A stretch of DNA of 64,000 nt from Miltoncostaea oceani (lineage in GTDB: Bacteria > Actinomycetota > Thermoleophilia > Miltoncostaeales > Miltoncostaeaceae). Positions 1-64,000 of this stretch are shown here, in pieces. A model generated the notes under the pieces. It worked only from the letters and a program-made list of their open reading frames with translations. It did no database searches and was not told the DNA's origin. The stretch is taken from NCBI RefSeq assembly GCF_018141545.1, contig NZ_CP064356.1, positions 1,811,001-1,875,000 on the forward strand, read 5' to 3'. Within the stretch, counting starts at the first letter, position 1. Each line of letters starts with the position of its first letter. The position numbers were made by a program, and so were the translations under genes.

Positions 1-1
1 G

Positions 2-832
2 GTCGAGACGATCCGCGCCCAGCTCGCCGACCGGGTGCCGGGGCGCGCGTTCGCGCGCGTCGAGGTGCACGACCCGAAGCTCGTCTCGCCCGCGACGCCG
101 GAGGAGTTCGTCCGGGAGGTCACCGGCCGCCGGATCGCGGGCCTCGACCGGCGCGGCAAGTACCTCCTCATCGACCTCGACGGGCGGGACACCCTCGCCG
201 TCCACCTGAGGATGACGGGGCGGCTGCACTGGCGGGCGGCGGGCGACGAGGGGGAGCCCGAGCGCTTCCTCCGCGCCCGGTTCCACCTCGACGACGGCAG
301 CACCCTCACCTTCGGGGACATGCGGCGCTTCGGCCGGGCGTGGATCGTGCCCGGCACCCCCGCCGAGCGGGAGGGCTACTGGACCGCCCGGGTCGGCGTG
401 GAGCCCCTGACGCCGCGGTTCACCGCCCGGGTGCTCGGCGACCTCCTCGACGGGCGGCGCGGGCCGATCAAGGCCGTCCTCCTCAACCAGGCGCTCGTCG
501 CGGGCCTCGGCAACATGTACGTCGACGAGGCGCTGTTCCAGGCCCGCGTCCACCCCCTGCGCCCCGCGGGCGACCTCGACGCCGACGAGGTCCGCCGCCT
601 GCACCGCGCCATCCGGGACCGGCTCGCCGCGGCCGTCGCCGCCGGCGGGGCGTCGATCGACTCCTACCGGGACGGCCTCGGCGAGAAGGGGCGGATGCAG
701 GACCTCCTGCGCGTCCACCTGCACCGCGACGAGCCGTGCCCGCGCTGCGGCACCCCGATCGTGAAGACGCGGGTCGCCCAGCGCGGCACCTACTGGTGCC
801 CCCGCTGCCAGCCGGAGCCCGGCCCGTGGTGA
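2..832 (+). CDS. mutM: Formamidopyrimidine-DNA glycosylase, 5' end outside window
   Basis: Base-excision repair enzyme that removes 8-oxoguanine and other oxidised purines and nicks the abasic site. The frame is open from the first bases and reads VETIR, which in the family directly follows the catalytic start MPELPE, so only about six residues (including the catalytic Pro and Glu) are lost to the window edge. The lysine-containing segment RRGKYLLIDL, the RMTGRL motif and the conserved NMYVDEALF helix are present. The C-terminus carries the zinc finger, with CPRC and CPRC pairs about 23 residues apart. 276 residues are visible, normal for the family. The stop overlaps the start of the next gene (GTGA), so the two are probably cotranscribed. 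Confidence 0.95.
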   Translation, partial: VETIRAQLADRVPGRAFARVEVHDPKLVSPATPEEFVREVTGRRIAGLDRRGKYLLIDLDGRDTLAVHLRMTGRLHWRAAGDEGEPERFLRARFHLDDGSTLTFGDMRRFGRAWIVPGTPAEREGYWTARVGVEPLTPRFTARVLGDLLDGRRGPIKAVLLNQALVAGLGNMYVDEALFQARVHPLRPAGDLDADEVRRLHRAIRDRLAAAVAAGGASIDSYRDGLGEKGRMQDLLRVHLHRDEPCPRCGTPIVKTRVAQRGTYWCPRCQPEPGPW

Positions 833-1803
833 GCGCCGTCGAGGGCGTCCGGGTCGGCCACTGGACGGACGCGGAGGCCGGGACGGGCTGCACCGTGATC
901 CTGCCCCGGCCCGGGACCGTCGGCGCCGTCGAGGTGCGCGGCGGCGGGCCCGCGACCCGCGACGTCGACGTGCTCGCCCCCCTCGCGTCGGTCGGCTCGG
1001 TCACCGCCCTGCTCCTGTCGGGCGGCAGCGCGTTCGGGCTCGACGCCGCGTCGGGCGTGGTGCGGTGGTGCGAGGAGCGCGGCCTCGGTCACGCGGCGGG
1101 GCCGGCGACCGTCCCCATCGTCCCGACCGCCTGCATCTTCGACCTCGGCATCACGGGCAACGCCCGGCGCCCCGGCCCCGCCGAGGGGTACGCCGCCTGC
1201 GAGGCCGCCGCACCGGGGCCGCACGCCGTCGGCAGCGTCGGCGCGGGGACGGGCGCGACGTGCGGGAAGCTCCGCGGTCAGGACGGCTGGTGCAAGGGGG
1301 GGCTCGGCGCGGCGACGTTGCGCCTGCACGACGGCGTCACCGTCGCGGCGCTCGCGGTCGTGAACGCGTGGGGCGACGTGCTCGACGAGCGCAACGAGGT
1401 GCTCGCCGGCGCGTGGGACGCCGAGGCGGGTTTCCTCGGCGCCGCCGGGCGGGTCGTGACCCACCCGCCGGAGCACCCCCGCCTCGCCGCGGGCGGCAAC
1501 ACCACCCTCGTCTGCATCGTCACCGACGGCGCCCTCACCAAGACCGATGCGGCGGTCGTGGCGCGGATGTCCCACGCCGGCATGGCGCGGGCGATCTCGC
1601 CGGTGCACACCACGATCGACGGCGACGCGGCGTTCTGCCTCGCCACCGGCGCCCGGCCGGCGAGCGCGTTCGCGTGCGGGGTGGCGGCGGCCGAGGCGGC
1701 GGCGGCGGCGATCCGCGACGCCGTCCGCTCCGCGACGACCGTCCGCGGCGTCCCGACCGGCGCGGAGCGGCGCGCCTCCCTCGGGGGCCCCGGCGGGGGC
1801 TGA
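829..1803 (+). CDS. P1 family (S58, DmpA/NylC-like) N-terminal-nucleophile peptidase
   Basis: Probable aminopeptidase or amidase of the DmpA/NylC fold, 324 residues. Landmarks are the N-terminal GCTVIL strand, GGSAFGLDAASG around residue 65, the VGAGTGATCGK loop, AALAVVNAWGDV, and GGNTTL around residues 222-227. In this family the precursor cleaves itself just before a Thr or Ser. By analogy with NylC the cut would be Asn224/Thr225, giving subunits of about 224 and 100 residues; that cut is inferred. The start GTG at 829 overlaps the mutM stop (GTGA); a GTG one codon upstream is equally in frame. The natural substrate cannot be told from sequence. Confidence 0.88.
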   Translation: MSAVEGVRVGHWTDAEAGTGCTVILPRPGTVGAVEVRGGGPATRDVDVLAPLASVGSVTALLLSGGSAFGLDAASGVVRWCEERGLGHAAGPATVPIVPTACIFDLGITGNARRPGPAEGYAACEAAAPGPHAVGSVGAGTGATCGKLRGQDGWCKGGLGAATLRLHDGVTVAALAVVNAWGDVLDERNEVLAGAWDAEAGFLGAAGRVVTHPPEHPRLAAGGNTTLVCIVTDGALTKTDAAVVARMSHAGMARAISPVHTTIDGDAAFCLATGARPASAFACGVAAAEAAAAAIRDAVRSATTVRGVPTGAERRASLGGPGGG

Positions 1804-1849
1804 CGCCCCGTCCGTGCTTGGATGGGGTCCCGCCGACAGGAGGCAGACC

Positions 1850-2242
1850 ATGACCGCCGACGCCCATGCGCGCGACGAGACGCTCGACTACGACGCGACG
1901 CTCGCCCGGCTCGAGGACCTGGCAGGCCGCGAGGTGCTGGTGGAGCTCCGGGTCGGGGACCGGCACGGCCCGTTCCGCCTCGCGGCGAAGGGCGTCCTCG
2001 TGGGGACGCCGGCCGGCCAGGAGGAGCTGACGGCGCGGCGCCCGGACGGCGACGACATCGAGGCGTTCATGCTCGACACCGGGGGCTTCCTGGCGGTCCG
2101 GGAGGAGGACTTCGTGCGCGCCGAGTGGCACCCGGGCGAGGACGGCGGGGGGACCCCGGCGCAGCCGGCGCTCGACGTCGTCTTCACCGACTCCGTCCTG
2201 CACGTCGCCGTCGCACGGCGCGCGCCGGGAGCGGCCGTCTGA
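1850..2242 (+). CDS. Small acidic protein of unknown function
   Basis: 130 residues. I do not recognise a family. The ATG is fixed by an AGGAGG site at 1838-1843 with good spacing. The protein is acidic, without signal peptide or membrane segment. Its middle (RVGDRHGPFRLAAKG, then MLDTGGFLAVREEDF) looks like a small beta barrel with a short helix. It follows the P1 peptidase by 46 bases and may share its transcript. Codon use matches the neighbours. Confidence 0.7.
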   Translation: MTADAHARDETLDYDATLARLEDLAGREVLVELRVGDRHGPFRLAAKGVLVGTPAGQEELTARRPDGDDIEAFMLDTGGFLAVREEDFVRAEWHPGEDGGGTPAQPALDVVFTDSVLHVAVARRAPGAAV

Positions 2243-2275
2243 TGAGCCGCCCGCCGGAGTAGAGTCGCCGTCGCC

Positions 2276-2923
2276 GTGCCCGATCTGACCGCGCCCATCG
2301 TGAACTTCGCGACCGACCAGGTCGGCGCCTACGGCGTGCTCGCCGTGTTCCTGCTGATGATCCTCGAGAGCGCCTGCATCCCGGTGCCGAGCGAGGCGAT
2401 CATGATCTACGGCGGGTTCCTCGTCAGCCGCGGCGACGAGAGCCTCTTCCTGATCGTCGCCGCCGGCGTCGCCGGCAACGTGATCGGATCGTGGGCGGCG
2501 TACTGGGTGGGCCTGCGCAAGGGGCGCGAGTGGGCGCTGCGCTGGCACTGGCTGCACATCACGCCGAAACGGCTCGACGTCGCCGACCGCTGGTTCGCCC
2601 GGTGGGGGAGCTGGGCGGTGCTCGTCTCCCGGTGCCTGCCGATCATCCGCACGTTCATCTCGCTCCCCGCGGGCATCGCCCGGATGCCCTTCTGGCGGTT
2701 CACGGTCCTCACCCTGCTCGGCTGCATCCCGTGGGTGCTCGCGCTGGCCCTGGCCGGCCGGGCGGTGGGGGACAACTGGGAGGACCTCCAGCACGCGCTG
2801 CACTACTTCGACTACGTCCTCGTCGTCGTCATCCTCGGCGCGATCGTCCACTTCTCGCTGCGCCACCGCCGCCGTCGCCGCGCGGCCGCGGCGGCGTTCG
2901 GCTCCGGGGCGTCCGGGGAGTAG
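2276..2923 (+). CDS. DedA family (SNARE-associated) membrane protein
   Basis: 215-residue polytopic inner-membrane protein of the DedA/VTT family, whose members include phospholipid scramblases and flippases. The N-terminal re-entrant region contains ESACIPVPSEAIM, the family's E-x-x-x-P-x-P-x-E signature around residues 31-40. It is followed by GNVIGSWAAYWVGLRKGRE and by RCLPIIRTFISLPAGIARM, which carries the conserved arginine and GxxR motif. The C-terminus is a basic Arg-rich tail. A TAGAGT hexamer at 2261-2266 lies nine bases before the GTG start, leaving only a very short leader. Confidence 0.92.
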   Translation: MPDLTAPIVNFATDQVGAYGVLAVFLLMILESACIPVPSEAIMIYGGFLVSRGDESLFLIVAAGVAGNVIGSWAAYWVGLRKGREWALRWHWLHITPKRLDVADRWFARWGSWAVLVSRCLPIIRTFISLPAGIARMPFWRFTVLTLLGCIPWVLALALAGRAVGDNWEDLQHALHYFDYVLVVVILGAIVHFSLRHRRRRRAAAAAFGSGASGE

Positions 2924-2928
2924 CGGCG

Positions 2929-3366
2929 GTGGACGCCGACGCCATGAAGCGGTTCGCGGTCGAGCGCGTCGAGGTGCTCTTCAACCGCGGCGAGATCGAC
3001 CGGGTCGAGGAGGAGTTCGTCACCGCCGACTTCGTGAACCACGAGGCCTGGCCCGGCGAGGACCCCGGCTACGAGGGCTTCCGGCTCCGGCTCGGCCGTC
3101 TGCGCACCGGTGTCCCCGACATCCACATGGAGGTCCACGAGATCGTCGCCGGCGACGACCTCGTCGCCTACCGGGCCACGCTGTCGGGCACGCACCTGGG
3201 GGAGCTGCTCGGCATGGCCCCGACGGGGCGGTCGTTCCGCGTCCAGCACATGCACATGCTCCGCATCCGGGACGGGAGGTCGTCGGAGCACTGGGCGACC
3301 CGCGACGACCTGGGGATGCTGCAGCAGCTCGGCATCACCCCCGCACCGCCACCGCCCGGCGGCTAG
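2929..3366 (+). CDS. SnoaL-like ester cyclase family protein
   Basis: 145 residues of the NTF2/SnoaL fold: an N-terminal helix (VEVLFNRGEIDRVEEEF), FVNHEAWPGEDPGYEGF, the strand segment DIHMEVHEIVAGDDLVAYR, the G-x-H repeat SGTHLGELLGMAPTG, and a final HMLRIRDGRSSEHWATRDD. Members are cyclases, isomerases or simply small-molecule binders, so no reaction is assigned. GTG 2929 was chosen because a GGGGAG site precedes it; ATG 2944 is an alternative. It begins six bases after the dedA stop, and its end overlaps the convergent glutaredoxin gene by four bases. Confidence 0.78.
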   Translation: MDADAMKRFAVERVEVLFNRGEIDRVEEEFVTADFVNHEAWPGEDPGYEGFRLRLGRLRTGVPDIHMEVHEIVAGDDLVAYRATLSGTHLGELLGMAPTGRSFRVQHMHMLRIRDGRSSEHWATRDDLGMLQQLGITPAPPPPGG

Positions 3367-3629
3367 GCCACCCCGAGCATCGCGTCGAGGCGCCCCGCGT
3401 CGTCGAGCGCCTTGATGTCGTCGTACCCGCCCACCGGGGTGTCGTCGATGAGGATCTGCGGGACGGTGTACCGGCCGGTGAGCTGCACGAGGTCCTGGCG
3501 CGCCTGGAAGTCGCTGCGCGACAGGTGCACCTCCTCGTAGTCCACGCCCTTCCTCGTGAGCAGGTTCTTGGCGCGCACGCAGAACGAGCAGGCCTCGCTG
3601 GTGTAGATGCGGATGTGCGGTGTGGTCAT
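3363..3629 (-). CDS. Glutaredoxin, dithiol type
   Basis: 88-residue thioredoxin-fold oxidoreductase. The active site is CSFC at residues 14-17 (usual form CPYC), followed by the family's TVPQILID cis-proline loop and the GGYDDI glutathione-binding turn. It probably reduces protein disulfides or mixed disulfides. The ATG at 3629 lies six bases after a TACACT hexamer, with no room for a ribosome site, so the message is probably leaderless. An in-frame start further upstream would lie before the promoter and is rejected. Confidence 0.9.
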   Translation of the reverse strand: MTTPHIRIYTSEACSFCVRAKNLLTRKGVDYEEVHLSRSDFQARQDLVQLTGRYTVPQILIDDTPVGGYDDIKALDDAGRLDAMLGVA

Positions 3630-3635
3630 ACGAAA

Positions 3636-3641
3636 AGTGTA
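3636..3641 (-). promoter_or_regulatory. -10 hexamer TACACT of glutaredoxin gene (leaderless)
   Basis: TACACT on the minus strand, six bases from the ATG at 3629. No clear -35 is visible. Confidence 0.6.
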
Positions 3642-3708
3642 GTGAGGCACCCCCACGGCCCGCCCCACGCCGCCGCGCCGCCGCCCGGCCGGGGTCCGGC
3701 GGGGGCGT

Positions 3709-3714
3709 CATGAT
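3709..3714 (+). promoter_or_regulatory. -10-like hexamer CATGAT of recO (leaderless)
   Basis: CATGAT, then six bases, then the GTG of recO at 3721. It lacks the first T of the consensus, so it is weaker than the other examples in the window. Confidence 0.45.
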
Positions 3715-3720
3715 CCGGAT

Positions 3721-4455
3721 GTGGCGGCCTACGACACCGAGGCGATCGTCCTGCGGAGCATCCGCTACTCGGAGGCCGACGTCGTCCTGGCCCTGACCAC
3801 CCGGGAACGGGGGCGGGTGTCGGCCATCGCGAAGGGCGCGCGGCGGACGACCTCCAAGATGGGCGGCCGCCTCCAGCCGGGTGTGCGGGTGCAGGTCACG
3901 ATCCACGAGGGGCGCGGCGACCTCGGCACGATTCGCGCCGCCTCGATGATCGACGCCCACGCGGGTCTCTGGGTCGCGGGCCACCGCCTCCAGGCCGCCG
4001 GGTGCGTCCTCGAGACGGCGATGCGCGTCATGCCCGAGAACGAGCCGTCCGAGGAGGCGTGGCACCTGCTGGTGCGCACCCTCGACCTCCTCGCCCGGGC
4101 CCCCGCCCCGCCCGGCCCGGCGCGCCTCGACCCCCTCGTCCTCGGCTGCCAGGCGAAGCTGCTCATCGTCAGCGGCCTCATGCCGGTGCTCGGCAGCTGC
4201 GCGCGGTGCGGAGGCGCGCACCCCCTCGTCGCGTTCTCACCCGTCGCGGGGGGCGCCGTGTGCGCCGACTGCGGCGCGGGGGCGGAGCCCGTGGAGCCCG
4301 GGGCGCTCGCCGCGCTCGCCGGCCTGGTGGGGAGGCCCCTGGCGGAGGCGCCGGACCTCGTCCCCGCCGGGGACGCCGCCGGCGTCGAGCGCCTCATCGG
4401 CCTGGTGCTGCGCGAGCACCTCGGGGTGCAGCTGCGCTCCGCGGCGCCCCTGTAG
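3721..4455 (+). CDS. recO: DNA repair protein RecO
   Basis: 244-residue recombination mediator that helps RecF/RecR load RecA on single-stranded DNA. The N-terminal OB fold reads TEAIVLRSIRYSEADVVLAL followed by the basic GARRTTSKMGGRLQPG loop. The C-terminal domain is helical and carries a four-cysteine zinc site, C160/C163 and C181/C184 (CARC and CADC). Length is normal. The start GTG is directly downstream of a -10-like hexamer. A perfect hairpin follows the stop at 4458-4478. Confidence 0.93.
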   Translation: MAAYDTEAIVLRSIRYSEADVVLALTTRERGRVSAIAKGARRTTSKMGGRLQPGVRVQVTIHEGRGDLGTIRAASMIDAHAGLWVAGHRLQAAGCVLETAMRVMPENEPSEEAWHLLVRTLDLLARAPAPPGPARLDPLVLGCQAKLLIVSGLMPVLGSCARCGGAHPLVAFSPVAGGAVCADCGAGAEPVEPGALAALAGLVGRPLAEAPDLVPAGDAAGVERLIGLVLREHLGVQLRSAAPL

Positions 4456-4457
4456 CC

Positions 4458-4478
4458 CGCGCCGCGGGTCGCGGCGCG
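4458..4478 (+). terminator. Hairpin after recO
   Basis: Nine-base arms CGCGCCGCG and CGCGGCGCG around a three-base GGT loop, starting three bases after the recO stop. No T tract follows, as is common in very G+C-rich genomes. Confidence 0.55.
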
Positions 4479-4553
4479 ACGTGATCGTCCCGTGGGGATG
4501 GGACGGCCGTCCCGGGCGCCCACGGCGCCCGCGGCGGAGGCGCCGGGAGACCC

Positions 4554-4559
4554 TAGGAT
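4554..4559 (+). promoter_or_regulatory. -10 hexamer TAGGAT upstream of universal stress gene
   Basis: TAGGAT, leaving a leader of roughly 28 bases that contains the GAGGAGG ribosome site at 4581-4587. Confidence 0.5.
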
Positions 4560-4593
4560 GGACGGCCGCCGGCCATTCCCGAGGAGGACGATC

Positions 4594-5418
4594 ATGCCCG
4601 AGGCGCCGTTCCCCACCGTCGTGTGTGGCGTGGACGGGACGCGCGAGTCCTTCGAGGCCTCACGCCAGGCGGGCCGCCTCGCCGGCCCCCGCGGCCGCGT
4701 CGTGCTCGTCGCCGCCACCCACTTCCTCGACGCCGTCTCCGGCCGGTGGGGTCCCGAGCTGATCCTCTGGGACGTCCTCGAGACGCCCCCGCGCGACCTC
4801 GGGCATCTGCACGACGCCGTCCGGGAGATGGCGGGCGACTCCCTCGCCCGGGCGGGAGGGCAGCTCGCGGACCCCACCGTCGAGACGCGCCTCGTCACCG
4901 GCAGGGCCTACGACGAGCTGCGGGAGGTGGCGATCGACGAGGGCGCGCGGCTGATCGCGGTCGGGGCCCACGGCGGCCGGCGCCTCGCCGGGGCCGTCCT
5001 CGGCAGCGTCGCGACGATGCTCCTCCACGACGCGCCGACATCCGTCCTCATCGCCCGGCCGCCGTTCGACCCCGCCGCCTTCCCCCTCCGGGTCGCGGTC
5101 GGCATCGACGGGTCCGACGCCTCCCTCCACGCCCTGTCGGTCGCCGCCGCCCTCTGCGCCGATCCCGCGCGCGACCTCACGGTCGTCGTGGCGACACGTG
5201 GCGAGGACGTCGACGCGGACGCCCTGGCACGGCAGGCCGGGCCGCACGCCGTGACGGTCGTCCACCACCGCCCCGTCGACGCGCTCATCGACGCCGCGAG
5301 CCGGGCCGACCTCCTGGTCGTCGGGTCCCGGGGCGCCGCGGGGCTACGGGCACTCGGGAGCGTGAGCGAGCGCGTCGCGCACCGGGCGGCGTCGTCCGTG
5401 CTCGTCGTCCGCCCCTGA
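4594..5418 (+). CDS. Tandem universal stress protein (two UspA domains)
   Basis: 274 residues with two UspA domains. Domain 1 (about 1-160) begins TVVCGVDGTRESFEAS and ends with the nucleotide-binding pattern GAHGGRRLAGAVLGS, which fits G-2x-G-9x-G-S. Domain 2 (about 165-274) begins RVAVGIDGSDAS and ends GSRGAAGLRALGSVSERV; there only seven residues lie between the glycines, so ATP binding by the second half is less certain. The ATG is set by GAGGAGG at 4581-4587. Such proteins act as ATP-binding stress or dormancy factors; the specific role is unknown. Confidence 0.9.
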   Translation: MPEAPFPTVVCGVDGTRESFEASRQAGRLAGPRGRVVLVAATHFLDAVSGRWGPELILWDVLETPPRDLGHLHDAVREMAGDSLARAGGQLADPTVETRLVTGRAYDELREVAIDEGARLIAVGAHGGRRLAGAVLGSVATMLLHDAPTSVLIARPPFDPAAFPLRVAVGIDGSDASLHALSVAAALCADPARDLTVVVATRGEDVDADALARQAGPHAVTVVHHRPVDALIDAASRADLLVVGSRGAAGLRALGSVSERVAHRAASSVLVVRP

Positions 5419-5440
5419 GGGGCGCCCCCACCGGTCGCGA

Positions 5441-5465
5441 GGCGGTGCGGTCTCCCCGCACCGCC
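5441..5465 (+). terminator. Hairpin after universal stress gene
   Basis: Ten-base perfect arms GGCGGTGCGG and CCGCACCGCC around a five-base loop, 22 bases after the stop. A short GGGGCGCCCC palindrome sits right at the stop. Confidence 0.5.
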
Positions 5466-5561
5466 CGGGGCGCGACCCCGATGCCGGCGGGCGCGCCCGA
5501 GGGGACGCTGCGCGCCCACGCGCCCGCGTCCGCGGGCCCATCCCGACGAGGAGCATCACCC

Positions 5562-6062
5562 ATGCGCCACCGGACCCTCCTGACCGTGACCGCGGTCCTC
5601 GCCGCCGCCGGGAGCCTCCTGCTCGCCGGATGCGGCGGGGACGACGACGCCGACACGTCGACCCCCACGCCGGCCGGGACGTCCGCCCCCGCCACGACCG
5701 CTCCCGCGTCCACCGCGCCGGAGGCCGCCTCCACCGTCGCCGTCGTCCTCGGCCGTCCGGTCGAGTTCGGGATCACCGCGGACCCCGCGACCGTCCCGGC
5801 CGGACCCGCGACGTTCGCGGTCTCCAACGCCGGGGAGATCCTGCACGAGATGGTGGTCGTGCCCGCGCCCGACGGGGTCGACGGCCTCACGCTCGACGGC
5901 GGCGAGGCCGACGAGACCGGCGCCCTCGGCGAGGTCGCCGACCTCGCGCCCGGCGACGACGGCACGCTCACCGTCGACCTGCCCGCCGGCGACTACGTGC
6001 TGCTCTGCAACCTCCCCGGCCACTTCGCCGGGGGGATGTACACCGCGCTCACCGTCGGCTGA
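5562..6062 (+). CDS. Cupredoxin-like copper lipoprotein
   Basis: 166-residue exported lipoprotein. The signal peptide ends in the lipobox LAGC (lipidated Cys24), followed by a Thr/Pro/Ala-rich linker to about residue 57 and a single plastocyanin-like beta barrel. A full type 1 copper set can be placed: His95 (ILHEM), Cys149, His154 and Met159 (LLCNLPGHFAGGM). It is therefore a candidate extracytoplasmic electron carrier or copper chaperone. GACGAGGAGC upstream sets the ATG. Its redox partner is not evident nearby. Confidence 0.87.
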   Translation: MRHRTLLTVTAVLAAAGSLLLAGCGGDDDADTSTPTPAGTSAPATTAPASTAPEAASTVAVVLGRPVEFGITADPATVPAGPATFAVSNAGEILHEMVVVPAPDGVDGLTLDGGEADETGALGEVADLAPGDDGTLTVDLPAGDYVLLCNLPGHFAGGMYTALTVG

Positions 6063-6112
6063 CGGGCGTCCGGGGGGCGCAGGGCGCGCGGACGCCCGGC
6101 GGCCCCCCACCG

Positions 6113-6143
6113 TTTCACCCCGGGTGAAATCACCCCGGGGTGA
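6113..6143. promoter_or_regulatory. Tandem operator-like palindromes before MMPL operon
   Basis: Two abutting palindromes: TTTCACCCCGGGTGAAA (6113-6129, eight-base arms around one base) and TCACCCCGGGGTGA (6130-6143, perfect). A further TCACCCC half-site starts at 6151. The arrangement looks like a cooperative repressor site. I cannot identify the -10 of this operon with confidence. Confidence 0.6.
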
Positions 6144-6207
6144 TGACGGGTCACCCCGTCCTCCCGGAGCCTGCTCCCATCGGCGCACGACGAGGGGGAC
6201 GAGGGCG

Positions 6208-6435
6208 ATGGCCACGCGGTACCGCATCACCGTCAGGGGGGTCATGAGCGAGCGCTTCTGCCTGGGCTTCCCAGGCCTGCGACGCGAGCTCGCCGCCGGT
6301 CACACCGTCCTGGAGGGCGACGCCGACGACGGCCGCCCCGTCCGGGACGTCCTCGCCACGCTCGACAACCTGGGCCTCGAGGTCATCGGGGTCGAGGGCG
6401 CCACGCCACCGCACGCACTCCCCGAGGAGGACTAG
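6208..6435 (+). CDS. 75-residue protein encoded before MMPL transporter
   Basis: Small soluble protein of unknown function: an N-terminal strand (YRITVRGVMSERF), then LGFPGLRRELAAGHTVLEGD and a helix-strand ending VRDVLATLDNLGLEVIGVEG. The layout resembles a small alpha/beta ferredoxin-like fold; that is inference. GAGGGGGACGAGGGCG precedes the ATG. Its stop codon is immediately followed by the ATG of the MMPL gene, and the GAGGAGG serving that gene lies inside its last codons, so the pair is translationally linked. Confidence 0.75.
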   Translation: MATRYRITVRGVMSERFCLGFPGLRRELAAGHTVLEGDADDGRPVRDVLATLDNLGLEVIGVEGATPPHALPEED

Positions 6436-8601
6436 ATGTCACGTCTCGCCGCACTGCTCGCCCGCCGTCCGTGGCGGGTCGTCGGGCTCGCCGTCGCGTT
6501 CCTCGCGATCGCGGTGGTCGTCGGTGGACCCCTCACCGGCAACCTCACGAGCGCCGGGTTCGAGGACCCCGACGCCGAGTTCGTCGCCGCACGCGACAGC
6601 CTCCGCGACGCCTCCGGCGTCAACCCGAACCCCGGGATCATCGCGCTCGTCGAACCCGGGACCGACGTGCGGACCGGCGCCGGCCGCGCCGCGGTCGAAC
6701 GGGCCGCGGCGACCGTCGCCGGCGACCGCGACGTCGCGCAGGTCGTCACCGCGTTCAACGGCGGCGGCGACTCCCTCATCTCCACCGACGGCACCAAGTC
6801 GTACGTCGCGGCCTTCCTCGGGCCGGTCGGCGACGACGCGGCCGAGGACGCCGCCGTCCGCATCCGGACCGCCCTGGAGGGGCAGCCGGACGTCACCCTC
6901 GGCGGCGCCGTCGTCGTCGGCGAGGAGGTCGGCACCATCATCGGGGAGGACCTCGCGAAGGCCGAGATGATCGCCTTCCCGCTGATCTTCCTGCTGTCGC
7001 TCTGGGTCTTCCGCGGGGTGGTCGCCGCCCTGCTGCCGTCGGTGATGGGCGGCGTCGTGATCTTCGGCTCGTTCCTCGCGATCGGGCTCTTCAACGAGGC
7101 CATGACCCTCTCGGTCTACGCCCTCAACCTCGCGATCGGCCTGAGCCTCGGCCTCGCGATCGACTACAGCCTCCTCATCATCTCCCGCTACCGGGAGGAG
7201 ATGGCGACGCGCGGACCCGGCCTGGAGGCGATGACCCGGACGATGCGCACCGCCGGCAAGAGCGTCCTGTTCAGCGCCGTCACCGTCGCCGCCGCCCTCG
7301 CCGGGCTGATGATCTTCCCGCAGCGCTTCCTGTTCTCGATGGGCGTCGCCGGCGTCATGGTCGCCGCCGTCGCGGCGGTCGTCGCCCTCGTCGTCCTCCC
7401 GGCCGTGATCATGCTGCTCGGCACCCGCATCAACGCCCTCGCCCCGAAGGCCTGGCGCCGCCGCAGCGAGGAGGCCGACCAGGTCCTCACCTCCGGCTTC
7501 TGGTACCGCCTGTCGCGGGCCGTCATGCGCCGGCCCGGCCCCGTCGCCGCGGTCACCTCGATCGCCCTGATCGTCGTCGCGCTCCCGGCCTTCGGCATCA
7601 ACTTCACCTCGGTCGACGCGAGCGTCCTGCCCACCAGCGCCAGCGCCCGCCAGGTCTCCGACACGATCGCCGACGAGTTCCCCGAGGACCGCTCCCAGCC
7701 GAACTTCCTGGCGATCTCCGCCCCCGACACCCCCGAGGCCGCGGCGGCCCTCGGCGCCTACGCCGACGACCTGCGGCGGCTGCCCGGCGTCGTCGCGGTC
7801 ACCCAGCCCGCCGTCGTCGGCGACGGGGTCTGGCGGGTGGACGTGTTCGCCGCCGAGGGCGGGCTCTCCGAGCTCGCACAGGGGCTCGTCACGGACATCC
7901 GCGACACGCCCGCGCCGTTCCCGACCGACGTCGGCGGCCTCGCGGCGAGCTTCGTGGACCAGAAGGACAGCCTCGCGGCGCACCTGCCCTGGGCGATCCT
8001 GATCATCGCGATCACGACGATCGTCGCCCTGTTCGTCATGACCGGGTCGGTGATCCTGCCGGTGAAGGCCGTGATCATGAACCTGCTCACGCTCGGCGCC
8101 ACCCTCGGGATCCTCGTCTGGATCTTCCAGGACGGCCGCCTGGAGGGGCTGCTCAACTACGACAGCGTCGGGGCGCTGGACCTGACCCAGCCGATCCTCC
8201 TCGGCGCGCTGGCGTTCGGCCTGTCCACCGACTACGCGGTCTTCCTGCTCTCCCGCATCAAGGAGGCCCACGACGCCGGGGCGGACACCAAGGACGCCGT
8301 CGCCCTCGGCCTGCAGCGCACCGGACGGATCGTCACGGCCGCCGCCCTGCTGTTCGCCATCGCCATCGGCGCGTTCGCGACCTCCCAGATCACCCTGATC
8401 AAGGAGCTCGGCGTCGGCACCGCCCTCGCGGTCCTCATCGACGCGACGATCATCCGGGCGCTGCTCGTCCCCTCGCTGATGGCCATGTTCGGCCGCTGGA
8501 ACTGGTGGGCCCCGGCCCCCCTGCGCCGCCTGCACCGGCGGATCGGCTTCAGCGAGTCGGCCGACGGCCCCGGCGACGAGGTGCAGCCCGCCCGGGCCTG
8601 A
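6436..8601 (+). CDS. MMPL/RND family transporter
   Basis: 721-residue polytopic transporter of the MMPL branch of the RND superfamily, built as two repeats: each has one membrane helix, an extracytoplasmic loop domain (about 35-170 and 390-520), then five helices. The proton-relay motifs are present in both halves: GLAIDYSLLIISRYREE with Asp near residue 243 and GLSTDYAVFLLSRIKEA with Asp near residue 599. Actinobacterial relatives export lipids or lipid-linked products; this substrate is unknown. A 15-base perfect hairpin follows. Confidence 0.93.
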   Translation: MSRLAALLARRPWRVVGLAVAFLAIAVVVGGPLTGNLTSAGFEDPDAEFVAARDSLRDASGVNPNPGIIALVEPGTDVRTGAGRAAVERAAATVAGDRDVAQVVTAFNGGGDSLISTDGTKSYVAAFLGPVGDDAAEDAAVRIRTALEGQPDVTLGGAVVVGEEVGTIIGEDLAKAEMIAFPLIFLLSLWVFRGVVAALLPSVMGGVVIFGSFLAIGLFNEAMTLSVYALNLAIGLSLGLAIDYSLLIISRYREEMATRGPGLEAMTRTMRTAGKSVLFSAVTVAAALAGLMIFPQRFLFSMGVAGVMVAAVAAVVALVVLPAVIMLLGTRINALAPKAWRRRSEEADQVLTSGFWYRLSRAVMRRPGPVAAVTSIALIVVALPAFGINFTSVDASVLPTSASARQVSDTIADEFPEDRSQPNFLAISAPDTPEAAAALGAYADDLRRLPGVVAVTQPAVVGDGVWRVDVFAAEGGLSELAQGLVTDIRDTPAPFPTDVGGLAASFVDQKDSLAAHLPWAILIIAITTIVALFVMTGSVILPVKAVIMNLLTLGATLGILVWIFQDGRLEGLLNYDSVGALDLTQPILLGALAFGLSTDYAVFLLSRIKEAHDAGADTKDAVALGLQRTGRIVTAAALLFAIAIGAFATSQITLIKELGVGTALAVLIDATIIRALLVPSLMAMFGRWNWWAPAPLRRLHRRIGFSESADGPGDEVQPARA

Positions 8602-8622
8602 GCCCCCCGCCACCGACGGCAC

Positions 8623-8656
8623 CGCCACGGGCCCGGCCGACGCCGGGCCCGTGGCG
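8623..8656. terminator. Bidirectional hairpin between MMPL and NmrA genes
   Basis: Perfect 15-base arms (CGCCACGGGCCCGGC and its complement) around a CGAC loop, lying between two convergent genes with stops at 8601 and 8665. It can serve both strands. Confidence 0.7.
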
Positions 8657-8664
8657 CGCGGGCG

Positions 8665-9516
8665 TCACGCGGCGCGCCGCCAGGAGGCCGCCTCCCGGGC
8701 GGCGAACGCCGCGAAGGAGCCGGGCGGGCGCCCCGTGGCCGCGACGACCCCGTCCGACAGGTGCGCGTCGGCGCCGGCGCGGACGACCCCGTAGAGCATC
8801 GCGAGCAGGGGCGCGTAGTCGGCGGGGACCCCGGCCTCCCGCACCGCGACCTGCCAGGCATCCGGGTCGGCGTCGTCGTGGCGGACGGGGAAGCCGGCGA
8901 CCGCCGCGATCGCATCGGCCACCTCGGCCATGGTGAGGGCCGACGGTCCCGACAGGTCGTAGGCGCGCCCGAGGGGGGCGTCGCCGGTGAGCAGGGCGAC
9001 GACGACCGCCGCGATGTCCTCGGCGTCGACGAAGGGCGCGGCCCCCTCCCCGGTGGGGGCGGAGATCCGTCCGCGGGTGATCTCCGCGGCGTGGATGCCC
9101 TCCGAGAAGTTCTGCATGAACCAGGTGGGCCGCACCACCGCCCAGGGCATCCCGGATGACCGCGTCGCGGCCTCCGCACGGTCGAGGGGGCTGCCGGGGG
9201 CGCGCTCGGCCCCGCGGGCGCTCAGCACCACGACGCGACCCACCCCCGCCGCCCGCGCGCGCTCGAGCATGAGGATCACCGGCGGGGCCACGTCGACCAC
9301 GAGGGTGGGCGGCACGACGTACAGCGAGCGGGCGCCGGCGAGCGCGGGGTCCCAGGTGGCCGGCTCGTCCCAGTCGAGGTGGACGGGGGCGACGCCCGGC
9401 GCCGCCGGACCCGGGGTGCGCGCCGCCGTGACGACCGGCTCCCCTCGCCCGGCCAGCAGCCGGGCGACGCGCCGCCCCGTCGTCCCCGTGCCGCCCAGGA
9501 TCAGGTGGTGGTCCAT
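8665..9516 (-). CDS. NmrA-like NAD(P)-binding protein
   Basis: 283-residue atypical short-chain dehydrogenase of the NmrA/quinone-reductase-2 type. The N-terminal dinucleotide motif is GGTGTTGRRV. It continues with VVVLSARGAE, a WAVVRPTWFMQNF segment typical of the subgroup, and DAEDIAAVVVALL. The classical YxxxK active site is absent, as usual here, so it may be a redox sensor or a quinone/aldehyde reductase. A GAGGAGG site fixes ATG 9516. It is divergent from the AraC-type gene at 9655, which makes it that regulator's likely target. Confidence 0.85.
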   Translation of the reverse strand: MDHHLILGGTGTTGRRVARLLAGRGEPVVTAARTPGPAAPGVAPVHLDWDEPATWDPALAGARSLYVVPPTLVVDVAPPVILMLERARAAGVGRVVVLSARGAERAPGSPLDRAEAATRSSGMPWAVVRPTWFMQNFSEGIHAAEITRGRISAPTGEGAAPFVDAEDIAAVVVALLTGDAPLGRAYDLSGPSALTMAEVADAIAAVAGFPVRHDDADPDAWQVAVREAGVPADYAPLLAMLYGVVRAGADAHLSDGVVAATGRPPGSFAAFAAREAASWRRAA

Positions 9517-9642
9517 CGTGTCCTCCTCGCTCGGTGTGCCCATCCCTCCAGGGTGCTGCGTCCACGCGAGCGGCGGAATGCGTCATGAGCGCCGATCCAT
9601 GTGCGGACGTCTCACGGTGGGCACCGGATGCGCTCGCCGGGA

Positions 9643-9648
9643 TACGGT
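9643..9648 (+). promoter_or_regulatory. -10 hexamer TACGGT of AraC-type gene (leaderless)
   Basis: TACGGT followed by six bases and GTG 9655. It fixes the start of the regulator at 9655. Confidence 0.6.
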
Positions 9649-9654
9649 CGGTGC

Positions 9655-10587
9655 GTGGACGTCCTCGCCGACCTGCTGATGCGCGCCCACGCCCGCGGCG
9701 CCGTCGTCGCGCACACGTCGGCGGCCGCGCCCTGGGGCCTCGAGGTGGACGTACCGTCCCCCCTCATCGTCCACGCCGTCCTCGAGGGGGAGGTCTGGCT
9801 CACCCGCGACGGCGCGCCCCCGGTGCGCGGCCTGCCCGGCGACCTCCTGCTGCTGACGGCCCGCGGGCCGCACCGGCTGTCGTCCGACGGGGCCGCGGCG
9901 GAGGCGGTGCCGGTGGCCGAGGCGACCGCCCGCTGGGGCGAGGGGCGCCGGGTGACCATCCCGGGGGACGGACCGGCGGCCCGGCTCATCTGCGGGGCGT
10001 ACACCTTCGAGGGCGCGCTCTGCGACCAGCTGCTCGCCGTCCTGCCGGCGGTCGTGCACCTCCCGGCGGGGTCGCTCGCCGACGCCGACGGGCTGCGGGC
10101 GGCCCTCCGCCTGCTGGCCCTGGAGCTCCGGAACGGCGACCCGGGGCAGCAGACCGTCCTCGACCGGATGCTGGACGTCGTGCTCGTGCTGGGGCTGCGG
10201 GCGTGGTTCGCGCGGCCCGGGGCGGAGGCGCCCGCCTGGTACCGCGCCCTCGCGGACCCCGAGGTCGGCCGCGCGTTGCGCCTCATGCACGAGCACCCGG
10301 AGCGGGCGTGGAGCGTCGCAGGGCTGGCGGCCGAGGTCGGCCTGTCGCGCGCGGCGTTCGCGCGGCGCTTCACCACCCTCGTGGGGGTGCCCCCCCTCGG
10401 CTACCTGACCGGGTGGCGCATGGAGCTCGCCGCCGACCTGCTGGCCACCTCCCGCCTGCCGCTCTCCGGCGTGGCGGCGCGCGTCGGCTACCGCAGCGAG
10501 TTCGCCCTCTCCGCCGCCTTCCGGCGCACGTACGGGGAGCCGCCCGGCGCGCACCGCCGCCGCGCGTGGAGCGCCGCGCCGGGCTGA
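9655..10587 (+). CDS. AraC family regulator with N-terminal cupin
   Basis: 310-residue transcription factor. An N-terminal cupin domain (about 1-190; SAAAPWGLEVD, then GDLLLLTARGPH) is followed by two helix-turn-helix motifs in the last 100 residues (EHPERAWSVAGLAAEVGLSRAAFARRF, then LPLSGVAARVGYRSEFALSAAFRRTYG). GTG 9655 was chosen over upstream in-frame starts because it sits six bases from a TACGGT -10 hexamer, and because VDVLADLLMRAHARGAV matches the usual start of this group. Divergent from the NmrA-like gene, which it probably controls. Confidence 0.9.
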   Translation: MDVLADLLMRAHARGAVVAHTSAAAPWGLEVDVPSPLIVHAVLEGEVWLTRDGAPPVRGLPGDLLLLTARGPHRLSSDGAAAEAVPVAEATARWGEGRRVTIPGDGPAARLICGAYTFEGALCDQLLAVLPAVVHLPAGSLADADGLRAALRLLALELRNGDPGQQTVLDRMLDVVLVLGLRAWFARPGAEAPAWYRALADPEVGRALRLMHEHPERAWSVAGLAAEVGLSRAAFARRFTTLVGVPPLGYLTGWRMELAADLLATSRLPLSGVAARVGYRSEFALSAAFRRTYGEPPGAHRRRAWSAAPG

Positions 10588-10588
10588 G

Positions 10589-12850
10589 TCAGCGCGTGCC
10601 GCCGGCGAGGGGGCGGGCGATCAGGCCGAGCTCGCGGGCGCGGGCGACGGCCTCCTCGCGCGTCGCGACCCCGAGCTTGCGGTACACCGCCCGGATCTGG
10701 GTCTTGACGGTGTTGTGCGACACGTAGAGGTCGGCGGCGATCTCCCGCATCGACCCGTCGCCGGTGAGGCGGCGCAGGACGGCGAGCTCCCGGTCGGTGA
10801 GGGGCTCGCCCGCCGCGGTCGCCGCCGGCCGGTCGGCACCGAGGCCCTCCTCGACGCGGCGGGCGATGCGCATGATGTGGTCCGCCCCGATCGCCCCGTC
10901 GAGCAGTGCCCTCACCTCGTCCAGGTCGGCGCGGGCGCGGGCGGCGTCGCCCGCCGCGGCGGCGACCTCGGCTCGGACGGTGATGGCGTGGGCGGTCTCG
11001 GTCGACGAGCGGCCCCGCCGGGCGAGGCTCACGGCCCGGTCGGCCTCCTCGCGCGCCGCGCCGTGCTCGCCGCGGTGGGCGAGCGCCTGCGCCAGCGCGG
11101 CGTGCGCGCCGGCGGCGTGGGGGTACTCGGCGTGCCGTTCCTCGGCGGCCATGTCGATCGCCTCGCGCGCCCGGCGTTCGGCGGCCGCGACGTCGCCCCG
11201 CTCGAGGTCGTCCGAGGCGAGGTGGCAGAGCGCGACGACGGTGACCGCGCGGGCCCCCGCCGCGGTGCCGACGGCGATGCACTCCTCGAGGACGCCGTAC
11301 GCCTCGTCGAGCGCGTCGGTGGAGTGGAGGGAGATGCCGAGCGCGAGGCAGGCCACCGCCCGCGTCCACGGGTCGCCGCCCTCGCTGAGCTCCATCGCGC
11401 GCCGGCCCGTGGCGACCCCGTGGAGGGCGTCGCCGCCGAGCAGGGCGACCAGGGAGCGGCCGGCGGCGAGCAGCGCGGCGGTGTCCCCGGGCACGCCGGG
11501 GGCGTCCGGCCGGGCGGCGGCGGCCTCGGCCGCGTCGAGCCATGGGGCGGCGGCGTCGCCGCGCCCCAGGTTGATCGCGATGAGCGCCTCCGCGAGGCAG
11601 AGGCGGGGGTCGGCGCGCACGCGGGAGGCGGGCAGCAGCCCGAGCCAGCGCTGGGTGGTGGCGGTCCACCCGCTGCGCTCGTACCCCGCCCAGTGCGCGG
11701 CGATCAGGTCGGCGGCGTGGTCGAGGTCGCCCGCGGCGGCGGCGTGGTGGACGGCCTCGTCGACCTCCCCGGCGGCGAGGTGCCACGCGCCGGCCCGCCG
11801 GTGCAGGGCGGCGACGCCGCCGGGGTCGGTGACCATCAGCTCGTGGCGCAGCAGCTCGCCGAACAGGTGGTGGTAGCGGTACCACTCGCGGCGGCTGTCG
11901 AGCGGCACGAGGAAGAGGTTGGAGCGCTCCAGCTCGGCCAGCACCTGCGCCGACCCGCTCGTGCCGGCCACGGCGTCGCAGAGGGGTCCGCTGAGGCGTC
12001 CGAGGACCGACGTGCGCATGAGGAAGTCCCGCCGCGCGGGCGGCTGGCCCTCGAGCACCTCGGACGCCAGGTAGTCGACGACCATGCGGTCGTCGCCCGC
12101 GAACGCGTCGATGAACCCGGCGGCGTCGTCGCGGCCGCGCAGGGACAGGCCGGCGAGGTAGAGGCCGGCGGCCCACCCCTCGGTGCGGGCGCGGAGGCTC
12201 TCGACGGCGTCGTCGCCGAGGTCGGCGCCCGTCGCGTCGCGCAGGAGGCGCGCGGCCTCGGGGGCGCTGAAGCGGAGGTCGTCGGCCCGGATCTCCGCCA
12301 GGTCGCCCCGTGCGCGTAGACGGCCGAGGCCGATCGGCGGATCGGTGCGGGTCGTGAGGACGATGCGCAGCGTGTCCGGGAGGCGGGGCACGAGGAACGC
12401 GAGGGACGCGTTGATGCCCGGCTCGGTGATCACGTGGTAGTCGTCGAGGGCGATCACGGTGCGCCGCGGGGCGCCGGCGACGGCGTTGATGAGCTCCGAC
12501 AACCCGACCTCCCGGGTGTCGTCCTCGCCCGAGAGCGCCCCGACGGCCTGGGCGTCGAGGGTGACGCCGGCGCGGGCGAGGGCCTCGGAGAGGTAGCGCC
12601 AGAAACGGGCGGGGTCGTTGTCGGAGGGGTCGAGGGCCACCCAGGCCGTCGGCAGGTCGACCGTCCCGAGCCAGTCGCCGACGAGGGTGGTCTTGCCCCA
12701 GCCGGCGGCGGCGCTGATCACGGTGAGCCGGTGGGCGTCGACCGCGGCCCCGAGCCGGGCGACCAGGTCGGCGCGCGGGACGAGACCGGCCCGCCGGTCC
12801 GGCGGCCGCAGCTTGGTCTCGATGAGCGGGGGTCCGGCGACGGTGGTCAT
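10589..12850 (-). CDS. LuxR family regulator with MalT-like ATPase and repeat domain
   Basis: 753-residue signal-transduction ATPase regulator (LAL/MalT type). The N-terminal NTPase domain has Walker [10 protein letters not shown] at 47-55 and a Walker B-like TVIALDDYH near residue 130, then a winged helix. A long TPR-like helical array (about 350-680) should bind the inducer. The C-terminal LuxR helix-turn-helix ([37 protein letters not shown]) binds DNA. ATG 12850 lies eight bases from a CAATAT hexamer, so the N-terminal extension that stays open upstream is rejected. Inducer unknown; it ends one base from the AraC-type gene's stop. Confidence 0.92.
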
Positions 12851-12858
12851 CGGTCCCG

Positions 12859-12889
12859 ATATTGACGCGCGGCGCGGACGATCGGTCAA
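12859..12889 (-). promoter_or_regulatory. Promoter of LuxR-type gene (TTGACC / CAATAT)
   Basis: TTGACC at 12884-12889 and CAATAT at 12859-12864, 19 bases apart. ATG 12850 lies eight bases downstream. It is one of the few promoters in the window with a recognisable -35. Confidence 0.55.
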
Positions 12890-12936
12890 GGGACCCCGCG
12901 CGCCGTCACCGCCGCCGAACGCCCGCGCCGCACGGG

Positions 12937-12942
12937 TACACT
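12937..12942 (+). promoter_or_regulatory. -10 hexamer TACACT of glyQ (leaderless)
   Basis: TACACT followed by eight bases and GTG 12951; no ribosome site fits between. Confidence 0.6.
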
Positions 12943-12950
12943 CCCCGGTC

Positions 12951-13821
<871 letters not shown>

Positions 13822-13829
<8 letters not shown>

Positions 13830-15915
13830 CCTGCTGCTCGAGATCGGCTGCGAGGAGCTCCCCTCCAGCGCGTGCCGCGAGATCGTGGAGCAGGCCCCCG
13901 GACTCGTCGCGGCCGCGGTCGAGGCCCTCGGCCTGGACGCGCCCGCGTCGATCGAGGTGTCCGTCGCGCCCCGCCGCTTCGCCGTCGTCGCGCACGGCCT
14001 CCCGGCCGAGCTGGCGGCCCGCACCCGCACCGTCCGGGGGCCCGCCGCCCGCGCCGCCTTCGGCGCCGACGGGGCCCCGACGAAGGCCGCGGAGGGCTTC
14101 GCCCGCGGCCAGGGTGTCGCCGTCGCCGACCTCGTGGTCCGCGAGATCGACGGCCGTGAGTTCGTGGTGGCGGAGCTGAGCTCCGAGGGGCGGCCGGTCG
14201 ACGAGCTCGTCCCGGACATCGCCGCCCGGCTCGTCGACGGCCTGCGCTTCTCGAAGACGATGCGCTGGGGCGACGGGACCGGCCTCCGGTTCTCCCGGCC
14301 GGTGCGGTGGATCGTGGCGAAGCTCGACGAGCGGACGATCCCCTTCGACCTGCACGGCCTGCGCGCGGGCGACGTCAGCCAGGGGCACCGCTTCCTCGGC
14401 GGCCCCACCGTGATCGGGGCGCCCGGCGACTACGCCGCGGCGCTCGAGGCCGTCGGCGTGATCGCGAGCCACGACGCCCGCCGCGCGGAGATCGTCGCGG
14501 GCCTCGACGAGGCGGCGCGCGCGGTGGGCGGCACGTGGAGCGACCCCGGCGGCAAGATGGAGGAGGTCGTCTTCCTCGTCGAGCGCCCGAGCGTCATCAC
14601 CGGCGCGTTCCACGAGCGCCACCTGCGCCTGCCCGCGCGGGTGCTCGTGACCGCGATGCAGGGGCACCAGCGCTACTTCCCCCTCGAGGACGGCTCCGGC
14701 GGCCTGCTCCCGGCGTTCCTCGCCGTCTCGAACGGCGACCCGGCGCACGCCGACGTGATCACCCGCGGGAACGAGGGCGTCCTCGACGCCCGCCTCCAGG
14801 ACGCCGAGTTCTCGTTCGACAAGGACCTCGAGGCCGGGCTCGACGACCTCGACGCGCGGCTCGACGCGATCGTGTTCCACAAGCGCCTCGGCACCATGGC
14901 GCAGAAGCGCGCGCGCCTCGTCGCGGGCGTCGCCGAGCTGGCCGCGGCCGTCGGCGCGGACGACGCCGTCCGCGCGCAGGCCGAGCACGCCGCCCGGCTC
15001 GCCAAGGTCGACCAGGGGGCCGTGCTCGTCGCGGAGTTCTCGGAGCTGCAGGGGTACGTCGCGGCCGAGTACGCCCGTCGCGCCGGCATCGACGACGCCG
15101 TCGCGACCGCGGTCGAGGAGCAGTACCTGCCCGAGGGCGCCGACTCGCCGGTGCCGGGCAGCGCCGCGGGGGCCCTGCTGGCCGCCGCCGAGCGGGTCGA
15201 CAACCTCGCCGGCGCGTTCGCGGTCGACGAGGCGCCGACGGGCTCGAAGGACCCCTACGGGCTGCGCCGCGCCGCCCTCGGGCTGATCCGCATCGCGCTC
15301 GACCGCGGCTGGGACGCCGACCTGCGCCTGCTCGTCGCCGCTGCGCACGGGCGCCTCGCCGACCAGGGCGCCGACCTCGTCCTCGACCGCGAGCGGACGG
15401 TGGACGCGGTCGACGCCTTCCTCGGCGACCGCCTGGTCTACGTCCTCGGCCGCGAGGGCGTGGGGGCGGAGGCGGTCGCGGCGGCGATCGGCGCCGGCCT
15501 CGGCGGCCCGGCGATCACCGCGGAGTGGGCGCGCGCGCTCGACGCCGCGCGCGACGGCGACGACTTCCGCGCCGCGTGGACGGCGAGCACCCGCCTCGTG
15601 CGCCTCGCCCGCAAGGGCCCCGACGCCGGCACCCCGGAGGCCCCGCCCGACGACGACCCAGGTGAGGCCGCGCTGCGCGACGCCGTCGCCGCGGCGCGCC
15701 CGCGCGTCGAGGGGGCCCGCGCCGCGCGCGACCCCGGGGCCGCGCTGGCCGCCGCCGCCGAGCTCGCGGGGGCCGTCGACCGCTTCTTCGTCGACGTGCT
15801 CGTCAACGCCGAGGACCCCGGCGTGCGGGCGCGCAGGTACGGGTTGATCCGGGACGCGTCCCGGGTCCTCTCGGGGGTCGCGGACTTCGACCGGGTGACC
15901 GACGTGGGAGGCTGA
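13822..15915 (+). CDS. glyS: Glycyl-tRNA synthetase beta subunit
   Basis: 697-residue tRNA-binding subunit. It begins [18 protein letters not shown] and contains [19 protein letters not shown], the [15 protein letters not shown] motif and DRVDKLAGxF-like [26 protein letters not shown]. Its C-terminal part resembles the class Ia anticodon-binding (DALR) region and ends [18 protein letters not shown]. Length is normal. It is followed after four bases by ppdK, so the synthetase and the dikinase probably share a transcript. Confidence 0.95.
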
Positions 15916-15919
15916 TCGG

Positions 15920-18574
15920 GTGGGGACCACCGGGGTGATCACCAAGCGGGTGTACGACTTCTCCGAGGGTGGTCGCGAGATGCGCGACCTGCTCGGCGGG
16001 AAGGGCGCGAACGTCGCCGAGATGACCCGGCTCGGGCTGCCGGTCCCCAAGGGCTTCACCATCACCACCGAGACCTGCATCGAGTACCTGCGGGGCGGGC
16101 ACGCCTTCCCGCTCGGGCTGACCCGCGAGGTCACGGCCCACCTGGAGGCGCTCGAGCAGGCCGTCGGCAAGCGCCTCGGCGACGCCGAGAACCCCCTGCT
16201 GGTGTCGGTGCGCAGCGGCGCCAAGTTCTCGATGCCGGGGATGATGGACACCGTCCTCAACCTCGGCCTGAACGACATCAGCGTCGAGGGGCTCGCCGCC
16301 CGCACCGGCAACCCCCGGTTCGCGTACGACTCGTACCGCCGCTTCATCCAGATGTTCGGCGACGTCGTCGCCGAGGTCCCGAAGGAGCACTTCGAGCGGG
16401 CGCTGAACCAGATGAAGCACCGGCGCCGGGTGGAGCAGGACGTCGACCTGACGGCCGCCGACCTGACGAGCCTCGTCGAGATCTTCAAGGACATCTACCG
16501 CGAGCACCGGGGCGAGGCGTTCCCGCAGGATCCCCGCGCCCAGCTCGACGCCGCGATCCGCGCGGTCTTCGAGTCGTGGGACAACCGGCGGGCCCGCGAC
16601 TACCGCCGCCTGAACCGCATCGACCACGACCTCGGCACCGCCGTCAACGTGCAGCAGATGGTGTTCGGCAACACGGGCCCGAACTCGGGCACCGGCGTCG
16701 CGTTCACCCGCAACAACGTGACGGGGGAGAAGGGGGAGCCCTTCGGCGACTTCCTCATCAACGCCCAGGGCGAGGACGTCGTCGCCGGCATCCGCACCCC
16801 GCGGCCGCTGGTCGAGCTGAGGGACGAGATCCCCGAGGCCTACGACCAGCTGATCCGCACGATGGACCACCTCGAGCAGACGTACCGGAACATGCAGGAC
16901 GTCGAGTTCACCATCGAGGACGGCGCGCTCTACATGCTGCAGACCCGCAACGGCAAGCGCAGCGCGCAGGCCATGGTGCGGATCGCGGTGGACCTCGTGG
17001 CCGAGGGCGTCCTCTCCGAGCAGGAGGCCCTGACGTCGCTGGTCGAGCCGGACCAGGTACGCCAGCTCCTGCTGCCCCAGCTCGACCTGGAGCGCGCGTC
17101 GACCCCCCTCGCGAAGGGCGTGAACGCGTCCCCGGGGGCCGCCGTCGGCGCCGTCGTCTTCACCGCCGACGAGGCGGAGCGGCTCGGCAAGGCCGGCGAG
17201 CAGGTGGTCCTCGTCCGCGACGAGACCACCCCCGACGACTTCCACGGGATGATCGAGGCGCAGGGCATCCTCACCGCCCGCGGCGGCAAGACGAGCCACG
17301 CCGCGATCGTCGCCGTCGGGATGGGCAAGCCCGCCGTCTGTGGCGTCACCGCCATCCGCTTCGGTGACGACGGCACCATGCGGATCGGGTCCGAGACCTT
17401 CCGCGAGGGCGACCGCATCACCATCGACGGGACCACCGGCACCGTCTTCGCGGGCGACGCTCCGCTCGTGCCCCCGGACCCGGACAACCCGTTCCTGCAG
17501 ACGATCCTCGAGTGGGCGGACCGCGCCCGCACGATGGCGGTGCGCGCGAACGCCGACACCCCCGACGACGCCGCGCGCGCCCGCGCCTTCGGGGCGGAGG
17601 GGATCGGCCTCTGCCGCACCGAGCACATGTTCCAGGGGGACGACCGCCTGCCGATCGTGCAGAGCATGATCATGGCCGAGGACGCCGCCGACCGGGTCCC
17701 GTACCTCGACCAGCTCCGCGTCTTCCAGACGAGCGACTTCGAGGGGATCTTCCGGGCGATGGCGGGCCTGCCCGTCACGATCCGGCTGCTCGACCCGCCG
17801 CTCCACGAGTTCCTGCCGAGCCTGATCGAGCTGTCGGAGCGCGTCGCGGTCGCGAAGGCGACGGGGCGGACCGACCCGGAGGCCGTCGAGCAGCTCGCCG
17901 TGGTGCAGCAGCTCCACGAGGTCAACCCGATGCTCGGCACCCGCGGCTGCCGCCTCGGCATCGAGTGGCCCGACGTCTACCGCATGCAGGTCGCGGCGAT
18001 CATGACCGCGGCGTGCACGATCAAGCGCGAGACGGGGGCCGCTCCGATCGTCGAGATCATGATCCCGCTCGTCGGCTTCGAGGAGGAGCTGCGGATCATG
18101 CGGGCCCAGGTGATCGAGGTCGCCGAGATCGTGCTGCTGGAGCAGCGGATGGCCGTCGAGTACGCGGTGGGGACGATGATCGAGCTGCCCCGGGCCGCCC
18201 TGCGCGCCGCGCAGATCGCCCGCGAGGCCGACTTCTTCTCGTTCGGCACCAACGACCTGACGCAGACCACCCTCGGGTTCAGCCGCGACGACGCCGAGAA
18301 CAAGTTCCTGACGCACTACCTGCAGAACAACGTGATCACGTTCAACCCGTTCGAGACGATCGACCAGGACGGCGTGGGGCGGCTGATCGCGATCGCGGTG
18401 GAGGAGTCCCGCGCCGAGAAGCCCGGCATCAAGCTCGGGATCTGCGGCGAGCACGGCGGCGACCCGGCGTCGGTGATGTTCTTCCACGGCGCGGGCCTCG
18501 ACTACGTCTCGTGCTCTCCGTTCCGCGTCCAGACCGCCCGCATCGCGGCGGCGCGCGCGGCGCTCGGGGCGTAG
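15920..18574 (+). CDS. ppdK: Pyruvate, phosphate dikinase
   Basis: 884-residue enzyme interconverting pyruvate + ATP + Pi and PEP + AMP + PPi. The N-terminal nucleotide domain starts VYDFSEGGREMRDLLGGKGAN. The swivelling phosphohistidine domain has TARGGKTSHAAIVAVGMGKP, with the catalytic His near residue 459. The C-terminal PEP/pyruvate barrel ends with GICGEHGGDP, whose Cys near residue 841 is the proton donor. GTG start four bases after glyS. It indicates reversible flux between pyruvate and PEP, consistent with the malic enzyme at 42.3-43.7 kb. Confidence 0.96.
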   Translation: MGTTGVITKRVYDFSEGGREMRDLLGGKGANVAEMTRLGLPVPKGFTITTETCIEYLRGGHAFPLGLTREVTAHLEALEQAVGKRLGDAENPLLVSVRSGAKFSMPGMMDTVLNLGLNDISVEGLAARTGNPRFAYDSYRRFIQMFGDVVAEVPKEHFERALNQMKHRRRVEQDVDLTAADLTSLVEIFKDIYREHRGEAFPQDPRAQLDAAIRAVFESWDNRRARDYRRLNRIDHDLGTAVNVQQMVFGNTGPNSGTGVAFTRNNVTGEKGEPFGDFLINAQGEDVVAGIRTPRPLVELRDEIPEAYDQLIRTMDHLEQTYRNMQDVEFTIEDGALYMLQTRNGKRSAQAMVRIAVDLVAEGVLSEQEALTSLVEPDQVRQLLLPQLDLERASTPLAKGVNASPGAAVGAVVFTADEAERLGKAGEQVVLVRDETTPDDFHGMIEAQGILTARGGKTSHAAIVAVGMGKPAVCGVTAIRFGDDGTMRIGSETFREGDRITIDGTTGTVFAGDAPLVPPDPDNPFLQTILEWADRARTMAVRANADTPDDAARARAFGAEGIGLCRTEHMFQGDDRLPIVQSMIMAEDAADRVPYLDQLRVFQTSDFEGIFRAMAGLPVTIRLLDPPLHEFLPSLIELSERVAVAKATGRTDPEAVEQLAVVQQLHEVNPMLGTRGCRLGIEWPDVYRMQVAAIMTAACTIKRETGAAPIVEIMIPLVGFEEELRIMRAQVIEVAEIVLLEQRMAVEYAVGTMIELPRAALRAAQIAREADFFSFGTNDLTQTTLGFSRDDAENKFLTHYLQNNVITFNPFETIDQDGVGRLIAIAVEESRAEKPGIKLGICGEHGGDPASVMFFHGAGLDYVSCSPFRVQTARIAAARAALGA

Positions 18575-18576
18575 CG

Positions 18577-19308
18577 GTGGCCGAGGACGCGCGGTACGAG
18601 CTCGCCGGCCTCGGCGACCTGCTGGCGATGATCGTCGAGGGGTGGCGGGTCTCGCGGATGCACTTCGCGGACCGGGCGACCCCGGGGGGTCCCGCCGCCG
18701 CCTACTTCGCGCTGACCCGGGGGCCGGGGGAGTCCCGCGGCGTCTACGTCCCCGACGACGGCCGGGCGTTCTCCCACCGCGCCCTGGTGGAGCTGTTCCG
18801 GGAGAGCCCGGAGATCTGGAAGCACCGCTCGCCGGGCACGATGCCGGCGCCGGGCGCTGACCCGCCCGAGGGGACCGACGTCTGGGGGGAGGTGCCGGAG
18901 CCGTTCCCGGACGCCCTCGCGCTGGTGCCGTCGACGCTCCGCGAGGTGGTGCCCGTCAACCAGATCCAGTCGGCGGGCGGTCTCGACGTCGCGCTGGTCG
19001 CCCTGGAGCGCCACGACGGGGGCGCGCGCATCCGCTACATCTGCCACGCCGCCGACGGCCGGCGCCGCTCCGAGGTGTGCATGCTCGACGTCCTCGCGGT
19101 CGACGACGCCGGGCGTCGGTACCGGACCGCGTGCGTCGAGGGGAGCCCCGAGGGCGGGCGCCTCGAGGGCGCCCTGCTCCTGGCGCCGGCGGTCCCGCAG
19201 GCGGTGCAGCGGCTCACGGTCACCGTCGGGACGATCTGGGGGGACGGCGAGGGCGCCCGCCAGACCTCGGGTCCGTGGGTGTTCCCGATCCCGCTCGGCG
19301 GGCGGTGA
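18577..19308 (+). CDS. Unknown 243-residue protein between ppdK and dgt
   Basis: I do not recognise a family. The start GTG is two bases after the ppdK stop. The N-terminal part (about 1-110) is alpha/beta, with LGDLLAMIVEGWRVSRMHFADR and FSHRALVELFRESPEIWKH. The C-terminal part (about 125-243) is strand-rich, with NQIQSAGGLDVALVALERHD and GTIWGDGEGARQTSGPWVFP, and could be an immunoglobulin-like sandwich. No signal peptide. Its position inside the glyQ-to-dgt run suggests a conserved rather than accessory gene. Confidence 0.7.
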   Translation: MAEDARYELAGLGDLLAMIVEGWRVSRMHFADRATPGGPAAAYFALTRGPGESRGVYVPDDGRAFSHRALVELFRESPEIWKHRSPGTMPAPGADPPEGTDVWGEVPEPFPDALALVPSTLREVVPVNQIQSAGGLDVALVALERHDGGARIRYICHAADGRRRSEVCMLDVLAVDDAGRRYRTACVEGSPEGGRLEGALLLAPAVPQAVQRLTVTVGTIWGDGEGARQTSGPWVFPIPLGGR

Positions 19309-19318
19309 GACGGCGGCC

Positions 19319-20293
19319 GTGATCGCCCGCGAGCCGCCGCTCGGGCCCCGCGCCGCGCGCGCGGACCTCGCCGGGCGTGCCCGGCCGGAGGAGCCGGACC
19401 CGCTTCGCACCGCGTTCCAGCGGGACCGCGACCGGATCCTCCACACCACCTCGTTCCGGCGGCTGAAGCACAAGACGCAGGTCTTCGTCGCCCCCGCCGG
19501 CGACCACTACCGCACGCGCCTGACGCACACCCTCGAGGTGTCGGCCGTCGCCCGCACCGTCGCCCGGGCCCTCGCGCTGAACGAGGACCTCGTGGAGGCG
19601 ATCGCGATGGGCCACGACCTCGGGCACGCGCCGTTCGGCCACGCGGGGGAGGCGGCCCTCGACGCGATCCTGCAGGAGCAGCACGGCCTGCGCTTCGAGC
19701 ACAACGTCCAGAGCCTGCGGGTCGTCGACGTCCTGGAGCGCGGCGGGGGCGGGCTGAACCTGACCGACGCGGTCCGCGACGGGATCCTCCACCACACCGG
19801 CTCCGGCCGTCCCGCGACGCTCGAGGGCCAGATCGTGCGGCTGCTCGACCGGATCGCGTACGTGAACCACGACATCGAGGACGCCCTCCGCGCCGGGATC
19901 CTCGCGCCCGGCGACCTGCCGGCCGACGAGGTCGCCGTGCTCGGGTCGACGACGTCGGAGCGGCTCACCACGCTCGTCGCGGACTGTGTCGACGCGAGCC
20001 GCGACTCCGACGAGATCCGGCAGTCCGCCGAGATCGGCCAGGCGTTCCTGCGCCTGCGGAGGTTCATGTTCCAGAACGTCTACCTCGCGTCCCCGGCGCG
20101 GGACGAGGCCGACCGCGCGCGGGGCGTCGTCCGCGCCCTCTTCACGTGGTACCTGGAGCACCCCGAGGCCCTCCCGCCCGCCGCCGAGGCCGACCCGGTG
20201 CGCCGCGTGACCGACTTCGTCGCCGGCATGACCGACCGGTACGCCCTGCGCCGGTACCGCGAGGCGTTCGAGCCCCAGGAGGGCCCCCTCTAG
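19319..20293 (+). CDS. dgt: Deoxyguanosinetriphosphate triphosphohydrolase-like protein
   Basis: 324-residue HD-domain dNTPase that converts dNTP to deoxynucleoside and triphosphate, affecting dNTP pools. The metal-binding residues are in TRLTHTLEVS and GHDLGHAPFGHAGE; DRIAYVNHDIEDALRAGI carries the final conserved Asp. The N-terminus contains the family's RTAFQRDRDRILHTTSFRRLKHKTQVF. GTG 19319 follows the previous stop by ten bases. dgt usually lies next to dnaG in Actinobacteria; here two genes intervene. Confidence 0.92.
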   Translation: MIAREPPLGPRAARADLAGRARPEEPDPLRTAFQRDRDRILHTTSFRRLKHKTQVFVAPAGDHYRTRLTHTLEVSAVARTVARALALNEDLVEAIAMGHDLGHAPFGHAGEAALDAILQEQHGLRFEHNVQSLRVVDVLERGGGGLNLTDAVRDGILHHTGSGRPATLEGQIVRLLDRIAYVNHDIEDALRAGILAPGDLPADEVAVLGSTTSERLTTLVADCVDASRDSDEIRQSAEIGQAFLRLRRFMFQNVYLASPARDEADRARGVVRALFTWYLEHPEALPPAAEADPVRRVTDFVAGMTDRYALRRYREAFEPQEGPL

Positions 20294-20374
20294 CGTCCCG
20301 CATGGTTGCTCCGGCGCCGCGGCGGGGACGATCTCCCCCGAGGGGCATCGACACCGACCCGCGAGGAGGCCCGA

Positions 20375-20650
20375 ATGGGGATCGACGACCTGGTGAACAC
20401 GGCGAAGGACCTGGCCGGGAAGGGCAGGGAGCTGGCCGGCGACGTGACGGAGAAGGCGAAGGACGTCGGATCCCGCGTCGCCGAGGACGCCCGCGAGGTG
20501 AAGGACATCGCGACGGGCGACGGGTCCATCCAGGACAAGGCGAAGGCGGCGGTCGAGGCCGTCAGGGACGGCGGGGGCCCGGACGAGCCCGGCGCCCCGA
20601 CCGTGCCCGACCCCGGGGCGGGCCCGGACCTGCCGGGGCCGCCCGCCTGA
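20375..20650 (+). CDS. Small amphipathic Lys/Glu/Ala-rich protein
   Basis: 91 residues. The first 65 form a charged amphipathic helix with repeating Ala-Lys-Asp blocks (LVNTAKDLAGKGRELAG, VTEKAKDVGSRVAEDA), in the style of CsbD-like, LEA-like or MT0933-type antitoxin-like proteins. The tail is Gly/Pro-rich. GAGGAGG sets the ATG. No toxin partner lies adjacent, so a toxin-antitoxin role is not supported; a stress or desiccation protein is equally possible. Two hairpins follow, one around the stop (GCCCGCC TGA GGCGGGC) and a larger one at 20664. Confidence 0.7.
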   Translation: MGIDDLVNTAKDLAGKGRELAGDVTEKAKDVGSRVAEDAREVKDIATGDGSIQDKAKAAVEAVRDGGGPDEPGAPTVPDPGAGPDLPGPPA

Positions 20651-20663
20651 GGCGGGCGCGACG

Positions 20664-20697
20664 CCTCCCGCGACCCGGTGCGCCGGGTCGCGGGAGG
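20664..20697. terminator. Bidirectional 15-bp hairpin
   Basis: Perfect 15-base arms (CCTCCCGCGACCCGG and its complement) around a TGCG loop, between the convergent small-protein gene and msrA. Confidence 0.72.
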
Positions 20698-20731
20698 ACG
20701 ACGACCGGCGGCCGGGCCGGCCGACGCGCGG

Positions 20732-21388
20732 TCAGTCGGCGGTGACGACCCCCACCGGGCAGGTGACGCCGGTGCCGCCCAGGCCGCAGTAGCCGTTCGG
20801 CACCTTCGCGAGGTACTGCTGGTGGTAGTCCTCGGCGTAGTAGAAGTCCGGCGCGTCGAGGATCTCGGTCGTGATGGCCCCGAGCCCGGCGTCGGCGAGG
20901 CGCTGCTCGTAGGCGTCGCGGGTGGCCTCCGCCACGGCCCGCTGCTGCGGGGAGTACACGTAGATCCCGGAGCGGTACTGGGTGCCGACGTCGTTGCCCT
21001 GCCGCATCCCCTGGGTGGGGTCGTGGTTCTCCCAGAAGGCCTTCAGGATCTCCTCGTAGGAGATGACGGCGGGGTCGAAGACGACCCGCACGACCTCGTT
21101 GTGGCCGGTCCGCGCGGAGCAGACCTCCTCGTACGTCGGGTTCGGGGTGTAGCCGCCGGCGTACCCCACGGCGGTGGTGTAGACGCCGTCGAGCGTCCAG
21201 AAGACCCGCTCGGCGCCCCAGAAGCAGCCGAGGCCGACGAGCGCGAGCTCGGTCGTCTCCGGGAACGGGGGCGTGATCGGCGTGCCCAGCACGAAGTGCC
21301 GCGCGGTGACGGGCATCTCCTGGTCGCGGCCGGGCAGGGCGTCCTCGGGCGCCACCATCTGCGCCTTCATGCGTGAGAAGAGACCCAT
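20732..21388 (-). CDS. msrA: Peptide methionine sulfoxide reductase A
   Basis: 218-residue enzyme that repairs S-methionine sulfoxide. The catalytic Cys55 is in GLGCFWGAE, followed by [30 protein letters not shown] and [21 protein letters not shown]. Candidate resolving cysteines are near the C-terminus ([14 protein letters not shown]). The N-terminus has an extra 40 residues before the core domain, as in the longer MsrA forms. AGGGAGGAA upstream sets the ATG. Divergent from dnaG. Confidence 0.95.
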
Positions 21389-21420
21389 CGACGTTCCTCC
21401 CTGTTCGAGACCCGTGTCCG

Positions 21421-21426
21421 AGCATA
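21421..21426 (-). promoter_or_regulatory. -10 hexamer TATGCT of msrA
   Basis: TATGCT on the minus strand, 32 bases before the msrA ATG. It lies 25 bases from the dnaG -10 hexamer, so the two promoters are back to back. Confidence 0.5.
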
Positions 21427-21451
21427 GGACGGGTGTGCGTGCCGCGCCCCG

Positions 21452-21480
21452 TATCCTGTCGGGTCTGTCCGCGACCCGAC
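21452..21480 (+). promoter_or_regulatory. dnaG -10 hexamer and leader hairpin
   Basis: TATCCT at 21452-21457 is followed at once by GTCGGGTC (21458-21465), loop TGTCCGC, and GACCCGAC (21473-21480). The ATG at 21488 has no ribosome site. Confidence 0.5.
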
Positions 21481-21487
21481 CCATCCC

Positions 21488-23209
21488 ATGCCGCTGATCG
21501 CGCCCCAGAGCGTCGAGGCCGTGCGCCAGGGCGCCGACCTCGTCGAGCTCGTGCGCGGGCGGGTCGAGCTCGCCCGCCGCGGGGGCCGGTGGTGGGGGAG
21601 GTGTCCGTTCCACGAGGAGCGGTCCCCGTCGTTCAGCCTGCTGCCGCCCGACTTCCGGCGCTACTACTGCCACGGCTGCGGCGTCACGGGCGACGCCATC
21701 ACGTGGATGCGCGAGCAGGAGGGCGCCGCGACGTTCGGCGAGGCGATCCAGCAGCTCGCGGAGCGCTTCGGCATCCCCATCTCCTTCGAGGAGGAGAGCC
21801 CCCAGGACGCCGCGCGGCGCAAGGCCACCGACCGGCGGCGGACGCTGCTGGGCCGGGCGGCGGCCTTCTACGCCGAGTACCTGTGGCGTGCCGACGAGGC
21901 GGCCCCGGCGCGCGAGTACCTCGCCGGGCGCGGGTTCGCGGAGGACCTCGTCCGCCGACTCGGCGTCGGGTACGCCCCGGGGGGCGGCGCGGTGCTGGCG
22001 GGGCGCGCCCAGAAGGAGGGCTTCACCCGCGACGAGCTGGTCGACGCGGGCCTCGCCCGGCGCCGCGGGGGCCAGGTCGCCGACTTCTTCCAGTCGCGGA
22101 TCATGTTCCCGATCGGGGACAGCCAGGGGAGGGTCCAGGGCTTCGGCGGGCGGACCCTCGACCCGGCGGAGCGCGCGAAGTACGTCAACTCCCCCGAGGG
22201 GCCCCAGTTCAGCAAGCGCACCCTCCTGTTCAACCTCGCCGCGGCGCGCGTGGCCGCCACGCGCGCGGGCTACTTTGTGGTGGTGGAGGGCTACACCGAC
22301 GTGATGGGCCTCGCCGCCGCCGGCATCGACGCGGCGGTCGCCTGCATGGGCACGTCGCTGACGACCGACCAGATCCGCCTCCTCCGACGGTGGGCGCCGG
22401 AGGTCAAGCTCTGCTTCGACGCGGACGCCGCGGGGGAGCAGGCGGCCTGGCGGAGCGTCGAGGCCGGGGCCGACGTGAACCTGTCGTGGTCGGCGGTGCA
22501 ACTGCCGAAGGGACGGGATCCGGGCGACCTGGCGGGCGATCCGGCCGGTCTGGAGGCACTGGCCCGGGCCGTCGAGGGCTCCGAACCTCTGGTAACTTCC
22601 CTGATCCGCTCACGAATCTCCCGAGCGGGAAGCTCCCTCCGGGAGAAGGAATCGGCCCTCGAGGCCATCGCCGAGCTCCTGCGGCGGTTCCCCGACTCGG
22701 TGGAGAAGGACGAGGGGGTTCGCGTGACTGCTGGCCTGCTTCAGTTGTCCCAGGGCTTGGAGGAGCGGCTCCGTCGGTCGTCCCGGCGGGAGGCCCCGGT
22801 CGACACCGTCCTGCCCCGCCGGACGACGTCCCCCGCGGAGATCCGCGAGCGCCGCTTCCTGGCGATGGCCGTCGCCCTGCCCGGGCCCGCCGCCCGCTAC
22901 GTCGAGGGGATGCCCGTGGAGGCGTTCCAGGTCGAGGGGCACCGTCGCGCGTTCGGCCTGATCCGCGCCGGCGACGTCGACATCGACGGGTGGCCCGACG
23001 ACCTGCAGGAGATCGCCCTCGCCCTGCGCCTCGAGCTGTCGGAGGCCGCGCCCTCCGAGGCGGAGCTGCGGGAGGCCGCCTACCGGGTGGAGCTGCCGAT
23101 GCTGGAGCGCCGGGTCGCCGAGCTGAGGAGCGCCGGTGACGAGGCGGGGATGCTCCAGGCGCTGGACCTCACCCGGAGGGTACGCGCCGCCCTCCGGGCG
23201 GAGCGATGA
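21488..23209 (+). CDS. dnaG: DNA primase
   Basis: 573-residue primase that lays RNA primers at the replication fork. The N-terminal zinc ribbon has Cys39, His42, Cys61 and Cys64 (CPFH, CHGC). The RNA polymerase core follows, with the TOPRIM motifs [12 protein letters not shown] and [12 protein letters not shown] and the basic [13 protein letters not shown] segment. The C-terminal helicase-interaction part (after about 440) is Arg/Glu/Leu-rich and weakly conserved. The end overlaps the rpoD start (ATGA). Confidence 0.96.
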
Positions 23210-24279
23210 GCACGGGCGTGTCGATCACCGGGCTGGAGGAGGTCCGGGAGCTGATCGACGAGGGGCGGGAGCTCGGCGCCGTGCCCCTGAGCCGCATCGC
23301 CGACGTGGTCGAGGCGGCCGACCTCTCCGAGGAGCAGCAGGAGCGTCTGCTGCAGGTCCTCGCCGAGATGAACATCGAGGTGCTGGGGGAGGGGGTCGAG
23401 CCCGCCGGACCCGCCGGCGTCGCCCCGCGCCTCGACCTCAGCGTCAAGGCGAACTCGAGCGACCCCGTCCGGATGTACCTCCGCGAGATCGGCCGGGTGC
23501 CGCTGCTGACGGCGGCCCAGGAGGTCTCGCTCGCGAAGCGGATCGAGCGCCGCGACATGGCGGCCAAGGCGACGCTCATCGAGGCGAACCTGCGGCTCGT
23601 GGTGTCGGTCGCGAAGCGCTACGTCGGCCGCGGGCTGGCGTTCCTCGACCTGATCCAGGAGGGCAACCTCGGCCTGATCCGCGCGGTCGAGAAGTTCGAC
23701 TACCGCAAGGGCTACAAGTTCTCGACGTACGCGACGTGGTGGATCCGCCAGGCGATCACCCGCGCCATCGCCGACCAGGCACGCACCATCCGGGTGCCGG
23801 TGCACATGGTGGAGACGATCAACCGCCTCTCCCGCGTGCAGCGCCAGCTCCTCCAGGACCTCGGCCGCGAGCCGACGACGGAGGAGGTCGCCCGCGAGCT
23901 GGAGGTCACGCCGGAGCGGGTCCGGGAGATCCAGAAGGTCGCCCAGGAGCCGGTGTCGCTGGAGACGCCCGTGGGCGAGGACGAGGACTCCGAGCTCGGC
24001 GACCTGATCGAGGACTCCGCCATCCAGAGCCCCGCCGACGCCGTCGCCCTGACGCTGCGCAGCGAGGAGCTCGAGGGCATCCTCGGCCAGCTCACCCACC
24101 GGGAGCGCAAGGTGCTGGAGCTGCGCTTCGGCCTGCGGGGCGAGGAGCCGCGCACGCTGGAGGAGGTCGGGCAGCGGTTCGGCGTCACCCGCGAGCGCAT
24201 CCGCCAGATCGAGGCGAAGACCCTCACGAAGCTCCAGGCCTACCGCGACACCCAGCGCCTCCGGGAGTTCCTGGACTAG
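23206..24279 (+). CDS. rpoD: Primary sigma factor, sigma-70 family
   Basis: 357-residue group 1-like sigma factor. Region 1.1 is short (about 75 residues) with an Asp/Glu/Leu-rich helix. Region 1.2 is [21 protein letters not shown]. Regions 2.1-2.4 run from [19 protein letters not shown] to [25 protein letters not shown]. Region 3 starts [19 protein letters not shown]. Region 4.2 is [21 protein letters not shown]. Translationally coupled to dnaG. It is probably the factor reading the TAnnnT hexamers seen across the window. Confidence 0.95.
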
Positions 24280-24791
24280 TCCCCGGTCGCGGCGTCCGGC
24301 CCGTCCGGCCGGGCGATCAGGGCGACGGCCTCGGCGCGGCGGGTGGCGCCACCCATCGTGATGGTGCAGCGCGCCGCGAGGGCGAGGGCGTCGCCGGTCC
24401 CCTCGGGGCGGCGGGGGGCGGGGCCGATCCACGCGATCCGGGGGGCGGGGCCGAGCATGGCGGCGCGCTGCGCCCAGATCAGGAGGCGCGCCAGGGCGAG
24501 GGCCCCGGCGCTGACGCCCTCCGCCCGGCCCCGCGACGACACGTAGGCGCGGTGCGCCGCGATGCAGGCGGCCAGCGACAGGGCGTCGGGGGCTCCCTCG
24601 TGGTCGAGGTCGAGGGCGGTGAGCACGGCGTCGGCGGCGGGGTCGTCGCCGTCGCGGGGCCGGGTGAGGGCCGGCGCGAGGGTCGTGAGCTGGGGACGGA
24701 GGGCGATGCCGAGGGCGTCGGCCGCCTGGCGCAGGCCCGGCTCGAGCGCGCCGATCAGCTCCGAGTGGGCGTCGGTGAGGCGGAGACCCAC
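24276..24791 (-). CDS. Unknown 171-residue helical protein
   Basis: Not recognised. GTG 24791 opens [28 protein letters not shown]; the frame is open further upstream but only as low-complexity Arg/Pro/Ser sequence. Ala/Leu-rich throughout ([32 protein letters not shown]), without convincing membrane segments. Ends by overlapping the convergent rpoD stop by four bases. It follows the 48-residue membrane protein after 25 bases, so they may be cotranscribed. Confidence 0.55.
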
Positions 24792-24816
24792 TCGGAGCCG
24801 TGCGCGCGGGGTGTCG

Positions 24817-24963
24817 CTAGACGGTGGGCGGGGGCGCGACCTCGGCCTCGCCGGCGGGCGGGGCCTCGGTGAAGACGAACTCGTCCGGTTCGCCGCCGAG
24901 CCGGTCCTTGACCAGCCAGTAGGCGAGTCCACCGAGGGCGAGCAACAGGAGGAGCTTCTTCAT
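24817..24963 (-). CDS. 48-residue single-span membrane protein
   Basis: MKK then LLLLLALGGLAYWLV form one membrane helix at residues 4-18 (or a signal anchor), followed by a short acidic and proline-rich tail. GGAG lies six bases before the ATG at 24963. No family recognised; it resembles short secretion or envelope accessory peptides in topology only. A TACGGT hexamer around 24999-25004 could be its promoter. Confidence 0.55.
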   Translation of the reverse strand: MKKLLLLLALGGLAYWLVKDRLGGEPDEFVFTEAPPAGEAEVAPPPTV

Positions 24964-25018
24964 GTGGTCTCCGTTCCGGGCGGTTCGACGAGCGGATGCC
25001 AACCGTATCGCATGACCG

Positions 25019-26002
25019 TCAGCCCCCCGAGACCCTCAGGAGCACCTTCCCGACGTTCGCGTCGTCGCCGACCATGCGGTGGGCCTCGGCGGCGCGCTCC
25101 AGCGGGAGGACGGCGTGGACGACGGGGCGTAGCCGCCCGTCGGCGAGGCGGGGGACCCCCCACGCCGCGAAGTCGGCGGCGAGGTCGGCCTTCTCGCGCG
25201 GCGTCCGGGCGCGGACGGTGCTCCCGTACACGGTGGCCTGCTTGGAGAGCAGCGCCGACAGGTCGACCTGCGCGACGCGGCCGCCGACGAGGCCGACGAG
25301 CGAGATGCGCCCGAGCCGCGCGAGCGCCCGGACGTTCTCGTCCCAGTAGGAGGCCCCGACCAGGTCGAGCACGACGTCGGCGCCGTGGCCGGCGGTCGCG
25401 GCGAGGACGGCGTCGGCGAAGCGGCCGTCCCCGGCGACGACCGGCTCCCCCCCGAGCGCGACGACGGCGTCGGCCTTCGCGGCGGACCGGACGGTCCCGA
25501 TGCGGCGGGCGCCGAGCTCGTGGGCGACCTGCAGGGCGGCGGTCCCGACGCCGCTGGCGGCGGCGTGCACCAGCAGGACCTCCCCCTCGGCGAGGCCGGT
25601 GAGGCGGCGCAGCGACTGCCACGCGGTGAGGAACACCTCGGGGACGGCGGCGGCGTCCACGAGGTCCATGCCCGCGGGGACCGGCATGAGCTGGCCCGCC
25701 GGCACCGCGACCTGCTCGGCGTAGCCCCCGCCGCCCAGGAGGGCCATCGCGCGGTCGCCGGGCGCCCACCCCGTGACCCCCGGACCGACCTCCGTGACGG
25801 TGCCGGACGCCTCGAGCCCGAGGATCTCGCTCGCCCCCGGCGGGGGCGGGTAGTGGCCCTCGCGCTGCATCAGGTCGGCCCGGTTGACGGCGGTGGCGGC
25901 GACCTCCAGCACCACCTCGCCCTCGCCGGCCCGCGGGTCGGGGGCCTCCCCGAGCCGCATGACCTCCGGCCCGCCGGCGCCGTCGAGCACGATCGCCCTC
26001 AT
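25019..26002 (-). CDS. NAD(P)H quinone oxidoreductase, PIG3/QOR-like MDR family
   Basis: 327-residue zinc-free medium-chain dehydrogenase/reductase. It opens [21 protein letters not shown]. The GroES-like domain has [30 protein letters not shown]. The Rossmann part has the [21 protein letters not shown] nucleotide motif, and [15 protein letters not shown] follows. The pattern fits the PIG3 subgroup of quinone reductases. Last gene of a three-gene operon: its ATG overlaps the stop of the 61-residue protein (ATGA). Confidence 0.92.
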
Positions 26003-26184
26003 CGCCCCGTCCTCCGTTCGCGCATCCGGCCGAGCACCACGCCCGCCACGGCGCCGACGGCGGCCCCGGCGGCGACGGCGAGCTCCGACTCCACGGCGAG
26101 GCCCACGACGGTGCCGAGCGCGAGGCCGATGCCGGCCCCGTAGGAGACCCAGGCCATCCGCCGCACCGACCGCGCGTCGCTCAC
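25999..26184 (-). CDS. 61-residue glycine-zipper membrane protein
   Basis: Two hydrophobic segments rich in Gly and Ala ([17 protein letters not shown] and [18 protein letters not shown]) separated by an acidic turn, with a basic tail RMRERRTGR: a small two-span protein with GxxxG-type zippers. Its GTG overlaps the upstream hydrolase stop and its TGA overlaps the downstream reductase ATG, so all three are translationally coupled. Function unknown; an oligomeric membrane anchor is one possibility. Confidence 0.7.
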
Positions 26185-26957
26185 CGCGGCACCGCGGCGC
26201 GGATGAGGCCGGCGCAGGCGTCGGGGGCGTCCCAGAAGAGCGCGTGTCCGGCGTCGATGGTCGTGACCTCGAGGCGGTCGCCCAGGTCGCGTCGCAGCGC
26301 CTCCCGCAGGGCGTCGCTCACGTAGTCGGCGCGGCCGGCGACGGCCAGCGCGACCCGGCCCGGGTACCCGGCGAGGGACGGGGCGGGACGCGCCATCTCG
26401 CTCCACGCCGTCACCGACGCGGGGCGGCTGAACGCGAAGCGGACGCGGCCGTCGGGACCCTCGACCAGGAAGTCGTCGAGGTCCTCGTCGACGGTGTCGC
26501 GGCTGTGCGGCGGCCGCAGGGCCGCGCGCGCCTCCCGGGCCTCCTCCCGCGTCGCCCAGCCCTCGTCGCGCCGGGCGTCCTCGGCCTCGCGCGCCGCCCG
26601 GGCCGGGTCGAGCGCGCCGGCGGGGTCGAGGAGCACGAGCCCCGCGACGCGCGCGGGCGCCGTGGCGGCGAGGTGCAGGGCGATCACGCCGCCGAAGGAG
26701 TGGCCGACGACCGTCGCCGCGTCGATGCCGGCGGCGTCGAGCGTGTCGACGAGGTCGGCGACGTGCCGCTCGAGGCTCCACGGCGGGTCCCACGTCGACC
26801 GGGCGTGGCCCCGCAGGTCCGGCGCGAGGACCCGCAGGTCGGCGAGGTGCTCCTGCGCCAGCCGGCGGTACCGCGCGCCGGTGTTCGTCACGCCGTGCGC
26901 AACCAGGACGGGCGGGGCCCCGTCGGGTCCCCACGCGTGGACGTGCAGCGCGCTCAC
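26181..26957 (-). CDS. Alpha/beta hydrolase
   Basis: 258-residue alpha/beta hydrolase. The oxyanion region is [15 protein letters not shown], the nucleophile elbow is GHSFGG (Ser near residue 97), a lid region lies around 120-190, and the late His is in DAGHALFW. Probably an esterase, lactonase or C-C hydrolase; substrate unknown. GTG 26957 is preferred because GAGAGG, or a GAGGAT -10-like hexamer, lies just upstream; ATG 26966 is the alternative. First gene of the operon with the 61-residue protein and the quinone reductase. Confidence 0.87.
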
Positions 26958-26996
26958 GGGGCGCATCCTCTCACCCGGCGCGGCCGGGAGCCCGGC

Positions 26997-28070
26997 TCAG
27001 CGGCGGATGCGGGCGTTCTTCGCGACGCAGAAGTTGCTGATCCCGAGCGGGGCCTTCGTGAAGGTGCGGCCGCGGAACGGCCAGACGCGCCACACGTAGC
27101 AGGCGCCGCGGGCCAGCACCGGGGTGCGCAGGCGCTGGGCGCGGGGGAAGACCGAGCGCACCTTGCGCAGCGGCACGGCGTCGGAGGTCGCGCCGGCGCG
27201 GGGGGTGCCGACACGGAAGATCTGGACGTTGTAGACGGTGGTGCCCGCGGGTCCCCGGGTCCAGCTCAGCATGGGGCGCCGGTCCTTCACGACGGCCGCC
27301 TTGCGGGGCCGCAGCTTGGTGGTGCGCAGCGAGGGGAGGGCGAGGGTCGTCACGGCGGGGGCGCGCGGCGTGGCGGCGGGGGTGGTCGCCGGGGTGACGG
27401 GGGTGCGCGTCGTGGCGGGCGTCGCCGTCGGCGTCGGCACCGGTGCGGGGATGACGGTGACGGGGAAGAGGGCGGCGGGGCCGGCGTTGCCGGCCCGGTC
27501 GATCTGGACGACGCGGACCGCGAACCCGCCGGCGGGCAGTCCGGCGATGTCGGCGCGCGTGTCGGTCGTCTCGACGGGTGCCCGCACGATCCCCGCGGCG
27601 GGGTCGACGCCGCCGGTGACGCTCCAGGCGAACCGTGCGCCCGTCTCCTGCCCGGTCCACGACACCCCGAACGGCGTCTCCGACGAGACGGCGGGCGGTC
27701 CGAGCACGCGCACCACGCCGGGGGCGGTGCGGTCGATGGTGAACCGGCGGGTCACGGACTCCGCGTTGCCGCCGCGCCCCTGGACGACGGTGAAGACGTG
27801 GTCGCCCTCGCTGAACTCCTTCTGGAGGGTGACGGTGAACGGGCCCTCGGGGTTGCGGACGGTCGCGAACTCGCCGTTCGTGGCCGCCCACGTCACGCTT
27901 GACGCATCCGCGTCCGGCGTGACGACGTAGCTCGGGGCCGTGTTCCAGGCGTCGCCGTCGGTGCCCGAGACGGCGGGGGCGCCCGTCGCGACGGCGGGCA
28001 GCACGAGGGCGCCGCCCGTCAGAACGCAGGCGGCGGCCCACAACCGGCTCGGCCTGCGGGCGCCCGTCAT
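26997..28070 (-). CDS. Secreted protein with conserved two-cysteine C-terminal module (paralogue A)
   Basis: 357 residues. A signal peptide (basic start, hydrophobic core, cleavage near ATGA-PAV at about 31) is followed by two immunoglobulin/FnIII-like segments (about 35-110: VTWAATNGEFATVRNPEGPFTV; about 115-205: APGVVRVLGPPAVSSETPFGVSW), a Thr/Pro/Ala linker, and a C-terminal module of about 105 residues. That module reads RPMLSWTRGPAGTTVYNVQ, LRKVRSVFPRAQRLRT, ARGACYVWRVWPF and LGISNFCV, with two cysteines that probably pair. It shares this layout with the protein at 31153-32187. No enzyme motif; an extracellular binding or adhesion role is a guess. Confidence 0.82.
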   Translation of the reverse strand: MTGARRPSRLWAAACVLTGGALVLPAVATGAPAVSGTDGDAWNTAPSYVVTPDADASSVTWAATNGEFATVRNPEGPFTVTLQKEFSEGDHVFTVVQGRGGNAESVTRRFTIDRTAPGVVRVLGPPAVSSETPFGVSWTGQETGARFAWSVTGGVDPAAGIVRAPVETTDTRADIAGLPAGGFAVRVVQIDRAGNAGPAALFPVTVIPAPVPTPTATPATTRTPVTPATTPAATPRAPAVTTLALPSLRTTKLRPRKAAVVKDRRPMLSWTRGPAGTTVYNVQIFRVGTPRAGATSDAVPLRKVRSVFPRAQRLRTPVLARGACYVWRVWPFRGRTFTKAPLGISNFCVAKNARIRR

Positions 28071-28076
28071 CCCGCG

Positions 28077-28082
28077 ACCTTA
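28077..28082 (-). promoter_or_regulatory. -10 hexamer TAAGGT of paralogue A (leaderless)
   Basis: TAAGGT, six bases, then ATG 28070 on the minus strand. Confidence 0.62.
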
Positions 28083-28148
28083 GCGCCGCGCGGCCCGCGC
28101 GCCCAATCGGGGGTCGCCGCGGGCCATCCGGCGGCGCCCCCGGTGGTC

Positions 28149-28154
28149 TAGGAT
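28149..28154 (+). promoter_or_regulatory. -10 hexamer TAGGAT of the 212-residue gene (leaderless)
   Basis: TAGGAT, eight bases, then GTG 28163. Divergent from the promoter of paralogue A, 66 bases away. Confidence 0.6.
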
Positions 28155-28162
28155 CCGCCGCC

Positions 28163-28801
28163 GTGGCCCGGCAGACCGTCGACGAGATCGTGGAGGCCCT
28201 CGAGGCCGTCCGCAGCCCGGACGCCCCCGCCGGTCCGTACGTCCGCGTCCCGGCGCCCCGCTACACGTCGATGACCCACGACGTGCTCCGGCAGTCCCAC
28301 GCCCACGACACGGTGGAGCGCCCCGACGCCTCCGCGACGTACCACCAGGCCGTCGCCGACCTCCACGTGTGGACCCGCAGCGGGCCGGACGGCGGGCCGT
28401 GGGTCGCCCTCGCGACCAGCGTCACCCGGCTGGCGGACCGCATCGTCGTCGACGCGGGCTTCCGCGTCCCGGCCGACTCCCCCGAGCACGCGGCCGAGCT
28501 GGCCCGCGACCCGGCGCGCGCACTCGCGACGCTCGTGACCCGGTTCGGCCTGTCGTACTACAGCGAGAAGAAGCGGGTGTTCGTCACGCCGCTCCACGTC
28601 GCGAGCCTGTCGGCGCCCCTCGAGGAGCTCGGGCCCGACCAGTTCGCCCGCGCCGTCGGCCTGGAGACGCCGCCCGACGGGACGGCCGTCGCCGTGAACG
28701 TCGCGGTGTCGCGGTCCCGTGACGGCATGACCCGGCTGGCGTGGCTGTTCGTGCTGGACCTGACGCGGTACGCCGCGGAGGCGCGGCCCCGCCGCCGCTG
28801 A
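28163..28801 (+). CDS. Unknown 212-residue protein
   Basis: No family recognised. Soluble alpha/beta protein: an N-terminal helix (VDEIVEALEAVRS), strand-rich centre (QAVADLHVWTRSG, VALATSVTRLADRIVVDAGF), a helical DSPEHAAELARDPARALATLV segment, then LSYYSEKKRVFVTPLHVAS and a final VNVAVSRSRDGMTRLAWLFVLDL. The start is supported by the TAGGAT hexamer. No catalytic motif can be pointed to. Confidence 0.7.
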   Translation: MARQTVDEIVEALEAVRSPDAPAGPYVRVPAPRYTSMTHDVLRQSHAHDTVERPDASATYHQAVADLHVWTRSGPDGGPWVALATSVTRLADRIVVDAGFRVPADSPEHAAELARDPARALATLVTRFGLSYYSEKKRVFVTPLHVASLSAPLEELGPDQFARAVGLETPPDGTAVAVNVAVSRSRDGMTRLAWLFVLDLTRYAAEARPRRR

Positions 28802-28817
28802 CGGGTCCGGCGGGCGC

Positions 28818-29252
28818 TCAGCCCGCCGCGAGGGCCATGGGGTCGTTGACGAAGGCGCCGTCGCGGACGCGCCCCAGGAGCTGCACCGGCCCGTCCGACC
28901 AGCGCCGCCCGCCGTCGGCGCGGAGGCCGGCGACGAGCTCCGGCGGCAGCCCGGTCACGACCATGGAGGCCCCGGCGCACGACGGCGGCCACGACTCGGC
29001 GACGGCGTCGCAGAGGCGGGCGGCGCCGCCGTCGTCCACGACGACGTGGGCGCGCACCGCGAGCAGCACGCCCCCCTCCGCCGCGCGGGCCTCCGCGACG
29101 CTCAGCCCGGCGTCGGCGAGCATGACGCCCGCGGCCGGGGGCGGGGGCGCCGCCGCCGACGGGGTGGCGGCCCCGTCGCCGTCGTCGCCGCATCCGGCGA
29201 GGGCCAGGGCACCCGCCGCCACCGCCACCGCCAGCGCCGTCCTCGTCCGCAT
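28818..29252 (-). CDS. Small secreted lipoprotein
   Basis: 144 residues with a signal peptide and lipobox LAGC (lipidated Cys21), a short acidic and Ala/Pro linker, and a globular part of about 100 residues (LSVAEARAAEGGVLLAVRAHVVVDDGGAARLCDAV, then PVQLLGRVRDGAFVNDP). Two further cysteines (ARLC, PPSC) could form a disulfide. The globular part alternates strands and helices like small BON/OB-type domains; this is inference. Function unknown. Confidence 0.8.
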   Translation of the reverse strand: MRTRTALAVAVAAGALALAGCGDDGDGAATPSAAAPPPPAAGVMLADAGLSVAEARAAEGGVLLAVRAHVVVDDGGAARLCDAVAESWPPSCAGASMVVTGLPPELVAGLRADGGRRWSDGPVQLLGRVRDGAFVNDPMALAAG

Positions 29253-29360
29253 CGCCCACCCCCGTGTCGTCGACCCCGTCGACCGTCTCCGCCGCCGGCG
29301 CCCGTGTCGTCACACCCCGCGTAGAGAGATGGCCACACGCCGTCGCGCCGGGGCGGGCGG

Positions 29361-29390
29361 CGTCGATGGGTCCCTGTGGGCACATCGACG
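29361..29390. promoter_or_regulatory. Palindrome CGTCGATG-N14-CATCGACG in leader
   Basis: Eight-base arms at 29361-29368 and 29383-29390, directly before the GGGGACGGGG ribosome site of the gene at 29403. It could be an RNA hairpin or an operator. Further upstream, CCCGTGTCGTC occurs twice exactly 40 bases apart (29261 and 29301). Confidence 0.4.
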
Positions 29391-29402
29391 GGGGACGGGG
29401 AC

Positions 29403-29675
29403 ATGACGGGGACCGCGGCACCGGAGACGATGGTCAGCCTGAGCCAGCCGGGGCGCGTCATCGACGTGCTCGCGCGATGCATGGCGGGACGCCGTGCGCC
29501 GGGGAGGTCGGGCTGGTCGGCCGCGAACCACCTCGCCGCGGACCTCGAGCGGCACTACGGCGTCCGCGCGACGGGGCCCACGATCGAGCGCGCCCTCCGG
29601 ATCCTGCAGCGCCGGCGGCAGGTCACCGTCCGCGTCGATGACGCCGGCCGCGTCTGGTACCGGCGGGCCGAGTGA
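29403..29675 (+). CDS. 90-residue probable winged-helix protein
   Basis: Small basic protein. The C-terminal 55 residues read as helix, helix, then beta wing: GWSAANHLAADLERHYGVRATGP, TIERALRILQRRRQVTVRVDDAG, VWYRRAE. This is compatible with a winged helix-turn-helix DNA-binding domain, but no named family is recognised. ATG 29403 is preceded by GGGGACGGGG. An upstream palindrome at 29361-29390 could be its own operator. Convergent with the gene at 29682, seven bases away. Confidence 0.6.
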   Translation: MTGTAAPETMVSLSQPGRVIDVLARCMAGRRAPGRSGWSAANHLAADLERHYGVRATGPTIERALRILQRRRQVTVRVDDAGRVWYRRAE

Positions 29676-29681
29676 CGGCGG

Positions 29682-29972
29682 TCAGCCCAGCGGGTCCGCG
29701 GGGGGCGCCGTCAGCCCGGGGACGTCGCCCTCGATCTCCACCTGGTCGGGGCGGTCGAAGACGGCGCGGAGGGTCACGAACGCGGCGCGCGGCTCGAGGA
29801 CGTCGGCGAGGACGTCGGGTCCGTCGCGGCCGTCCTGGATGATCGCCCCCTCGCGCACGAGGTCGAGTGCGGCCATGCCGAGGGCGCTCGGGCGGGAGTC
29901 GATCCGCCCCGGCTCGAGCCAGCTGAGGGTGGCGGGCACACCCTTGTAGTCCCCGCGGAGCACGAAGGCCAT
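29682..29972 (-). CDS. Unknown 96-residue protein
   Basis: No family recognised. MAFVLRGDYKGVPATLSWLEPGRID opens a strand-rich N-terminal half, followed by a helix (LGMAALDLVREGA) and a second strand-rich half (RAAFVTLRAVFDRPDQVEIEGDVPG). The start is supported by a TAGCAT hexamer five bases before the ATG. Confidence 0.6.
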   Translation of the reverse strand: MAFVLRGDYKGVPATLSWLEPGRIDSRPSALGMAALDLVREGAIIQDGRDGPDVLADVLEPRAAFVTLRAVFDRPDQVEIEGDVPGLTAPPADPLG

Positions 29973-29977
29973 GGGGG

Positions 29978-29983
29978 ATGCTA
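29978..29983 (-). promoter_or_regulatory. -10 hexamer TAGCAT (leaderless)
   Basis: TAGCAT, five C residues, then ATG 29972 on the minus strand. Confidence 0.55.
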
Positions 29984-30033
29984 GACCGGACCCCCCGCCG
30001 GAGGCCAGGGTCCCCGGCGCCCCCGCGACGTGG

Positions 30034-30159
30034 TCAGGCGTCGGCGGCGCGCGCCTCGCGTTCGGTGAGGTCCACCAGCTCGAAGGTCACGCAGGCCGGG
30101 CAGATGCCGGGGGCGTCCCGCAGGTCCCCGCACTCGGTGCAGTAGTGCTCGCGGTCCAT
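30034..30159 (-). CDS. 41-residue zinc-ribbon protein
   Basis: MDREHYCTECGDLRDAPG then ICPACVTFELVDL: two CxxC knuckles (Cys7/Cys10 and Cys20/Cys23) that should hold one zinc, followed by a short charged tail. AAGGGGG precedes the ATG at 30159, and a TAGTCT hexamer at 30207-30212 could be the promoter. Too small for an enzyme; a protein- or RNA-binding accessory peptide is possible. Confidence 0.62.
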   Translation of the reverse strand: MDREHYCTECGDLRDAPGICPACVTFELVDLTEREARAADA

Positions 30160-30253
30160 GGTGGATCCCCCTTCGGCGGTGCGGGCCTCGACGGTCCGTG
30201 TCGACGAGACTATTGCCCCCGCCGGACGCCCGCACACCCCTCCCGCGGCCAGA

Positions 30254-31087
30254 TCACGGCCGTCCGCGCGGGGGGTGACCGCGCGGCGGGTCCGTGGTCC
30301 CGCCCAGGATCAGGGCCGCGGCCTCGACGGGGACGTCGAGCTGGGGGCAGTGGCCGACGCCGTCCATGACGACCCAGTCGGCGTGGGGGAGCCAGTCGCG
30401 GCGCATCCGCTCCGCCGCGCCCGGCCAGGGGAGGAGGGCGTCCTCGGTCCCCCACACGATCCGCACGGGGCACGTGATGGCGGCCGCATCGACGCGGTAC
30501 CCCTCCCGCCGGGCGACGTCGAGGAGCGGCGCGAGGCCGGTGCACGCGACGACGCCGAGGATCTGGTGGGCGAGCAGCTCGGCGGGGATGTGGGCGTACG
30601 CCACGGTGGTGGCCGCCGTCGCGCGCCGCCGGCCCTCCGGCGTCGCGACGAGGTCGCCGGCGCGGGGGGCGGCGTGTCGCAGCGCCTCCTGCGTCGCGGT
30701 GAACCCGTCGAGCATCCCCGCGACCCAGGGAGCCCCGGGGTCCCACCCGCCGGCGGGGGCGAGGGCGACGACCGACGTGGCACGCCCCCGCGCGGCGAGC
30801 TGCAGGGCGACGTACCCGCCGAGGGAGTTGCCGGCGATGTGGGCGCGGTCCATGCCGGCGGCGTCCATCGCCCGCTCGACGGCGTCCGCGAGCGTGGCGC
30901 CGGTCACCCGGTCCGGCAGGGGCGGTCCCCCGGCGTGCCCGGCGAGGGTCGGGGCGAGGACGTCGTGGTGCCGCTCGAGGGCGGGCAGCACCAGCTCCCA
31001 GGTGCGCCACGTGTCGGTGAACCCGTGCAGCAGCACCAGGGGGGTGCCGGCGCCGCCCCGGTGGGCGGGTGTGAAGGGCGTGACCAC
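30254..31087 (-). CDS. Alpha/beta hydrolase
   Basis: 277-residue alpha/beta hydrolase: oxyanion loop VLLHGFTDTWRTWE, nucleophile elbow GNSLGG (Ser near residue 98), acid in IVWGTEDALLPW, and late His in DGVGHCPQLDVP. This matches the haloperoxidase/epoxide hydrolase/lipase-like branch; substrate unknown. GTG 31087 is six bases from a TACCCT hexamer. Divergent from secreted paralogue B. Confidence 0.88.
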   Translation of the reverse strand: MVTPFTPAHRGGAGTPLVLLHGFTDTWRTWELVLPALERHHDVLAPTLAGHAGGPPLPDRVTGATLADAVERAMDAAGMDRAHIAGNSLGGYVALQLAARGRATSVVALAPAGGWDPGAPWVAGMLDGFTATQEALRHAAPRAGDLVATPEGRRRATAATTVAYAHIPAELLAHQILGVVACTGLAPLLDVARREGYRVDAAAITCPVRIVWGTEDALLPWPGAAERMRRDWLPHADWVVMDGVGHCPQLDVPVEAAALILGGTTDPPRGHPPRGRP

Positions 31088-31093
31088 CCCGGC

Positions 31094-31099
31094 AGGGTA
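31094..31099 (-). promoter_or_regulatory. -10 hexamer TACCCT of hydrolase (leaderless)
   Basis: TACCCT, six bases, GTG 31087 on the minus strand. It lies 41 bases from the divergent TAGGAT of paralogue B. Confidence 0.6.
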
Positions 31100-31140
31100 C
31101 GCGTGCCCCGGTGGGTGGACCCGGCACGGGGGGCCGGGCC

Positions 31141-31146
31141 TAGGAT
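31141..31146 (+). promoter_or_regulatory. -10 hexamer TAGGAT of paralogue B (leaderless)
   Basis: TAGGAT, six bases, ATG 31153. Confidence 0.65.
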
Positions 31147-31152
31147 GACCCC

Positions 31153-32187
31153 ATGCCGTCCCGCCGCCCCCGCCCCCGGTGCCTCCTGCTCGCGCTCGCG
31201 CTGGTGGCCGGCCTCGTGCTGGCGGCCCCGGCCGCGGCGGCGCCCCCGGTCGTCTCGGGGGCCGACGGCGACCGGTGGAGCACCGCCCCGACGTACACGG
31301 TGACCGCGGGCACGCCCGTGGTCGCGCGCGCCCGCTTCCGCTGGTCGGCGACGAACGGGCAGGAGGGCGACTCCGACACCGTCCCGTTCACGATCACGCT
31401 GACGACCCCCTTCGCGGAGGGCCCGGCGTCGCTGACCGTGACGCAGCGGCCGCGGGGCCTCGGGTTGCCCGAGAGCACGACGCGCACGTTCGTGATCGAC
31501 CGGACCCCTCCTGCCGCCGTCGCGCTGACGGTGCCGGCGAGCGCGCCCGCCGGCACGGAGGTCCCCGTGTCGTGGTCCGCCGGGGAGGCGGGGGCCCGGT
31601 ACACGCTGCGGGTGCGGACCGCCTCCGGCGCGCCGGTGCAGGGGCCCGTCGAGACGACGGCGACGTCGGCGCGGGTCGTCCCCCTCGAGCCGGGCTCCTA
31701 CGTCGTCGTCCTCGTGCAGACGGACGCGGCGGGCAACGCGGGGCCCGAGGCGACGGCGCCGCTCTCGGTGCGGGCGTCCGAGGTCCCCGCGTTCACCCCG
31801 CCGGTGGTGCCGGTGGCGCCGCCGACGGGCACGACGACCGCGACCCCCCGCCTGCCGTCGACGAACGCGGGGCGCCTCGCGCCGCGCCGCGCGTCGCGGC
31901 TGTCGACCCGCCGGCCGGTGCTGTCGTGGGCCCGCGGCCCGAGAGGCACCCGGCTCTACAACGTCCAGGTCTTCCGGGTCTACCCGGCGCAGACGACCGC
32001 GTCCGGCGGCCCGCGGCTGCGGAAGGTGAGCTCGAGCTTCCCGAAGGTGCGACGGATGCGGACGGCGGCCCTCGCGCGGGGCGCGTGCTACGTGTGGCGG
32101 GTGTGGCCGTACGGCCGGTCCGGGTTCACGGCGAAGCCGCTCGGCCTCAGCAACTTCTGCGTCGCCCCCGCCCGCCCGGGGTCGTAG
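31153..32187 (+). CDS. Secreted protein with conserved two-cysteine C-terminal module (paralogue B)
   Basis: 344 residues, collinear with the protein at 26997-28070. It has a signal peptide (Arg-rich start, LLLALALVAGLVLAAPAAAA), then PVVSGADGDRWSTAPTYTV, strand-rich repeats with WSATNGQEGDSDTVPFTI and RTFVIDRTPPAAVALTVP, a Pro/Thr linker, and the shared module: RPVLSWARGPRGTRLYNVQ, LRKVSSSFPKVRRMRT, ARGACYVWRVWPY, LGLSNFCV. The two cysteines are conserved in both copies. Function unknown; conservation is strongest in the C-terminal module. Confidence 0.82.
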   Translation: MPSRRPRPRCLLLALALVAGLVLAAPAAAAPPVVSGADGDRWSTAPTYTVTAGTPVVARARFRWSATNGQEGDSDTVPFTITLTTPFAEGPASLTVTQRPRGLGLPESTTRTFVIDRTPPAAVALTVPASAPAGTEVPVSWSAGEAGARYTLRVRTASGAPVQGPVETTATSARVVPLEPGSYVVVLVQTDAAGNAGPEATAPLSVRASEVPAFTPPVVPVAPPTGTTTATPRLPSTNAGRLAPRRASRLSTRRPVLSWARGPRGTRLYNVQVFRVYPAQTTASGGPRLRKVSSSFPKVRRMRTAALARGACYVWRVWPYGRSGFTAKPLGLSNFCVAPARPGS

Positions 32188-32230
32188 GGCGATCGCCGCG
32201 GTCCCGATCCCGGACCTGCCGCCGGGCCTG

Positions 32231-32617
32231 GTGGCGGTGCTCGCCACCGTCGGGGCCGGGGGGCCGGTGGCGATCCCCGTCAGCGCGATCTGGCGGCGCG
32301 ACGCGGGGTGCGTGCTCCTGGCGCTGGCGCGCCGCCGGGCGTCGGTGGACCGGCTGCGCGACGACCCGCGGGTCGCGCTCTCGCTGAACGGGCCGGGCTT
32401 CTCGGTGTGCGTCGAGGGCGACGCCCGCGTCGCCGCCGATCCGCTGCCCGGCGCCGACGCGATGGTCGCGTTCGCGGTCGACGTGCGGCACGCCTGGGAC
32501 GCGCGTGGCCCGGCGACGGAGGTCGACGCCGGGATCCGCTGGCGGTGGACGGCCGACGACGCGGCCGACCGTCACGCCGGGGTGCTCGCCGCCCTGGAGG
32601 CGCTGGCCCGGGTCTGA
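32231..32617 (+). CDS. Pyridoxamine 5'-phosphate oxidase-like split-barrel protein
   Basis: 128 residues from GTG 32231. The split-barrel FMN/F420-binding pattern is visible: VAVLATVGAGGPVAIPVSAIWRRD, then RRASVDRLRDDPRVALSLNGPG and VCVEGDARVAADP. The frame stays open 14 codons upstream with sequence that looks like part of the fold (AAVPIPDLPPGL), but no ATG/GTG/TTG is present there. The true start may therefore be CTG 32216 or 32228, or the protein is slightly shortened. Cofactor (FMN or F420) undetermined. Confidence 0.72.
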   Translation: MAVLATVGAGGPVAIPVSAIWRRDAGCVLLALARRRASVDRLRDDPRVALSLNGPGFSVCVEGDARVAADPLPGADAMVAFAVDVRHAWDARGPATEVDAGIRWRWTADDAADRHAGVLAALEALARV

Positions 32618-32630
32618 GGCCGCCCGCACC

Positions 32631-34103
32631 TCAGGCGGCGCAGGTGCGGGCCTCCTGCAGGGCGTCGCGGCGCACGCCGAGCTGCCAGGCGCTGCCCCCG
32701 ACGGCGACGGACCGCTCGAGGTGGGCGACGGCCTCGTCGCAGCGGCCGAGGTCGATGAGCGCGCGGCCGGTGTTGTAGCGGGCGTTCCCCTCGTAGGGCG
32801 CGCCGGTGCCGGCGAGGGCGCGGAGGGCCTCCTCGGCGAGGGCGAGGCCCGCCGCGCTGTCGCCGTCCTCGAGGGCCGCCGTCGACCGGTCGGTGAGGGC
32901 GACGGCCTCGTCGGCCGTCGGCACCGCCCCGCCGTCGGCGGGGGCGGCGGGCCCGGGGTCGGGCTCCGGCTCGGGGGCGGGGGCGGGGGCGGCGGGGACC
33001 TCGCGGGTCACGGTCTCGACGACGGTGCGGGGGGGTTCGGCGGGGGCGGCGCCCGTGACGGTGCGGGTCGTGGTGCGGGTGACGAGGGCGTCCGCGTCCC
33101 CGTCGTCGCCACCGCCGGCGACCATGACGCCCGCGGCGGTCGCGCCGGCGATGAGGACGAGGGCGACGGCGGTGCCGGCGAGTCCCCGGGACCGGCGCCG
33201 CCGGCGGCCCTCCTCGATCCCGGCGCCGAGGAGGGGCTGGACGGCGGTGGCCCCGTCGGACGCCGCGGCGTCCCGCAGGGCCGCCGCGAACGACCGGGCC
33301 CGCGGGTACCGATCGGCGGGGTCCTTGGCGAGGCCCCGGGCGAGGACGGCGTCGACGGCGGCGGGCAGGTCGGGGCGGCGCGCCGTCGCGAGCGGGACGG
33401 GCTCGCCGACGTGGGCGGTGAGCTCCGCGATGCCGGTGCGCCCCGCGTAGGGGCGCTCCCCGGTGAGCAGCTCGAACGCGACGGCGGCGAGGGAGTAGAC
33501 GTCGCTGACCGCCGTGACGGGCTGCCCCTGCGCCTGCTCGGGGGAGGTGTAGCCCGAGCTGCCGAGGACGGTGCCGGTGGCCGTCAGGCCCGCCCCGGCG
33601 TCCTCGAGGAGGCGGGCGATGCCGAAGTCGGCGATCCGGATGGCGCCGTGCTCGTCGAGGAGCAGGTTCGCCGGCTTGACGTCGCGGTGGACGACCCCCG
33701 CGGCGTGGGCGGCGTCGAGGGCCTCCGCGGCCTGGGCGACCCAGTCGACCGCCTGGGCCGGCGTGGGCCGGCCGTGCGCGAGGCGCTCCTCGAGGTTGCC
33801 GCCGGGGACGTACTCCATGACGAGGTAGGGGGCGCCGTCGTGCTCACCGACGTCGTAGATGGTCGCGACGTGGGGGTGGTGGATGCGGGCGGCCGACATG
33901 GCCTCGCGGCGGAAGCGGGCGCGGAAGACCTCGTCGGCGGCGCCGTCGGCGGTCTGGACCTTCACGGCCACGGTCCGCCCGAGGCGGTCGTCGTGGGCGC
34001 GGTAGACGGCGCCCATCCCACCGGTCCCGATCCTGACGGGGTCCCGGTAGCGGGCGGGCAGGACGCCGCGGGGGCGGTCGTCGGTGGGTGGCTCGGAGGT
34101 CAC
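32631..34103 (-). CDS. Ser/Thr protein kinase with extracytoplasmic TPR-like domain
   Basis: 490-residue Hanks-type membrane kinase. The kinase domain (about 20-275) has glycine loop GTGGMGAVYRA at 26-36, Lys48 (VAVK), catalytic HRDVKPANLL with Asp141, and DFG Asp159. A juxtamembrane stretch leads to one membrane helix (LAGTAVALVLIAGATAAGVM), a Pro/Glu/Ala-rich linker, and an outer domain with a TPR-like alpha-hairpin pair (AALEDGDSAAGLALAEEALRAL, ARYNTGRALIDLGRCDEAVAHLE). It lacks PASTA repeats. GTG 34103 is a best guess; the frame stays open to 34238 with low-complexity sequence. Confidence 0.9.
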   Translation of the reverse strand: MTSEPPTDDRPRGVLPARYRDPVRIGTGGMGAVYRAHDDRLGRTVAVKVQTADGAADEVFRARFRREAMSAARIHHPHVATIYDVGEHDGAPYLVMEYVPGGNLEERLAHGRPTPAQAVDWVAQAAEALDAAHAAGVVHRDVKPANLLLDEHGAIRIADFGIARLLEDAGAGLTATGTVLGSSGYTSPEQAQGQPVTAVSDVYSLAAVAFELLTGERPYAGRTGIAELTAHVGEPVPLATARRPDLPAAVDAVLARGLAKDPADRYPRARSFAAALRDAAASDGATAVQPLLGAGIEEGRRRRRSRGLAGTAVALVLIAGATAAGVMVAGGGDDGDADALVTRTTTRTVTGAAPAEPPRTVVETVTREVPAAPAPAPEPEPDPGPAAPADGGAVPTADEAVALTDRSTAALEDGDSAAGLALAEEALRALAGTGAPYEGNARYNTGRALIDLGRCDEAVAHLERSVAVGGSAWQLGVRRDALQEARTCAA

Positions 34104-34255
34104 GTGTGGGGGGCGGGGTGGGGGAGGACGCGGTGACCCGCCCCGGTCGACGTGCCCTCCGGGGCGCCGCCGGACACCTCCCCGGGGCTGCGGCGGGTGC
34201 GTTCGTGCAGCCCCAACGCCGGTTACGCACGTCGCCACGGGGGTATCCGTTGCTA

Positions 34256-34274
34256 CCGCCGATCGCGTCGGCGG
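34256..34274 (+). other. Leader hairpin before GT4 gene
   Basis: CCGCCGA, loop TCGCG, TCGGCGG, ending ten bases before the AGAGGAAGGA ribosome site. The 197-bp gap between the kinase and GT4 starts otherwise shows a possible TATCCG -10 near 34244 and nothing else definite. Confidence 0.35.
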
Positions 34275-34300
34275 GACCGGACCAGAGGAAGGACGCCGCC

Positions 34301-35419
34301 GTGCGCATCGGCCTGATCGCCCCTGCGTGGATACCCATCCCGCCCCCCGCCTACGGGGGCATCGAGCATGTCGTCGCGCTCCTCGCGGGCGGCCTCGCCC
34401 GCGCCGGGCACGAGGTGGTGCTGGTCGCCCCTCCCGGCTCGCAGGTGGACGGCGTCAGGGTCGTCGAGACGACCGATGAGCTCCCGCCCCGGATCGGCCT
34501 CTCGTGGGAGGAGGCCATGCACCTCCTGCCCGCGATGGGGGAGTTCGAGGGCTGCGACGTCGTCATCGACCACTCCGGGCCGTTCGGCGCCCACCTGGCC
34601 GCACATGCCGGCCCGGCCGCGTTCCACGTCGTCCACTGCCCGCTCGGGCTATCGGAGCGGGTGGTGTACGAGGGCCTCGCCGCGGCGGCCCCGGAGCTGC
34701 GCTTCATCGCGATCAGCGAGGCGCAGCGCCGATGCGCCCCGGCCCTGGCGTTCGCGGGTGTGTGCCACAACGCCCTCGATCCGTCCGCCCTGCCGTTCTC
34801 GGACGTCCCGGGTGACCACCTGGTCTTCCTCGGCCGCATCGCCCCGGGGAAGGGGCCGGGCGCGGCGATCGAGATCGCCCGGCGCCTCGACATGCCGCTC
34901 CTGATCGCGGCGAAGTGCCGCGAGGACGAGGAGATGGAGTACTTCGACCGGGTCGTCGCGCCCCACGTCGACGACGACCGGGTCCGGTACCTCGGCGAGC
35001 TGACCGGCGACGAGAAGTTCGCCCTGCTCGCCGGCGCCGCGGCGCTGGTCTTCCCGATCGACTGGGAGGAGCCGTTCGGCATGGTGATGATCGAGGCGAT
35101 GGCGTGCGGAACGCCCGTGCTCGCGACCCGGCGCGGCGCCGTCCCCGAGGTGGTGCTCGACGGTGAGACGGGCTTCGTCCGCGACGACGTCGACGGGCTC
35201 GTGGAGGCCGCGGCGTCCCTCGGCCGGATCGACCGCCGCCGGTGCCGGGCGCACGTCGAGGTGAGGTTCTCCGTCGAGCCCTTCATCCGGCGTTACGAGG
35301 AGGCGATCGGCACGGTGCATCACGCGGCCGTCCGCCACGCGGCCCACCGCTCCCTCCGTCCCCGGCCCCTACGGTCGCTCGACGCCGTCGACACCACCCG
35401 CGGGCTCGTCCGCCGCTGA
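34301..35419 (+). CDS. GT4 family glycosyltransferase
   Basis: 372-residue GT-B retaining glycosyltransferase. The N-terminal domain opens MRIGLIAPAWIPIPPPAYGGIEHVV. The C-terminal nucleotide-sugar site has FLGRIAPGKGPGAAIEIA and the E-x7-E pattern in EEPFGMVMIEAMACGTPV, followed by GAVPEVVLDGETGF. Donor and acceptor cannot be assigned. GTG 34301 follows AGAGGAAGGA. It is convergent with, and overlaps by 51 bases, the debranching-enzyme gene; this pairing suggests a shared carbohydrate pathway such as storage glucan or a compatible solute. Confidence 0.9.
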   Translation: MRIGLIAPAWIPIPPPAYGGIEHVVALLAGGLARAGHEVVLVAPPGSQVDGVRVVETTDELPPRIGLSWEEAMHLLPAMGEFEGCDVVIDHSGPFGAHLAAHAGPAAFHVVHCPLGLSERVVYEGLAAAAPELRFIAISEAQRRCAPALAFAGVCHNALDPSALPFSDVPGDHLVFLGRIAPGKGPGAAIEIARRLDMPLLIAAKCREDEEMEYFDRVVAPHVDDDRVRYLGELTGDEKFALLAGAAALVFPIDWEEPFGMVMIEAMACGTPVLATRRGAVPEVVLDGETGFVRDDVDGLVEAAASLGRIDRRRCRAHVEVRFSVEPFIRRYEEAIGTVHHAAVRHAAHRSLRPRPLRSLDAVDTTRGLVRR

Positions 35420-37585
35420 CGGGCGCGGCGGCGGCCACGGGAGGTCGTCGCCCGTCGTCCGGCGGCCCATGGTGGGGCGCGCCGCCAGCTCGACGGCGAT
35501 ACCGGCCGGCACCGACGCGAGGCGCGGTCCGCGGTGGGTCACGTCGACCGAGAGGACGCCGCCGGGGAACGTCATGCCGTGCACCTCGAGGGAGCGTAGG
35601 TTCGCCGGGAGGACGGGGTCGATGGTGATCCGGCCGTCGGGGATGTCGGGCTCGAGCCCGAGGAGCGTGGTCGCGAGAGCGAGGGGGACCCCCGCCGCCC
35701 ACGCCTGCGGGCGGCAGGCGTTGGGGTACGGGATCGGCACGTCGCCGGGCTCGCGGCGGTGGCCCCCGAACAGCTCGGGCAGCCGCCCGTCGAACGCCGT
35801 CGCGGCGTCGATCAGAGCACCCGCGAGGTCCACGGCAGCGCCGTGGAGGCCGTAGCGGCGCAGCCCCTCGCAGGCGATCGCCGTGTCGTGGGGCCAAACC
35901 GACCCCGCGTGGTAGGAGATGGGGTTGAAGCCCGCCATGTCCGACGAGAGCGTGCGGAGCCCCCACCCGCTGCTGAGCGCGGCGCCGCGGATGTGCGCGG
36001 CGACGTGGGCCGCCTGGGCGGGCGTGGGGACGTCGCACCACAGCAGGTGCCCCATGTTCGACGTGGCGGCCGGCACCGGCCGCTTCCGGCCGTCGAGGGC
36101 CAGCGCGAAGAAGCCGGGCGTCCCGCCCTCGCCCGGGACCCAGTACCGCTCCCGGATCGCCGCCCGGGTGCGCGCGGCCTCGTCGAGGAGGTCGGAGGCG
36201 GCGGCGTCGTCGCCGACCCACGCCAGGGTCCGGGCGAGCTCGACGCGGGCGCGGTACGCGTAGCCCTGGACCTCCACCATCGCGATCGGCCCCTCCGCGA
36301 GCGACCCGTCGGGGAACTGGACGGCGTTCTCGGAGTCCTTCCACGCCTGGTTGCCGAGGGAGCGGGCGCCGAGCGGCGCGTACTCGAGCAGGCCGTCGCC
36401 GTCCGGGTCGCCGGGACCCCGCATCCACGCGAGCGCCCGCCGGGCCGCGGGCAGCAGCGGCTCCACGGACCCCCGGTCGAGGCCCCAGCGCCGCGCCTCC
36501 CCCAGCATCATGAGGAACAGGGGCGTCGCGTCGACGCTGCCGTAGTAGGGGCGCTCGCCCCCCGCCGTCCCGCTGCCGAGCCAGTCGCGGCGGGTGAGGC
36601 GCACCTCGTGGAGGATCTTCCCGGGCTGTTCGTCGTTCTCGGGGTCGTCGCGCACGCCCTGGCGGGCGGCCAACCCGTGGAGCGTGTCGCGCAGGCCGTG
36701 CAGGTCGAAGGCGCGCGCCTGGTGACCCGCGATGAGGCTGTCGCGGCCGAAGAGGGCGACGAACCAGGGGATGCCGGCGGCGATCAGGCGGCGGCCCGGG
36801 TCGAGGGCGTCGGGGATGGCGAGCGTCGCGCGGTCGGCCGCGCCGTGTCGGCACGCGCGTCCGAAAGCGGGCGGATCGCTGCGGACGCCGGCGCTCGCGG
36901 GGGGGGCGGGGTACCCGGCGGGCTCCTCCGCCAGTTCGTCCCGGCCCCCCGACGCGCGGACCCGCAGCCGGACGGTGCGGGTCTCGCCGCCCGTGAGCTC
37001 GACGTCCCAGGACGCGCGGCCGGCGTCGAGCCGGTCGGGCGGCGGATCGAACCGCACCCGGGTCTCGAGCGCCAGCGAAGGGTCGGCGAAGCGCAGGCCC
37101 TCCTCGGCCGGAGTCGGCGGCGGCGCCGTCCGGGCGAGGTCCCCGCCGAGGCGGAGGCGGCGGACCTCGAAGATGTCGGCGAAGTCGCAGTCGACGTCGA
37201 TCATGAGCTCGAGGCGTGCCCGTCCCGCTCCCCAGAGCCGCAGCACGAAGCTCTCGTCCATCCCGTCGGGCGAGACGGTGCGGCGGCGCTCGATCTCGAG
37301 GGGCGCGTCGGGGCCGAGGCCCTCGACGTTGCAATACGAGTGGAACCGGGCCGTGGTCGGTGAGGACACCGCCGCCACCAGGTGCGTCGGCCGCCGCCCC
37401 GACACCCGGGTCTCGAGGCGGCTGAGGTGGCGGGTGTCGCGCACGAGGAGACCCGACGCCCCGTCTCCCATGGCCCCCGACGCGTCCGAGAGCGCGAAGC
37501 TCAGCCCGTTCACGAGCGTCACGGGGTCGGAGGAGACCGCCCCGCCCGCGGCCGGGCCCGTCCACGGCTCCGCCGGACCCGTCAC
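35369..37585 (-). CDS. Glycogen-debranching-type amylo-alpha-1,6-glucosidase
   Basis: 738 residues. The N-terminal GDE_N_bis-like beta domain (about 20-210) contains LVNGLSFALSDASGAM, LLVRDTRHLSRLETR and IERRRTVSPDGMDESFVLRL. The C-terminal (alpha/alpha)6 catalytic barrel contains AAGIPWFVALFGRDSLIAGHQ, KILHEVRLTR, YYGSVDATPLFLMMLGEA, DSENAVQFPDG and VWPHDTAIACEGLRRYG. It hydrolyses alpha-linked glucosides, possibly alpha-1,6 branches or a small glucoside; not proven. The GTG start overlaps the stop of a 24-codon leader ORF, implying translational coupling. Confidence 0.9.
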   Translation of the reverse strand: MTGPAEPWTGPAAGGAVSSDPVTLVNGLSFALSDASGAMGDGASGLLVRDTRHLSRLETRVSGRRPTHLVAAVSSPTTARFHSYCNVEGLGPDAPLEIERRRTVSPDGMDESFVLRLWGAGRARLELMIDVDCDFADIFEVRRLRLGGDLARTAPPPTPAEEGLRFADPSLALETRVRFDPPPDRLDAGRASWDVELTGGETRTVRLRVRASGGRDELAEEPAGYPAPPASAGVRSDPPAFGRACRHGAADRATLAIPDALDPGRRLIAAGIPWFVALFGRDSLIAGHQARAFDLHGLRDTLHGLAARQGVRDDPENDEQPGKILHEVRLTRRDWLGSGTAGGERPYYGSVDATPLFLMMLGEARRWGLDRGSVEPLLPAARRALAWMRGPGDPDGDGLLEYAPLGARSLGNQAWKDSENAVQFPDGSLAEGPIAMVEVQGYAYRARVELARTLAWVGDDAAASDLLDEAARTRAAIRERYWVPGEGGTPGFFALALDGRKRPVPAATSNMGHLLWCDVPTPAQAAHVAAHIRGAALSSGWGLRTLSSDMAGFNPISYHAGSVWPHDTAIACEGLRRYGLHGAAVDLAGALIDAATAFDGRLPELFGGHRREPGDVPIPYPNACRPQAWAAGVPLALATTLLGLEPDIPDGRITIDPVLPANLRSLEVHGMTFPGGVLSVDVTHRGPRLASVPAGIAVELAARPTMGRRTTGDDLPWPPPRPSAADEPAGGVDGVERP

Positions 37586-37656
37586 CGGTCACCCCCCGGC
37601 CGCCGGGCGGACGAGGCGACCGGGTATCCCGCCGCGCACGTCACGGACAGCGTCAT
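37582..37656 (-). CDS. 24-codon leaderless leader ORF coupled to debranching-enzyme gene
   Basis: ATG 37656 starts exactly six bases after a TACGGT hexamer, the same geometry as the leaderless genes of this window. It reads 24 codons, MTLSVTCAAG through ARRPGGDR, and stops with a TGA (37584-37582) that overlaps the GTG of the next gene. The position at the mRNA 5' end and the GTGA overlap suggest it delivers ribosomes to the debranching-enzyme start, or acts as a regulatory leader peptide. The tail has ARRPGG, which might slow ribosomes. The peptide itself matches nothing I know. Confidence 0.6.
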   Translation of the reverse strand: MTLSVTCAAGYPVASSARRPGGDR

Positions 37657-37662
37657 GGCCCG

Positions 37663-37668
37663 ACCGTA
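37663..37668 (-). promoter_or_regulatory. -10 hexamer TACGGT of leader ORF / debranching-enzyme operon
   Basis: TACGGT, six bases, ATG 37656 on the minus strand. Confidence 0.6.
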
Positions 37669-37778
37669 CCCGGGGCGGCGGCCGGATGCCCGGGCCGCCG
37701 GTTCCCCGGTCCCACGTGGAGGAGGACGCGGGACGGCGACGGGACCGCAGCGCAGACGGCCCGGCCCCGTCGCGGCGA

Positions 37779-38372
37779 TCAGCACACGACGGTGAGGTGG
37801 ACGGGCGCGTCCTCGCTGTTGGCGGGGTTCGAGGCCTGCCAGACCCGGACGGTGACGACCGCCGGGTCGGCGGGGTCGATGCCGACGGTCGGCACCCGGT
37901 CGAAGAGGACGGTGTCCCCGGGCGCGACGACGGCGATCGTGGCGGAGACGGCGCAGGCGACGACGCTGCGGTCGAACGCGACGCGGTAGCGCCCGAACGC
38001 CGTCCGGGCGGCGGCGGTCGCGCCGCGGCCGCGGGCGAGGGTCCCGTCGGGGGCGACGACCGCCCACCGCGGCTGCCGTTCGCGCAGGTCCGCGGAGAGG
38101 TCGGACGCCCGCCACCCGAGGGGCTTGGCGGGGGTTCGCGGCACGGGGCGGACCGGTCCGAGGAGCTTCAGGCTCTCGTTCGCCCGGCGCACGGCGGCCT
38201 GCGAGATCCGCTGGTTGACGGCGAGCTGCTGCGCCGACACCGTCACCGGCCGCGCCGCCTGACCGGACGCCTCGTCGGTGGCCTGCCCGGCGACCAGGAC
38301 ACCCCCGATCCCGAGCACCGCCCCCGCGCCCGCCGCCAGCCACACGCGGCCCACCCGTCCTGTCGTCGCCAT
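37779..38372 (-). CDS. Unknown membrane-anchored or secreted protein
   Basis: 197 residues. An N-terminal hydrophobic helix after a basic start (VWLAAGAGAVLGIGGVLVAG) is either signal anchor or signal peptide. A helical stretch (VSAQQLAVNQRISQAAVRRANESLKLLG) follows, then a strand-rich domain with two cysteines (VVACAVSAT and the C-terminal LTVVC) that may pair. GGGGAGGG sets ATG 38372. No family recognised. Confidence 0.7.
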   Translation of the reverse strand: MATTGRVGRVWLAAGAGAVLGIGGVLVAGQATDEASGQAARPVTVSAQQLAVNQRISQAAVRRANESLKLLGPVRPVPRTPAKPLGWRASDLSADLRERQPRWAVVAPDGTLARGRGATAAARTAFGRYRVAFDRSVVACAVSATIAVVAPGDTVLFDRVPTVGIDPADPAVVTVRVWQASNPANSEDAPVHLTVVC

Positions 38373-38435
38373 CGCGCCCTCCCCGTTTCGCCGATGCGGA
38401 CAGGGTCGACGGTATGTCGGCCGCCACCCCCGCGG

Positions 38436-38452
38436 CCACCGGGGCCCGGTGG
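38436..38452 (-). terminator. Hairpin after TetR gene
   Basis: CCACCGGG and CCCGGTGG around a single G, 16 bases past the TetR stop. Confidence 0.4.
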
Positions 38453-38468
38453 TACCGGCGGTTCCGCG

Positions 38469-39017
38469 TCAGGCGCCGTCGAGCGTGGCGAGGAAGGCGG
38501 CGAACGCCCGGTCGGTGCGCGAGGTGTCGCCGGTGGCGTCGAGGTCCATGAGAAGGCCGCGGATCACGGCGAGCGCGACGGTCGCCATCTCGGGCCGGCC
38601 GATGCTGCGCATGCCGTCCTCGAGCGGCGCGAGCCAGTCGGTCGTCGCCGTCCGCCGGAACCCGGGCCAGAGCGGCTCCCCCGCGGAGTCGTGCAGCCGG
38701 CCGAACATCCTCAGGTACGGCGCGCCCTCCGGACCGGAGATCGCCGGCCACGCACGGGCCAGCGTCATGGGGTATGGCTCGCCGGGCCGCGGGCGGATGA
38801 GGTCGGTGAACGCCGCGACCTGGCGCCGGCGGGCCTCCCGGAGGATCTCCCGGAGCAGGCCGTCCCGGGTCTCGAAGTGGTAGATCAGCATCCGGGTCGA
38901 GGTGCCCGCGGCGGCCGCGAGCGGGGCGAGCCGGTCGGGGAGGCCGTGGGCGAGCGCGTGGTCGGTGCACGCGTGGAGGATCCGCTCCCGGATCTGCGGT
39001 TGGCGCTGCCGTCCCAC
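38469..39017 (-). CDS. TetR family transcriptional regulator
   Basis: 182 residues. The N-terminal helix-turn-helix spans about 8-52 (IRERILHACTDHALAHGL, then RLAPLAAAAGTSTRMLIYHFETRDGLLREIL). The recognition-helix sequence STRMLIYHFETRDGL is typical of the family. The C-terminal helical domain would bind a ligand and dimerise. GTG 39017 is the start. It is divergent from the alpha/beta hydrolase at 39095, and a palindrome lies between them; that hydrolase is its likely target. Confidence 0.88.
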   Translation of the reverse strand: MGRQRQPQIRERILHACTDHALAHGLPDRLAPLAAAAGTSTRMLIYHFETRDGLLREILREARRRQVAAFTDLIRPRPGEPYPMTLARAWPAISGPEGAPYLRMFGRLHDSAGEPLWPGFRRTATTDWLAPLEDGMRSIGRPEMATVALAVIRGLLMDLDATGDTSRTDRAFAAFLATLDGA

Positions 39018-39031
39018 AACTCGACTTTTTC

Positions 39032-39056
39032 ACGTAACGACCGGTACGTCTAGCAT
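39032..39056. promoter_or_regulatory. TetR-type operator and hydrolase -10
   Basis: ACGTAACGACCGGTACGT (39032-39049) is an imperfect palindrome with perfect five-base outer arms ACGTA/TACGT. It is followed after one base by TAGCAT (39051-39056), a -10 for the plus-strand hydrolase. A TTTTCA at 39027-39032 could be the -35, which would place the operator in the spacer. Confidence 0.55.
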
Positions 39057-39094
39057 CCCGTCCGACGGGTCGGTCACACCATGGGGGTCGGGGG

Positions 39095-39790
39095 ATGAGG
39101 GTGGTCTTCGTGCACGGGGCGTGCGTCAGGGACGGGGAGTGGTGGTGGCATCGGACCGCCGCCCTCCTGGCGGAGCGGGGCGTCGCGAGCGTGGCGCCGG
39201 GCCTGCCGAGCTGCGGCGAGGCGGGTGGGCCGGTGGGGGCGGGCGGTCCGGGCCTCGACGAGGACGTCGCCGCGGTGCGCAGGGTGCTGACCGCCGGCGA
39301 CGAGCCGACGGTCGTGGTCGCCCACAGCTACGGCGGCATCGTCACCGCCGAGGCGGCGGCGGGCGTCGACGCCGTGCGCCACCTGCTGCTGGTGTCGAGT
39401 TACCTCCCGGAGGTGGGGGAGGGCCTGTCCTCCTTCGGCGGTGAGGCACCCGCCCCGTTCCTCGACGTCGATCCGGAGGGCGGGACGTTCACCGTTCGGC
39501 CGGAGTCCGTGGCCGGGACGTTCCTCCAGGACTGCGACGCGGAGATCCAGCGCGGGGCCGTGGACCGGACGGCACGGCAGAGCCTGGCGGTCCTCGGGCA
39601 GCCGGTCCGGTCCGCGGCGTGGCACGACCTGCCCTCGACGTACCTCGTCTGCGCGGATGACCGGGGCACCCCGGCCCACCGCCAACGGGAGTTCGCGCGC
39701 CGCGCCGGCGCCGTCGTGGAGATCGACGCCGGCCACCACCCGTTCCTCTCCCGGCCCGCAGCCGTCCGGGACCTGATCCTGGGTCTCTGA
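39095..39790 (+). CDS. Alpha/beta hydrolase under TetR control
   Basis: 231-residue hydrolase of the EstA/salicylate-esterase-like branch: FVHGACVRDGEWWW, nucleophile elbow AHSYGG (Ser near residue 77), TYLVCADDRGTP and the late His in DAGHHPFLSRP. ATG 39095 is set by GGGGTCGGGG. The leader also holds a five-codon ORF starting at 39081 whose TGA overlaps this ATG. Divergent TetR gene and operator suggest induction by a small molecule. Confidence 0.86.
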   Translation: MRVVFVHGACVRDGEWWWHRTAALLAERGVASVAPGLPSCGEAGGPVGAGGPGLDEDVAAVRRVLTAGDEPTVVVAHSYGGIVTAEAAAGVDAVRHLLLVSSYLPEVGEGLSSFGGEAPAPFLDVDPEGGTFTVRPESVAGTFLQDCDAEIQRGAVDRTARQSLAVLGQPVRSAAWHDLPSTYLVCADDRGTPAHRQREFARRAGAVVEIDAGHHPFLSRPAAVRDLILGL

Positions 39791-39832
39791 ACGAACGGGC
39801 CGACGCGCCGCCGGGACGCACGCCGGGACCGA

Positions 39833-39917
39833 TGGGGACGGTGGGAGTCGAACCCACACGGGGGTTTCCCCCCAGCGGTGTTTGAGACCGCCGCGTCTAC
39901 CGTTCCGCCACGTCCCC
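39833..39917 (-). tRNA. tRNA-Leu, anticodon CAA
   Basis: 85-nt class II tRNA on the minus strand. The acceptor GGGGACG pairs with CGTCCCC and the discriminator is A. The anticodon stem GCGGT/ACCGC holds loop CTCAAAC with anticodon CAA (39884-39882), which reads UUG. A long variable arm (GGGGG AAA CCCCC) and T arm GTGGG-TTCGACT-CCCAC follow. The 3' CCA is not encoded. Confidence 0.96.
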
Positions 39918-39927
39918 CGCGGCGAGT

Positions 39928-40830
39928 CTAGTGCGCGGCCCCCGGCGCCTCGACGCGCTTCTCGAACCAGTGGTGCGCGTAGGGCTCGTCGTTGAAGCGT
40001 GGCACCTCCGTCCAGCCGGCGGACCGGTAGAGCGCGATCGCCTCGGTGAGCGTCTCGTTGGTCTCGAGGCGGAGGACCCGCGCCCCGGCCTCCGCCGCCG
40101 CTGACTCGACCGCCGCCAGCAGGCGGCGTCCGATGCCGAGGCCTCTGGCGTCGCCGGCGACCCACATGCGCTTCACCTCCGCCGGCTCGTCGCCGTGGAG
40201 CTTCAGCGCGGCGCAGCCGAGGGGGCGCCCCGCCAGGGACGCGAGGACGAGGAGCCCCCGGGGCGGCCGGAGGTCGTCGTCGTGGGCGGGGAGGCTCGCC
40301 GCGGGGTCGAAGCCCCCGGGGAACCGGCCGTCGAGCTCCGCCGCGTACGCCGCGACGCACGCGCGGGCCCCGGGGTCGGCGGGGTCCGCCGGCCCGACGT
40401 CGACCATCCCGGCCCGCAGCAGGCGCTCCACCTCGGCCATCGCCGCGATCAGCCGCCGCCGCTGCGCGGGGGGGAGGGGCTCCAGCAGCGACGCCGCCTG
40501 CGCGTCGCTGCGCCCGTCGAGCAGGGCGCGCTCCCGTCGCCCCTCCGCCGTGAGGTGGGCCCGCCGGACGCGCCGGTCCGGCGTCCCCGGGCCGACGCGC
40601 ACCAGCCCCTCGCGGGTGAGTGAGCGCAGCAGGCGGCTCAGGTACCCCGAGTCGAGCCCGAGGCCCGCGCGGAGGTCACGGACGTCGCGCCCGCCCTCGC
40701 CGATCTCCCACAGCACCCGCGACGCGCCCAGCGGCCGGTCGCGGGAGAGCGCGCGGTCGTCCAGCGCGCCGACCCGCTGCGTGACGGTCCGGGTGAACCG
40801 GCGGACCGTGTCGATCGCCGCGTCATCCAT
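39928..40830 (-). CDS. MarR family regulator fused to GNAT acetyltransferase
   Basis: 300 residues. The MarR winged helix (about 1-145) contains LWEIGEGGRDVRDLRAGLGLDSGYLSRLLRSLTREGLV. The GNAT domain (about 155-300) has the acetyl-CoA loop RGLGIGRRLLAAV, VLRLETNETLTEAIALYRSAGW and a terminal VPRFNDEPYAHHWFEK. Such MarR-GNAT fusions are known; the acetylated substrate may also be the sensed ligand. ATG 40830 lies six bases from a TAAGGT hexamer that is buried in a 16-bp palindrome, so autorepression is likely. Confidence 0.9.
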   Translation of the reverse strand: MDDAAIDTVRRFTRTVTQRVGALDDRALSRDRPLGASRVLWEIGEGGRDVRDLRAGLGLDSGYLSRLLRSLTREGLVRVGPGTPDRRVRRAHLTAEGRRERALLDGRSDAQAASLLEPLPPAQRRRLIAAMAEVERLLRAGMVDVGPADPADPGARACVAAYAAELDGRFPGGFDPAASLPAHDDDLRPPRGLLVLASLAGRPLGCAALKLHGDEPAEVKRMWVAGDARGLGIGRRLLAAVESAAAEAGARVLRLETNETLTEAIALYRSAGWTEVPRFNDEPYAHHWFEKRVEAPGAAH

Positions 40831-40832
40831 CG

Positions 40833-40848
40833 TCTGACCTTAGTCAGA
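40833..40848 (-). promoter_or_regulatory. MarR-type operator over leaderless promoter
   Basis: TCTGAC-N4-GTCAGA. On the minus strand the -10 TAAGGT (40842-40837) lies inside the palindrome and is followed by six bases and ATG 40830. Dimer binding would cover the -10 and the transcription start. Confidence 0.68.
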
Positions 40849-41016
40849 TGATGTCGGCGTCGTCCAGTGCCCGTTCGGCTCCGCGCGGCGCGACGACCGA
40901 GGGGTGCGGGAGCGACGGACCTACGCCTCCGGCCAGCTGACGGGGTCCCATGGCGCCCGTACGCTCCGCCCCGCCGCCCGCGCGTCCGGCGGGCCATCCG
41001 GGGCAGGGGGGACGGC

Positions 41017-41763
41017 ATGGGCGTGGAGAACGGCAGCGGGGACCGGGTGGCCCGCGCCGGTCGGCGGCTCCCGCACGTCGTCGCGGTGGCGACGGCGCTC
41101 GTGCTCTCGGCCGTCGTGGTCCCGGCGGCGGGGGCCGTCACGCTGCGGGGGACGGTCAGCGACGTCATCGACGGCGACACCATCAGGGTCGTGTCGCGGG
41201 GGTTCGAGACGCCGGTCCGGCTGATCGGCGTCGACACCCCCGAGACCCGGCACCCGACGACGGGCGTCCAGTGCTTCGGACCCGAGGCCACGGCCCGCAC
41301 CACCCGGCTGCTGCCCGAGGGGACGGCGGTGCGGCTCGTCACCGACCCGACCCAGGACGTGCGCGACCGCTACGGCCGCCTGCTCGCCTACGTCTACCGG
41401 GCGGGGCGCTCCGGCCCGACGGGCTCCGTCAACTTCTCCCTCGTCCGGAGCGGCCACGCCCGCGCCTACGTCCACGACGGCGTCCGCTTCCGGTACGCCG
41501 TGCCGTTCCTGCGGGCCCACAGCCGGGCGCGGACGGCGAAGCTCGGCCTCTGGGGCCCGCCGTGCCGCGGCCGGGTCGCGATGCCCGACGCCGCGCGGCC
41601 CGCATCCTCCGGCGACTGCGACCCGAACTACGCGGGCGCGTGCATCGCCCCCGGACCCCCCGACGTCGACTGCATCGCCATACCCGACCGGAACTTCCGC
41701 GTCATCGGAGTGGACGTCCACCGCCTCGACGTCGACGGGGACGGGATCGCCTGCGAGGAGTGA
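41017..41763 (+). CDS. Secreted thermonuclease (SNase) with excalibur domain
   Basis: 248 residues. A signal peptide (hydrophobic VVAVATALVLSAVVV, cleavage near AGA40) precedes the SNase domain (about 41-190): VSDVIDGDTIRV, VRLIGVDTPETRHP, DRYGRLLAYVY and the late GLWG motif. The C-terminal excalibur-type Ca-binding domain reads DCDPNYAGACIAP, then DVHRLDVDGDGIACEE, with four cysteines. Probably an exported or wall-associated nuclease. A purine-rich AGGGGG site precedes the ATG, and a TACGCT at 40960-40965 may be its -10. Confidence 0.93.
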   Translation: MGVENGSGDRVARAGRRLPHVVAVATALVLSAVVVPAAGAVTLRGTVSDVIDGDTIRVVSRGFETPVRLIGVDTPETRHPTTGVQCFGPEATARTTRLLPEGTAVRLVTDPTQDVRDRYGRLLAYVYRAGRSGPTGSVNFSLVRSGHARAYVHDGVRFRYAVPFLRAHSRARTAKLGLWGPPCRGRVAMPDAARPASSGDCDPNYAGACIAPGPPDVDCIAIPDRNFRVIGVDVHRLDVDGDGIACEE

Positions 41764-41766
41764 GGC

Positions 41767-41798
41767 CCCGTGGCCCCGGCTCCCGCCGGGACCACGGG
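41767..41798. terminator. Bidirectional hairpin after nuclease gene
   Basis: CCCGTGG / CCACGGG outer stem with inner CCGGC / GCCGG, between convergent stops at 41763 and 41807. Confidence 0.55.
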
Positions 41799-41806
41799 TG
41801 GACGGT

Positions 41807-42244
41807 TCAGGAGGGGAGGGGCTCCAGGCGCACGAGCGGGATCGTCCGGTCGGTCTTCGCCTGATACTTCTCGTAGTCCGGCCAGATCTGCGCCATCTGG
41901 TCCCAGACCTCGGCGCGGTGGTCACCCTCGATCGTGGTCGCCCGGGCGGTCATGACGTCGGGGCCGACCTGGATCGTCACCTCCGGCCGGTCACGCAGGT
42001 TGAGGTACCAGGCGGGGTGCTCCGGGGTGCCGCCCTTCGACGCGACCACCACGTAGGCGTCGCCGTCGCGTCCGTAGATCAACGGCGTGCGGCGCAGGCG
42101 CCCGCTGCGCCGGCCCCGGGTCGTCAGAAGCAGGGTGGGGACCCCCCGCCACAGGTGGCCGTCCTCCCCGTCCGACTCCACGTACGACCGCAGGTGCTCC
42201 GCCACCCACCCGGTCTCGGGGTCGATGGGCTCCTCGTCGCTCAT
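41807..42244 (-). CDS. Deazaflavin (F420)-dependent nitroreductase family protein
   Basis: 145-residue split-barrel protein of the Ddn-type family. It contains LLTTRGRRSGRLRRTPLIY, VASKGGTPEHPAWYLNLRDRPEVTIQVG and the C-terminal YEKYQAKTDRTIPLVRLEP, all typical of F420H2-dependent reductases. This suggests the host makes cofactor F420, consistent with an actinobacterial origin. GAGGAG precedes ATG 42244. The physiological substrate, probably a quinone or enone, is unknown. Confidence 0.9.
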   Translation of the reverse strand: MSDEEPIDPETGWVAEHLRSYVESDGEDGHLWRGVPTLLLTTRGRRSGRLRRTPLIYGRDGDAYVVVASKGGTPEHPAWYLNLRDRPEVTIQVGPDVMTARATTIEGDHRAEVWDQMAQIWPDYEKYQAKTDRTIPLVRLEPLPS

Positions 42245-42294
42245 GGCGTGCTCCTCGCTGCGGGGTCCGGGCCGGCGGGGACGCCGGCCGGCGG

Positions 42295-43737
42295 CTACAT
42301 GTCGTAGGGGTCCTCGCCCATCGTGGGGACCCGCCGGGCGAGCCCCTCCGCCTGGGCGACCTCGATCACCTTCGCCGCGACCGTCGGCGCGACGTTGCGG
42401 TTGAACACGCTCGGGATGATGTAGTCCTCGTTCAGCTCGTCGTCCGAGATGCAGGCCGCGATCGCCTCGGCGGCCGCGACCTTCATCCCCTCGGAGATCT
42501 GCGTCGCGCGGCACGCGAGGGCGCCCTTGAAGATGCCCGGGAACGCCAGGACGTTGTTGATCTGGTTCGGGTAGTCCGACCGCCCCGTCGCCATCACCCG
42601 GACGTAGGGGGCGGCGATCTCCGGCATGATCTCCGGCGTCGGGTTCGCCATCGCGAAGACGATCGGGTCCTTCGCCATCGTCTTCAGCTGCTCGACCGAG
42701 AACGTCCCCGGGCCGGACAGGCCGAGGAACAGGTTCGCGCCCCGGATGGCCTCCGTCATGCCGCCCCGGACACCCTCCGGGTTGGTGTTCTCGGCGTACC
42801 AGTCCTTCATGAAGTTCATGTTCTCGGTGCGGCCCTTGTAGATCGCGCCCTTCGAGTCGCAGCCGATGATGTTGGTGACGCCGGCGTTCATCAGGATCTT
42901 CGAGCACGCGACACCGGACGCGCCGACGCCCGAGACCACGACCTTCAGGTTCTCGATGCGCTCCCCCGTGATCTTCAGGGAGTTCAGGAGCGCCGCGAGC
43001 ACCACGATGGCGGTGCCGTGCTGGTCGTCGTGGAAGACCGGGATGTCGAGGGTCTCCTTCAGGCGGTCCTCCACCTCGAAGCAGACCGGCGCCGCGATGT
43101 CCTCCAGGTTGATCCCGCCCCACGCCGGGGCGATCGCCGTGATCGTCCGGATCAGGACCTCGGGGTCCTTCGAGTCGATGCAGATGGGGTAGGAGTCGAC
43201 GTCGCCGAACTCCTTGAAGAGCATCGACTTGCCCTCCATCACCGGCATGCCGGCGGCGGCGCCGATGTCGCCGAGGCCGAGGACCGCGGTGCCGTTCGTG
43301 ATGACGGCGACCATGTTGCGCTTGAGGGTGAAGTCGAAGACCTTCGACCGGTCCTCCGCGATGGCCGCGCAGACGCGGGCGACGCCCGGCATGTAGGCCG
43401 TCGAGAGGTCGTCGCGGGTCTCGAGCGGCACCCGGGTCGTCATCTCGATCTTGCCGCCCTGGTGCATCCGGAACGTCCGGTCGAACGACGACAGCACCGT
43501 GACCCCGTCGAGGCTCCCGGCGGCGGCGACGATCGCGTCGGCGTGCTCCTGGTCGGAGGCGTTCACCACGATCTCGCGGATCACCGAGTTCACCCCGGTC
43601 CCCACGATGTCGATCGCCCCGATGTCCCCGCCGACCTCGCCGATCGCCGTGGTCAACGCGCCGAGGAGGGCCGTCTGCGCGGACTCCGTCTCGACGCGGA
43701 TGGTGACGCTGTACTGGGCGCTCGGCGTGACGGCCAA
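42295..43737 (-). CDS. NAD(P)-dependent malic enzyme with N-terminal ACT domain
   Basis: 480 residues; oxidative decarboxylation of malate to pyruvate. An N-terminal ACT-like domain (about 1-85: [20 protein letters not shown]) suggests amino-acid or metabolite control. The catalytic part has [29 protein letters not shown], the metal motif [26 protein letters not shown] and the nucleotide motif [20 protein letters not shown] 43737 is chosen because GAGGAG lies six bases upstream and no ATG/GTG lies between the promoter and the domain. Divergent from polA. Confidence 0.92.
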
Positions 43738-43786
43738 GATGACTCCTCGGGAGGTGCGGGGCGGCCCCGGGATCGGGCGGGGCGCC

Positions 43787-43812
43787 AGCATATCGGGCGC
43801 CCCGGGTATCCT
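43787..43812. promoter_or_regulatory. Back-to-back promoters of malic enzyme and polA
   Basis: TATGCT (minus, 43787-43792) serves malic enzyme; TATCCT (plus, 43807-43812) lies seven bases before the polA ATG. The hexamers are 14 bases apart, so the two polymerases would clash. Confidence 0.6.
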
Positions 43813-43819
43813 GGCCGGG

Positions 43820-46402
43820 ATGCCGGACACCGCCGCCCCGCCCGTTACGGGCCCCCTGCTGCTGATCGACGGCAACAGCCTGGCCTACCGCGCCTTCCAC
43901 GCCCTCCCCGACACCATCGCGACCGCCGAGGGCTTCCCCACCAACGCCCTCTACGGCCTCGCCGCGATGATGATGAAGATGCTCGCCGAGGAGCGGCCCG
44001 CCCGGGTCGTCGTCGCGTGGGACCCGAAGGGCAAGACCTTCCGGCACGAGCGCGAGCCGACGTACAAGGCGAACCGGTCGGCGACGCCCGACCTGCTGCG
44101 CGAGCAGCAGAAGCACTTCCGCCCCCTCATGGAGGCGTTCGGCTTCGTCAACACCGAGGTCCCGGGGTACGAGGCCGACGACGTGCTCGGCACGCTCGCC
44201 CGCCGCGGCGAGGAGCAGGGCATCCCCGTCGTGATCCTCACGGGCGACCGCGACGCCTTCCAGCTCGTGACCGACGGGGTCAGCGTCATGGCGACGGGCC
44301 GCGGGGTGACCGACACGACCCTCTACACCCCGGCCGCCGTCCTCGAGCGCTACGGCATCGGCCCCGAGCTGATGACCGACTTCCGCGGCATGGTCGGCGA
44401 CCCGAGCGACAACCTGCCGGGCGTGCCGGGCATCGGGGAGAAGGGCGCCTCCCAGCTCCTGCAGAAGTACGGCAGCCTCGACGCCATCCTCGACCACGCC
44501 TCCGAGCAGACGCCGAAGCGCCGCGAGGCCCTGGAGATCCACGCCGAGAACGCCCGCAAGACGCGCGACCTGGCGGTCATCGACTGCGAGACCCCCGTCG
44601 AGCTGGAGCTCGACGACGTCCCGCCGCTCGACTTCGGGCCGGAGCGCATGGCCGCGCTGCGGGAGGTGTTCCAGCGGTTCGAGTTCGGCAGCCTCGAGCG
44701 CCGCCTCGGGGAGCTCGCCGACGGGGCCGAGCCCGTCGCCGCCCCCGCCGCCCACACCGTCGCCGTCACGGCCTCCGAGGCCTCGCCCGAGGACCTCGCC
44801 ATGCGCTTCGCCGGCGCCGCCGGCCTCAGCCTCGCCCTCTCCGAGGACGCGTGGGCCGTCGCGGGGGAGGGGCCGGAGGTCGCCACCGGCCCCCTCGGGG
44901 AGGGCGTCGGCGCCGCGCTGGCCCGGTCCCTCGCGGGCGCCGCCGTCGCCTGCCACGACGCGAAGGCCGTGGTGCGGGACACCGGCGACGAGCTGCGCCC
45001 CGTCCACGACACGATGATCGCGGCCTACCTGCTGGAGCCGCGCCGCCGCGGCTACCCCCTGGAGGAGCTCGCCGCCGACGCCGGCATCGGCGTCGACGGC
45101 GAGCCGGACCCCGTCGTCCGCGACGCCGCCCTCGTCCGCGAGCTCACCGAGCGGCAGAGGGCCGGCCTCGCGCGGGAGGGCCTCGAGCCGCTCTACCACG
45201 AGATCGAGCTGCCGACGACGCGGGTTCTCGCGGCGATGGAGCGCGTCGGCGTGAAGCTCGACGTCCCCCGTCTCGGGGAGATCGCCGCCCGGGTGCGCGA
45301 CCGCGCCGACGAGCTGCGCGACCGGATCTGGGAGCTCGCCGGCGGCGAGTTCGTCATCGAGTCCCCCAAGCAGCTCGGCCAGGTGCTGTTCGAGCGGCTC
45401 GAGCTGCCGACCTTCCGCAAGGGCAAGACCGGCTGGAGCACCGACCGCAAGGTGCTGAAGCTCCTCGAGGACAAGCACCCGATCGTCCCGCTGATCGGGC
45501 AGTACCGGGAGCTCACCAAGCTCGACAACACCTACCTGTCGGCGCTGCCCGACCAGGTCGACGAGAACGGGCGCCTGCACACCACGTTCAACCAGACCGT
45601 GGCCGAGACCGGCCGGCTCTCGTCGACGAACCCCAACCTGCAGAACATCCCGGTCCGCACGACCATCGGCCGCGAGATCCGGGGGGCGTTCACCACCGAC
45701 CCCGGCTGGGTCCTGGTGAGCTGCGACTACAGCCAGGTGGAGCTGCGGATCCTGGCCCACTGCTCCGGCGAGCCCGCCCTCGCCGACGCGTTCCGGCGGG
45801 GCGAGGACGTCCACCGCGCCACCGCGGCGGAGGTGTTCGGCATGGCGCCCGCCGACGTCGACCGCCAGACGCGGGACCGGGCGAAGGCCGTCAACTTCGG
45901 CATCGTCTACGGCATCAGCGACTTCGGGCTCTCGGAGCAGCTGGGCATCCCCCGCGCCGACGCCCGCAACTACATCGACGCGTACCTGGCGCGGTACCCG
46001 CGGGTGCGCAGCTTCATCGACACCACCATCGCCGCCGCCGCCCAGGACGGCTTCGTCACGACGCTGCTGGGACGCCGCCGGCCGATCCCGGAGCTGACGG
46101 GCGCGACCGTCCAGCAGCGCCAGCTCGGCGAGCGGCTCGCCGTCAACACGGTCATCCAGGGGACGGCCGCCGACATCATCAAGGTGGCGATGGTCGCGGC
46201 GCACGACGCCCTCGCCGCGGAGGGCCTGGAGGCGCGGCTGATCCTCCAGATCCACGACGAGCTGCTGCTGGAGGCGCCCGCCGGGGAGGCGGTGCGCGCC
46301 GCCGCCGTCGTGCGCGCGGCGATGGTCGGGGCGTACCCGCTCGACCCGCCGCTGTCCGTGGACGTCGGCACCGGGGAGACGTGGCTCGACGCGAAGTCGT
46401 AG
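43820..46402 (+). CDS. polA: DNA polymerase I
   Basis: 860 residues. The N-terminal 5' nuclease (about 10-300) has LLIDGNSLAYRAFHALP, VPGYEADDVLGTLAR, TGDRDAFQLV and GDPSDNLPGVPGIGEKGASQLL. The middle domain (about 310-480) is divergent and lacks the DEDD proofreading residues, as in Taq. The polymerase domain has motif A DYSQVELRILAH (Asp near 636), motif B RAKAVNFGIVYGISDFGLS and motif C QIHDELLLEAP. Functions in repair and primer removal. ATG 43820 is leaderless after TATCCT. It overlaps the next gene by 22 bases. Confidence 0.96.
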   Translation: MPDTAAPPVTGPLLLIDGNSLAYRAFHALPDTIATAEGFPTNALYGLAAMMMKMLAEERPARVVVAWDPKGKTFRHEREPTYKANRSATPDLLREQQKHFRPLMEAFGFVNTEVPGYEADDVLGTLARRGEEQGIPVVILTGDRDAFQLVTDGVSVMATGRGVTDTTLYTPAAVLERYGIGPELMTDFRGMVGDPSDNLPGVPGIGEKGASQLLQKYGSLDAILDHASEQTPKRREALEIHAENARKTRDLAVIDCETPVELELDDVPPLDFGPERMAALREVFQRFEFGSLERRLGELADGAEPVAAPAAHTVAVTASEASPEDLAMRFAGAAGLSLALSEDAWAVAGEGPEVATGPLGEGVGAALARSLAGAAVACHDAKAVVRDTGDELRPVHDTMIAAYLLEPRRRGYPLEELAADAGIGVDGEPDPVVRDAALVRELTERQRAGLAREGLEPLYHEIELPTTRVLAAMERVGVKLDVPRLGEIAARVRDRADELRDRIWELAGGEFVIESPKQLGQVLFERLELPTFRKGKTGWSTDRKVLKLLEDKHPIVPLIGQYRELTKLDNTYLSALPDQVDENGRLHTTFNQTVAETGRLSSTNPNLQNIPVRTTIGREIRGAFTTDPGWVLVSCDYSQVELRILAHCSGEPALADAFRRGEDVHRATAAEVFGMAPADVDRQTRDRAKAVNFGIVYGISDFGLSEQLGIPRADARNYIDAYLARYPRVRSFIDTTIAAAAQDGFVTTLLGRRRPIPELTGATVQQRQLGERLAVNTVIQGTAADIIKVAMVAAHDALAAEGLEARLILQIHDELLLEAPAGEAVRAAAVVRAAMVGAYPLDPPLSVDVGTGETWLDAKS

Positions 46403-47046
46403 GGGAGGGGGAGGACCCCTACCGGGTCCTGCAGGTCGACCCCGCCGCGTGCCCCGAGGTCATCACCGCCGCGTTCACCGTCCTGCGGGAGATGGTGCTC
46501 GGCGACGACTCCGACGACGCGCCCCGCCGCCTCGCCGCGCTCAACGCGGCGCACCGCACCCTGACGGACCCCCTCCGGCGCGCGGCGCACGACGCGCGGG
46601 GCCACCACGTCGCCCAGGTCAACATCGCCCTGCCGCGCGAGCCGCTCGACTCGGATCTGCTCGCCGACTTCGTCGCCGCGCTCGACCCGGTCAACGCCGT
46701 GGCCGACGGCAGCCCCGGGTTCGTGTGGCGCCTCCAGACCGAGGAGGGCGACGCCACGGCCGTGCGGGCCTTCGGCGACGACCGGCTGATCGTGAACATG
46801 TCGGTGTGGGAGTCCGTCGAGGCCCTCCGCGCCTTCACCTACGGCGCCGACCACCTCGCGGTGCTGCGCCGCCGCCGGGAGTGGTTCGCGCGCCTCGGGC
46901 AGCCCGAGACGGTGCTGTGGTGGGTGCCGGCCGGCACGGTCCCCACCGTCGCCGACGCCGAGGAACGCCTCGCCACGCTCCGCGCGCACGGGCCGGCCCC
47001 GCGGGCGTTCACGCTCCGCGAGGCCTTCCCGCCGCCCGGCGACTGA
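46381..47046 (+). CDS. J-domain-like protein fused to DUF3291
   Basis: 221 residues. The first 75 read like a J domain (DPYRVLQVDPAACPEVITAAF, RLAALNAAHRTLTDPLRRAAHDAR), but the HPD motif that activates Hsp70 is missing and replaced by REMVLGDDSDD. The rest is a DUF3291 domain: VAQVNIALPREPLDSDLLADFVAALDPVN, GSPGFVWRLQ, LIVNMSVWESVEALRAFTY and PETVLWWVPAGTVPTVADAEERL. GTG 46381 overlaps polA by 22 bases and no other start lies before the J-like part. Function unknown; I know DUF3291 mainly as a stand-alone domain. Confidence 0.82.
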   Translation: MARREVVGEGEDPYRVLQVDPAACPEVITAAFTVLREMVLGDDSDDAPRRLAALNAAHRTLTDPLRRAAHDARGHHVAQVNIALPREPLDSDLLADFVAALDPVNAVADGSPGFVWRLQTEEGDATAVRAFGDDRLIVNMSVWESVEALRAFTYGADHLAVLRRRREWFARLGQPETVLWWVPAGTVPTVADAEERLATLRAHGPAPRAFTLREAFPPPGD

Positions 47047-47052
47047 GGGGGC

Positions 47053-47640
47053 TCAGGCGGCGGTGGCGGCCACGCCGCGCCGCGCCGTGCGGCCGGCGAG
47101 GCCGCCCGTCGCCATCAGGGTGCCGAGGGCGAGCCAGTAGCCGCCGGCCAGCAGGCCGCCGCCGAGCATCGAGAGCGGCAGCAGGGCGACCCACGACAGG
47201 GGCAGCGCGACGGCCAGGGGGCGGGCGACGGCGCGACCACGGAACAGTGCGACGGCGACGGCGACCCAGCCGCCGAGCCACATCAGGTTCGTCACGGGCG
47301 CGGCGACGACGAACCACGCCGGGTCGGCGCCGTTGACGTTCGAGACGGTGCACGTGATCGCCAGCCCGACGAGGCCCGCGGTCGCGACCCGAGATCCGCG
47401 CCGGCCGAGCACCCCGCCGCGGCGTCCCAGGGCCAGGGTGGCGGGGATCACCAGGACCAGCACCACGGCGAGCCCGGTCAGCACGATGTGGTCGATCGGC
47501 CGGTCCACCAGCTCCCGGTCGAGGTCCTGGCGGATGGCGTACGTCGCGCCGAGGGCGGCCATGACGGCGCCGGCGGCGATGGCGATGCGACCGGCGACGC
47601 GGTCGGCGACCAGGCGTCCGAGGATCGTGGGTGCGGGCAT
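47053..47640 (-). CDS. Unknown multi-span membrane protein
   Basis: 195 residues with about five hydrophobic spans (IAIAAGAVMAALGATYA, IVLTGLAVVLVLVIPATLALG, VATAGLVGLAITCTV, LMWLGGWVAVAVALF, LLPLSMLGGGLLAGGYWLALG). No family recognised. AGAGGAG precedes ATG 47640. It is divergent from the histidine kinase gene; in NarL-type systems the neighbouring membrane protein is often the controlled target, but nothing here proves it. A repeat GTGCGCC-AC-GTGCGCC lies in the 221-bp gap. Confidence 0.7.
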   Translation of the reverse strand: MPAPTILGRLVADRVAGRIAIAAGAVMAALGATYAIRQDLDRELVDRPIDHIVLTGLAVVLVLVIPATLALGRRGGVLGRRGSRVATAGLVGLAITCTVSNVNGADPAWFVVAAPVTNLMWLGGWVAVAVALFRGRAVARPLAVALPLSWVALLPLSMLGGGLLAGGYWLALGTLMATGGLAGRTARRGVAATAA

Positions 47641-47848
47641 CGTGGGCTCCTCTCGGGGGGGGTTGCCGGCGCGGTGTGCGCCGTCCACCGGAGCATCCGG
47701 CGCGGGCCGGCCGTGGCGCGTCGGCCGGCGGTCGCGGCGCGGTGGCGCGCGGGCGCGTCCGCGGGCCGACCCCGGTCGTGCGCCACGTGCGCCCGCGGGA
47801 GGCTCCGCATGCGACCGTGGTATGACGCGGGCCGCCGGGCGGCGCACC

Positions 47849-47854
47849 TACGAT
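47849..47854 (+). promoter_or_regulatory. -10 hexamer TACGAT of histidine kinase (leaderless)
   Basis: TACGAT, seven bases, ATG 47862. The ATG three codons upstream overlaps the hexamer and cannot be the start. Confidence 0.62.
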
Positions 47855-47861
47855 GTCGCGC

Positions 47862-49013
47862 ATGACGCTCGCCGAGGACATCGCCCGCCGCCTGCGGGTG
47901 CCCCGCCCGGTCGACATGCTGATCGCGGGGGGCCTCCTGCTCTGGGCGCTCGCCGAGGCGCTGTTCGTCAACGGCCCCGGCACGCTGCCGACCCGCGTCG
48001 CCTTCGCGTTCGCGGTGACCGTCCCGCTGCTGTGGCGGCGCCGGGCGCCGCTACCGGTGCTCGCCCTGGTCTGCGGCCTGCTCGCCCTGCGCGCCGCCAC
48101 CGCCGACGTCGCCGAGTTCGGCACCGCCCCCTTCCCGAGCATGCTCGTCGCGACGTTCTCCGTGGGTGCGCACATGGGCGCCGTGTGGCTCGCCGCGCCG
48201 GCGGTGCTGCTGCCGTTCGCGACGATGCTCCTCGCCACGCGGACGGACTTCTGGAGCACCGACCCCCAGCCGGGCGACGTCGCGATCCTCTCGTTCTTCA
48301 TCGTCGCGGCGTGGGCCGCCGGCCGCCTCGTGCGGCACCGGTCGGCGCAGGCCGACGCCGCCCGCGCCGAGAGCGGGCTCCTCGCCCGCGAAGCCGTCGC
48401 CGCCGAGCGCGCCCGGGTGGCCCGGGAGCTGCACGACGTCGTCGCCCACTCCGTGTCGATCATCGCGGTGCAGGCGGGCGCCGCCGAGTCGCTCGTGGGG
48501 CGCGACCCCGACCGCGCCCGGGAGCACATCGCCTCCGTCCGCCGCACCGCCGCGGAGGCCCTGATCGAGATGCGCCGGCTGCTCGGCGTGCTGCGGGAGG
48601 ACGAGGCCGTCTACGCGCCGCAGCCGACGCTCGGCGACCTGGAGCGCCTGGTGGGGGAGGTGCGGGCCGCCGGCGTCCCCGTCGAGTTGGCGCGGGAGGG
48701 CGACGACGCCGAGCCCCTGCCGGCCGGCATCGACCTCGCCGCGTACCGGATCGTGCAGGAGGCGCTGACCAACGTCCGCCGCCACGCGGGGGCGGCCCCC
48801 ACCCGCGTCGTGGTGCGGCGGGCGCCGGGCGTCGTCGACGTGGAGGTGGTGAACGCGACGCCGAGCGGGCCGGGGGAGGGGCCGGGTGGCGGTCACGGGC
48901 TCGTCGGCATGCGCGAGCGGGTGCGGCTGTACGGCGGATCCCTCGACGCGGGGCCGCGGGAGGACGGCGGCTTCGGGGTCCGCGCCCGCCTGCCCGTGGG
49001 GGAGGCCGCGTGA
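47862..49013 (+). CDS. NarL-type sensor histidine kinase
   Basis: 383 residues. The N-terminal part carries four to five membrane helices (about 15-160) with no large sensor loop. The HisKA_3 domain has ERARVARELHDVVAHSVSIIAVQAGAAE with phospho-acceptor His191. The ATPase domain has the N box LTNVRRHAGAAPTRV and the G box GHGLVGMRERVRLYGGS. The start is fixed by the leaderless promoter. Its stop overlaps the response-regulator GTG (GTGA). Confidence 0.94.
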   Translation: MTLAEDIARRLRVPRPVDMLIAGGLLLWALAEALFVNGPGTLPTRVAFAFAVTVPLLWRRRAPLPVLALVCGLLALRAATADVAEFGTAPFPSMLVATFSVGAHMGAVWLAAPAVLLPFATMLLATRTDFWSTDPQPGDVAILSFFIVAAWAAGRLVRHRSAQADAARAESGLLAREAVAAERARVARELHDVVAHSVSIIAVQAGAAESLVGRDPDRAREHIASVRRTAAEALIEMRRLLGVLREDEAVYAPQPTLGDLERLVGEVRAAGVPVELAREGDDAEPLPAGIDLAAYRIVQEALTNVRRHAGAAPTRVVVRRAPGVVDVEVVNATPSGPGEGPGGGHGLVGMRERVRLYGGSLDAGPREDGGFGVRARLPVGEAA

Positions 49014-49696
49014 TCCGGATCGTCGTCGCCGACGACCACGCGCTGATCCGCGGGGGCCTCGCGGGGATGCTCGGCGCCGAGGACGACATCGAGGTGGTGG
49101 GGGAGGCGCCCGACGGCGCCGCCGCCGTCGACCTCGTCGTGCGCGAGCGCCCCGACGTCGTCGTCATGGACATCCGGATGCCGGTGATGGACGGCATCGC
49201 CGCCACGCGCCGGCTCGGTGAGCACGGCCTGGCGGCCCGGGTCCTGGTGCTGACGACGTTCGACCTCGACGAGTACGTCTACGAGGCCCTCCGCGCCGGG
49301 GCCGGGGGCTTCCTCCTGAAGGACGCCTCGCCGGCGCGCCTGGCCGAGGCGGTCCGCACCGTCGCCGCCGGGGAGGCGCTGTTCGCCCCGTCCGTGACGC
49401 GGCGCCTGGTGGAGCGCTTCGTGCGCCGCGCGCCGGCGCCGTCGGGGCTGCCGGAGGCGTTCGCGGGACTCACCGCCCGGGAGGTCGAGGTGGCCCGCCT
49501 CATCGCCCGCGGCCTGTCGAACGGCGAGATCGCCGGCCGGCTGTTCCTGAGCGAGGCGACGGTCAAGACCCACGTCGGCCGGGTGATGTCGAAGCTCGGC
49601 GTGCGGGACCGGGTCGGGACCGTGATCGCGGCGTACGAGGCGGGGCTCGTCGAGCCGGGGACCGGGGACGTGGCCGGGGAGGGCGCGCCCGCCTGA
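49010..49696 (+). CDS. NarL/FixJ-type response regulator
   Basis: 228 residues. The receiver domain (about 1-120) has ADDHALIRGGL, phospho-acceptor Asp54 (VVMDIRMPVMDG) and the conserved Thr/Lys (LTTF, LLKDAS). A LuxR-type helix-turn-helix (about 155-215) reads LTAREVEVARLIARGLSNGEIAGRLFLSEATVKTHVGRVMSKLGV. Translationally coupled to the kinase. Targets unknown; the divergent membrane protein and the gene itself are candidates. Confidence 0.95.
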   Translation: MIRIVVADDHALIRGGLAGMLGAEDDIEVVGEAPDGAAAVDLVVRERPDVVVMDIRMPVMDGIAATRRLGEHGLAARVLVLTTFDLDEYVYEALRAGAGGFLLKDASPARLAEAVRTVAAGEALFAPSVTRRLVERFVRRAPAPSGLPEAFAGLTAREVEVARLIARGLSNGEIAGRLFLSEATVKTHVGRVMSKLGVRDRVGTVIAAYEAGLVEPGTGDVAGEGAPA

Positions 49697-49704
49697 TTCT
49701 CCGC

Positions 49705-49710
49705 TATCCT
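49705..49710 (+). promoter_or_regulatory. -10 hexamer TATCCT of DUF4395-thioredoxin gene (leaderless)
   Basis: TATCCT, seven bases, ATG 49718. It begins only nine bases after the response-regulator stop, so the gene has its own promoter despite the tight spacing. Confidence 0.6.
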
Positions 49711-49717
49711 TCCGGTA

Positions 49718-50413
49718 ATGGCGGCTTTACCCGCGGTGCACCCCCTCCAGCCCCGGTTCGCCCAGGCGATCACCGGCGTCCTCTGCCTCGAGGCCATCGC
49801 CTTCGCGACCCCCGCGGCGGTGGTGGTGGCGCTGGTGCTGGTCCTCCTGTCACTCGCGGGGCCGCGCTGGTCGCCGGTCGCGTGGGTGTTCCGGCGCATC
49901 GCGCCGCCCGCCACCGACCTGGAGCCGGCGGCGCCCGTGCGGTTCTCCCAGGCGCTCGCCGCCGGGTTCCTCACGCTGTCGCTCGTGCTGCTCGCCGCCG
50001 GGGCGGACCTCGCCGGCTGGATTGTCGCGGGGATGGTCGCGGCGCTGGCCCTGGTGTCCGCGATCAGCGGCCTCTGCGTCGGCTGCGAGGCGTACCGCCT
50101 GCTCCTCGCCCTGCGTCGCGGCGACGGGGAGGACGTCCGGGACGACCTCGGCCTCACCGGGCCCGGCCCGTGGCTCGTGGTGCTCACCGCCCCCGGCTGC
50201 GCGCGCTGCGAGCCCGTCGCCCGCGCGATGGAGCGCGCCGCCGGCGACCGCGAGGTGGTCCGCGTCGACCTGTCGCAGCGCCCGCGGGCCGCGAGCCTGC
50301 CGGTGCGCAGCGTCCCCGCGGCGCTCGCCGTCGGCCGCGACGGGCGCCTGGCCCTCGCGCGGGCCGGCACGCTCGGCTCCCCCGAGATCGCCCAGGTGCT
50401 GGCGGCCGTCTGA
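49718..50413 (+). CDS. DUF4395 membrane protein fused to a thioredoxin-like domain
   Basis: 231 residues. The N-terminal DUF4395 region (about 8-130) has RFAQAITGVLCLEAIAFATP, GPRWSPVAWVFRRIAPP, RFSQALAAGFLTLSLVLL and ends with GLCVGCEAYRLLL; it spans the membrane about four times and carries a CVGC pair. The C-terminal 95 residues are thioredoxin-like, with WLVVLTAPGCARCEPVARAM (Cys161/Cys164) and VRSVPAALAVGRDG as the cis-Pro loop. Two CxxC pairs on one chain suggest electron transfer across or at the membrane; direction unknown. Confidence 0.85.
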   Translation: MAALPAVHPLQPRFAQAITGVLCLEAIAFATPAAVVVALVLVLLSLAGPRWSPVAWVFRRIAPPATDLEPAAPVRFSQALAAGFLTLSLVLLAAGADLAGWIVAGMVAALALVSAISGLCVGCEAYRLLLALRRGDGEDVRDDLGLTGPGPWLVVLTAPGCARCEPVARAMERAAGDREVVRVDLSQRPRAASLPVRSVPAALAVGRDGRLALARAGTLGSPEIAQVLAAV

Positions 50414-50478
50414 CGGATCGCCGGTGATGCGCGGATCCGGGCGCGGGCCGAGCGGTCGCCGCCCGCCGCCCGCCGTTC

Positions 50479-50484
50479 TATACT
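50479..50484 (+). promoter_or_regulatory. -10 hexamer TATACT of rpsA
   Basis: TATACT, the closest match to TATAAT in the window, followed by a leader of about 65 bases before ATG 50555. GACGAGGAC at 50537-50545 is a weak ribosome site. Confidence 0.6.
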
Positions 50485-50554
50485 GCCCGCCCCCGGCACG
50501 ACCGGTGCCCCGGTCCGTGCCCGGAGCCATTAACTGACGAGGACAACCACACCG

Positions 50555-52087
50555 ATGACGACGACCGACACCCCCGAGATCACCACCGTCTCCGAGGTCC
50601 CCGACCTCGACGCCCCCGTGATCGACCTGGACTTCGACACGCCCGTCCGCACCCTGGACGGCCCGGAGTACATCGAGGTCGACGGCGAGATGGTGCCCAA
50701 CTACGACGGCACCCTGCCGGTCTTCTCCGAGGGGGACGTCGTCAGCGGGAGGGTGGTGAGGATCGACAAGGACGAGGTCCTCGTCGACATCGGCTACAAG
50801 AGCGAGGGGGTCATCCCCCTCCCCGAGCTGTCCATCCGCAAGAGCGTCAAGCCGGAGGACGAGGTCCAGCTCGGCGAGTGGGTCGACGCCCTCGTCATGC
50901 AGAAGGAGGACCAGGACGGCCGCCTGATCCTCTCCAAGAAGCGCGCCCGCTTCGAGAAGGCCTGGAAGCGCATCGAGGCGGCCGCCGCCGCCGGCGAGAA
51001 CGTCGAGGGCACGGTCATCGAGGTGGTCAAGGGCGGCCTGATCCTCGACCTCGGGGTCCGCGGCTTCCTGCCCGCCTCGCTGGTCGACATCCGCCGCGTC
51101 CAGGACCTCGACGAGTTCCTCGGCCGCAAGCTCGAGTGCAAGGTCATCGAGCTGAACCGCAACCGCAACAACGTCGTGCTGTCGCGGCGCGCGGTCCTCG
51201 AGGACGAGCGGCGCGAGGTGCGCCAGAAGATCCTCGACGAGCTGCAGCCCGGCCAGGTGGTGGAGGGCGTCATCTCCAACATCGTCGAGTTCGGCGCGTT
51301 CGTGGACCTCGACGGCATCGACGGCCTCATCCACATCTCCGAGCTCTCCTGGAGCCACGTCAACCACCCGTCCGAGGTGCTGGCGATCGGCGAGAAGGTC
51401 AAGGTCAAGGTGCTCGACATCGACCGGGACCGCCAGCGGATCTCGCTCGGCCTCAAGCAGACGCAGGCCGACCCGTGGCAGAGCGTCATCGAGAGCTACC
51501 AGGTCAACGACGTCGTCGAGGGCAAGGTCACGAAGGTCGTCACGTTCGGCGCCTTCGTCGAGATCCACGCCGGCGTCGAGGGCCTCGTCCACATCTCGGA
51601 GCTCGCCGCGCACCACGTCGAGAACCCCCGTGAGGTCGTGAACCAGGGCGACGTCCTCGCCGTCCGGGTCATCGAGATCGACGCCGACCGCCGCCGCCTC
51701 TCGCTCAGCCTCAAGCGCGTCGCCGACAGCGACTCGGTGCAGCACCACCTGCCCGAGGACGTCCGCGCCGCGATCGCCGAGGTCAGCGGCCCGACCGGCC
51801 CCGCCGCGCTCGCCGCCGCCGAGGCCCAGGCGGCCGAAGCCGCCGAGGAGTCCGACGTGGACGCCGACGACGCGACCGTGCAGGACGACACGGCCGTCGA
51901 GGCCGAGGCCCCCGCCGAGGAGGCCCCGGTCGCCGAGGTCGCGGACGACGCGCCCGCCGCGGAGGAGGCCCCCGAGGCCTCCGAGCTGGACGCGATCGAG
52001 CCCGAGACCGCACCGGCCGAGGACGCGGCCGTCCCGGTGGACGCCGCCCCGGACGGCGACGCGGACGACGCCCCCGCCGAGGCCTGA
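50555..52087 (+). CDS. rpsA: Ribosomal protein S1
   Basis: 510 residues with four S1 domains starting near 59 (GDVVSGRVVRIDKDEVLVDIG), 147 (NVEGTVIEVVKGGLILDLG), 232 (GQVVEGVISNIVEFGAFVDL) and 318 (NDVVEGKVTKVVTFGAFVEI). The last two have full RNA-binding signatures such as IDGLIHISELSW. Residues after about 400 form an Ala/Glu/Asp-rich low-complexity tail of about 110 residues. It binds mRNA on the 30S subunit. A strong hairpin follows the stop and runs into coaE. Confidence 0.95.
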   Translation: MTTTDTPEITTVSEVPDLDAPVIDLDFDTPVRTLDGPEYIEVDGEMVPNYDGTLPVFSEGDVVSGRVVRIDKDEVLVDIGYKSEGVIPLPELSIRKSVKPEDEVQLGEWVDALVMQKEDQDGRLILSKKRARFEKAWKRIEAAAAAGENVEGTVIEVVKGGLILDLGVRGFLPASLVDIRRVQDLDEFLGRKLECKVIELNRNRNNVVLSRRAVLEDERREVRQKILDELQPGQVVEGVISNIVEFGAFVDLDGIDGLIHISELSWSHVNHPSEVLAIGEKVKVKVLDIDRDRQRISLGLKQTQADPWQSVIESYQVNDVVEGKVTKVVTFGAFVEIHAGVEGLVHISELAAHHVENPREVVNQGDVLAVRVIEIDADRRRLSLSLKRVADSDSVQHHLPEDVRAAIAEVSGPTGPAALAAAEAQAAEAAEESDVDADDATVQDDTAVEAEAPAEEAPVAEVADDAPAAEEAPEASELDAIEPETAPAEDAAVPVDAAPDGDADDAPAEA

Positions 52088-52093
52088 CGCGCC

Positions 52094-52122
52094 GGGGGGG
52101 CGCGGCGCCGCCGCGCCCCCCC
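52094..52122 (+). terminator. 13-bp all-G/C hairpin between rpsA and coaE
   Basis: Perfect arms GGGGGGGCGCGGC (52094-52106) and GCCGCGCCCCCCC (52110-52122) around a GCC loop, starting six bases after the rpsA stop and ending at the first base of the coaE CTG. There is no T tract. It could terminate or attenuate, or mask coaE initiation. Confidence 0.55.
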
Positions 52123-52730
52123 TGCTCGCCCTCACGGGCGGGATCGGCGCCGGCAAGTCCGCGGCGCTCGCCGCGTTCGCCGACCTCGGCGCCGCGACGC
52201 TCTCGAGCGACGCGGTCGTGCACGCGGTGTACACCGACCCCGAGGTCGTCGCGGCGGTGCGCGCACGCTTCGGTGACGACGTCATCGATGCGTCGGGCGC
52301 CGTCGACCGGAGGCTGCTCGGGCCCCGCGCGCTCGCGCAGGAGGGCGGCCTGCGGTTCCTGGAGCAGCTCGTCCACCCCCGCGTGGGCGCCGCCCGCGAG
52401 GCGTGGATCGCCGCCGAGGCGGCCCGCGTCCCGCCACCCGATCTGCTGGTCTGCGAGGTGCCGGTGCTGTTCGAGGCGGGCCTCGCCGACCGGTTCGACG
52501 CCGTCCTCGTGGTGACCGCGTCCGACGCCGTCCGCCGCGCGCGCGTCGAGGCGCGCGGACAGGACTTCGACGCCCTCAGCGGCCGCCAGACGCCGGAGGC
52601 CGAGAAGGTCGCGCGCGCCGACCGCTCGTACGTCAACGACGGCGACCTCGCGGGCCTCCGGGCGTGGGTGGCCGACCGGCACGCCGAGTACGCTGGTCGG
52701 GTCACCCATGCGCCGATCGACCGTCACTGA
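52122..52730 (+). CDS. coaE: Dephospho-CoA kinase, start codon unclear
   Basis: Last step of coenzyme A synthesis. The P-loop is TGGIGAGKS (residues 5-13 if CTG 52122 is residue 1), followed by LGAATLSSDAVVHAVY, LEQLVHPRVGAAREAW, PDLLVCEVPVLFEAGL and RRARVEARGQDFDAL. Length of about 202 residues from CTG is normal. No ATG, GTG or TTG exists in this frame between the rpsA region and the P-loop; the first later start (GTG 52218) would delete the P-loop. The start is therefore non-canonical CTG, or the sequence carries an error in the G/C hairpin. It overlaps the next gene by 23 bases. Confidence 0.85.
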   Translation: MLALTGGIGAGKSAALAAFADLGAATLSSDAVVHAVYTDPEVVAAVRARFGDDVIDASGAVDRRLLGPRALAQEGGLRFLEQLVHPRVGAAREAWIAAEAARVPPPDLLVCEVPVLFEAGLADRFDAVLVVTASDAVRRARVEARGQDFDALSGRQTPEAEKVARADRSYVNDGDLAGLRAWVADRHAEYAGRVTHAPIDRH

Positions 52731-53391
52731 GCGTGCCCCCGCCGGGCACGGTGCCCTCGCCGACACCCCGGCCCCGCCGCCACGGCGGAGTCGGCGCCGC
52801 GGGCTCCGCGGGCTGCTGGTCGCCCTCGTCGTCCTCGGCGGGCTCCTGGGAGGCTGGTACGCGGTCCACCAGGAGATGCCCGCCTGGTACGCGCGCCTCT
52901 GGTACCCCCTCGAGTACGAGGACGCCATCAACGAGGAGGCCGCCCGGCAGGGCCTCGACCCGGCCCTCGTCGCGGCGGTCGTGAACGCCGAGAGCGGCTT
53001 CCTGCCCGACTCGCGGTCGAGCCAGGGCGCCGTCGGCCTGATGCAGATGCTCCCCGAGACCGCACGGTTCGTCGCGGGGCTCCCCAGCCGCCCGAGCCCG
53101 TCCCCGAGCCGCCTCGAGGACCCGGCGGTGAACATCGCCTACGGCACCCGCTACCTGCGGTACCTCGTCGACCGCCACGGCACCGTGCCGCTCGCGCTGG
53201 CCGCCTACAACGGGGGCGAGACGAACCTGGCCGAGTGGCTCGACGAGGCGGCGGTGCGCGGTGAGTCGCTCGACATCCCGCACGACATCCCCTTCACGGA
53301 GACGCGGGCGTTCGTGACGCGGGTGCTCGACACTGCGCCGATCTACCGCCGCGCCTACGGCGACCGCCTGGACGCGCCCCCCGTGCCGTGA
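52708..53391 (+). CDS. Lytic transglycosylase, membrane-anchored (SLT family)
   Basis: 227 residues. A basic N-terminal tail and one membrane helix (LRGLLVALVVLGGLLGGWYAV) precede an SLT domain. The catalytic Glu is in VNAESGFLPDSRSSQGAVGLMQMLPETA; INIAYG-like VNIAYGTRYLRYL and LALAAYNGGETNLAEWL complete the family motifs. It cleaves peptidoglycan glycan strands. ATG 52708 overlaps coaE; the DUF1697 gene overlaps its stop (GTGA). Confidence 0.93.
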   Translation: MRRSTVTERAPAGHGALADTPAPPPRRSRRRGLRGLLVALVVLGGLLGGWYAVHQEMPAWYARLWYPLEYEDAINEEAARQGLDPALVAAVVNAESGFLPDSRSSQGAVGLMQMLPETARFVAGLPSRPSPSPSRLEDPAVNIAYGTRYLRYLVDRHGTVPLALAAYNGGETNLAEWLDEAAVRGESLDIPHDIPFTETRAFVTRVLDTAPIYRRAYGDRLDAPPVP

Positions 53392-53927
53392 GCCGCCAGG
53401 TGGCGCTGCTGCGCGCCGTCAACGTCGGCACCGCGCGCCCCGTCCCGATGGCCGCCCTGCGCGACCTGGCGGAGGAGCTCGGAGCGACGGGCGTCGCGAC
53501 CCACCTCCGCAGCGGCAACCTGGTCTACGACACGCCCGATCCCCCCGCCCGGATGGCCACCCGGCTCGCGCGGGCCCTCGGGGAGCGGTTCGGGTTCGAG
53601 GTCCCCGTCGTGGTGCGCACCGCCGCCGAGATGCGGCGGATCGTCGCGGGGAACCCCCTGCCGGCGCAGGCCGCGGAGGACCCCCGCCGCCTGCAGGTGG
53701 TGTTCCTGTCGGCCCGGCCCCCGGCGGGGACCCTGTCGGGCCTCGGGTCCGAGGACGTCGGCGACGACGCGATCCGGGTCGCGGGGCGCGAGGTGTACGT
53801 CTGGTCGCCGGGCGGCATCACCGGCTCCCCCGGCCTCGCGGCGCTCGGGCGCCGCCGCCTCCCGGTCGTGGCCACGGCGCGCAACTGGCGCACCGTCGAG
53901 CGCCTCGTCGCGATGCTCGGCGACTGA
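53388..53927 (+). CDS. DUF1697 family protein
   Basis: 179 residues. VALLRAVNVGTARPVPMAALRDLAEELGATGVATHLRSGNLVYD is the DUF1697 hallmark, followed by FGFEVPVVVRTAAEMRRIVAGNPL and a C-terminal LPVVATARNWRTVERLVAML. The role of the family is not established. GTG start overlaps the transglycosylase stop, continuing the coaE operon. Confidence 0.9.
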   Translation: MSRQVALLRAVNVGTARPVPMAALRDLAEELGATGVATHLRSGNLVYDTPDPPARMATRLARALGERFGFEVPVVVRTAAEMRRIVAGNPLPAQAAEDPRRLQVVFLSARPPAGTLSGLGSEDVGDDAIRVAGREVYVWSPGGITGSPGLAALGRRRLPVVATARNWRTVERLVAMLGD

Positions 53928-54014
53928 CGGGCGGTCCCTGCGGGGCACCTGCCACGATGACCCCGCCGGTCGACCCGTCCCGGGGGATCCGCGCACACGC
54001 GACGGAGGGTGGGG

Positions 54015-54972
54015 ATGGCGTTGATCACGACGGGGTTCGGGCACGACACGACGGCGGCCGAGGCGGTGGCCGGCATCGACCTCACGGGGCGGCGGGTGGT
54101 CGTGACCGGCGGCGGGTCGGGGATCGGCATCGAGACGGCCCGCGCGCTGGCGGCGTCGGGCGCCGACGTCACGATCGCGGTGCGGGACATGGCGCAGGGG
54201 GCCGCGGCGGCGGCCGGCATCGGCGCGTCGACGCAGCAGGCCGTGCGCGTGGCGCACCTCGACCTCGCCGACCAGGACTCGGTGGCCGAGTTCACGGCGG
54301 CGTGGGACGGGCCGCTCGACGTGCTCGTGGCGAACGCCGGGGTGATGGCGTCCCCCGAGGCGCGCACGCCGGAGGGCTGGGAGCTGCAGTTCGCCACGAA
54401 CCACCTCGGCCACCTCGCCCTGGCGCTCGGCCTGCACCCGGCGCTCGCCGCCGCCGGCGCGGCCCGGATCGGGTCGGTCAGCTCCGGCGGCCATCGCGCC
54501 TCACCGGTGGTGTCGACGACATCCACTTCCTGCGCCGGCCCTACGAGCCGTGGGCCGCCTACGGCCAGTCGAAGACCGCGAACGTGCTGTTCGCCGTCGA
54601 GGCCACCCGCCGCTGGGCGGGGGACGGCATCACCGCCAACGCCCTGATGCCCGGCGGCATCTGGACGGCCCTGCAGCGCCACGTCCCCGACGCCCAGCGG
54701 GCCGAGTGGGCCCGGATGGAGGCCGCGGGCGAGCTCGCCTTCATGAAGACCCCGGAACAGGGGGCGGCGACGTCGGTCGTCCTGGCCACCTCGCCGGCCC
54801 TGGAGGGCGTCGGCGGCCGCTACTTCGAGGACTGCGTCGAGGCCCCCGTCCTGTCGGAGGCCCCCGGGGACATCACGGTCCCCGGCGTCATGGACTACGC
54901 CGTCGATCGGAGTCGGCGACCCGCCTCTGGGACGTGTCGATCGCGATGCTGGCGGAGCGGCGGGCGGCGTAG
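54015..54972 (+). pseudogene. Short-chain dehydrogenase with two frameshifts
   Basis: The reading frame begins at ATG 54015 after GGAGGGTGGGG. The SDR cofactor motif VVVTGGGSGIGIETARAL and LDVLVANAGVMASPE are followed by a frame change near 54513: VSSGGHRASPVV should continue as FDDIHF, one T short. The chain resumes in another frame with the active site AAYGQSKTANVLFAVEATRRW, then breaks again near 54909, where GVMDYAVD should continue PESATRLW, one C short, and ends RLWDVSIAMLAERRAA. Both lesions are single missing bases and the protein is otherwise intact, so this is either a very young pseudogene or a sequencing error. Confidence 0.85.
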
Positions 54973-55000
54973 GGGGCGGGGGCCCCGCCGCCCGGTCCCG

Positions 55001-55489
55001 TCAGGGGCGGGCGATCGGCGCCGTGACGGCCGCCGTGACGTGCACGAGGTCGGCCGGGGACAGCTCGATGTCGAACCCGCGCCGCCCGCCGGACACGAGG
55101 ACGGTGGCGTGGCCGAGGGCCGTGTCGTCGATGACGGTGGGGTGGGGGCGGCGCTGACCGATGGGGGAGATCCCCCCGAGGACGTAGCCGGTGGCCCGGG
55201 CGGCGGCTGCCGGGTCGGCCATCGCGGCGGACCTCCCGCCGAGGGCCCGGGCGAGGGCCTTCAGGTCGAGGTGCCCCGCGACCGGGACGACGGCGACGAC
55301 GAGGGCCCCGTCGACCGACGCCATCAGCGTCTTCAGCACCCGCTCCGGGGGCACGCCGAGCGCGGCCGCCGCCTCCGCGCCGTACGACTCCGCCCGCGGG
55401 TCGTGGTCGTACGGCCGGGGCGTGAACGGCACGCCGGCCCGGGTGAGGGCGACCGTCGCCGGTGTCCCGCCTCCGCGCGTCCGCGCCAT
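55001..55489 (-). CDS. ybaK: YbaK/EbsC-type aminoacyl-tRNA deacylase
   Basis: 162-residue trans-editing protein of the YbaK family, which hydrolyses Cys-tRNA(Pro) or related mischarged tRNAs. It shows TPATVALTRAGVPFTPRPYDHD, ALGVPPERVLKTLM with the functional Lys, VVPVAGHLDLKALARALGGRSA, ATGYVLGGISPIGQRR and VLVSGGRRGFDIELSPADL. It begins six bases after the XRE-cupin gene stop, so the two form an operon. Confidence 0.93.
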   Translation of the reverse strand: MARTRGGGTPATVALTRAGVPFTPRPYDHDPRAESYGAEAAAALGVPPERVLKTLMASVDGALVVAVVPVAGHLDLKALARALGGRSAAMADPAAAARATGYVLGGISPIGQRRPHPTVIDDTALGHATVLVSGGRRGFDIELSPADLVHVTAAVTAPIARP

Positions 55490-55495
55490 CAGCCG

Positions 55496-56059
55496 TCAGT
55501 CATGGAGGTGCGCCCGCTCCCCGTCGTGGTCGAGGATCGAGAGGATCTCGACGGGGCCGCCGTGCCCGCTGATCGCGTGGGGCGTCATCGTGTCGAAGCT
55601 CGCGGCGTGGCCGGCCTCGACGTGGACGTCCCGCTCGCCCAGGCGCAGCCGCACGACGCCGCTGAGCACGTAGAACCAGTCCCGCCCGCGGTGCACGCGC
55701 AGCTCGGGCGGGCCGTCCGCCTCCGGGATTCGCATCTTCACGACGGTGCGCCCCGTCGGGTCGTCGCGGTGGGAGAGGCGCCAGAACGTGGTGCGACCGC
55801 TCTCGTCATGGCGCGGACGGATGACGACGTCGCCGTCGTCGGCGGTGGCGACGAGGTCCTCGACCGTCGTGTCGAGCGCCCGCGCGAGGGTCACGAGGTG
55901 GTCGACCGCCAGGCGGCGCCGGCCGCTCTCGAGGCGGCTGAGCGTGGACGCGCTGATGTGCGACCGCGCGGCGAGGTCGTCCAGCGACCAGCCACGCGCC
56001 GTGCGGAGGGTGCGCAGGCGCCGGCGGGCCGACTCCTCCAGCGTCGAGTCTTGCGTCAT
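55496..56059 (-). CDS. XRE family regulator with cupin domain
   Basis: 187 residues. An N-terminal helix-turn-helix (about 10-65: RRLRTLRTARGWSLDDLAARSHISASTLSRLESGRRR) and a C-terminal cupin (about 105-187: GRDWFYVLSGVVRLRLGERDVHVEAGHAASFDTMTPHAISGHGG). Typical ligand-responsive repressor. ATG 56059 is chosen over 56086 because a TATCAT hexamer lies seven bases upstream of it. Divergent from the methyltransferase; probably controls itself, YbaK and possibly that gene. Confidence 0.9.
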   Translation of the reverse strand: MTQDSTLEESARRRLRTLRTARGWSLDDLAARSHISASTLSRLESGRRRLAVDHLVTLARALDTTVEDLVATADDGDVVIRPRHDESGRTTFWRLSHRDDPTGRTVVKMRIPEADGPPELRVHRGRDWFYVLSGVVRLRLGERDVHVEAGHAASFDTMTPHAISGHGGPVEILSILDHDGERAHLHD

Positions 56060-56066
56060 CGGCAAG

Positions 56067-56100
56067 ATGATATGCGTCCGGCGCATCGGCCGGCTAGCGT
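56067..56100. promoter_or_regulatory. Divergent leaderless promoters of XRE and methyltransferase genes
   Basis: Minus strand TATCAT (56067-56072), seven bases, ATG 56059. Plus strand TAGCGT (56095-56100), six bases, ATG 56107. The hexamers are 22 bases apart, so one regulator could govern both. Confidence 0.6.
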
Positions 56101-56106
56101 GACGCC

Positions 56107-57009
56107 ATGACCCATGCCCACACCCACACCGGCTCGGCCCCGTTCGACGACGAGCGGATGGTCGCGATCATCGCCGCCGAGGCGGAGGCCGCCGGGGGCC
56201 TGACGCCCCGGGCCATCGCGCGCACCTGCGCCGCGCTCGGGTGGACCGACCGCACGCGGGTGGAGCGGATCGCCGACCTGGGATCGGGCCCGGGCGTCGA
56301 CGCCTGCGCCCTGGCGACGGCGTTCCCCGCCGCCACGGTCGCCGCCGTCGACGACGCCCCCGCGATGCGGGCGGCCACGACGCGCCGGGCCGCGGCCGCG
56401 GGCCTCGCCGGGCGGGTCGAGGGCGTCGCCCTGTCGCTCGACGGCGACCTCGCGGCGCTCGGCCCGCTCGACCTCGCGTGGGCGGCACTGTCGCTGCACC
56501 ACCTGCGCGACGTCGACGCGACGCTGCGGGCGATCGCGGCGCGGCTGCGCCCGGGCGGCGGCCTGTGCGTGCTGGAGCGCCACACCCCGCCGCGGCTGCG
56601 CCCCGCCGACGACCTCGACCGCGCCGGACTGTGGGAGCGCGTCGACGACGCGCTCTCGGCGCGCGACGCGCGGGACCGGGCGTCGGGGCATGCCCACGAC
56701 GACCTCGACCGGCTCGCCGGCCGGGTGGCGGCGGCGGGCCTGGACGTCGTGGACGCCGGCGTGCTGGAGGACACCGTCACCCTGCCGGCGTCGCCGGCCT
56801 GCGCGCTGCTCGTGACGCGGCACGTGCAGGCGGCGCGCCGCACCGTCGGCGACGCCCTCGCGCCCGCCGACGTGGCGGCCCTCGACGATCCCGGCGCGCC
56901 CGCCCGGCTCGGCCGCGCGGCGGCGACGGCGACCGCCACCCGCCTGCTGGTCGTCGCCGCCCCGGGGCGGGAGGGCGGTCAGGGACGCTCGATGAGCTCG
57001 ATGCGGTAG
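56107..57009 (+). CDS. SAM-dependent methyltransferase
   Basis: 300-residue class I methyltransferase. Motif I is IADLGSGPGVDACALA, the acidic second-strand residue is in AAVDDAP, and DLAWAALSLHHLRDVDATLRAIAARLRPGG is the post-I/motif III region. A His-rich start (MTHAHTHTG) and a helical C-terminal lobe follow. Substrate unknown. Its end overlaps the convergent glyoxalase-fold gene by 31 bases. Confidence 0.9.
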   Translation: MTHAHTHTGSAPFDDERMVAIIAAEAEAAGGLTPRAIARTCAALGWTDRTRVERIADLGSGPGVDACALATAFPAATVAAVDDAPAMRAATTRRAAAAGLAGRVEGVALSLDGDLAALGPLDLAWAALSLHHLRDVDATLRAIAARLRPGGGLCVLERHTPPRLRPADDLDRAGLWERVDDALSARDARDRASGHAHDDLDRLAGRVAAAGLDVVDAGVLEDTVTLPASPACALLVTRHVQAARRTVGDALAPADVAALDDPGAPARLGRAAATATATRLLVVAAPGREGGQGRSMSSMR

Positions 57010-57362
57010 CCGTCGGGGTCGCGGATGAAGCAGATGCGGGAGCCGCCGGGGCGCGACGCGTACGGGGGCTTCTCCGGCGTGATCCCCCGCGCGGCGAGGG
57101 CCGCCAGCTCGGCGTCCATGTCCGGCGTCGTCAGGGCGATGTGGCCGTACGCCTCACCCTGGACGTACGGCTCGGTGCGGCCGTCGTTGAGGGTCAGCTC
57201 GAGGCGTGGCTCCTCGCCGGGCAGGCCGAGGAACACGACGGTGGCGGTGTCACCCCCGACCCGTGCCCGCCGGACCTCCTCGAAGCCGAGGGAGCGGTAG
57301 AACGCGATCGACCGCTCCTCGTCGAGGACGCGGACCATGGTGTGGTCGAAGTGCATCGGCAC
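56979..57362 (-). CDS. Glyoxalase I-like VOC protein
   Basis: 127 residues of two beta-alpha-beta-beta-beta modules. It opens HFDHTMVRVLDEERSIAFYRSLGFEEV; the metal ligands fit His/Glu in FDHT, LELTLN, YGHIALTT and GYRIELIE, the arrangement of lactoylglutathione lyase. It may detoxify methylglyoxal with another thiol, since actinobacteria lack glutathione; that is inference. GGAGG lies six bases before GTG 57362 (ATG 57356 is possible), and a TACCCT at 57395-57400 is the likely -10. Confidence 0.88.
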   Translation of the reverse strand: MPMHFDHTMVRVLDEERSIAFYRSLGFEEVRRARVGGDTATVVFLGLPGEEPRLELTLNDGRTEPYVQGEAYGHIALTTPDMDAELAALAARGITPEKPPYASRPGGSRICFIRDPDGYRIELIERP

Positions 57363-57394
57363 GGCGGGCCTCCGGCGGCGGGGGTGTCCCGTCG

Positions 57395-57400
57395 AGGGTA
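57395..57400 (-). promoter_or_regulatory. -10 hexamer TACCCT of glyoxalase gene
   Basis: TACCCT on the minus strand gives a leader of about 26 bases with GGAGG before GTG 57362. Confidence 0.5.
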
Positions 57401-57439
57401 CCCGCGCCGGCCGCCGGACGGCCCCGTCCGATGGGGGCA

Positions 57440-57559
57440 GCCGACGGCGTCTGGACGACGCCGCCGGCTGGGGTGCGAAGCCCCGCGTCCCGGTCGCGGG
57501 GCCTGGTGTGAGGTGGGGGCTTCCTCCCGAGTCACCCTCACTTCACGAGGGGGAAGATA
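57440..57559 (-). ncRNA. Possible structured small RNA upstream of glyoxalase gene
   Basis: The 341-bp gap between the glyoxalase and uvrB starts holds, on the minus strand, a TATCTT hexamer (57554-57559), a GTGAGG/CCTCAC stem-loop containing GGGAGGAAG, a GCCCCGCG/CGCGGGGC hairpin (57480-57502) and a 14-base stem with one G-U pair (57440-57472). The first two hairpins would make a transcript of about 70 nt with a terminator-like end. No known riboswitch or RNA family is recognised. The part from 57560 to 57691 shows nothing definite. Confidence 0.3.
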
Positions 57560-57691
57560 GGCGGTGGGCGGGGGTCGCCACTTTGGCCCGGACGCCGAAT
57601 CGCAGCCGCCCCGGATTGGCCTCCGGTCGGGGCCGGTGGACGCCCCGGCGCGCTATCGGCGCGGGCGCGGCGGGGCCGCCGGGCCCGGCGC

Positions 57692-57697
57692 TAACCT
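57692..57697 (+). promoter_or_regulatory. -10 hexamer TAACCT of uvrB (leaderless)
   Basis: TAACCT, six bases, ATG 57704. No SOS-box-like palindrome is evident around it. Confidence 0.6.
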
Positions 57698-57703
57698 AGG
57701 TCG

Positions 57704-59848
57704 ATGGCCGTGGTCCCCTTCGACATCTCACCGGCGTACCTGCCGACCGGTGACCAGCCGAAGGCCATCGCCGAGCTGCGCGCCGGCCTCGACCGGGGCG
57801 ACCGCTTCCAGACGCTCCTCGGCGTCACCGGCTCGGGCAAGACCTTCACGATGGCCCAGGTGATCGCGAACTCCGCGCGCCCCGCGCTGGTCATCGCGCA
57901 CAACAAGACCCTGGCCGCGCAGCTCTGCAACGAGTTCCGCGAGCTGCTGCCCTCGGCGGCGGTCGAGTACTTCGTCTCGTACTACGACTACTACCAGCCC
58001 GAGGCCTACATCGCGGCCACGGACACCTACATCGAGAAGGACTCGTCGATCAACGACGAGATCGACCGGCTCCGCCACGCCGCCACCGCGGCCCTGCTCG
58101 CGCGGCGGGACGTCGTCATCGTGGCGTCGGTCAGCTGCATCTACGGCCTCGGGTCGGCGGAGGTGTACCGCGACCGGGTCCTGGTGCTGACGGTGGGGGA
58201 GGAGCACTCCCGCGAGAAGATCTTCCGGAGGCTCGTCGAGACCCAGTACCAGCGCAACGACACGGTGCTGGAGCGCGGGCGGTTCCGGGTGAAGGGCGAC
58301 ACCCTCGAGGTCCAGCCCGCCGACGCCGAGACGGCGTACCGCATCTCGATGTTCGGCGACGAGGTCGAGAGCATCACCGAGTACGACCCGTTGACGGGCG
58401 AGGTGTACGGCGATCTGAAGCACCTCGCGATCTATCCGGCGACGCACTACATCACGCCGCCGGAGACCATCGACCGGTCGATCCGGGAGATCCGCGAGGA
58501 GCTCGAGGAGCAGCTCGCGCTGTTCGAGTCGGCGGGGAAGCTCGTCGAGGCGCACCGCCTGCGGCAGCGCACCGAGTACGACATGGAGATGATCCGCGAG
58601 CTGGGGTTCTGCTCCGGCATCGAGAACTACTCGCGCATCCTCGACGGGCGGCGGCCGGGTGAGCCGCCGCACACCCTCCTCGACTTCTTCCCCGACGACT
58701 TCCTCTGCTTCATCGACGAGTCGCACAACACGATGGGCCAGCTGCGCGGCATGTACGAGGGCGACCGGTCCCGCAAGCTCGCGCTGATCGACGCGGGGTT
58801 CCGGCTGCCGTCGGCCCTCGACAACCGGCCGCTGCAGCTCCCCGAGTTCCTGGAGCGGGTGAACCAGACGATCTTCGTGTCGGCGACGCCCGGCGACTTC
58901 GAGCAGCGCAGCTCCGAGAACGTCGTGGAGCAGATCATCCGCCCGACGGGGCTGGTCGACCCCGAGGTCGATGTGCGCCCGACGACGCACCAGATCGACG
59001 ACCTCCTCGGCGAGATCCGCGACCGGACCGACCGCGGCGAGCGCGCCCTGGTGACGACGCTGACGAAGAAGATGGCGGAGGACCTCACCGAGTACCTGAC
59101 CGAGGCGGGGGTGCGGGCGCGGTACCTCCACTCCGAGATCGACACGCTGGAGCGCATCCGCATCGTCCGCTCCCTCCGGCTCGGCGAGTTCGACGTGCTG
59201 GTCGGGGTGAACCTGCTGCGGGAGGGGCTGGACCTGCCGGAGGTGACCCTCGTCGCGATCCTCGACGCCGACAAGGAGGGGTTCCTGCGGGGGACGACCT
59301 CCCTGATCCAGACGATCGGCCGCGCCGCGCGGAACGTCCGGGGGCGGGTCGTGATGTACGCGGACCGCGAGACCGACGCGATGCGCACCGCGATCGGCGA
59401 GACGAACCGGCGCCGGGCGATCCAGGTCGCGTACAACGAGGAGCACGGCATCACGCCCGCCTCGATCATCAAGGGCGTGTCCGACATCGTGGAGCTGCTC
59501 GGCCTGGGCGACGCGCCCGTCGCGCCCCGCCGTGGCCGCCGTGGCGAGGTCGACGCCCTCGCCGACGTCGGGTCGGACGAGCTGGAGCGGATGATCGTGG
59601 AGCGCGAGCAGGAGATGTTCGTCGCGGCGGAGGACCTGAAGTTCGAGCTCGCCGCCCGCCTGCGCGACGAGATCGCCGACCTGCGGCGGGAGCAGCTGGA
59701 GCGGGCGGGGGCCGGCGAGGGCGCCGGCGCCGACGGCGCGCCCCCGGCGCTTGCGGGGGGTGGCGGTGGTCCGCCGGCGCGGGGGTCGGCGCCGGTGCCG
59801 CGCAAGCAGGGGCGGCGTCCGCAGGGAGGGGGCAGGGGGCGGCGGTGA
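57704..59848 (+). CDS. uvrB: UvrABC system protein B
   Basis: 714-residue DNA damage-recognition helicase of nucleotide excision repair. Walker A GVTGSGKT at 40-47, the damage-probing beta-hairpin region [11 protein letters not shown] and [20 protein letters not shown]-like box [32 protein letters not shown] and [13 protein letters not shown] are present. The UvrC-binding UVR domain ([31 protein letters not shown]) is followed by an extra Gly/Pro/Arg-rich tail of about 45 residues. Its stop overlaps the next gene (GTGA). Confidence 0.96.
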
Positions 59849-60183
59849 CCGGCGGCGCACCCGGCCCCGAGCGCGCGTCCCGGCCCGAGCCCGAGGCCGG
59901 GCCCGACGAGCTCCAGTTCCGGTCGCTCGCGGCGCCGGGCCTGGAGGAGGACGACGTGTTCGCGGCGCTCCACGGCCTGCCGGTGCCGGGTCCGTTCTGG
60001 GGTGAGGGGTGGCCCGCCGCCCCCCACGATCCGGAGCGGCCGTGGGACGAGGACGCTGAGCGGCGCCGCCGCCACGAGCGCCTGCTGGCGAAGTGGCGGG
60101 AGGAGCGGGAGGAGCGGGACGAGCGCGGCGGCCTTGCGGGCGCCGCCGGGCCGGAGCCCCCGGCGGCCCCGCCGCCCTCCTAG
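59845..60183 (+). CDS. Small charged protein coupled to uvrB
   Basis: 112 residues, no family recognised. A Pro/Glu-rich start, a central [28 protein letters not shown], and a strongly charged helix ([29 protein letters not shown]) that could form a coiled coil, then an Ala/Pro tail. GTG overlaps the uvrB stop. Its TAG shares the CTAG palindrome with the stop of the convergent gene. Confidence 0.65.
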
Positions 60184-60635
60184 GCCTCGGGGGGCGCGCC
60201 GGGGTCGGGCCAGGTCATCGCCGGCTCCGTCCCGACGGTGGCGCCGGGGACCCACGCGACCTCCCACGGCATGCCGTCGGGGTCGCACCAGTGGCCGGAC
60301 CGTCCGCCCCACGGGCGGTCCTCGGGTTCGTTGACGATCGTCGCCCCGGCGGCGCGGGCGGCGGCGATGGCGGCGTCGACCTCGTCGCGGGTTGCGACGT
60401 TGACGGCGAGCACGACGCCGCGGGGGGCGTGGCCGAGGGCCCGCATCGCGCCCACCACCTCACCCTCCGCCTGGCGGGACGACCAGAGGAACAGGGTCGC
60501 GCCACCGGTGACGAAGACGGCGTGGTCGTCGTCGGGTTCCCCCGTCGCCTCCCAGCCGAGGCCCTCGTAGAAGCGGCGCATGGCGGGGACGTCATCGACG
60601 ATGCGGGTGACGACGGTCAGTCGGGCGGGGATCAC
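60180..60635 (-). CDS. VOC/glyoxalase-bleomycin resistance family protein
   Basis: 151 residues with paired beta-alpha-beta-beta-beta modules: RLTVVTRIVDDVPAMRRFYEGLGW, HAVFVTGGATLFLWSS, VVLAVNVATRDEVDAAIAAARAAGATIV and GHWCDPDGMPWEVAWVPG. The metal ligands of true glyoxalase I are not conserved, so substrate binding or a different lyase role is likely. AGGAGG five bases before GTG 60635 sets the start. Confidence 0.85.
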   Translation of the reverse strand: MIPARLTVVTRIVDDVPAMRRFYEGLGWEATGEPDDDHAVFVTGGATLFLWSSRQAEGEVVGAMRALGHAPRGVVLAVNVATRDEVDAAIAAARAAGATIVNEPEDRPWGGRSGHWCDPDGMPWEVAWVPGATVGTEPAMTWPDPGAPPEA

Positions 60636-60845
60636 GGATGCCTCCTGTCTCGCGTCGGGACCGTCACAGTCTCGTCGCACCCCGGCCCCGTGTCTTTGAC
60701 GTTCCGGACATCCCCATCCGATCACGGGACACCCGGAGCGGCCACAAACGACCGACGCCGTCCACGCCGCCGGCGGCGAACCCCGCCGCTCCCGGCGATG
60801 AGGGCGTGTCGTCGCCACCGTCGCAGCGGCGTCCGGGCCGAGGGT

Positions 60846-60879
60846 GTCGATTGGCGTCGACGCGTCGACGCCAATCGAC
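60846..60879. repeat. 34-bp perfect palindrome
   Basis: Every one of 17 base pairs matches, from GTCGATTGGC on the left to GCCAATCGAC on the right, centred on ACGCGT between 60862 and 60863. It lies in the 309-bp gap between two minus-strand genes, 65 bases past the nitroreductase stop. The rest of the gap shows no ORF I would defend. It could be an operator, a terminator or a cruciform. Confidence 0.8.
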
Positions 60880-60944
60880 GCACCGTCCCACCCGGGGCCG
60901 GACGGGGCGCCCCCGCCGACCCTCCGTCGCCCCTCAGGCGGGGT

Positions 60945-61601
60945 CTACCAGGAGTCCCACCGGACGAAGCCGTCGAGGGGGACCCGGGGACCGGGCTTGA
61001 ACTCCGTGCCGATCGTGTGGGCGAGGGGGATCAGGGCGACCTGCGAGTACTCCTCGTAGGGGATCCCCAGCACCTCCGCCGCCTCGCGCTCGTGGAAGAG
61101 GTGGATCGTCGTCCACGCCGTCCCGAGGCCCCGGGCGCGGGCGGCGAGCATCAGGCTCCAGACGGCGGGGAGGACCGAGCCGAACGCGGAGGCCTGCACC
61201 ACCTGCTCCCGCGACTCCGTCCGTCCCGGGTGGCAGGGGACGATGTGGACGGGGACCTCCGCCAGGTGCTCCGCGAGGTAGGCGGCGGAGCGGCCGATGC
61301 GCTTCTGCAGGTCACGCCCCCCCGGGGGCGTGCTCGCCCTCGGCGGCCCCGCCGAGACGCCCTCCGACACGTACCGGTCCCACGACCGCCGGTAGATGTC
61401 CGCGAGGGCCCGCCGCCGCTCCGGATCGGTGACGACGACGAAGACGGCGCCCTGCCGGTTGCCGCCGCTCGGCGCCTGCTGGGCGAGGCGGAGGCACTCC
61501 TCGATCAGCTCACGGGCGACGGGGCGCTCCAGGTCGAGGCGCTTCCGCACCGTCCGCGTCGTCGCGAGCACCTCGTCGGGGGTCAGTTCGAGTTCGGCCA
61601 T
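60945..61601 (-). CDS. Nitroreductase family protein
   Basis: 218-residue FMN-dependent oxidoreductase fold. FMN-binding landmarks are TTRTVRKRLDLERPV, LAQQAPSGGNRQGAVFVVV and the C-terminal GLGTAWTTIHLFHEREAAEVLGIPYEEYSQVALIPLAHTIG. The electron acceptor is not predictable. ATG 61601 follows a CAGGAT hexamer by six bases, so it is another probable leaderless gene. Confidence 0.9.
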   Translation of the reverse strand: MAELELTPDEVLATTRTVRKRLDLERPVARELIEECLRLAQQAPSGGNRQGAVFVVVTDPERRRALADIYRRSWDRYVSEGVSAGPPRASTPPGGRDLQKRIGRSAAYLAEHLAEVPVHIVPCHPGRTESREQVVQASAFGSVLPAVWSLMLAARARGLGTAWTTIHLFHEREAAEVLGIPYEEYSQVALIPLAHTIGTEFKPGPRVPLDGFVRWDSW

Positions 61602-61607
61602 GCGGGG

Positions 61608-61613
61608 ATCCTG
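61608..61613 (-). promoter_or_regulatory. -10-like hexamer CAGGAT of nitroreductase gene (leaderless)
   Basis: CAGGAT, six bases, ATG 61601 on the minus strand. It lacks the first T of the consensus. Confidence 0.45.
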
Positions 61614-61697
61614 TCACCCGGGGCGGCCCCCCGGTCCCCGAACCGCCCCCGTGACCGCGCCCGAACCGCCCTCCGTCGGCCACCGCCCGCGCCGCCG

Positions 61698-62543
61698 TCA
61701 CACCGACCGCTCGAACTCCCGGACGGACCTCCACCACCCGGGCTCACCCCAGGGGCTCCGCGGACGGGGCTGGAGCTCGCCGTCGATCTCGTGGTCGACC
61801 GTCTCCCCGAAGAACGCCACCGCCCCCGCAACCGGACCCGCGTCGCGGCGCGGATCGGGGTACGTCCACGCGACGTTCTCCCACCGTCGCCCGCCGACCA
61901 CCGCCGTCCACCAGCGCGCATGCCCCTTGTACGCGCACGACGTCTCCAGCGCCGTCGGCGTCAACCGCACCGCCACGTCCTCGCGGGGCAGGTACCACCG
62001 CGGCGGCAGCCCCGTCTCGTAGAGGACGTGAGCCCGGGTGCTGTCCGCGACGACGACCCCGTCGATGAGGAGCCGCACACGGCGCGACGACGGCAGCGCG
62101 TCGCACCGGTGGTAGGGGTCGCGGACGTGGCCGAGCATCCGCTCGTCCTCCTCCCACCACTCGTCGAGCGCCCCGACGTGGAACGCGACGAGGCCGTCCA
62201 GCGGCGGATCGGGATACGTCCACGCCGCGTCCTGCGCGACCCGGCCGCCGACCCGCGCCGTCCAGTAGGTGCCGCCGTCCCGGGTGGCGGACCGGGCGAC
62301 GCGGCTCCCCGGCGCGAGCAGGTCCATCCGCACGTCGTCACGCGGGAAGTACGCCCGCGGCAGGTGCCCGTGCTCGTGCAGCAGGCACGCGCGGTGGCTG
62401 TCGACCAGCACCGTCCCCGCGAGCACCCCCCGCAGGCGCCGCGGGTACGGGTCGAGGAACGTCAGTCCCGCGCGTGGCACGTCCACGCTCAGGCGCCCCG
62501 CGGGGGCCTGTCCGAAGGGGCCGGCGCCGAGCATCAGGGTCAT
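61698..62543 (-). CDS. Tandem DUF427 protein
   Basis: 281 residues with two copies of DUF427 (about 28-125 and 145-260). Each has the strand V-L-V/A-D-S-x-x-A-x-x-L-x-E: VLVDSHRACLLHEHGHLPRAYFPRDDV and VVVADSTRAHVLYETGLPPRWYLPREDV. Each then has a Trp-rich end: YWTARVGGRVAQDAAWTYPDP and RWWTAVVGGRRWENVAWTYPDP. Two Tyr-Pro-Asp-Pro turns mark the repeats. The biochemical role is unknown. GGGAGG precedes the ATG. Confidence 0.9.
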   Translation of the reverse strand: MTLMLGAGPFGQAPAGRLSVDVPRAGLTFLDPYPRRLRGVLAGTVLVDSHRACLLHEHGHLPRAYFPRDDVRMDLLAPGSRVARSATRDGGTYWTARVGGRVAQDAAWTYPDPPLDGLVAFHVGALDEWWEEDERMLGHVRDPYHRCDALPSSRRVRLLIDGVVVADSTRAHVLYETGLPPRWYLPREDVAVRLTPTALETSCAYKGHARWWTAVVGGRRWENVAWTYPDPRRDAGPVAGAVAFFGETVDHEIDGELQPRPRSPWGEPGWWRSVREFERSV

Positions 62544-62585
62544 GGGGTCGCCTCCCGTGGTGGTGGGGCGATCCTCTCACCGCCA

Positions 62586-62615
62586 CGGCCCGCCGCGCAC
62601 CCGCGCGACGGGCCG
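62586..62615 (-). terminator. Hairpin after ftsH
   Basis: CGGCCCG and CGGGCCG outer arms with a CGCG-rich interior, six bases past the ftsH stop. Confidence 0.4.
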
Positions 62616-62620
62616 GCGGG

Positions 62621-64000
62621 TCACGCCAGGCCGGGGCCCTTGCGGCGACGCCGGCGGACGCCGACGCGGGGGAGGGTGACCGCGTAGACCGACGCGGCGG
62701 CCGCCTCGATCCCCGTCCGCACGCGACGCCCGCGGGGCAGGCCGAGGGCCGGCACCCGCGGCCGGCGCGACCGCGGCGGGGCCGGGGGGTGGGGGACCGA
62801 CACCGGCTCCGGCGCCGGGATCGGGTGCGCCGCCACCGCGACCGGCTGCGACTCGCGGGACGTCGGCAGGGCGTCGGCGCGCGCCGGGAGGCGGCGCCCG
62901 CCGTCGCGCAGCCCCGACAGGATCGCGTCGATGTCCGCCCGGTCGACCTGCTCCCGCTCCAGCAGGACGCCGGCGAGGCCGTCGAGCTCGTCGCGGTGGT
63001 CGGTGAGGAGGGCGACGGCGTCCGCGTAGGCGGCGTCGATCATGCGGCCGATCTCCTCGTCGATCGCCCGGCGCGTCTCACCCGACCGCGGGATCTGGTG
63101 CGCCCCGGCGGCGGAGACGATCTGGCCGACGCGCGGCGAGAAGCCGAGCCGCTCGACGGCCTCGTGCGCCATCCGGTTCACCTGCTCCAGGTCGTTCGCG
63201 GCGCCGGAGGAGATGACGCCGAAGCGGATCTGCTCCGCCGCGCGCCCCGCCATCGCCACGACCATCTTCTCGTGGAGGTGCTGCTGGGAGGTGAGGGTGC
63301 GGTCGAGGTTTCCGTAGAGGGCGAGCCCACCGGCGTCGCCGCGGGCGAGGATCGTGACCTTCTGGGCCTTCTGGTGGGTGGGGCAGAGCTCCGCCGCGAG
63401 GGCGTGGCCGGCCTCGTGCCAGGCGATGACCTCGAGCTCGCCCTCGCCGATGCGCCGGTCGGCCCTCTGGGGCCCGGCGACGGCGCGCAGCATCCCCTCG
63501 TCCAGGTCCTCCGGGAGGATCGTGACGCGCCCGGCGCGGGCCGCCATGATCGCCGCCTCGTTCACCATGTTCGCGAGGTCGGCGCCGGCGAAGCCCGCCG
63601 TCACCCGGGCGAGCGCCGTCAGCGACTCCGGCTCCGCGATGGGCATCGACCGCGAGTGGAGGCGCAGGATCTCGAGGCGCCCCGCCTCCGCGGGCAGGCC
63701 CACCTGGACGCGCCGGTCGAAGCGGCCCGGCCGCAGCAGCGCCGCGTCGAGCATGTCGAGCCGGTTCGTCGCCGCGATCACCACGACCTTGTCGCGGTCG
63801 CCGAAGCCGTCGAGCTCGACGAGGAGCTGGTTCAGCGTGCCCTCCCGCTCCGAGTCGGCGCCCGAGTTGCCCTGGCCGCGGGCGCGGCCGATGGCGTCGA
63901 TCTCGTCGAAGAAGATGATCGCGCCGCGGTTCGGCGTGCCCTTCTTCTCGTCCTTGCGGGCCTCCGCGAAGAGGTCCCGCACGCGGGAGGCGCCGACGCC
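62621..64000 (-). CDS. ftsH: ATP-dependent zinc metalloprotease FtsH, 5' end outside window
   Basis: C-terminal 459 residues of a membrane-bound AAA+ protease that degrades misfolded and regulatory membrane proteins. The frame is open to the last base (GVGASRVRDLF); Walker A and the membrane part lie beyond the edge. Walker B IIFFDEIDAIG, the sensor region AATNRLDMLDAALLRPGRFDR, the arginine finger and the zinc-binding HEAGH are present, with the third metal ligand in the helix after AANDLEQVNRMAHE. The C-terminus ends in a Pro/Arg-rich, strongly basic tail of about 85 residues. Confidence 0.96.
   Translation of the reverse strand, partial: GVGASRVRDLFAEARKDEKKGTPNRGAIIFFDEIDAIGRARGQGNSGADSEREGTLNQLLVELDGFGDRDKVVVIAATNRLDMLDAALLRPGRFDRRVQVGLPAEAGRLEILRLHSRSMPIAEPESLTALARVTAGFAGADLANMVNEAAIMAARAGRVTILPEDLDEGMLRAVAGPQRADRRIGEGELEVIAWHEAGHALAAELCPTHQKAQKVTILARGDAGGLALYGNLDRTLTSQQHLHEKMVVAMAGRAAEQIRFGVISSGAANDLEQVNRMAHEAVERLGFSPRVGQIVSAAGAHQIPRSGETRRAIDEEIGRMIDAAYADAVALLTDHRDELDGLAGVLLEREQVDRADIDAILSGLRDGGRRLPARADALPTSRESQPVAVAAHPIPAPEPVSVPHPPAPPRSRRPRVPALGLPRGRRVRTGIEAAAASVYAVTLPRVGVRRRRRKGPGLA

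Follow-up and report, generated by a model that had tools for sequence, protein, structure and literature searches.

A predicted leaderless mini-ORF coupled to a debranching-enzyme gene in Miltoncostaea oceani, and mini-genes of the same kind in its family

In the actinobacterium Miltoncostaea oceani, a 24-codon open reading frame (hereafter the mini-ORF) begins directly behind a promoter-like hexamer and ends on the start codon of a glycogen-debranching-type gene. The best explanation for this arrangement is that ribosomes load on a leaderless mRNA, translate the mini-ORF and pass by coupling to the debranching gene, a reading to which we give a probability of about 0.6. The architecture is more than a product of chance; the individual case is likely, though not certain. 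Loading at a bare 5' end followed by restart had been the original prediction, and both of its features, leaderless initiation and coupling, are widely used by this genome, while its premise of a weak start site and its suggestion of a sensor found no support.

Results

The window is the whole stretch of DNA analysed, 64,000 nucleotides of contig NZ_CP064356.1, and the coordinates below are positions within it. On its minus strand, a −10 hexamer of the TANNNT type, TACGGT (37663–37668), is followed by a 6-nt spacer, CGGGCC (37657–37662), and by the ATG (37656) of the mini-ORF MTLSVTCAAGYPVASSARRPGGDR (37582–37656), whose TGA (37584–37582) overlaps the GTG (37585) of the downstream gene in a GTGA stop/start junction (37582–37585); the strand reads ...GGTACGGTCGGGCCATGACGCTG...CGGCCGGGGGGTGACCGGTGACGGG.... 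All of these details, including the 24-codon frame and its overlap with a debranching-type gene, had been read correctly in the original prediction. The gene (35369–37585, minus strand) encodes a 738-aa GDE_N_bis or amylo-alpha-1,6-glucosidase-type protein (Pfam PF14742, E = 3.3e-35) that matches PDB 7vma (E = 3.2e-65), a solved putative archaeal-type debranching enzyme. A recognisable −35 element or sigma-70 two-hexamer site was not found at the mini-ORF promoter. From the sequence, the mRNA is predicted to begin at A37656, which would make AUG its first codon. Both the size of the mini-ORF (24 codons, in a range of 5–50) and its RTGA-type overlap (GTGA at 37585–37582) agree with the class of small ORFs described by Shell et al. 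in 2015.

The start site of the main gene, supposed at the outset to be weak, carries a Shine-Dalgarno (SD) sequence among the strongest ~1% sampled. This SD, GGGGGGTG, lies in the 3' end of the mini-ORF (37590–37597, minus strand), 4 nt before the GTG. Assuming the standard anti-SD (a search for the genome's own 16S rRNA was without match), GGGGGGTGA before the GTG gives a duplex of −13.7 kcal/mol, in which GGGGGGTG pairs over 8 bp, and just 1.06% of 1411 sampled non-leaderless genes have a stronger site (median −5.8 kcal/mol). Although the genome is otherwise complete, the bacterial 16S rRNA model did not match it, whereas it matched control genomes; a withheld stretch or a search artefact may be the reason. 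The mini-ORF itself has a coding score of 0.99; gene starts average 10.3 and open intergenic stretches −8.5, with 13.6% of these stretches scoring as high. No significant coding bias indicative of selection on the peptide was detected (GC3–GC2 skew, p = 0.41). Coding skew is likewise absent from the other coupled mini-ORFs, as expected if the architecture alone matters.

These properties bear on the rival that survives best, in which A37656 or a base close to it is indeed the 5' end of the mRNA but the mini-ORF, perhaps translated, is incidental, the debranching gene being initiated in the ordinary way by its SD from a 71-nt leader. The rank of the SD and the lack of coding bias fit this account, as do the lack of conservation in relatives (below) and the "pervasive translation" of many small ORFs under little selection in M. 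tuberculosis (PMC9094748). However, dinucleotide shuffles of the 193-nt region upstream of the debranching gene contained a coupled leaderless ORF at a frequency of 0.54%, and one opened by ATG at 0.06%, making an ATG at the modal leaderless distance joined to a GTGA overlap a rare combination. Moreover, an AUG at the 5' end should capture ribosomes that finish precisely on the GTG, and ribosomes translating the mini-ORF would disturb the G+C-rich fold that contains the SD and the start. We consider initiation by the SD alone rather unlikely, and favor coupled leaderless initiation.

The promoter-start spacing of the mini-ORF recurs across the genome, which has a G+C content of 75%. In a 0.86-Mb sample, TANNNT preceded an ATG or GTG near called starts 51, 32 and 16 times at distances of 6, 7 and 8 nt; at 6 nt it stood before 3.3% of near-start positions versus about 0.03% of internal codons, and over 6–8 nt before starts it was about 100-fold above internal codons. 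Because of this peak before start codons, the organism very probably uses leaderless mRNAs widely. No −35 signal was seen at these TANNNT sites. The ATG of the mini-ORF lies exactly at the modal distance, and this spacing is the informative feature; by itself the GTGA overlap says little, since every open ORF in that frame necessarily stops at the TGA.

Coupling was counted in a 1.66-Mb sample, with 60 dinucleotide-preserving shuffles as the chance model. Leaderless ORFs coupled through NTGA to a called gene start numbered 11, versus 0.88 ± 0.90 in the shuffles (maximum 3), so that the architecture is enriched in this genome as in the class of Shell et al. With unshuffled controls (TANNNT at 10–40 nt) the effect is weaker and in the same direction (coupling in 11/24 versus 34/147, p = 0.025), and among coupled leaderless ORFs of at least 15 codons the excess is small (2 seen versus 0.63 expected). 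About one false coupling is expected per sample, given the 290 NTGA-form starts sampled.

That one expected coincidence in 1.66 Mb leaves room for a second rival, in which TACGGT-N6-ATG is a chance match, transcription comes from elsewhere, for example by read-through from an upstream 197-aa gene, and translation begins from the SD. The 197-aa gene (37779–38372, minus strand) is co-directional and ends 193 nt before the debranching gene; no terminator-like site was found between the two, read-through into the debranching gene is possible, and the mini-ORF promoter lacks a −35 match. By contrast, the genome's leaderless promoters show no −35 signal either, the spacing is exactly modal, and the couplings seen are well in excess of expectation, all of which make a chance match improbable. 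The 197-aa protein, for which no Pfam or NCBIfam family was found, likely has an N-terminal membrane segment, and paralogues stand in tandem in congeners (for example G021:C494, and G019:C1:3199396 and 3200117).

The sensor suggested earlier, a regulatory leader peptide on which ribosomes stall near ARRPGG in response to a metabolite or amino acid, has the position of the ORF in a leader and nothing else in its favor and is very improbable: the mini-ORF shows no attenuator-typical codon run, arrest motif or significant codon bias, no terminator-like site, alternative terminator structure, or RNA family or riboswitch above threshold was found near it, the start region has a strong fold yet one like its shuffles (z = +0.78), and relatives do not conserve the ORF. 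A riboswitch, a terminator and an unusual fold at the leader were each rejected.

We compared 60 relative loci of the debranching gene from across the phylum (35–58% identity). A leaderless ORF coupled to the GDE_N_bis start is absent from all 60, which excludes a conserved leader device of GDE_N_bis genes. The original prediction had looked to relatives for a conserved short ORF with a GTGA overlap, seen in coupled leaderless form in 0/60 loci here, and had named in advance as refuting that relatives keep the gene without the ORF, as all 60 do. A device specific to this species may still be compatible with the absence.

Within the order, the GDE_N_bis gene is patchy, occurring in 4 of 42 genomes, and a GT4 glycosyltransferase gene occurs in exactly the same four. 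The two form a strongly linked pair found in several orientations (34088–37585 in the window; also G009, G016 and G021). Among the 60 relatives, a same-strand GT4 gene lies upstream of the debranching gene at 21 loci and downstream of it at 14; GT4 is convergent at five and upstream on the opposite strand at one, and it was not found in the fetched flanks of the other 19. Of the 21 relatives with GT4 upstream on the same strand, 17 have a candidate GDE start between −8 and +6 nt relative to the end of GT4; the junctions include ATGA (L008 and L010), GTGTCTGA (L012) and TAGCGTG. In the window, a plus-strand GT4 gene (34088–35419, start perhaps at 34301, from Pfam, relatives and gene calling) converges on the debranching gene; the five other relatives with a convergent GT4 have no coupled leaderless mini-gene. 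Because coupling to GT4 is also what the nearest relatives show, loss of GT4 as translation donor and gain of the leaderless mini-gene, in this inferred order, is the likely history, and the mini-gene may be a stand-in for the lost GT4 partner.

A CNNM/CBS-domain transporter gene provides a stronger example of this architecture: of its 19 closest loci (at least 63% identity), 16, from 15 genomes and 7 genera, have a leaderless mini-gene of 7–8 codons before the gene, namely L180 (G000:C1:3270955), L197 (G000:C1:3174438), L179, L181–L188 and L190–L194. The mini-gene has a TATCAT-like −10, a spacer of 6–7 nt and a GTG start, and its stop either overlaps the main start or is only a few bases away. 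Its peptides diverge (VNLSPGR, VDTSPGR, VTDLLDRE, VDEPGAAR, VNKIGAVP), and it uses one or the other of two reading frames. TTG often serves as the main start, and in some loci CTG apparently does; the two copies scored have little SD (−2.5 kcal/mol).

Upstream of a WhiG-type sigma-factor gene (G000:C1:1146034), six genomes carry a leaderless ATG mini-gene of 8–9 codons with an NTGA overlap (L203–L206, L209 and L210), and five others have a sigma gene that seems to be leaderless in its own right (L213, L214, L215, L217 and L221). At both the CNNM/CBS and the whiG-type genes, the architecture is conserved and the peptide is not. A mini-ORF at a transaldolase gene (L228) is not conserved in the three congeners; other coupled mini-ORFs precede some distant orthologues.

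Discussion

In the mechanism that we propose, which agrees with all of the observations, RNA polymerase would start at A37656, 7 nt after TACGGT, giving an mRNA that begins with AUG. This bare 5' AUG would load ribosomes, and their translation of the 24 codons would keep the very G+C-rich start region open until termination at the TGA within GUGA, after which they would begin again on the GUG that overlaps it, a step for which we draw on findings of re-initiation in other Actinomycetota. The strong SD embedded at the 3' end of the mini-ORF could retain a ribosome as it terminates or attract further ribosomes, and the peptide itself is probably disposable. Ancestral coupling to the upstream GT4 stop codon was probably replaced by the mini-ORF once the pair had become convergent. 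Several points stand against coupling: the ORF is shared by none of the relatives, a gene with so strong an SD could in principle do without coupling, the excess over shuffles is small among coupled ORFs of at least 15 codons, and transcription may begin farther away and run in from the upstream gene.

More tentatively, and at less than even odds, mini-genes in this family may replace a lost operon partner as ribosome donor and constitute a regular, selected mode of initiation, of which the CNNM/CBS and whiG-type genes would be examples, as opposed to occasional accidents. The debranching gene's own case is modest, and its value lies mainly in the genome-wide and family-wide pattern. With it, leaderless mini-genes that are start-stop-coupled reach beyond mycobacteria into a distant class of Actinomycetota, here in a genome rich in leaderless starts. 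The CNNM/CBS and whiG-type mini-genes offer natural cases for asking whether mini-ORFs exist only to deliver ribosomes.

Coupled leaderless mini-ORFs are already known as a class from mycobacteria (Shell et al. 2015; PMC4633059), in which leaderless initiation requires an RTG at the mRNA 5' end and needs nothing more, RTGA-coupled leaderless small ORFs are enriched (23/220 versus 32/1000), and the junction of small ORF and gene can also contain an SD. The M. oceani mini-ORF resembles them in its RTG at the predicted 5' end, its small frame and RTGA overlap, its non-conserved peptide, the ribosome-delivery model and the SD at its junction. It differs in that the mycobacterial 5' ends and translation were measured, whereas those of the mini-ORF are predicted, and in that its host belongs to a different, Thermoleophilia-type class of Actinomycetota. 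The ribosome-delivery idea was stated in general form by a 2025 review (PMC12548453).

In M. tuberculosis, expression of PPE2 requires a uORF that overlaps it through AUGA and acts mainly by termination-reinitiation (PMC11260477). The uPPE2-PPE2 pair and the mini-ORF share a short upstream frame and an out-of-frame AUGA or GUGA overlap; uPPE2, however, is leadered, has its own SD and lies under a riboswitch, and PPE2 has no SD, whereas the mini-ORF is leaderless and the SD of its main gene is very strong. In the GT4-GDE operons of actinobacterial relatives, as in the window, the GDE start sits on or next to the stop codon of an upstream frame, but there the donor is a full glycosyltransferase gene, whereas in the window the putative donor is a 24-codon leaderless ORF.
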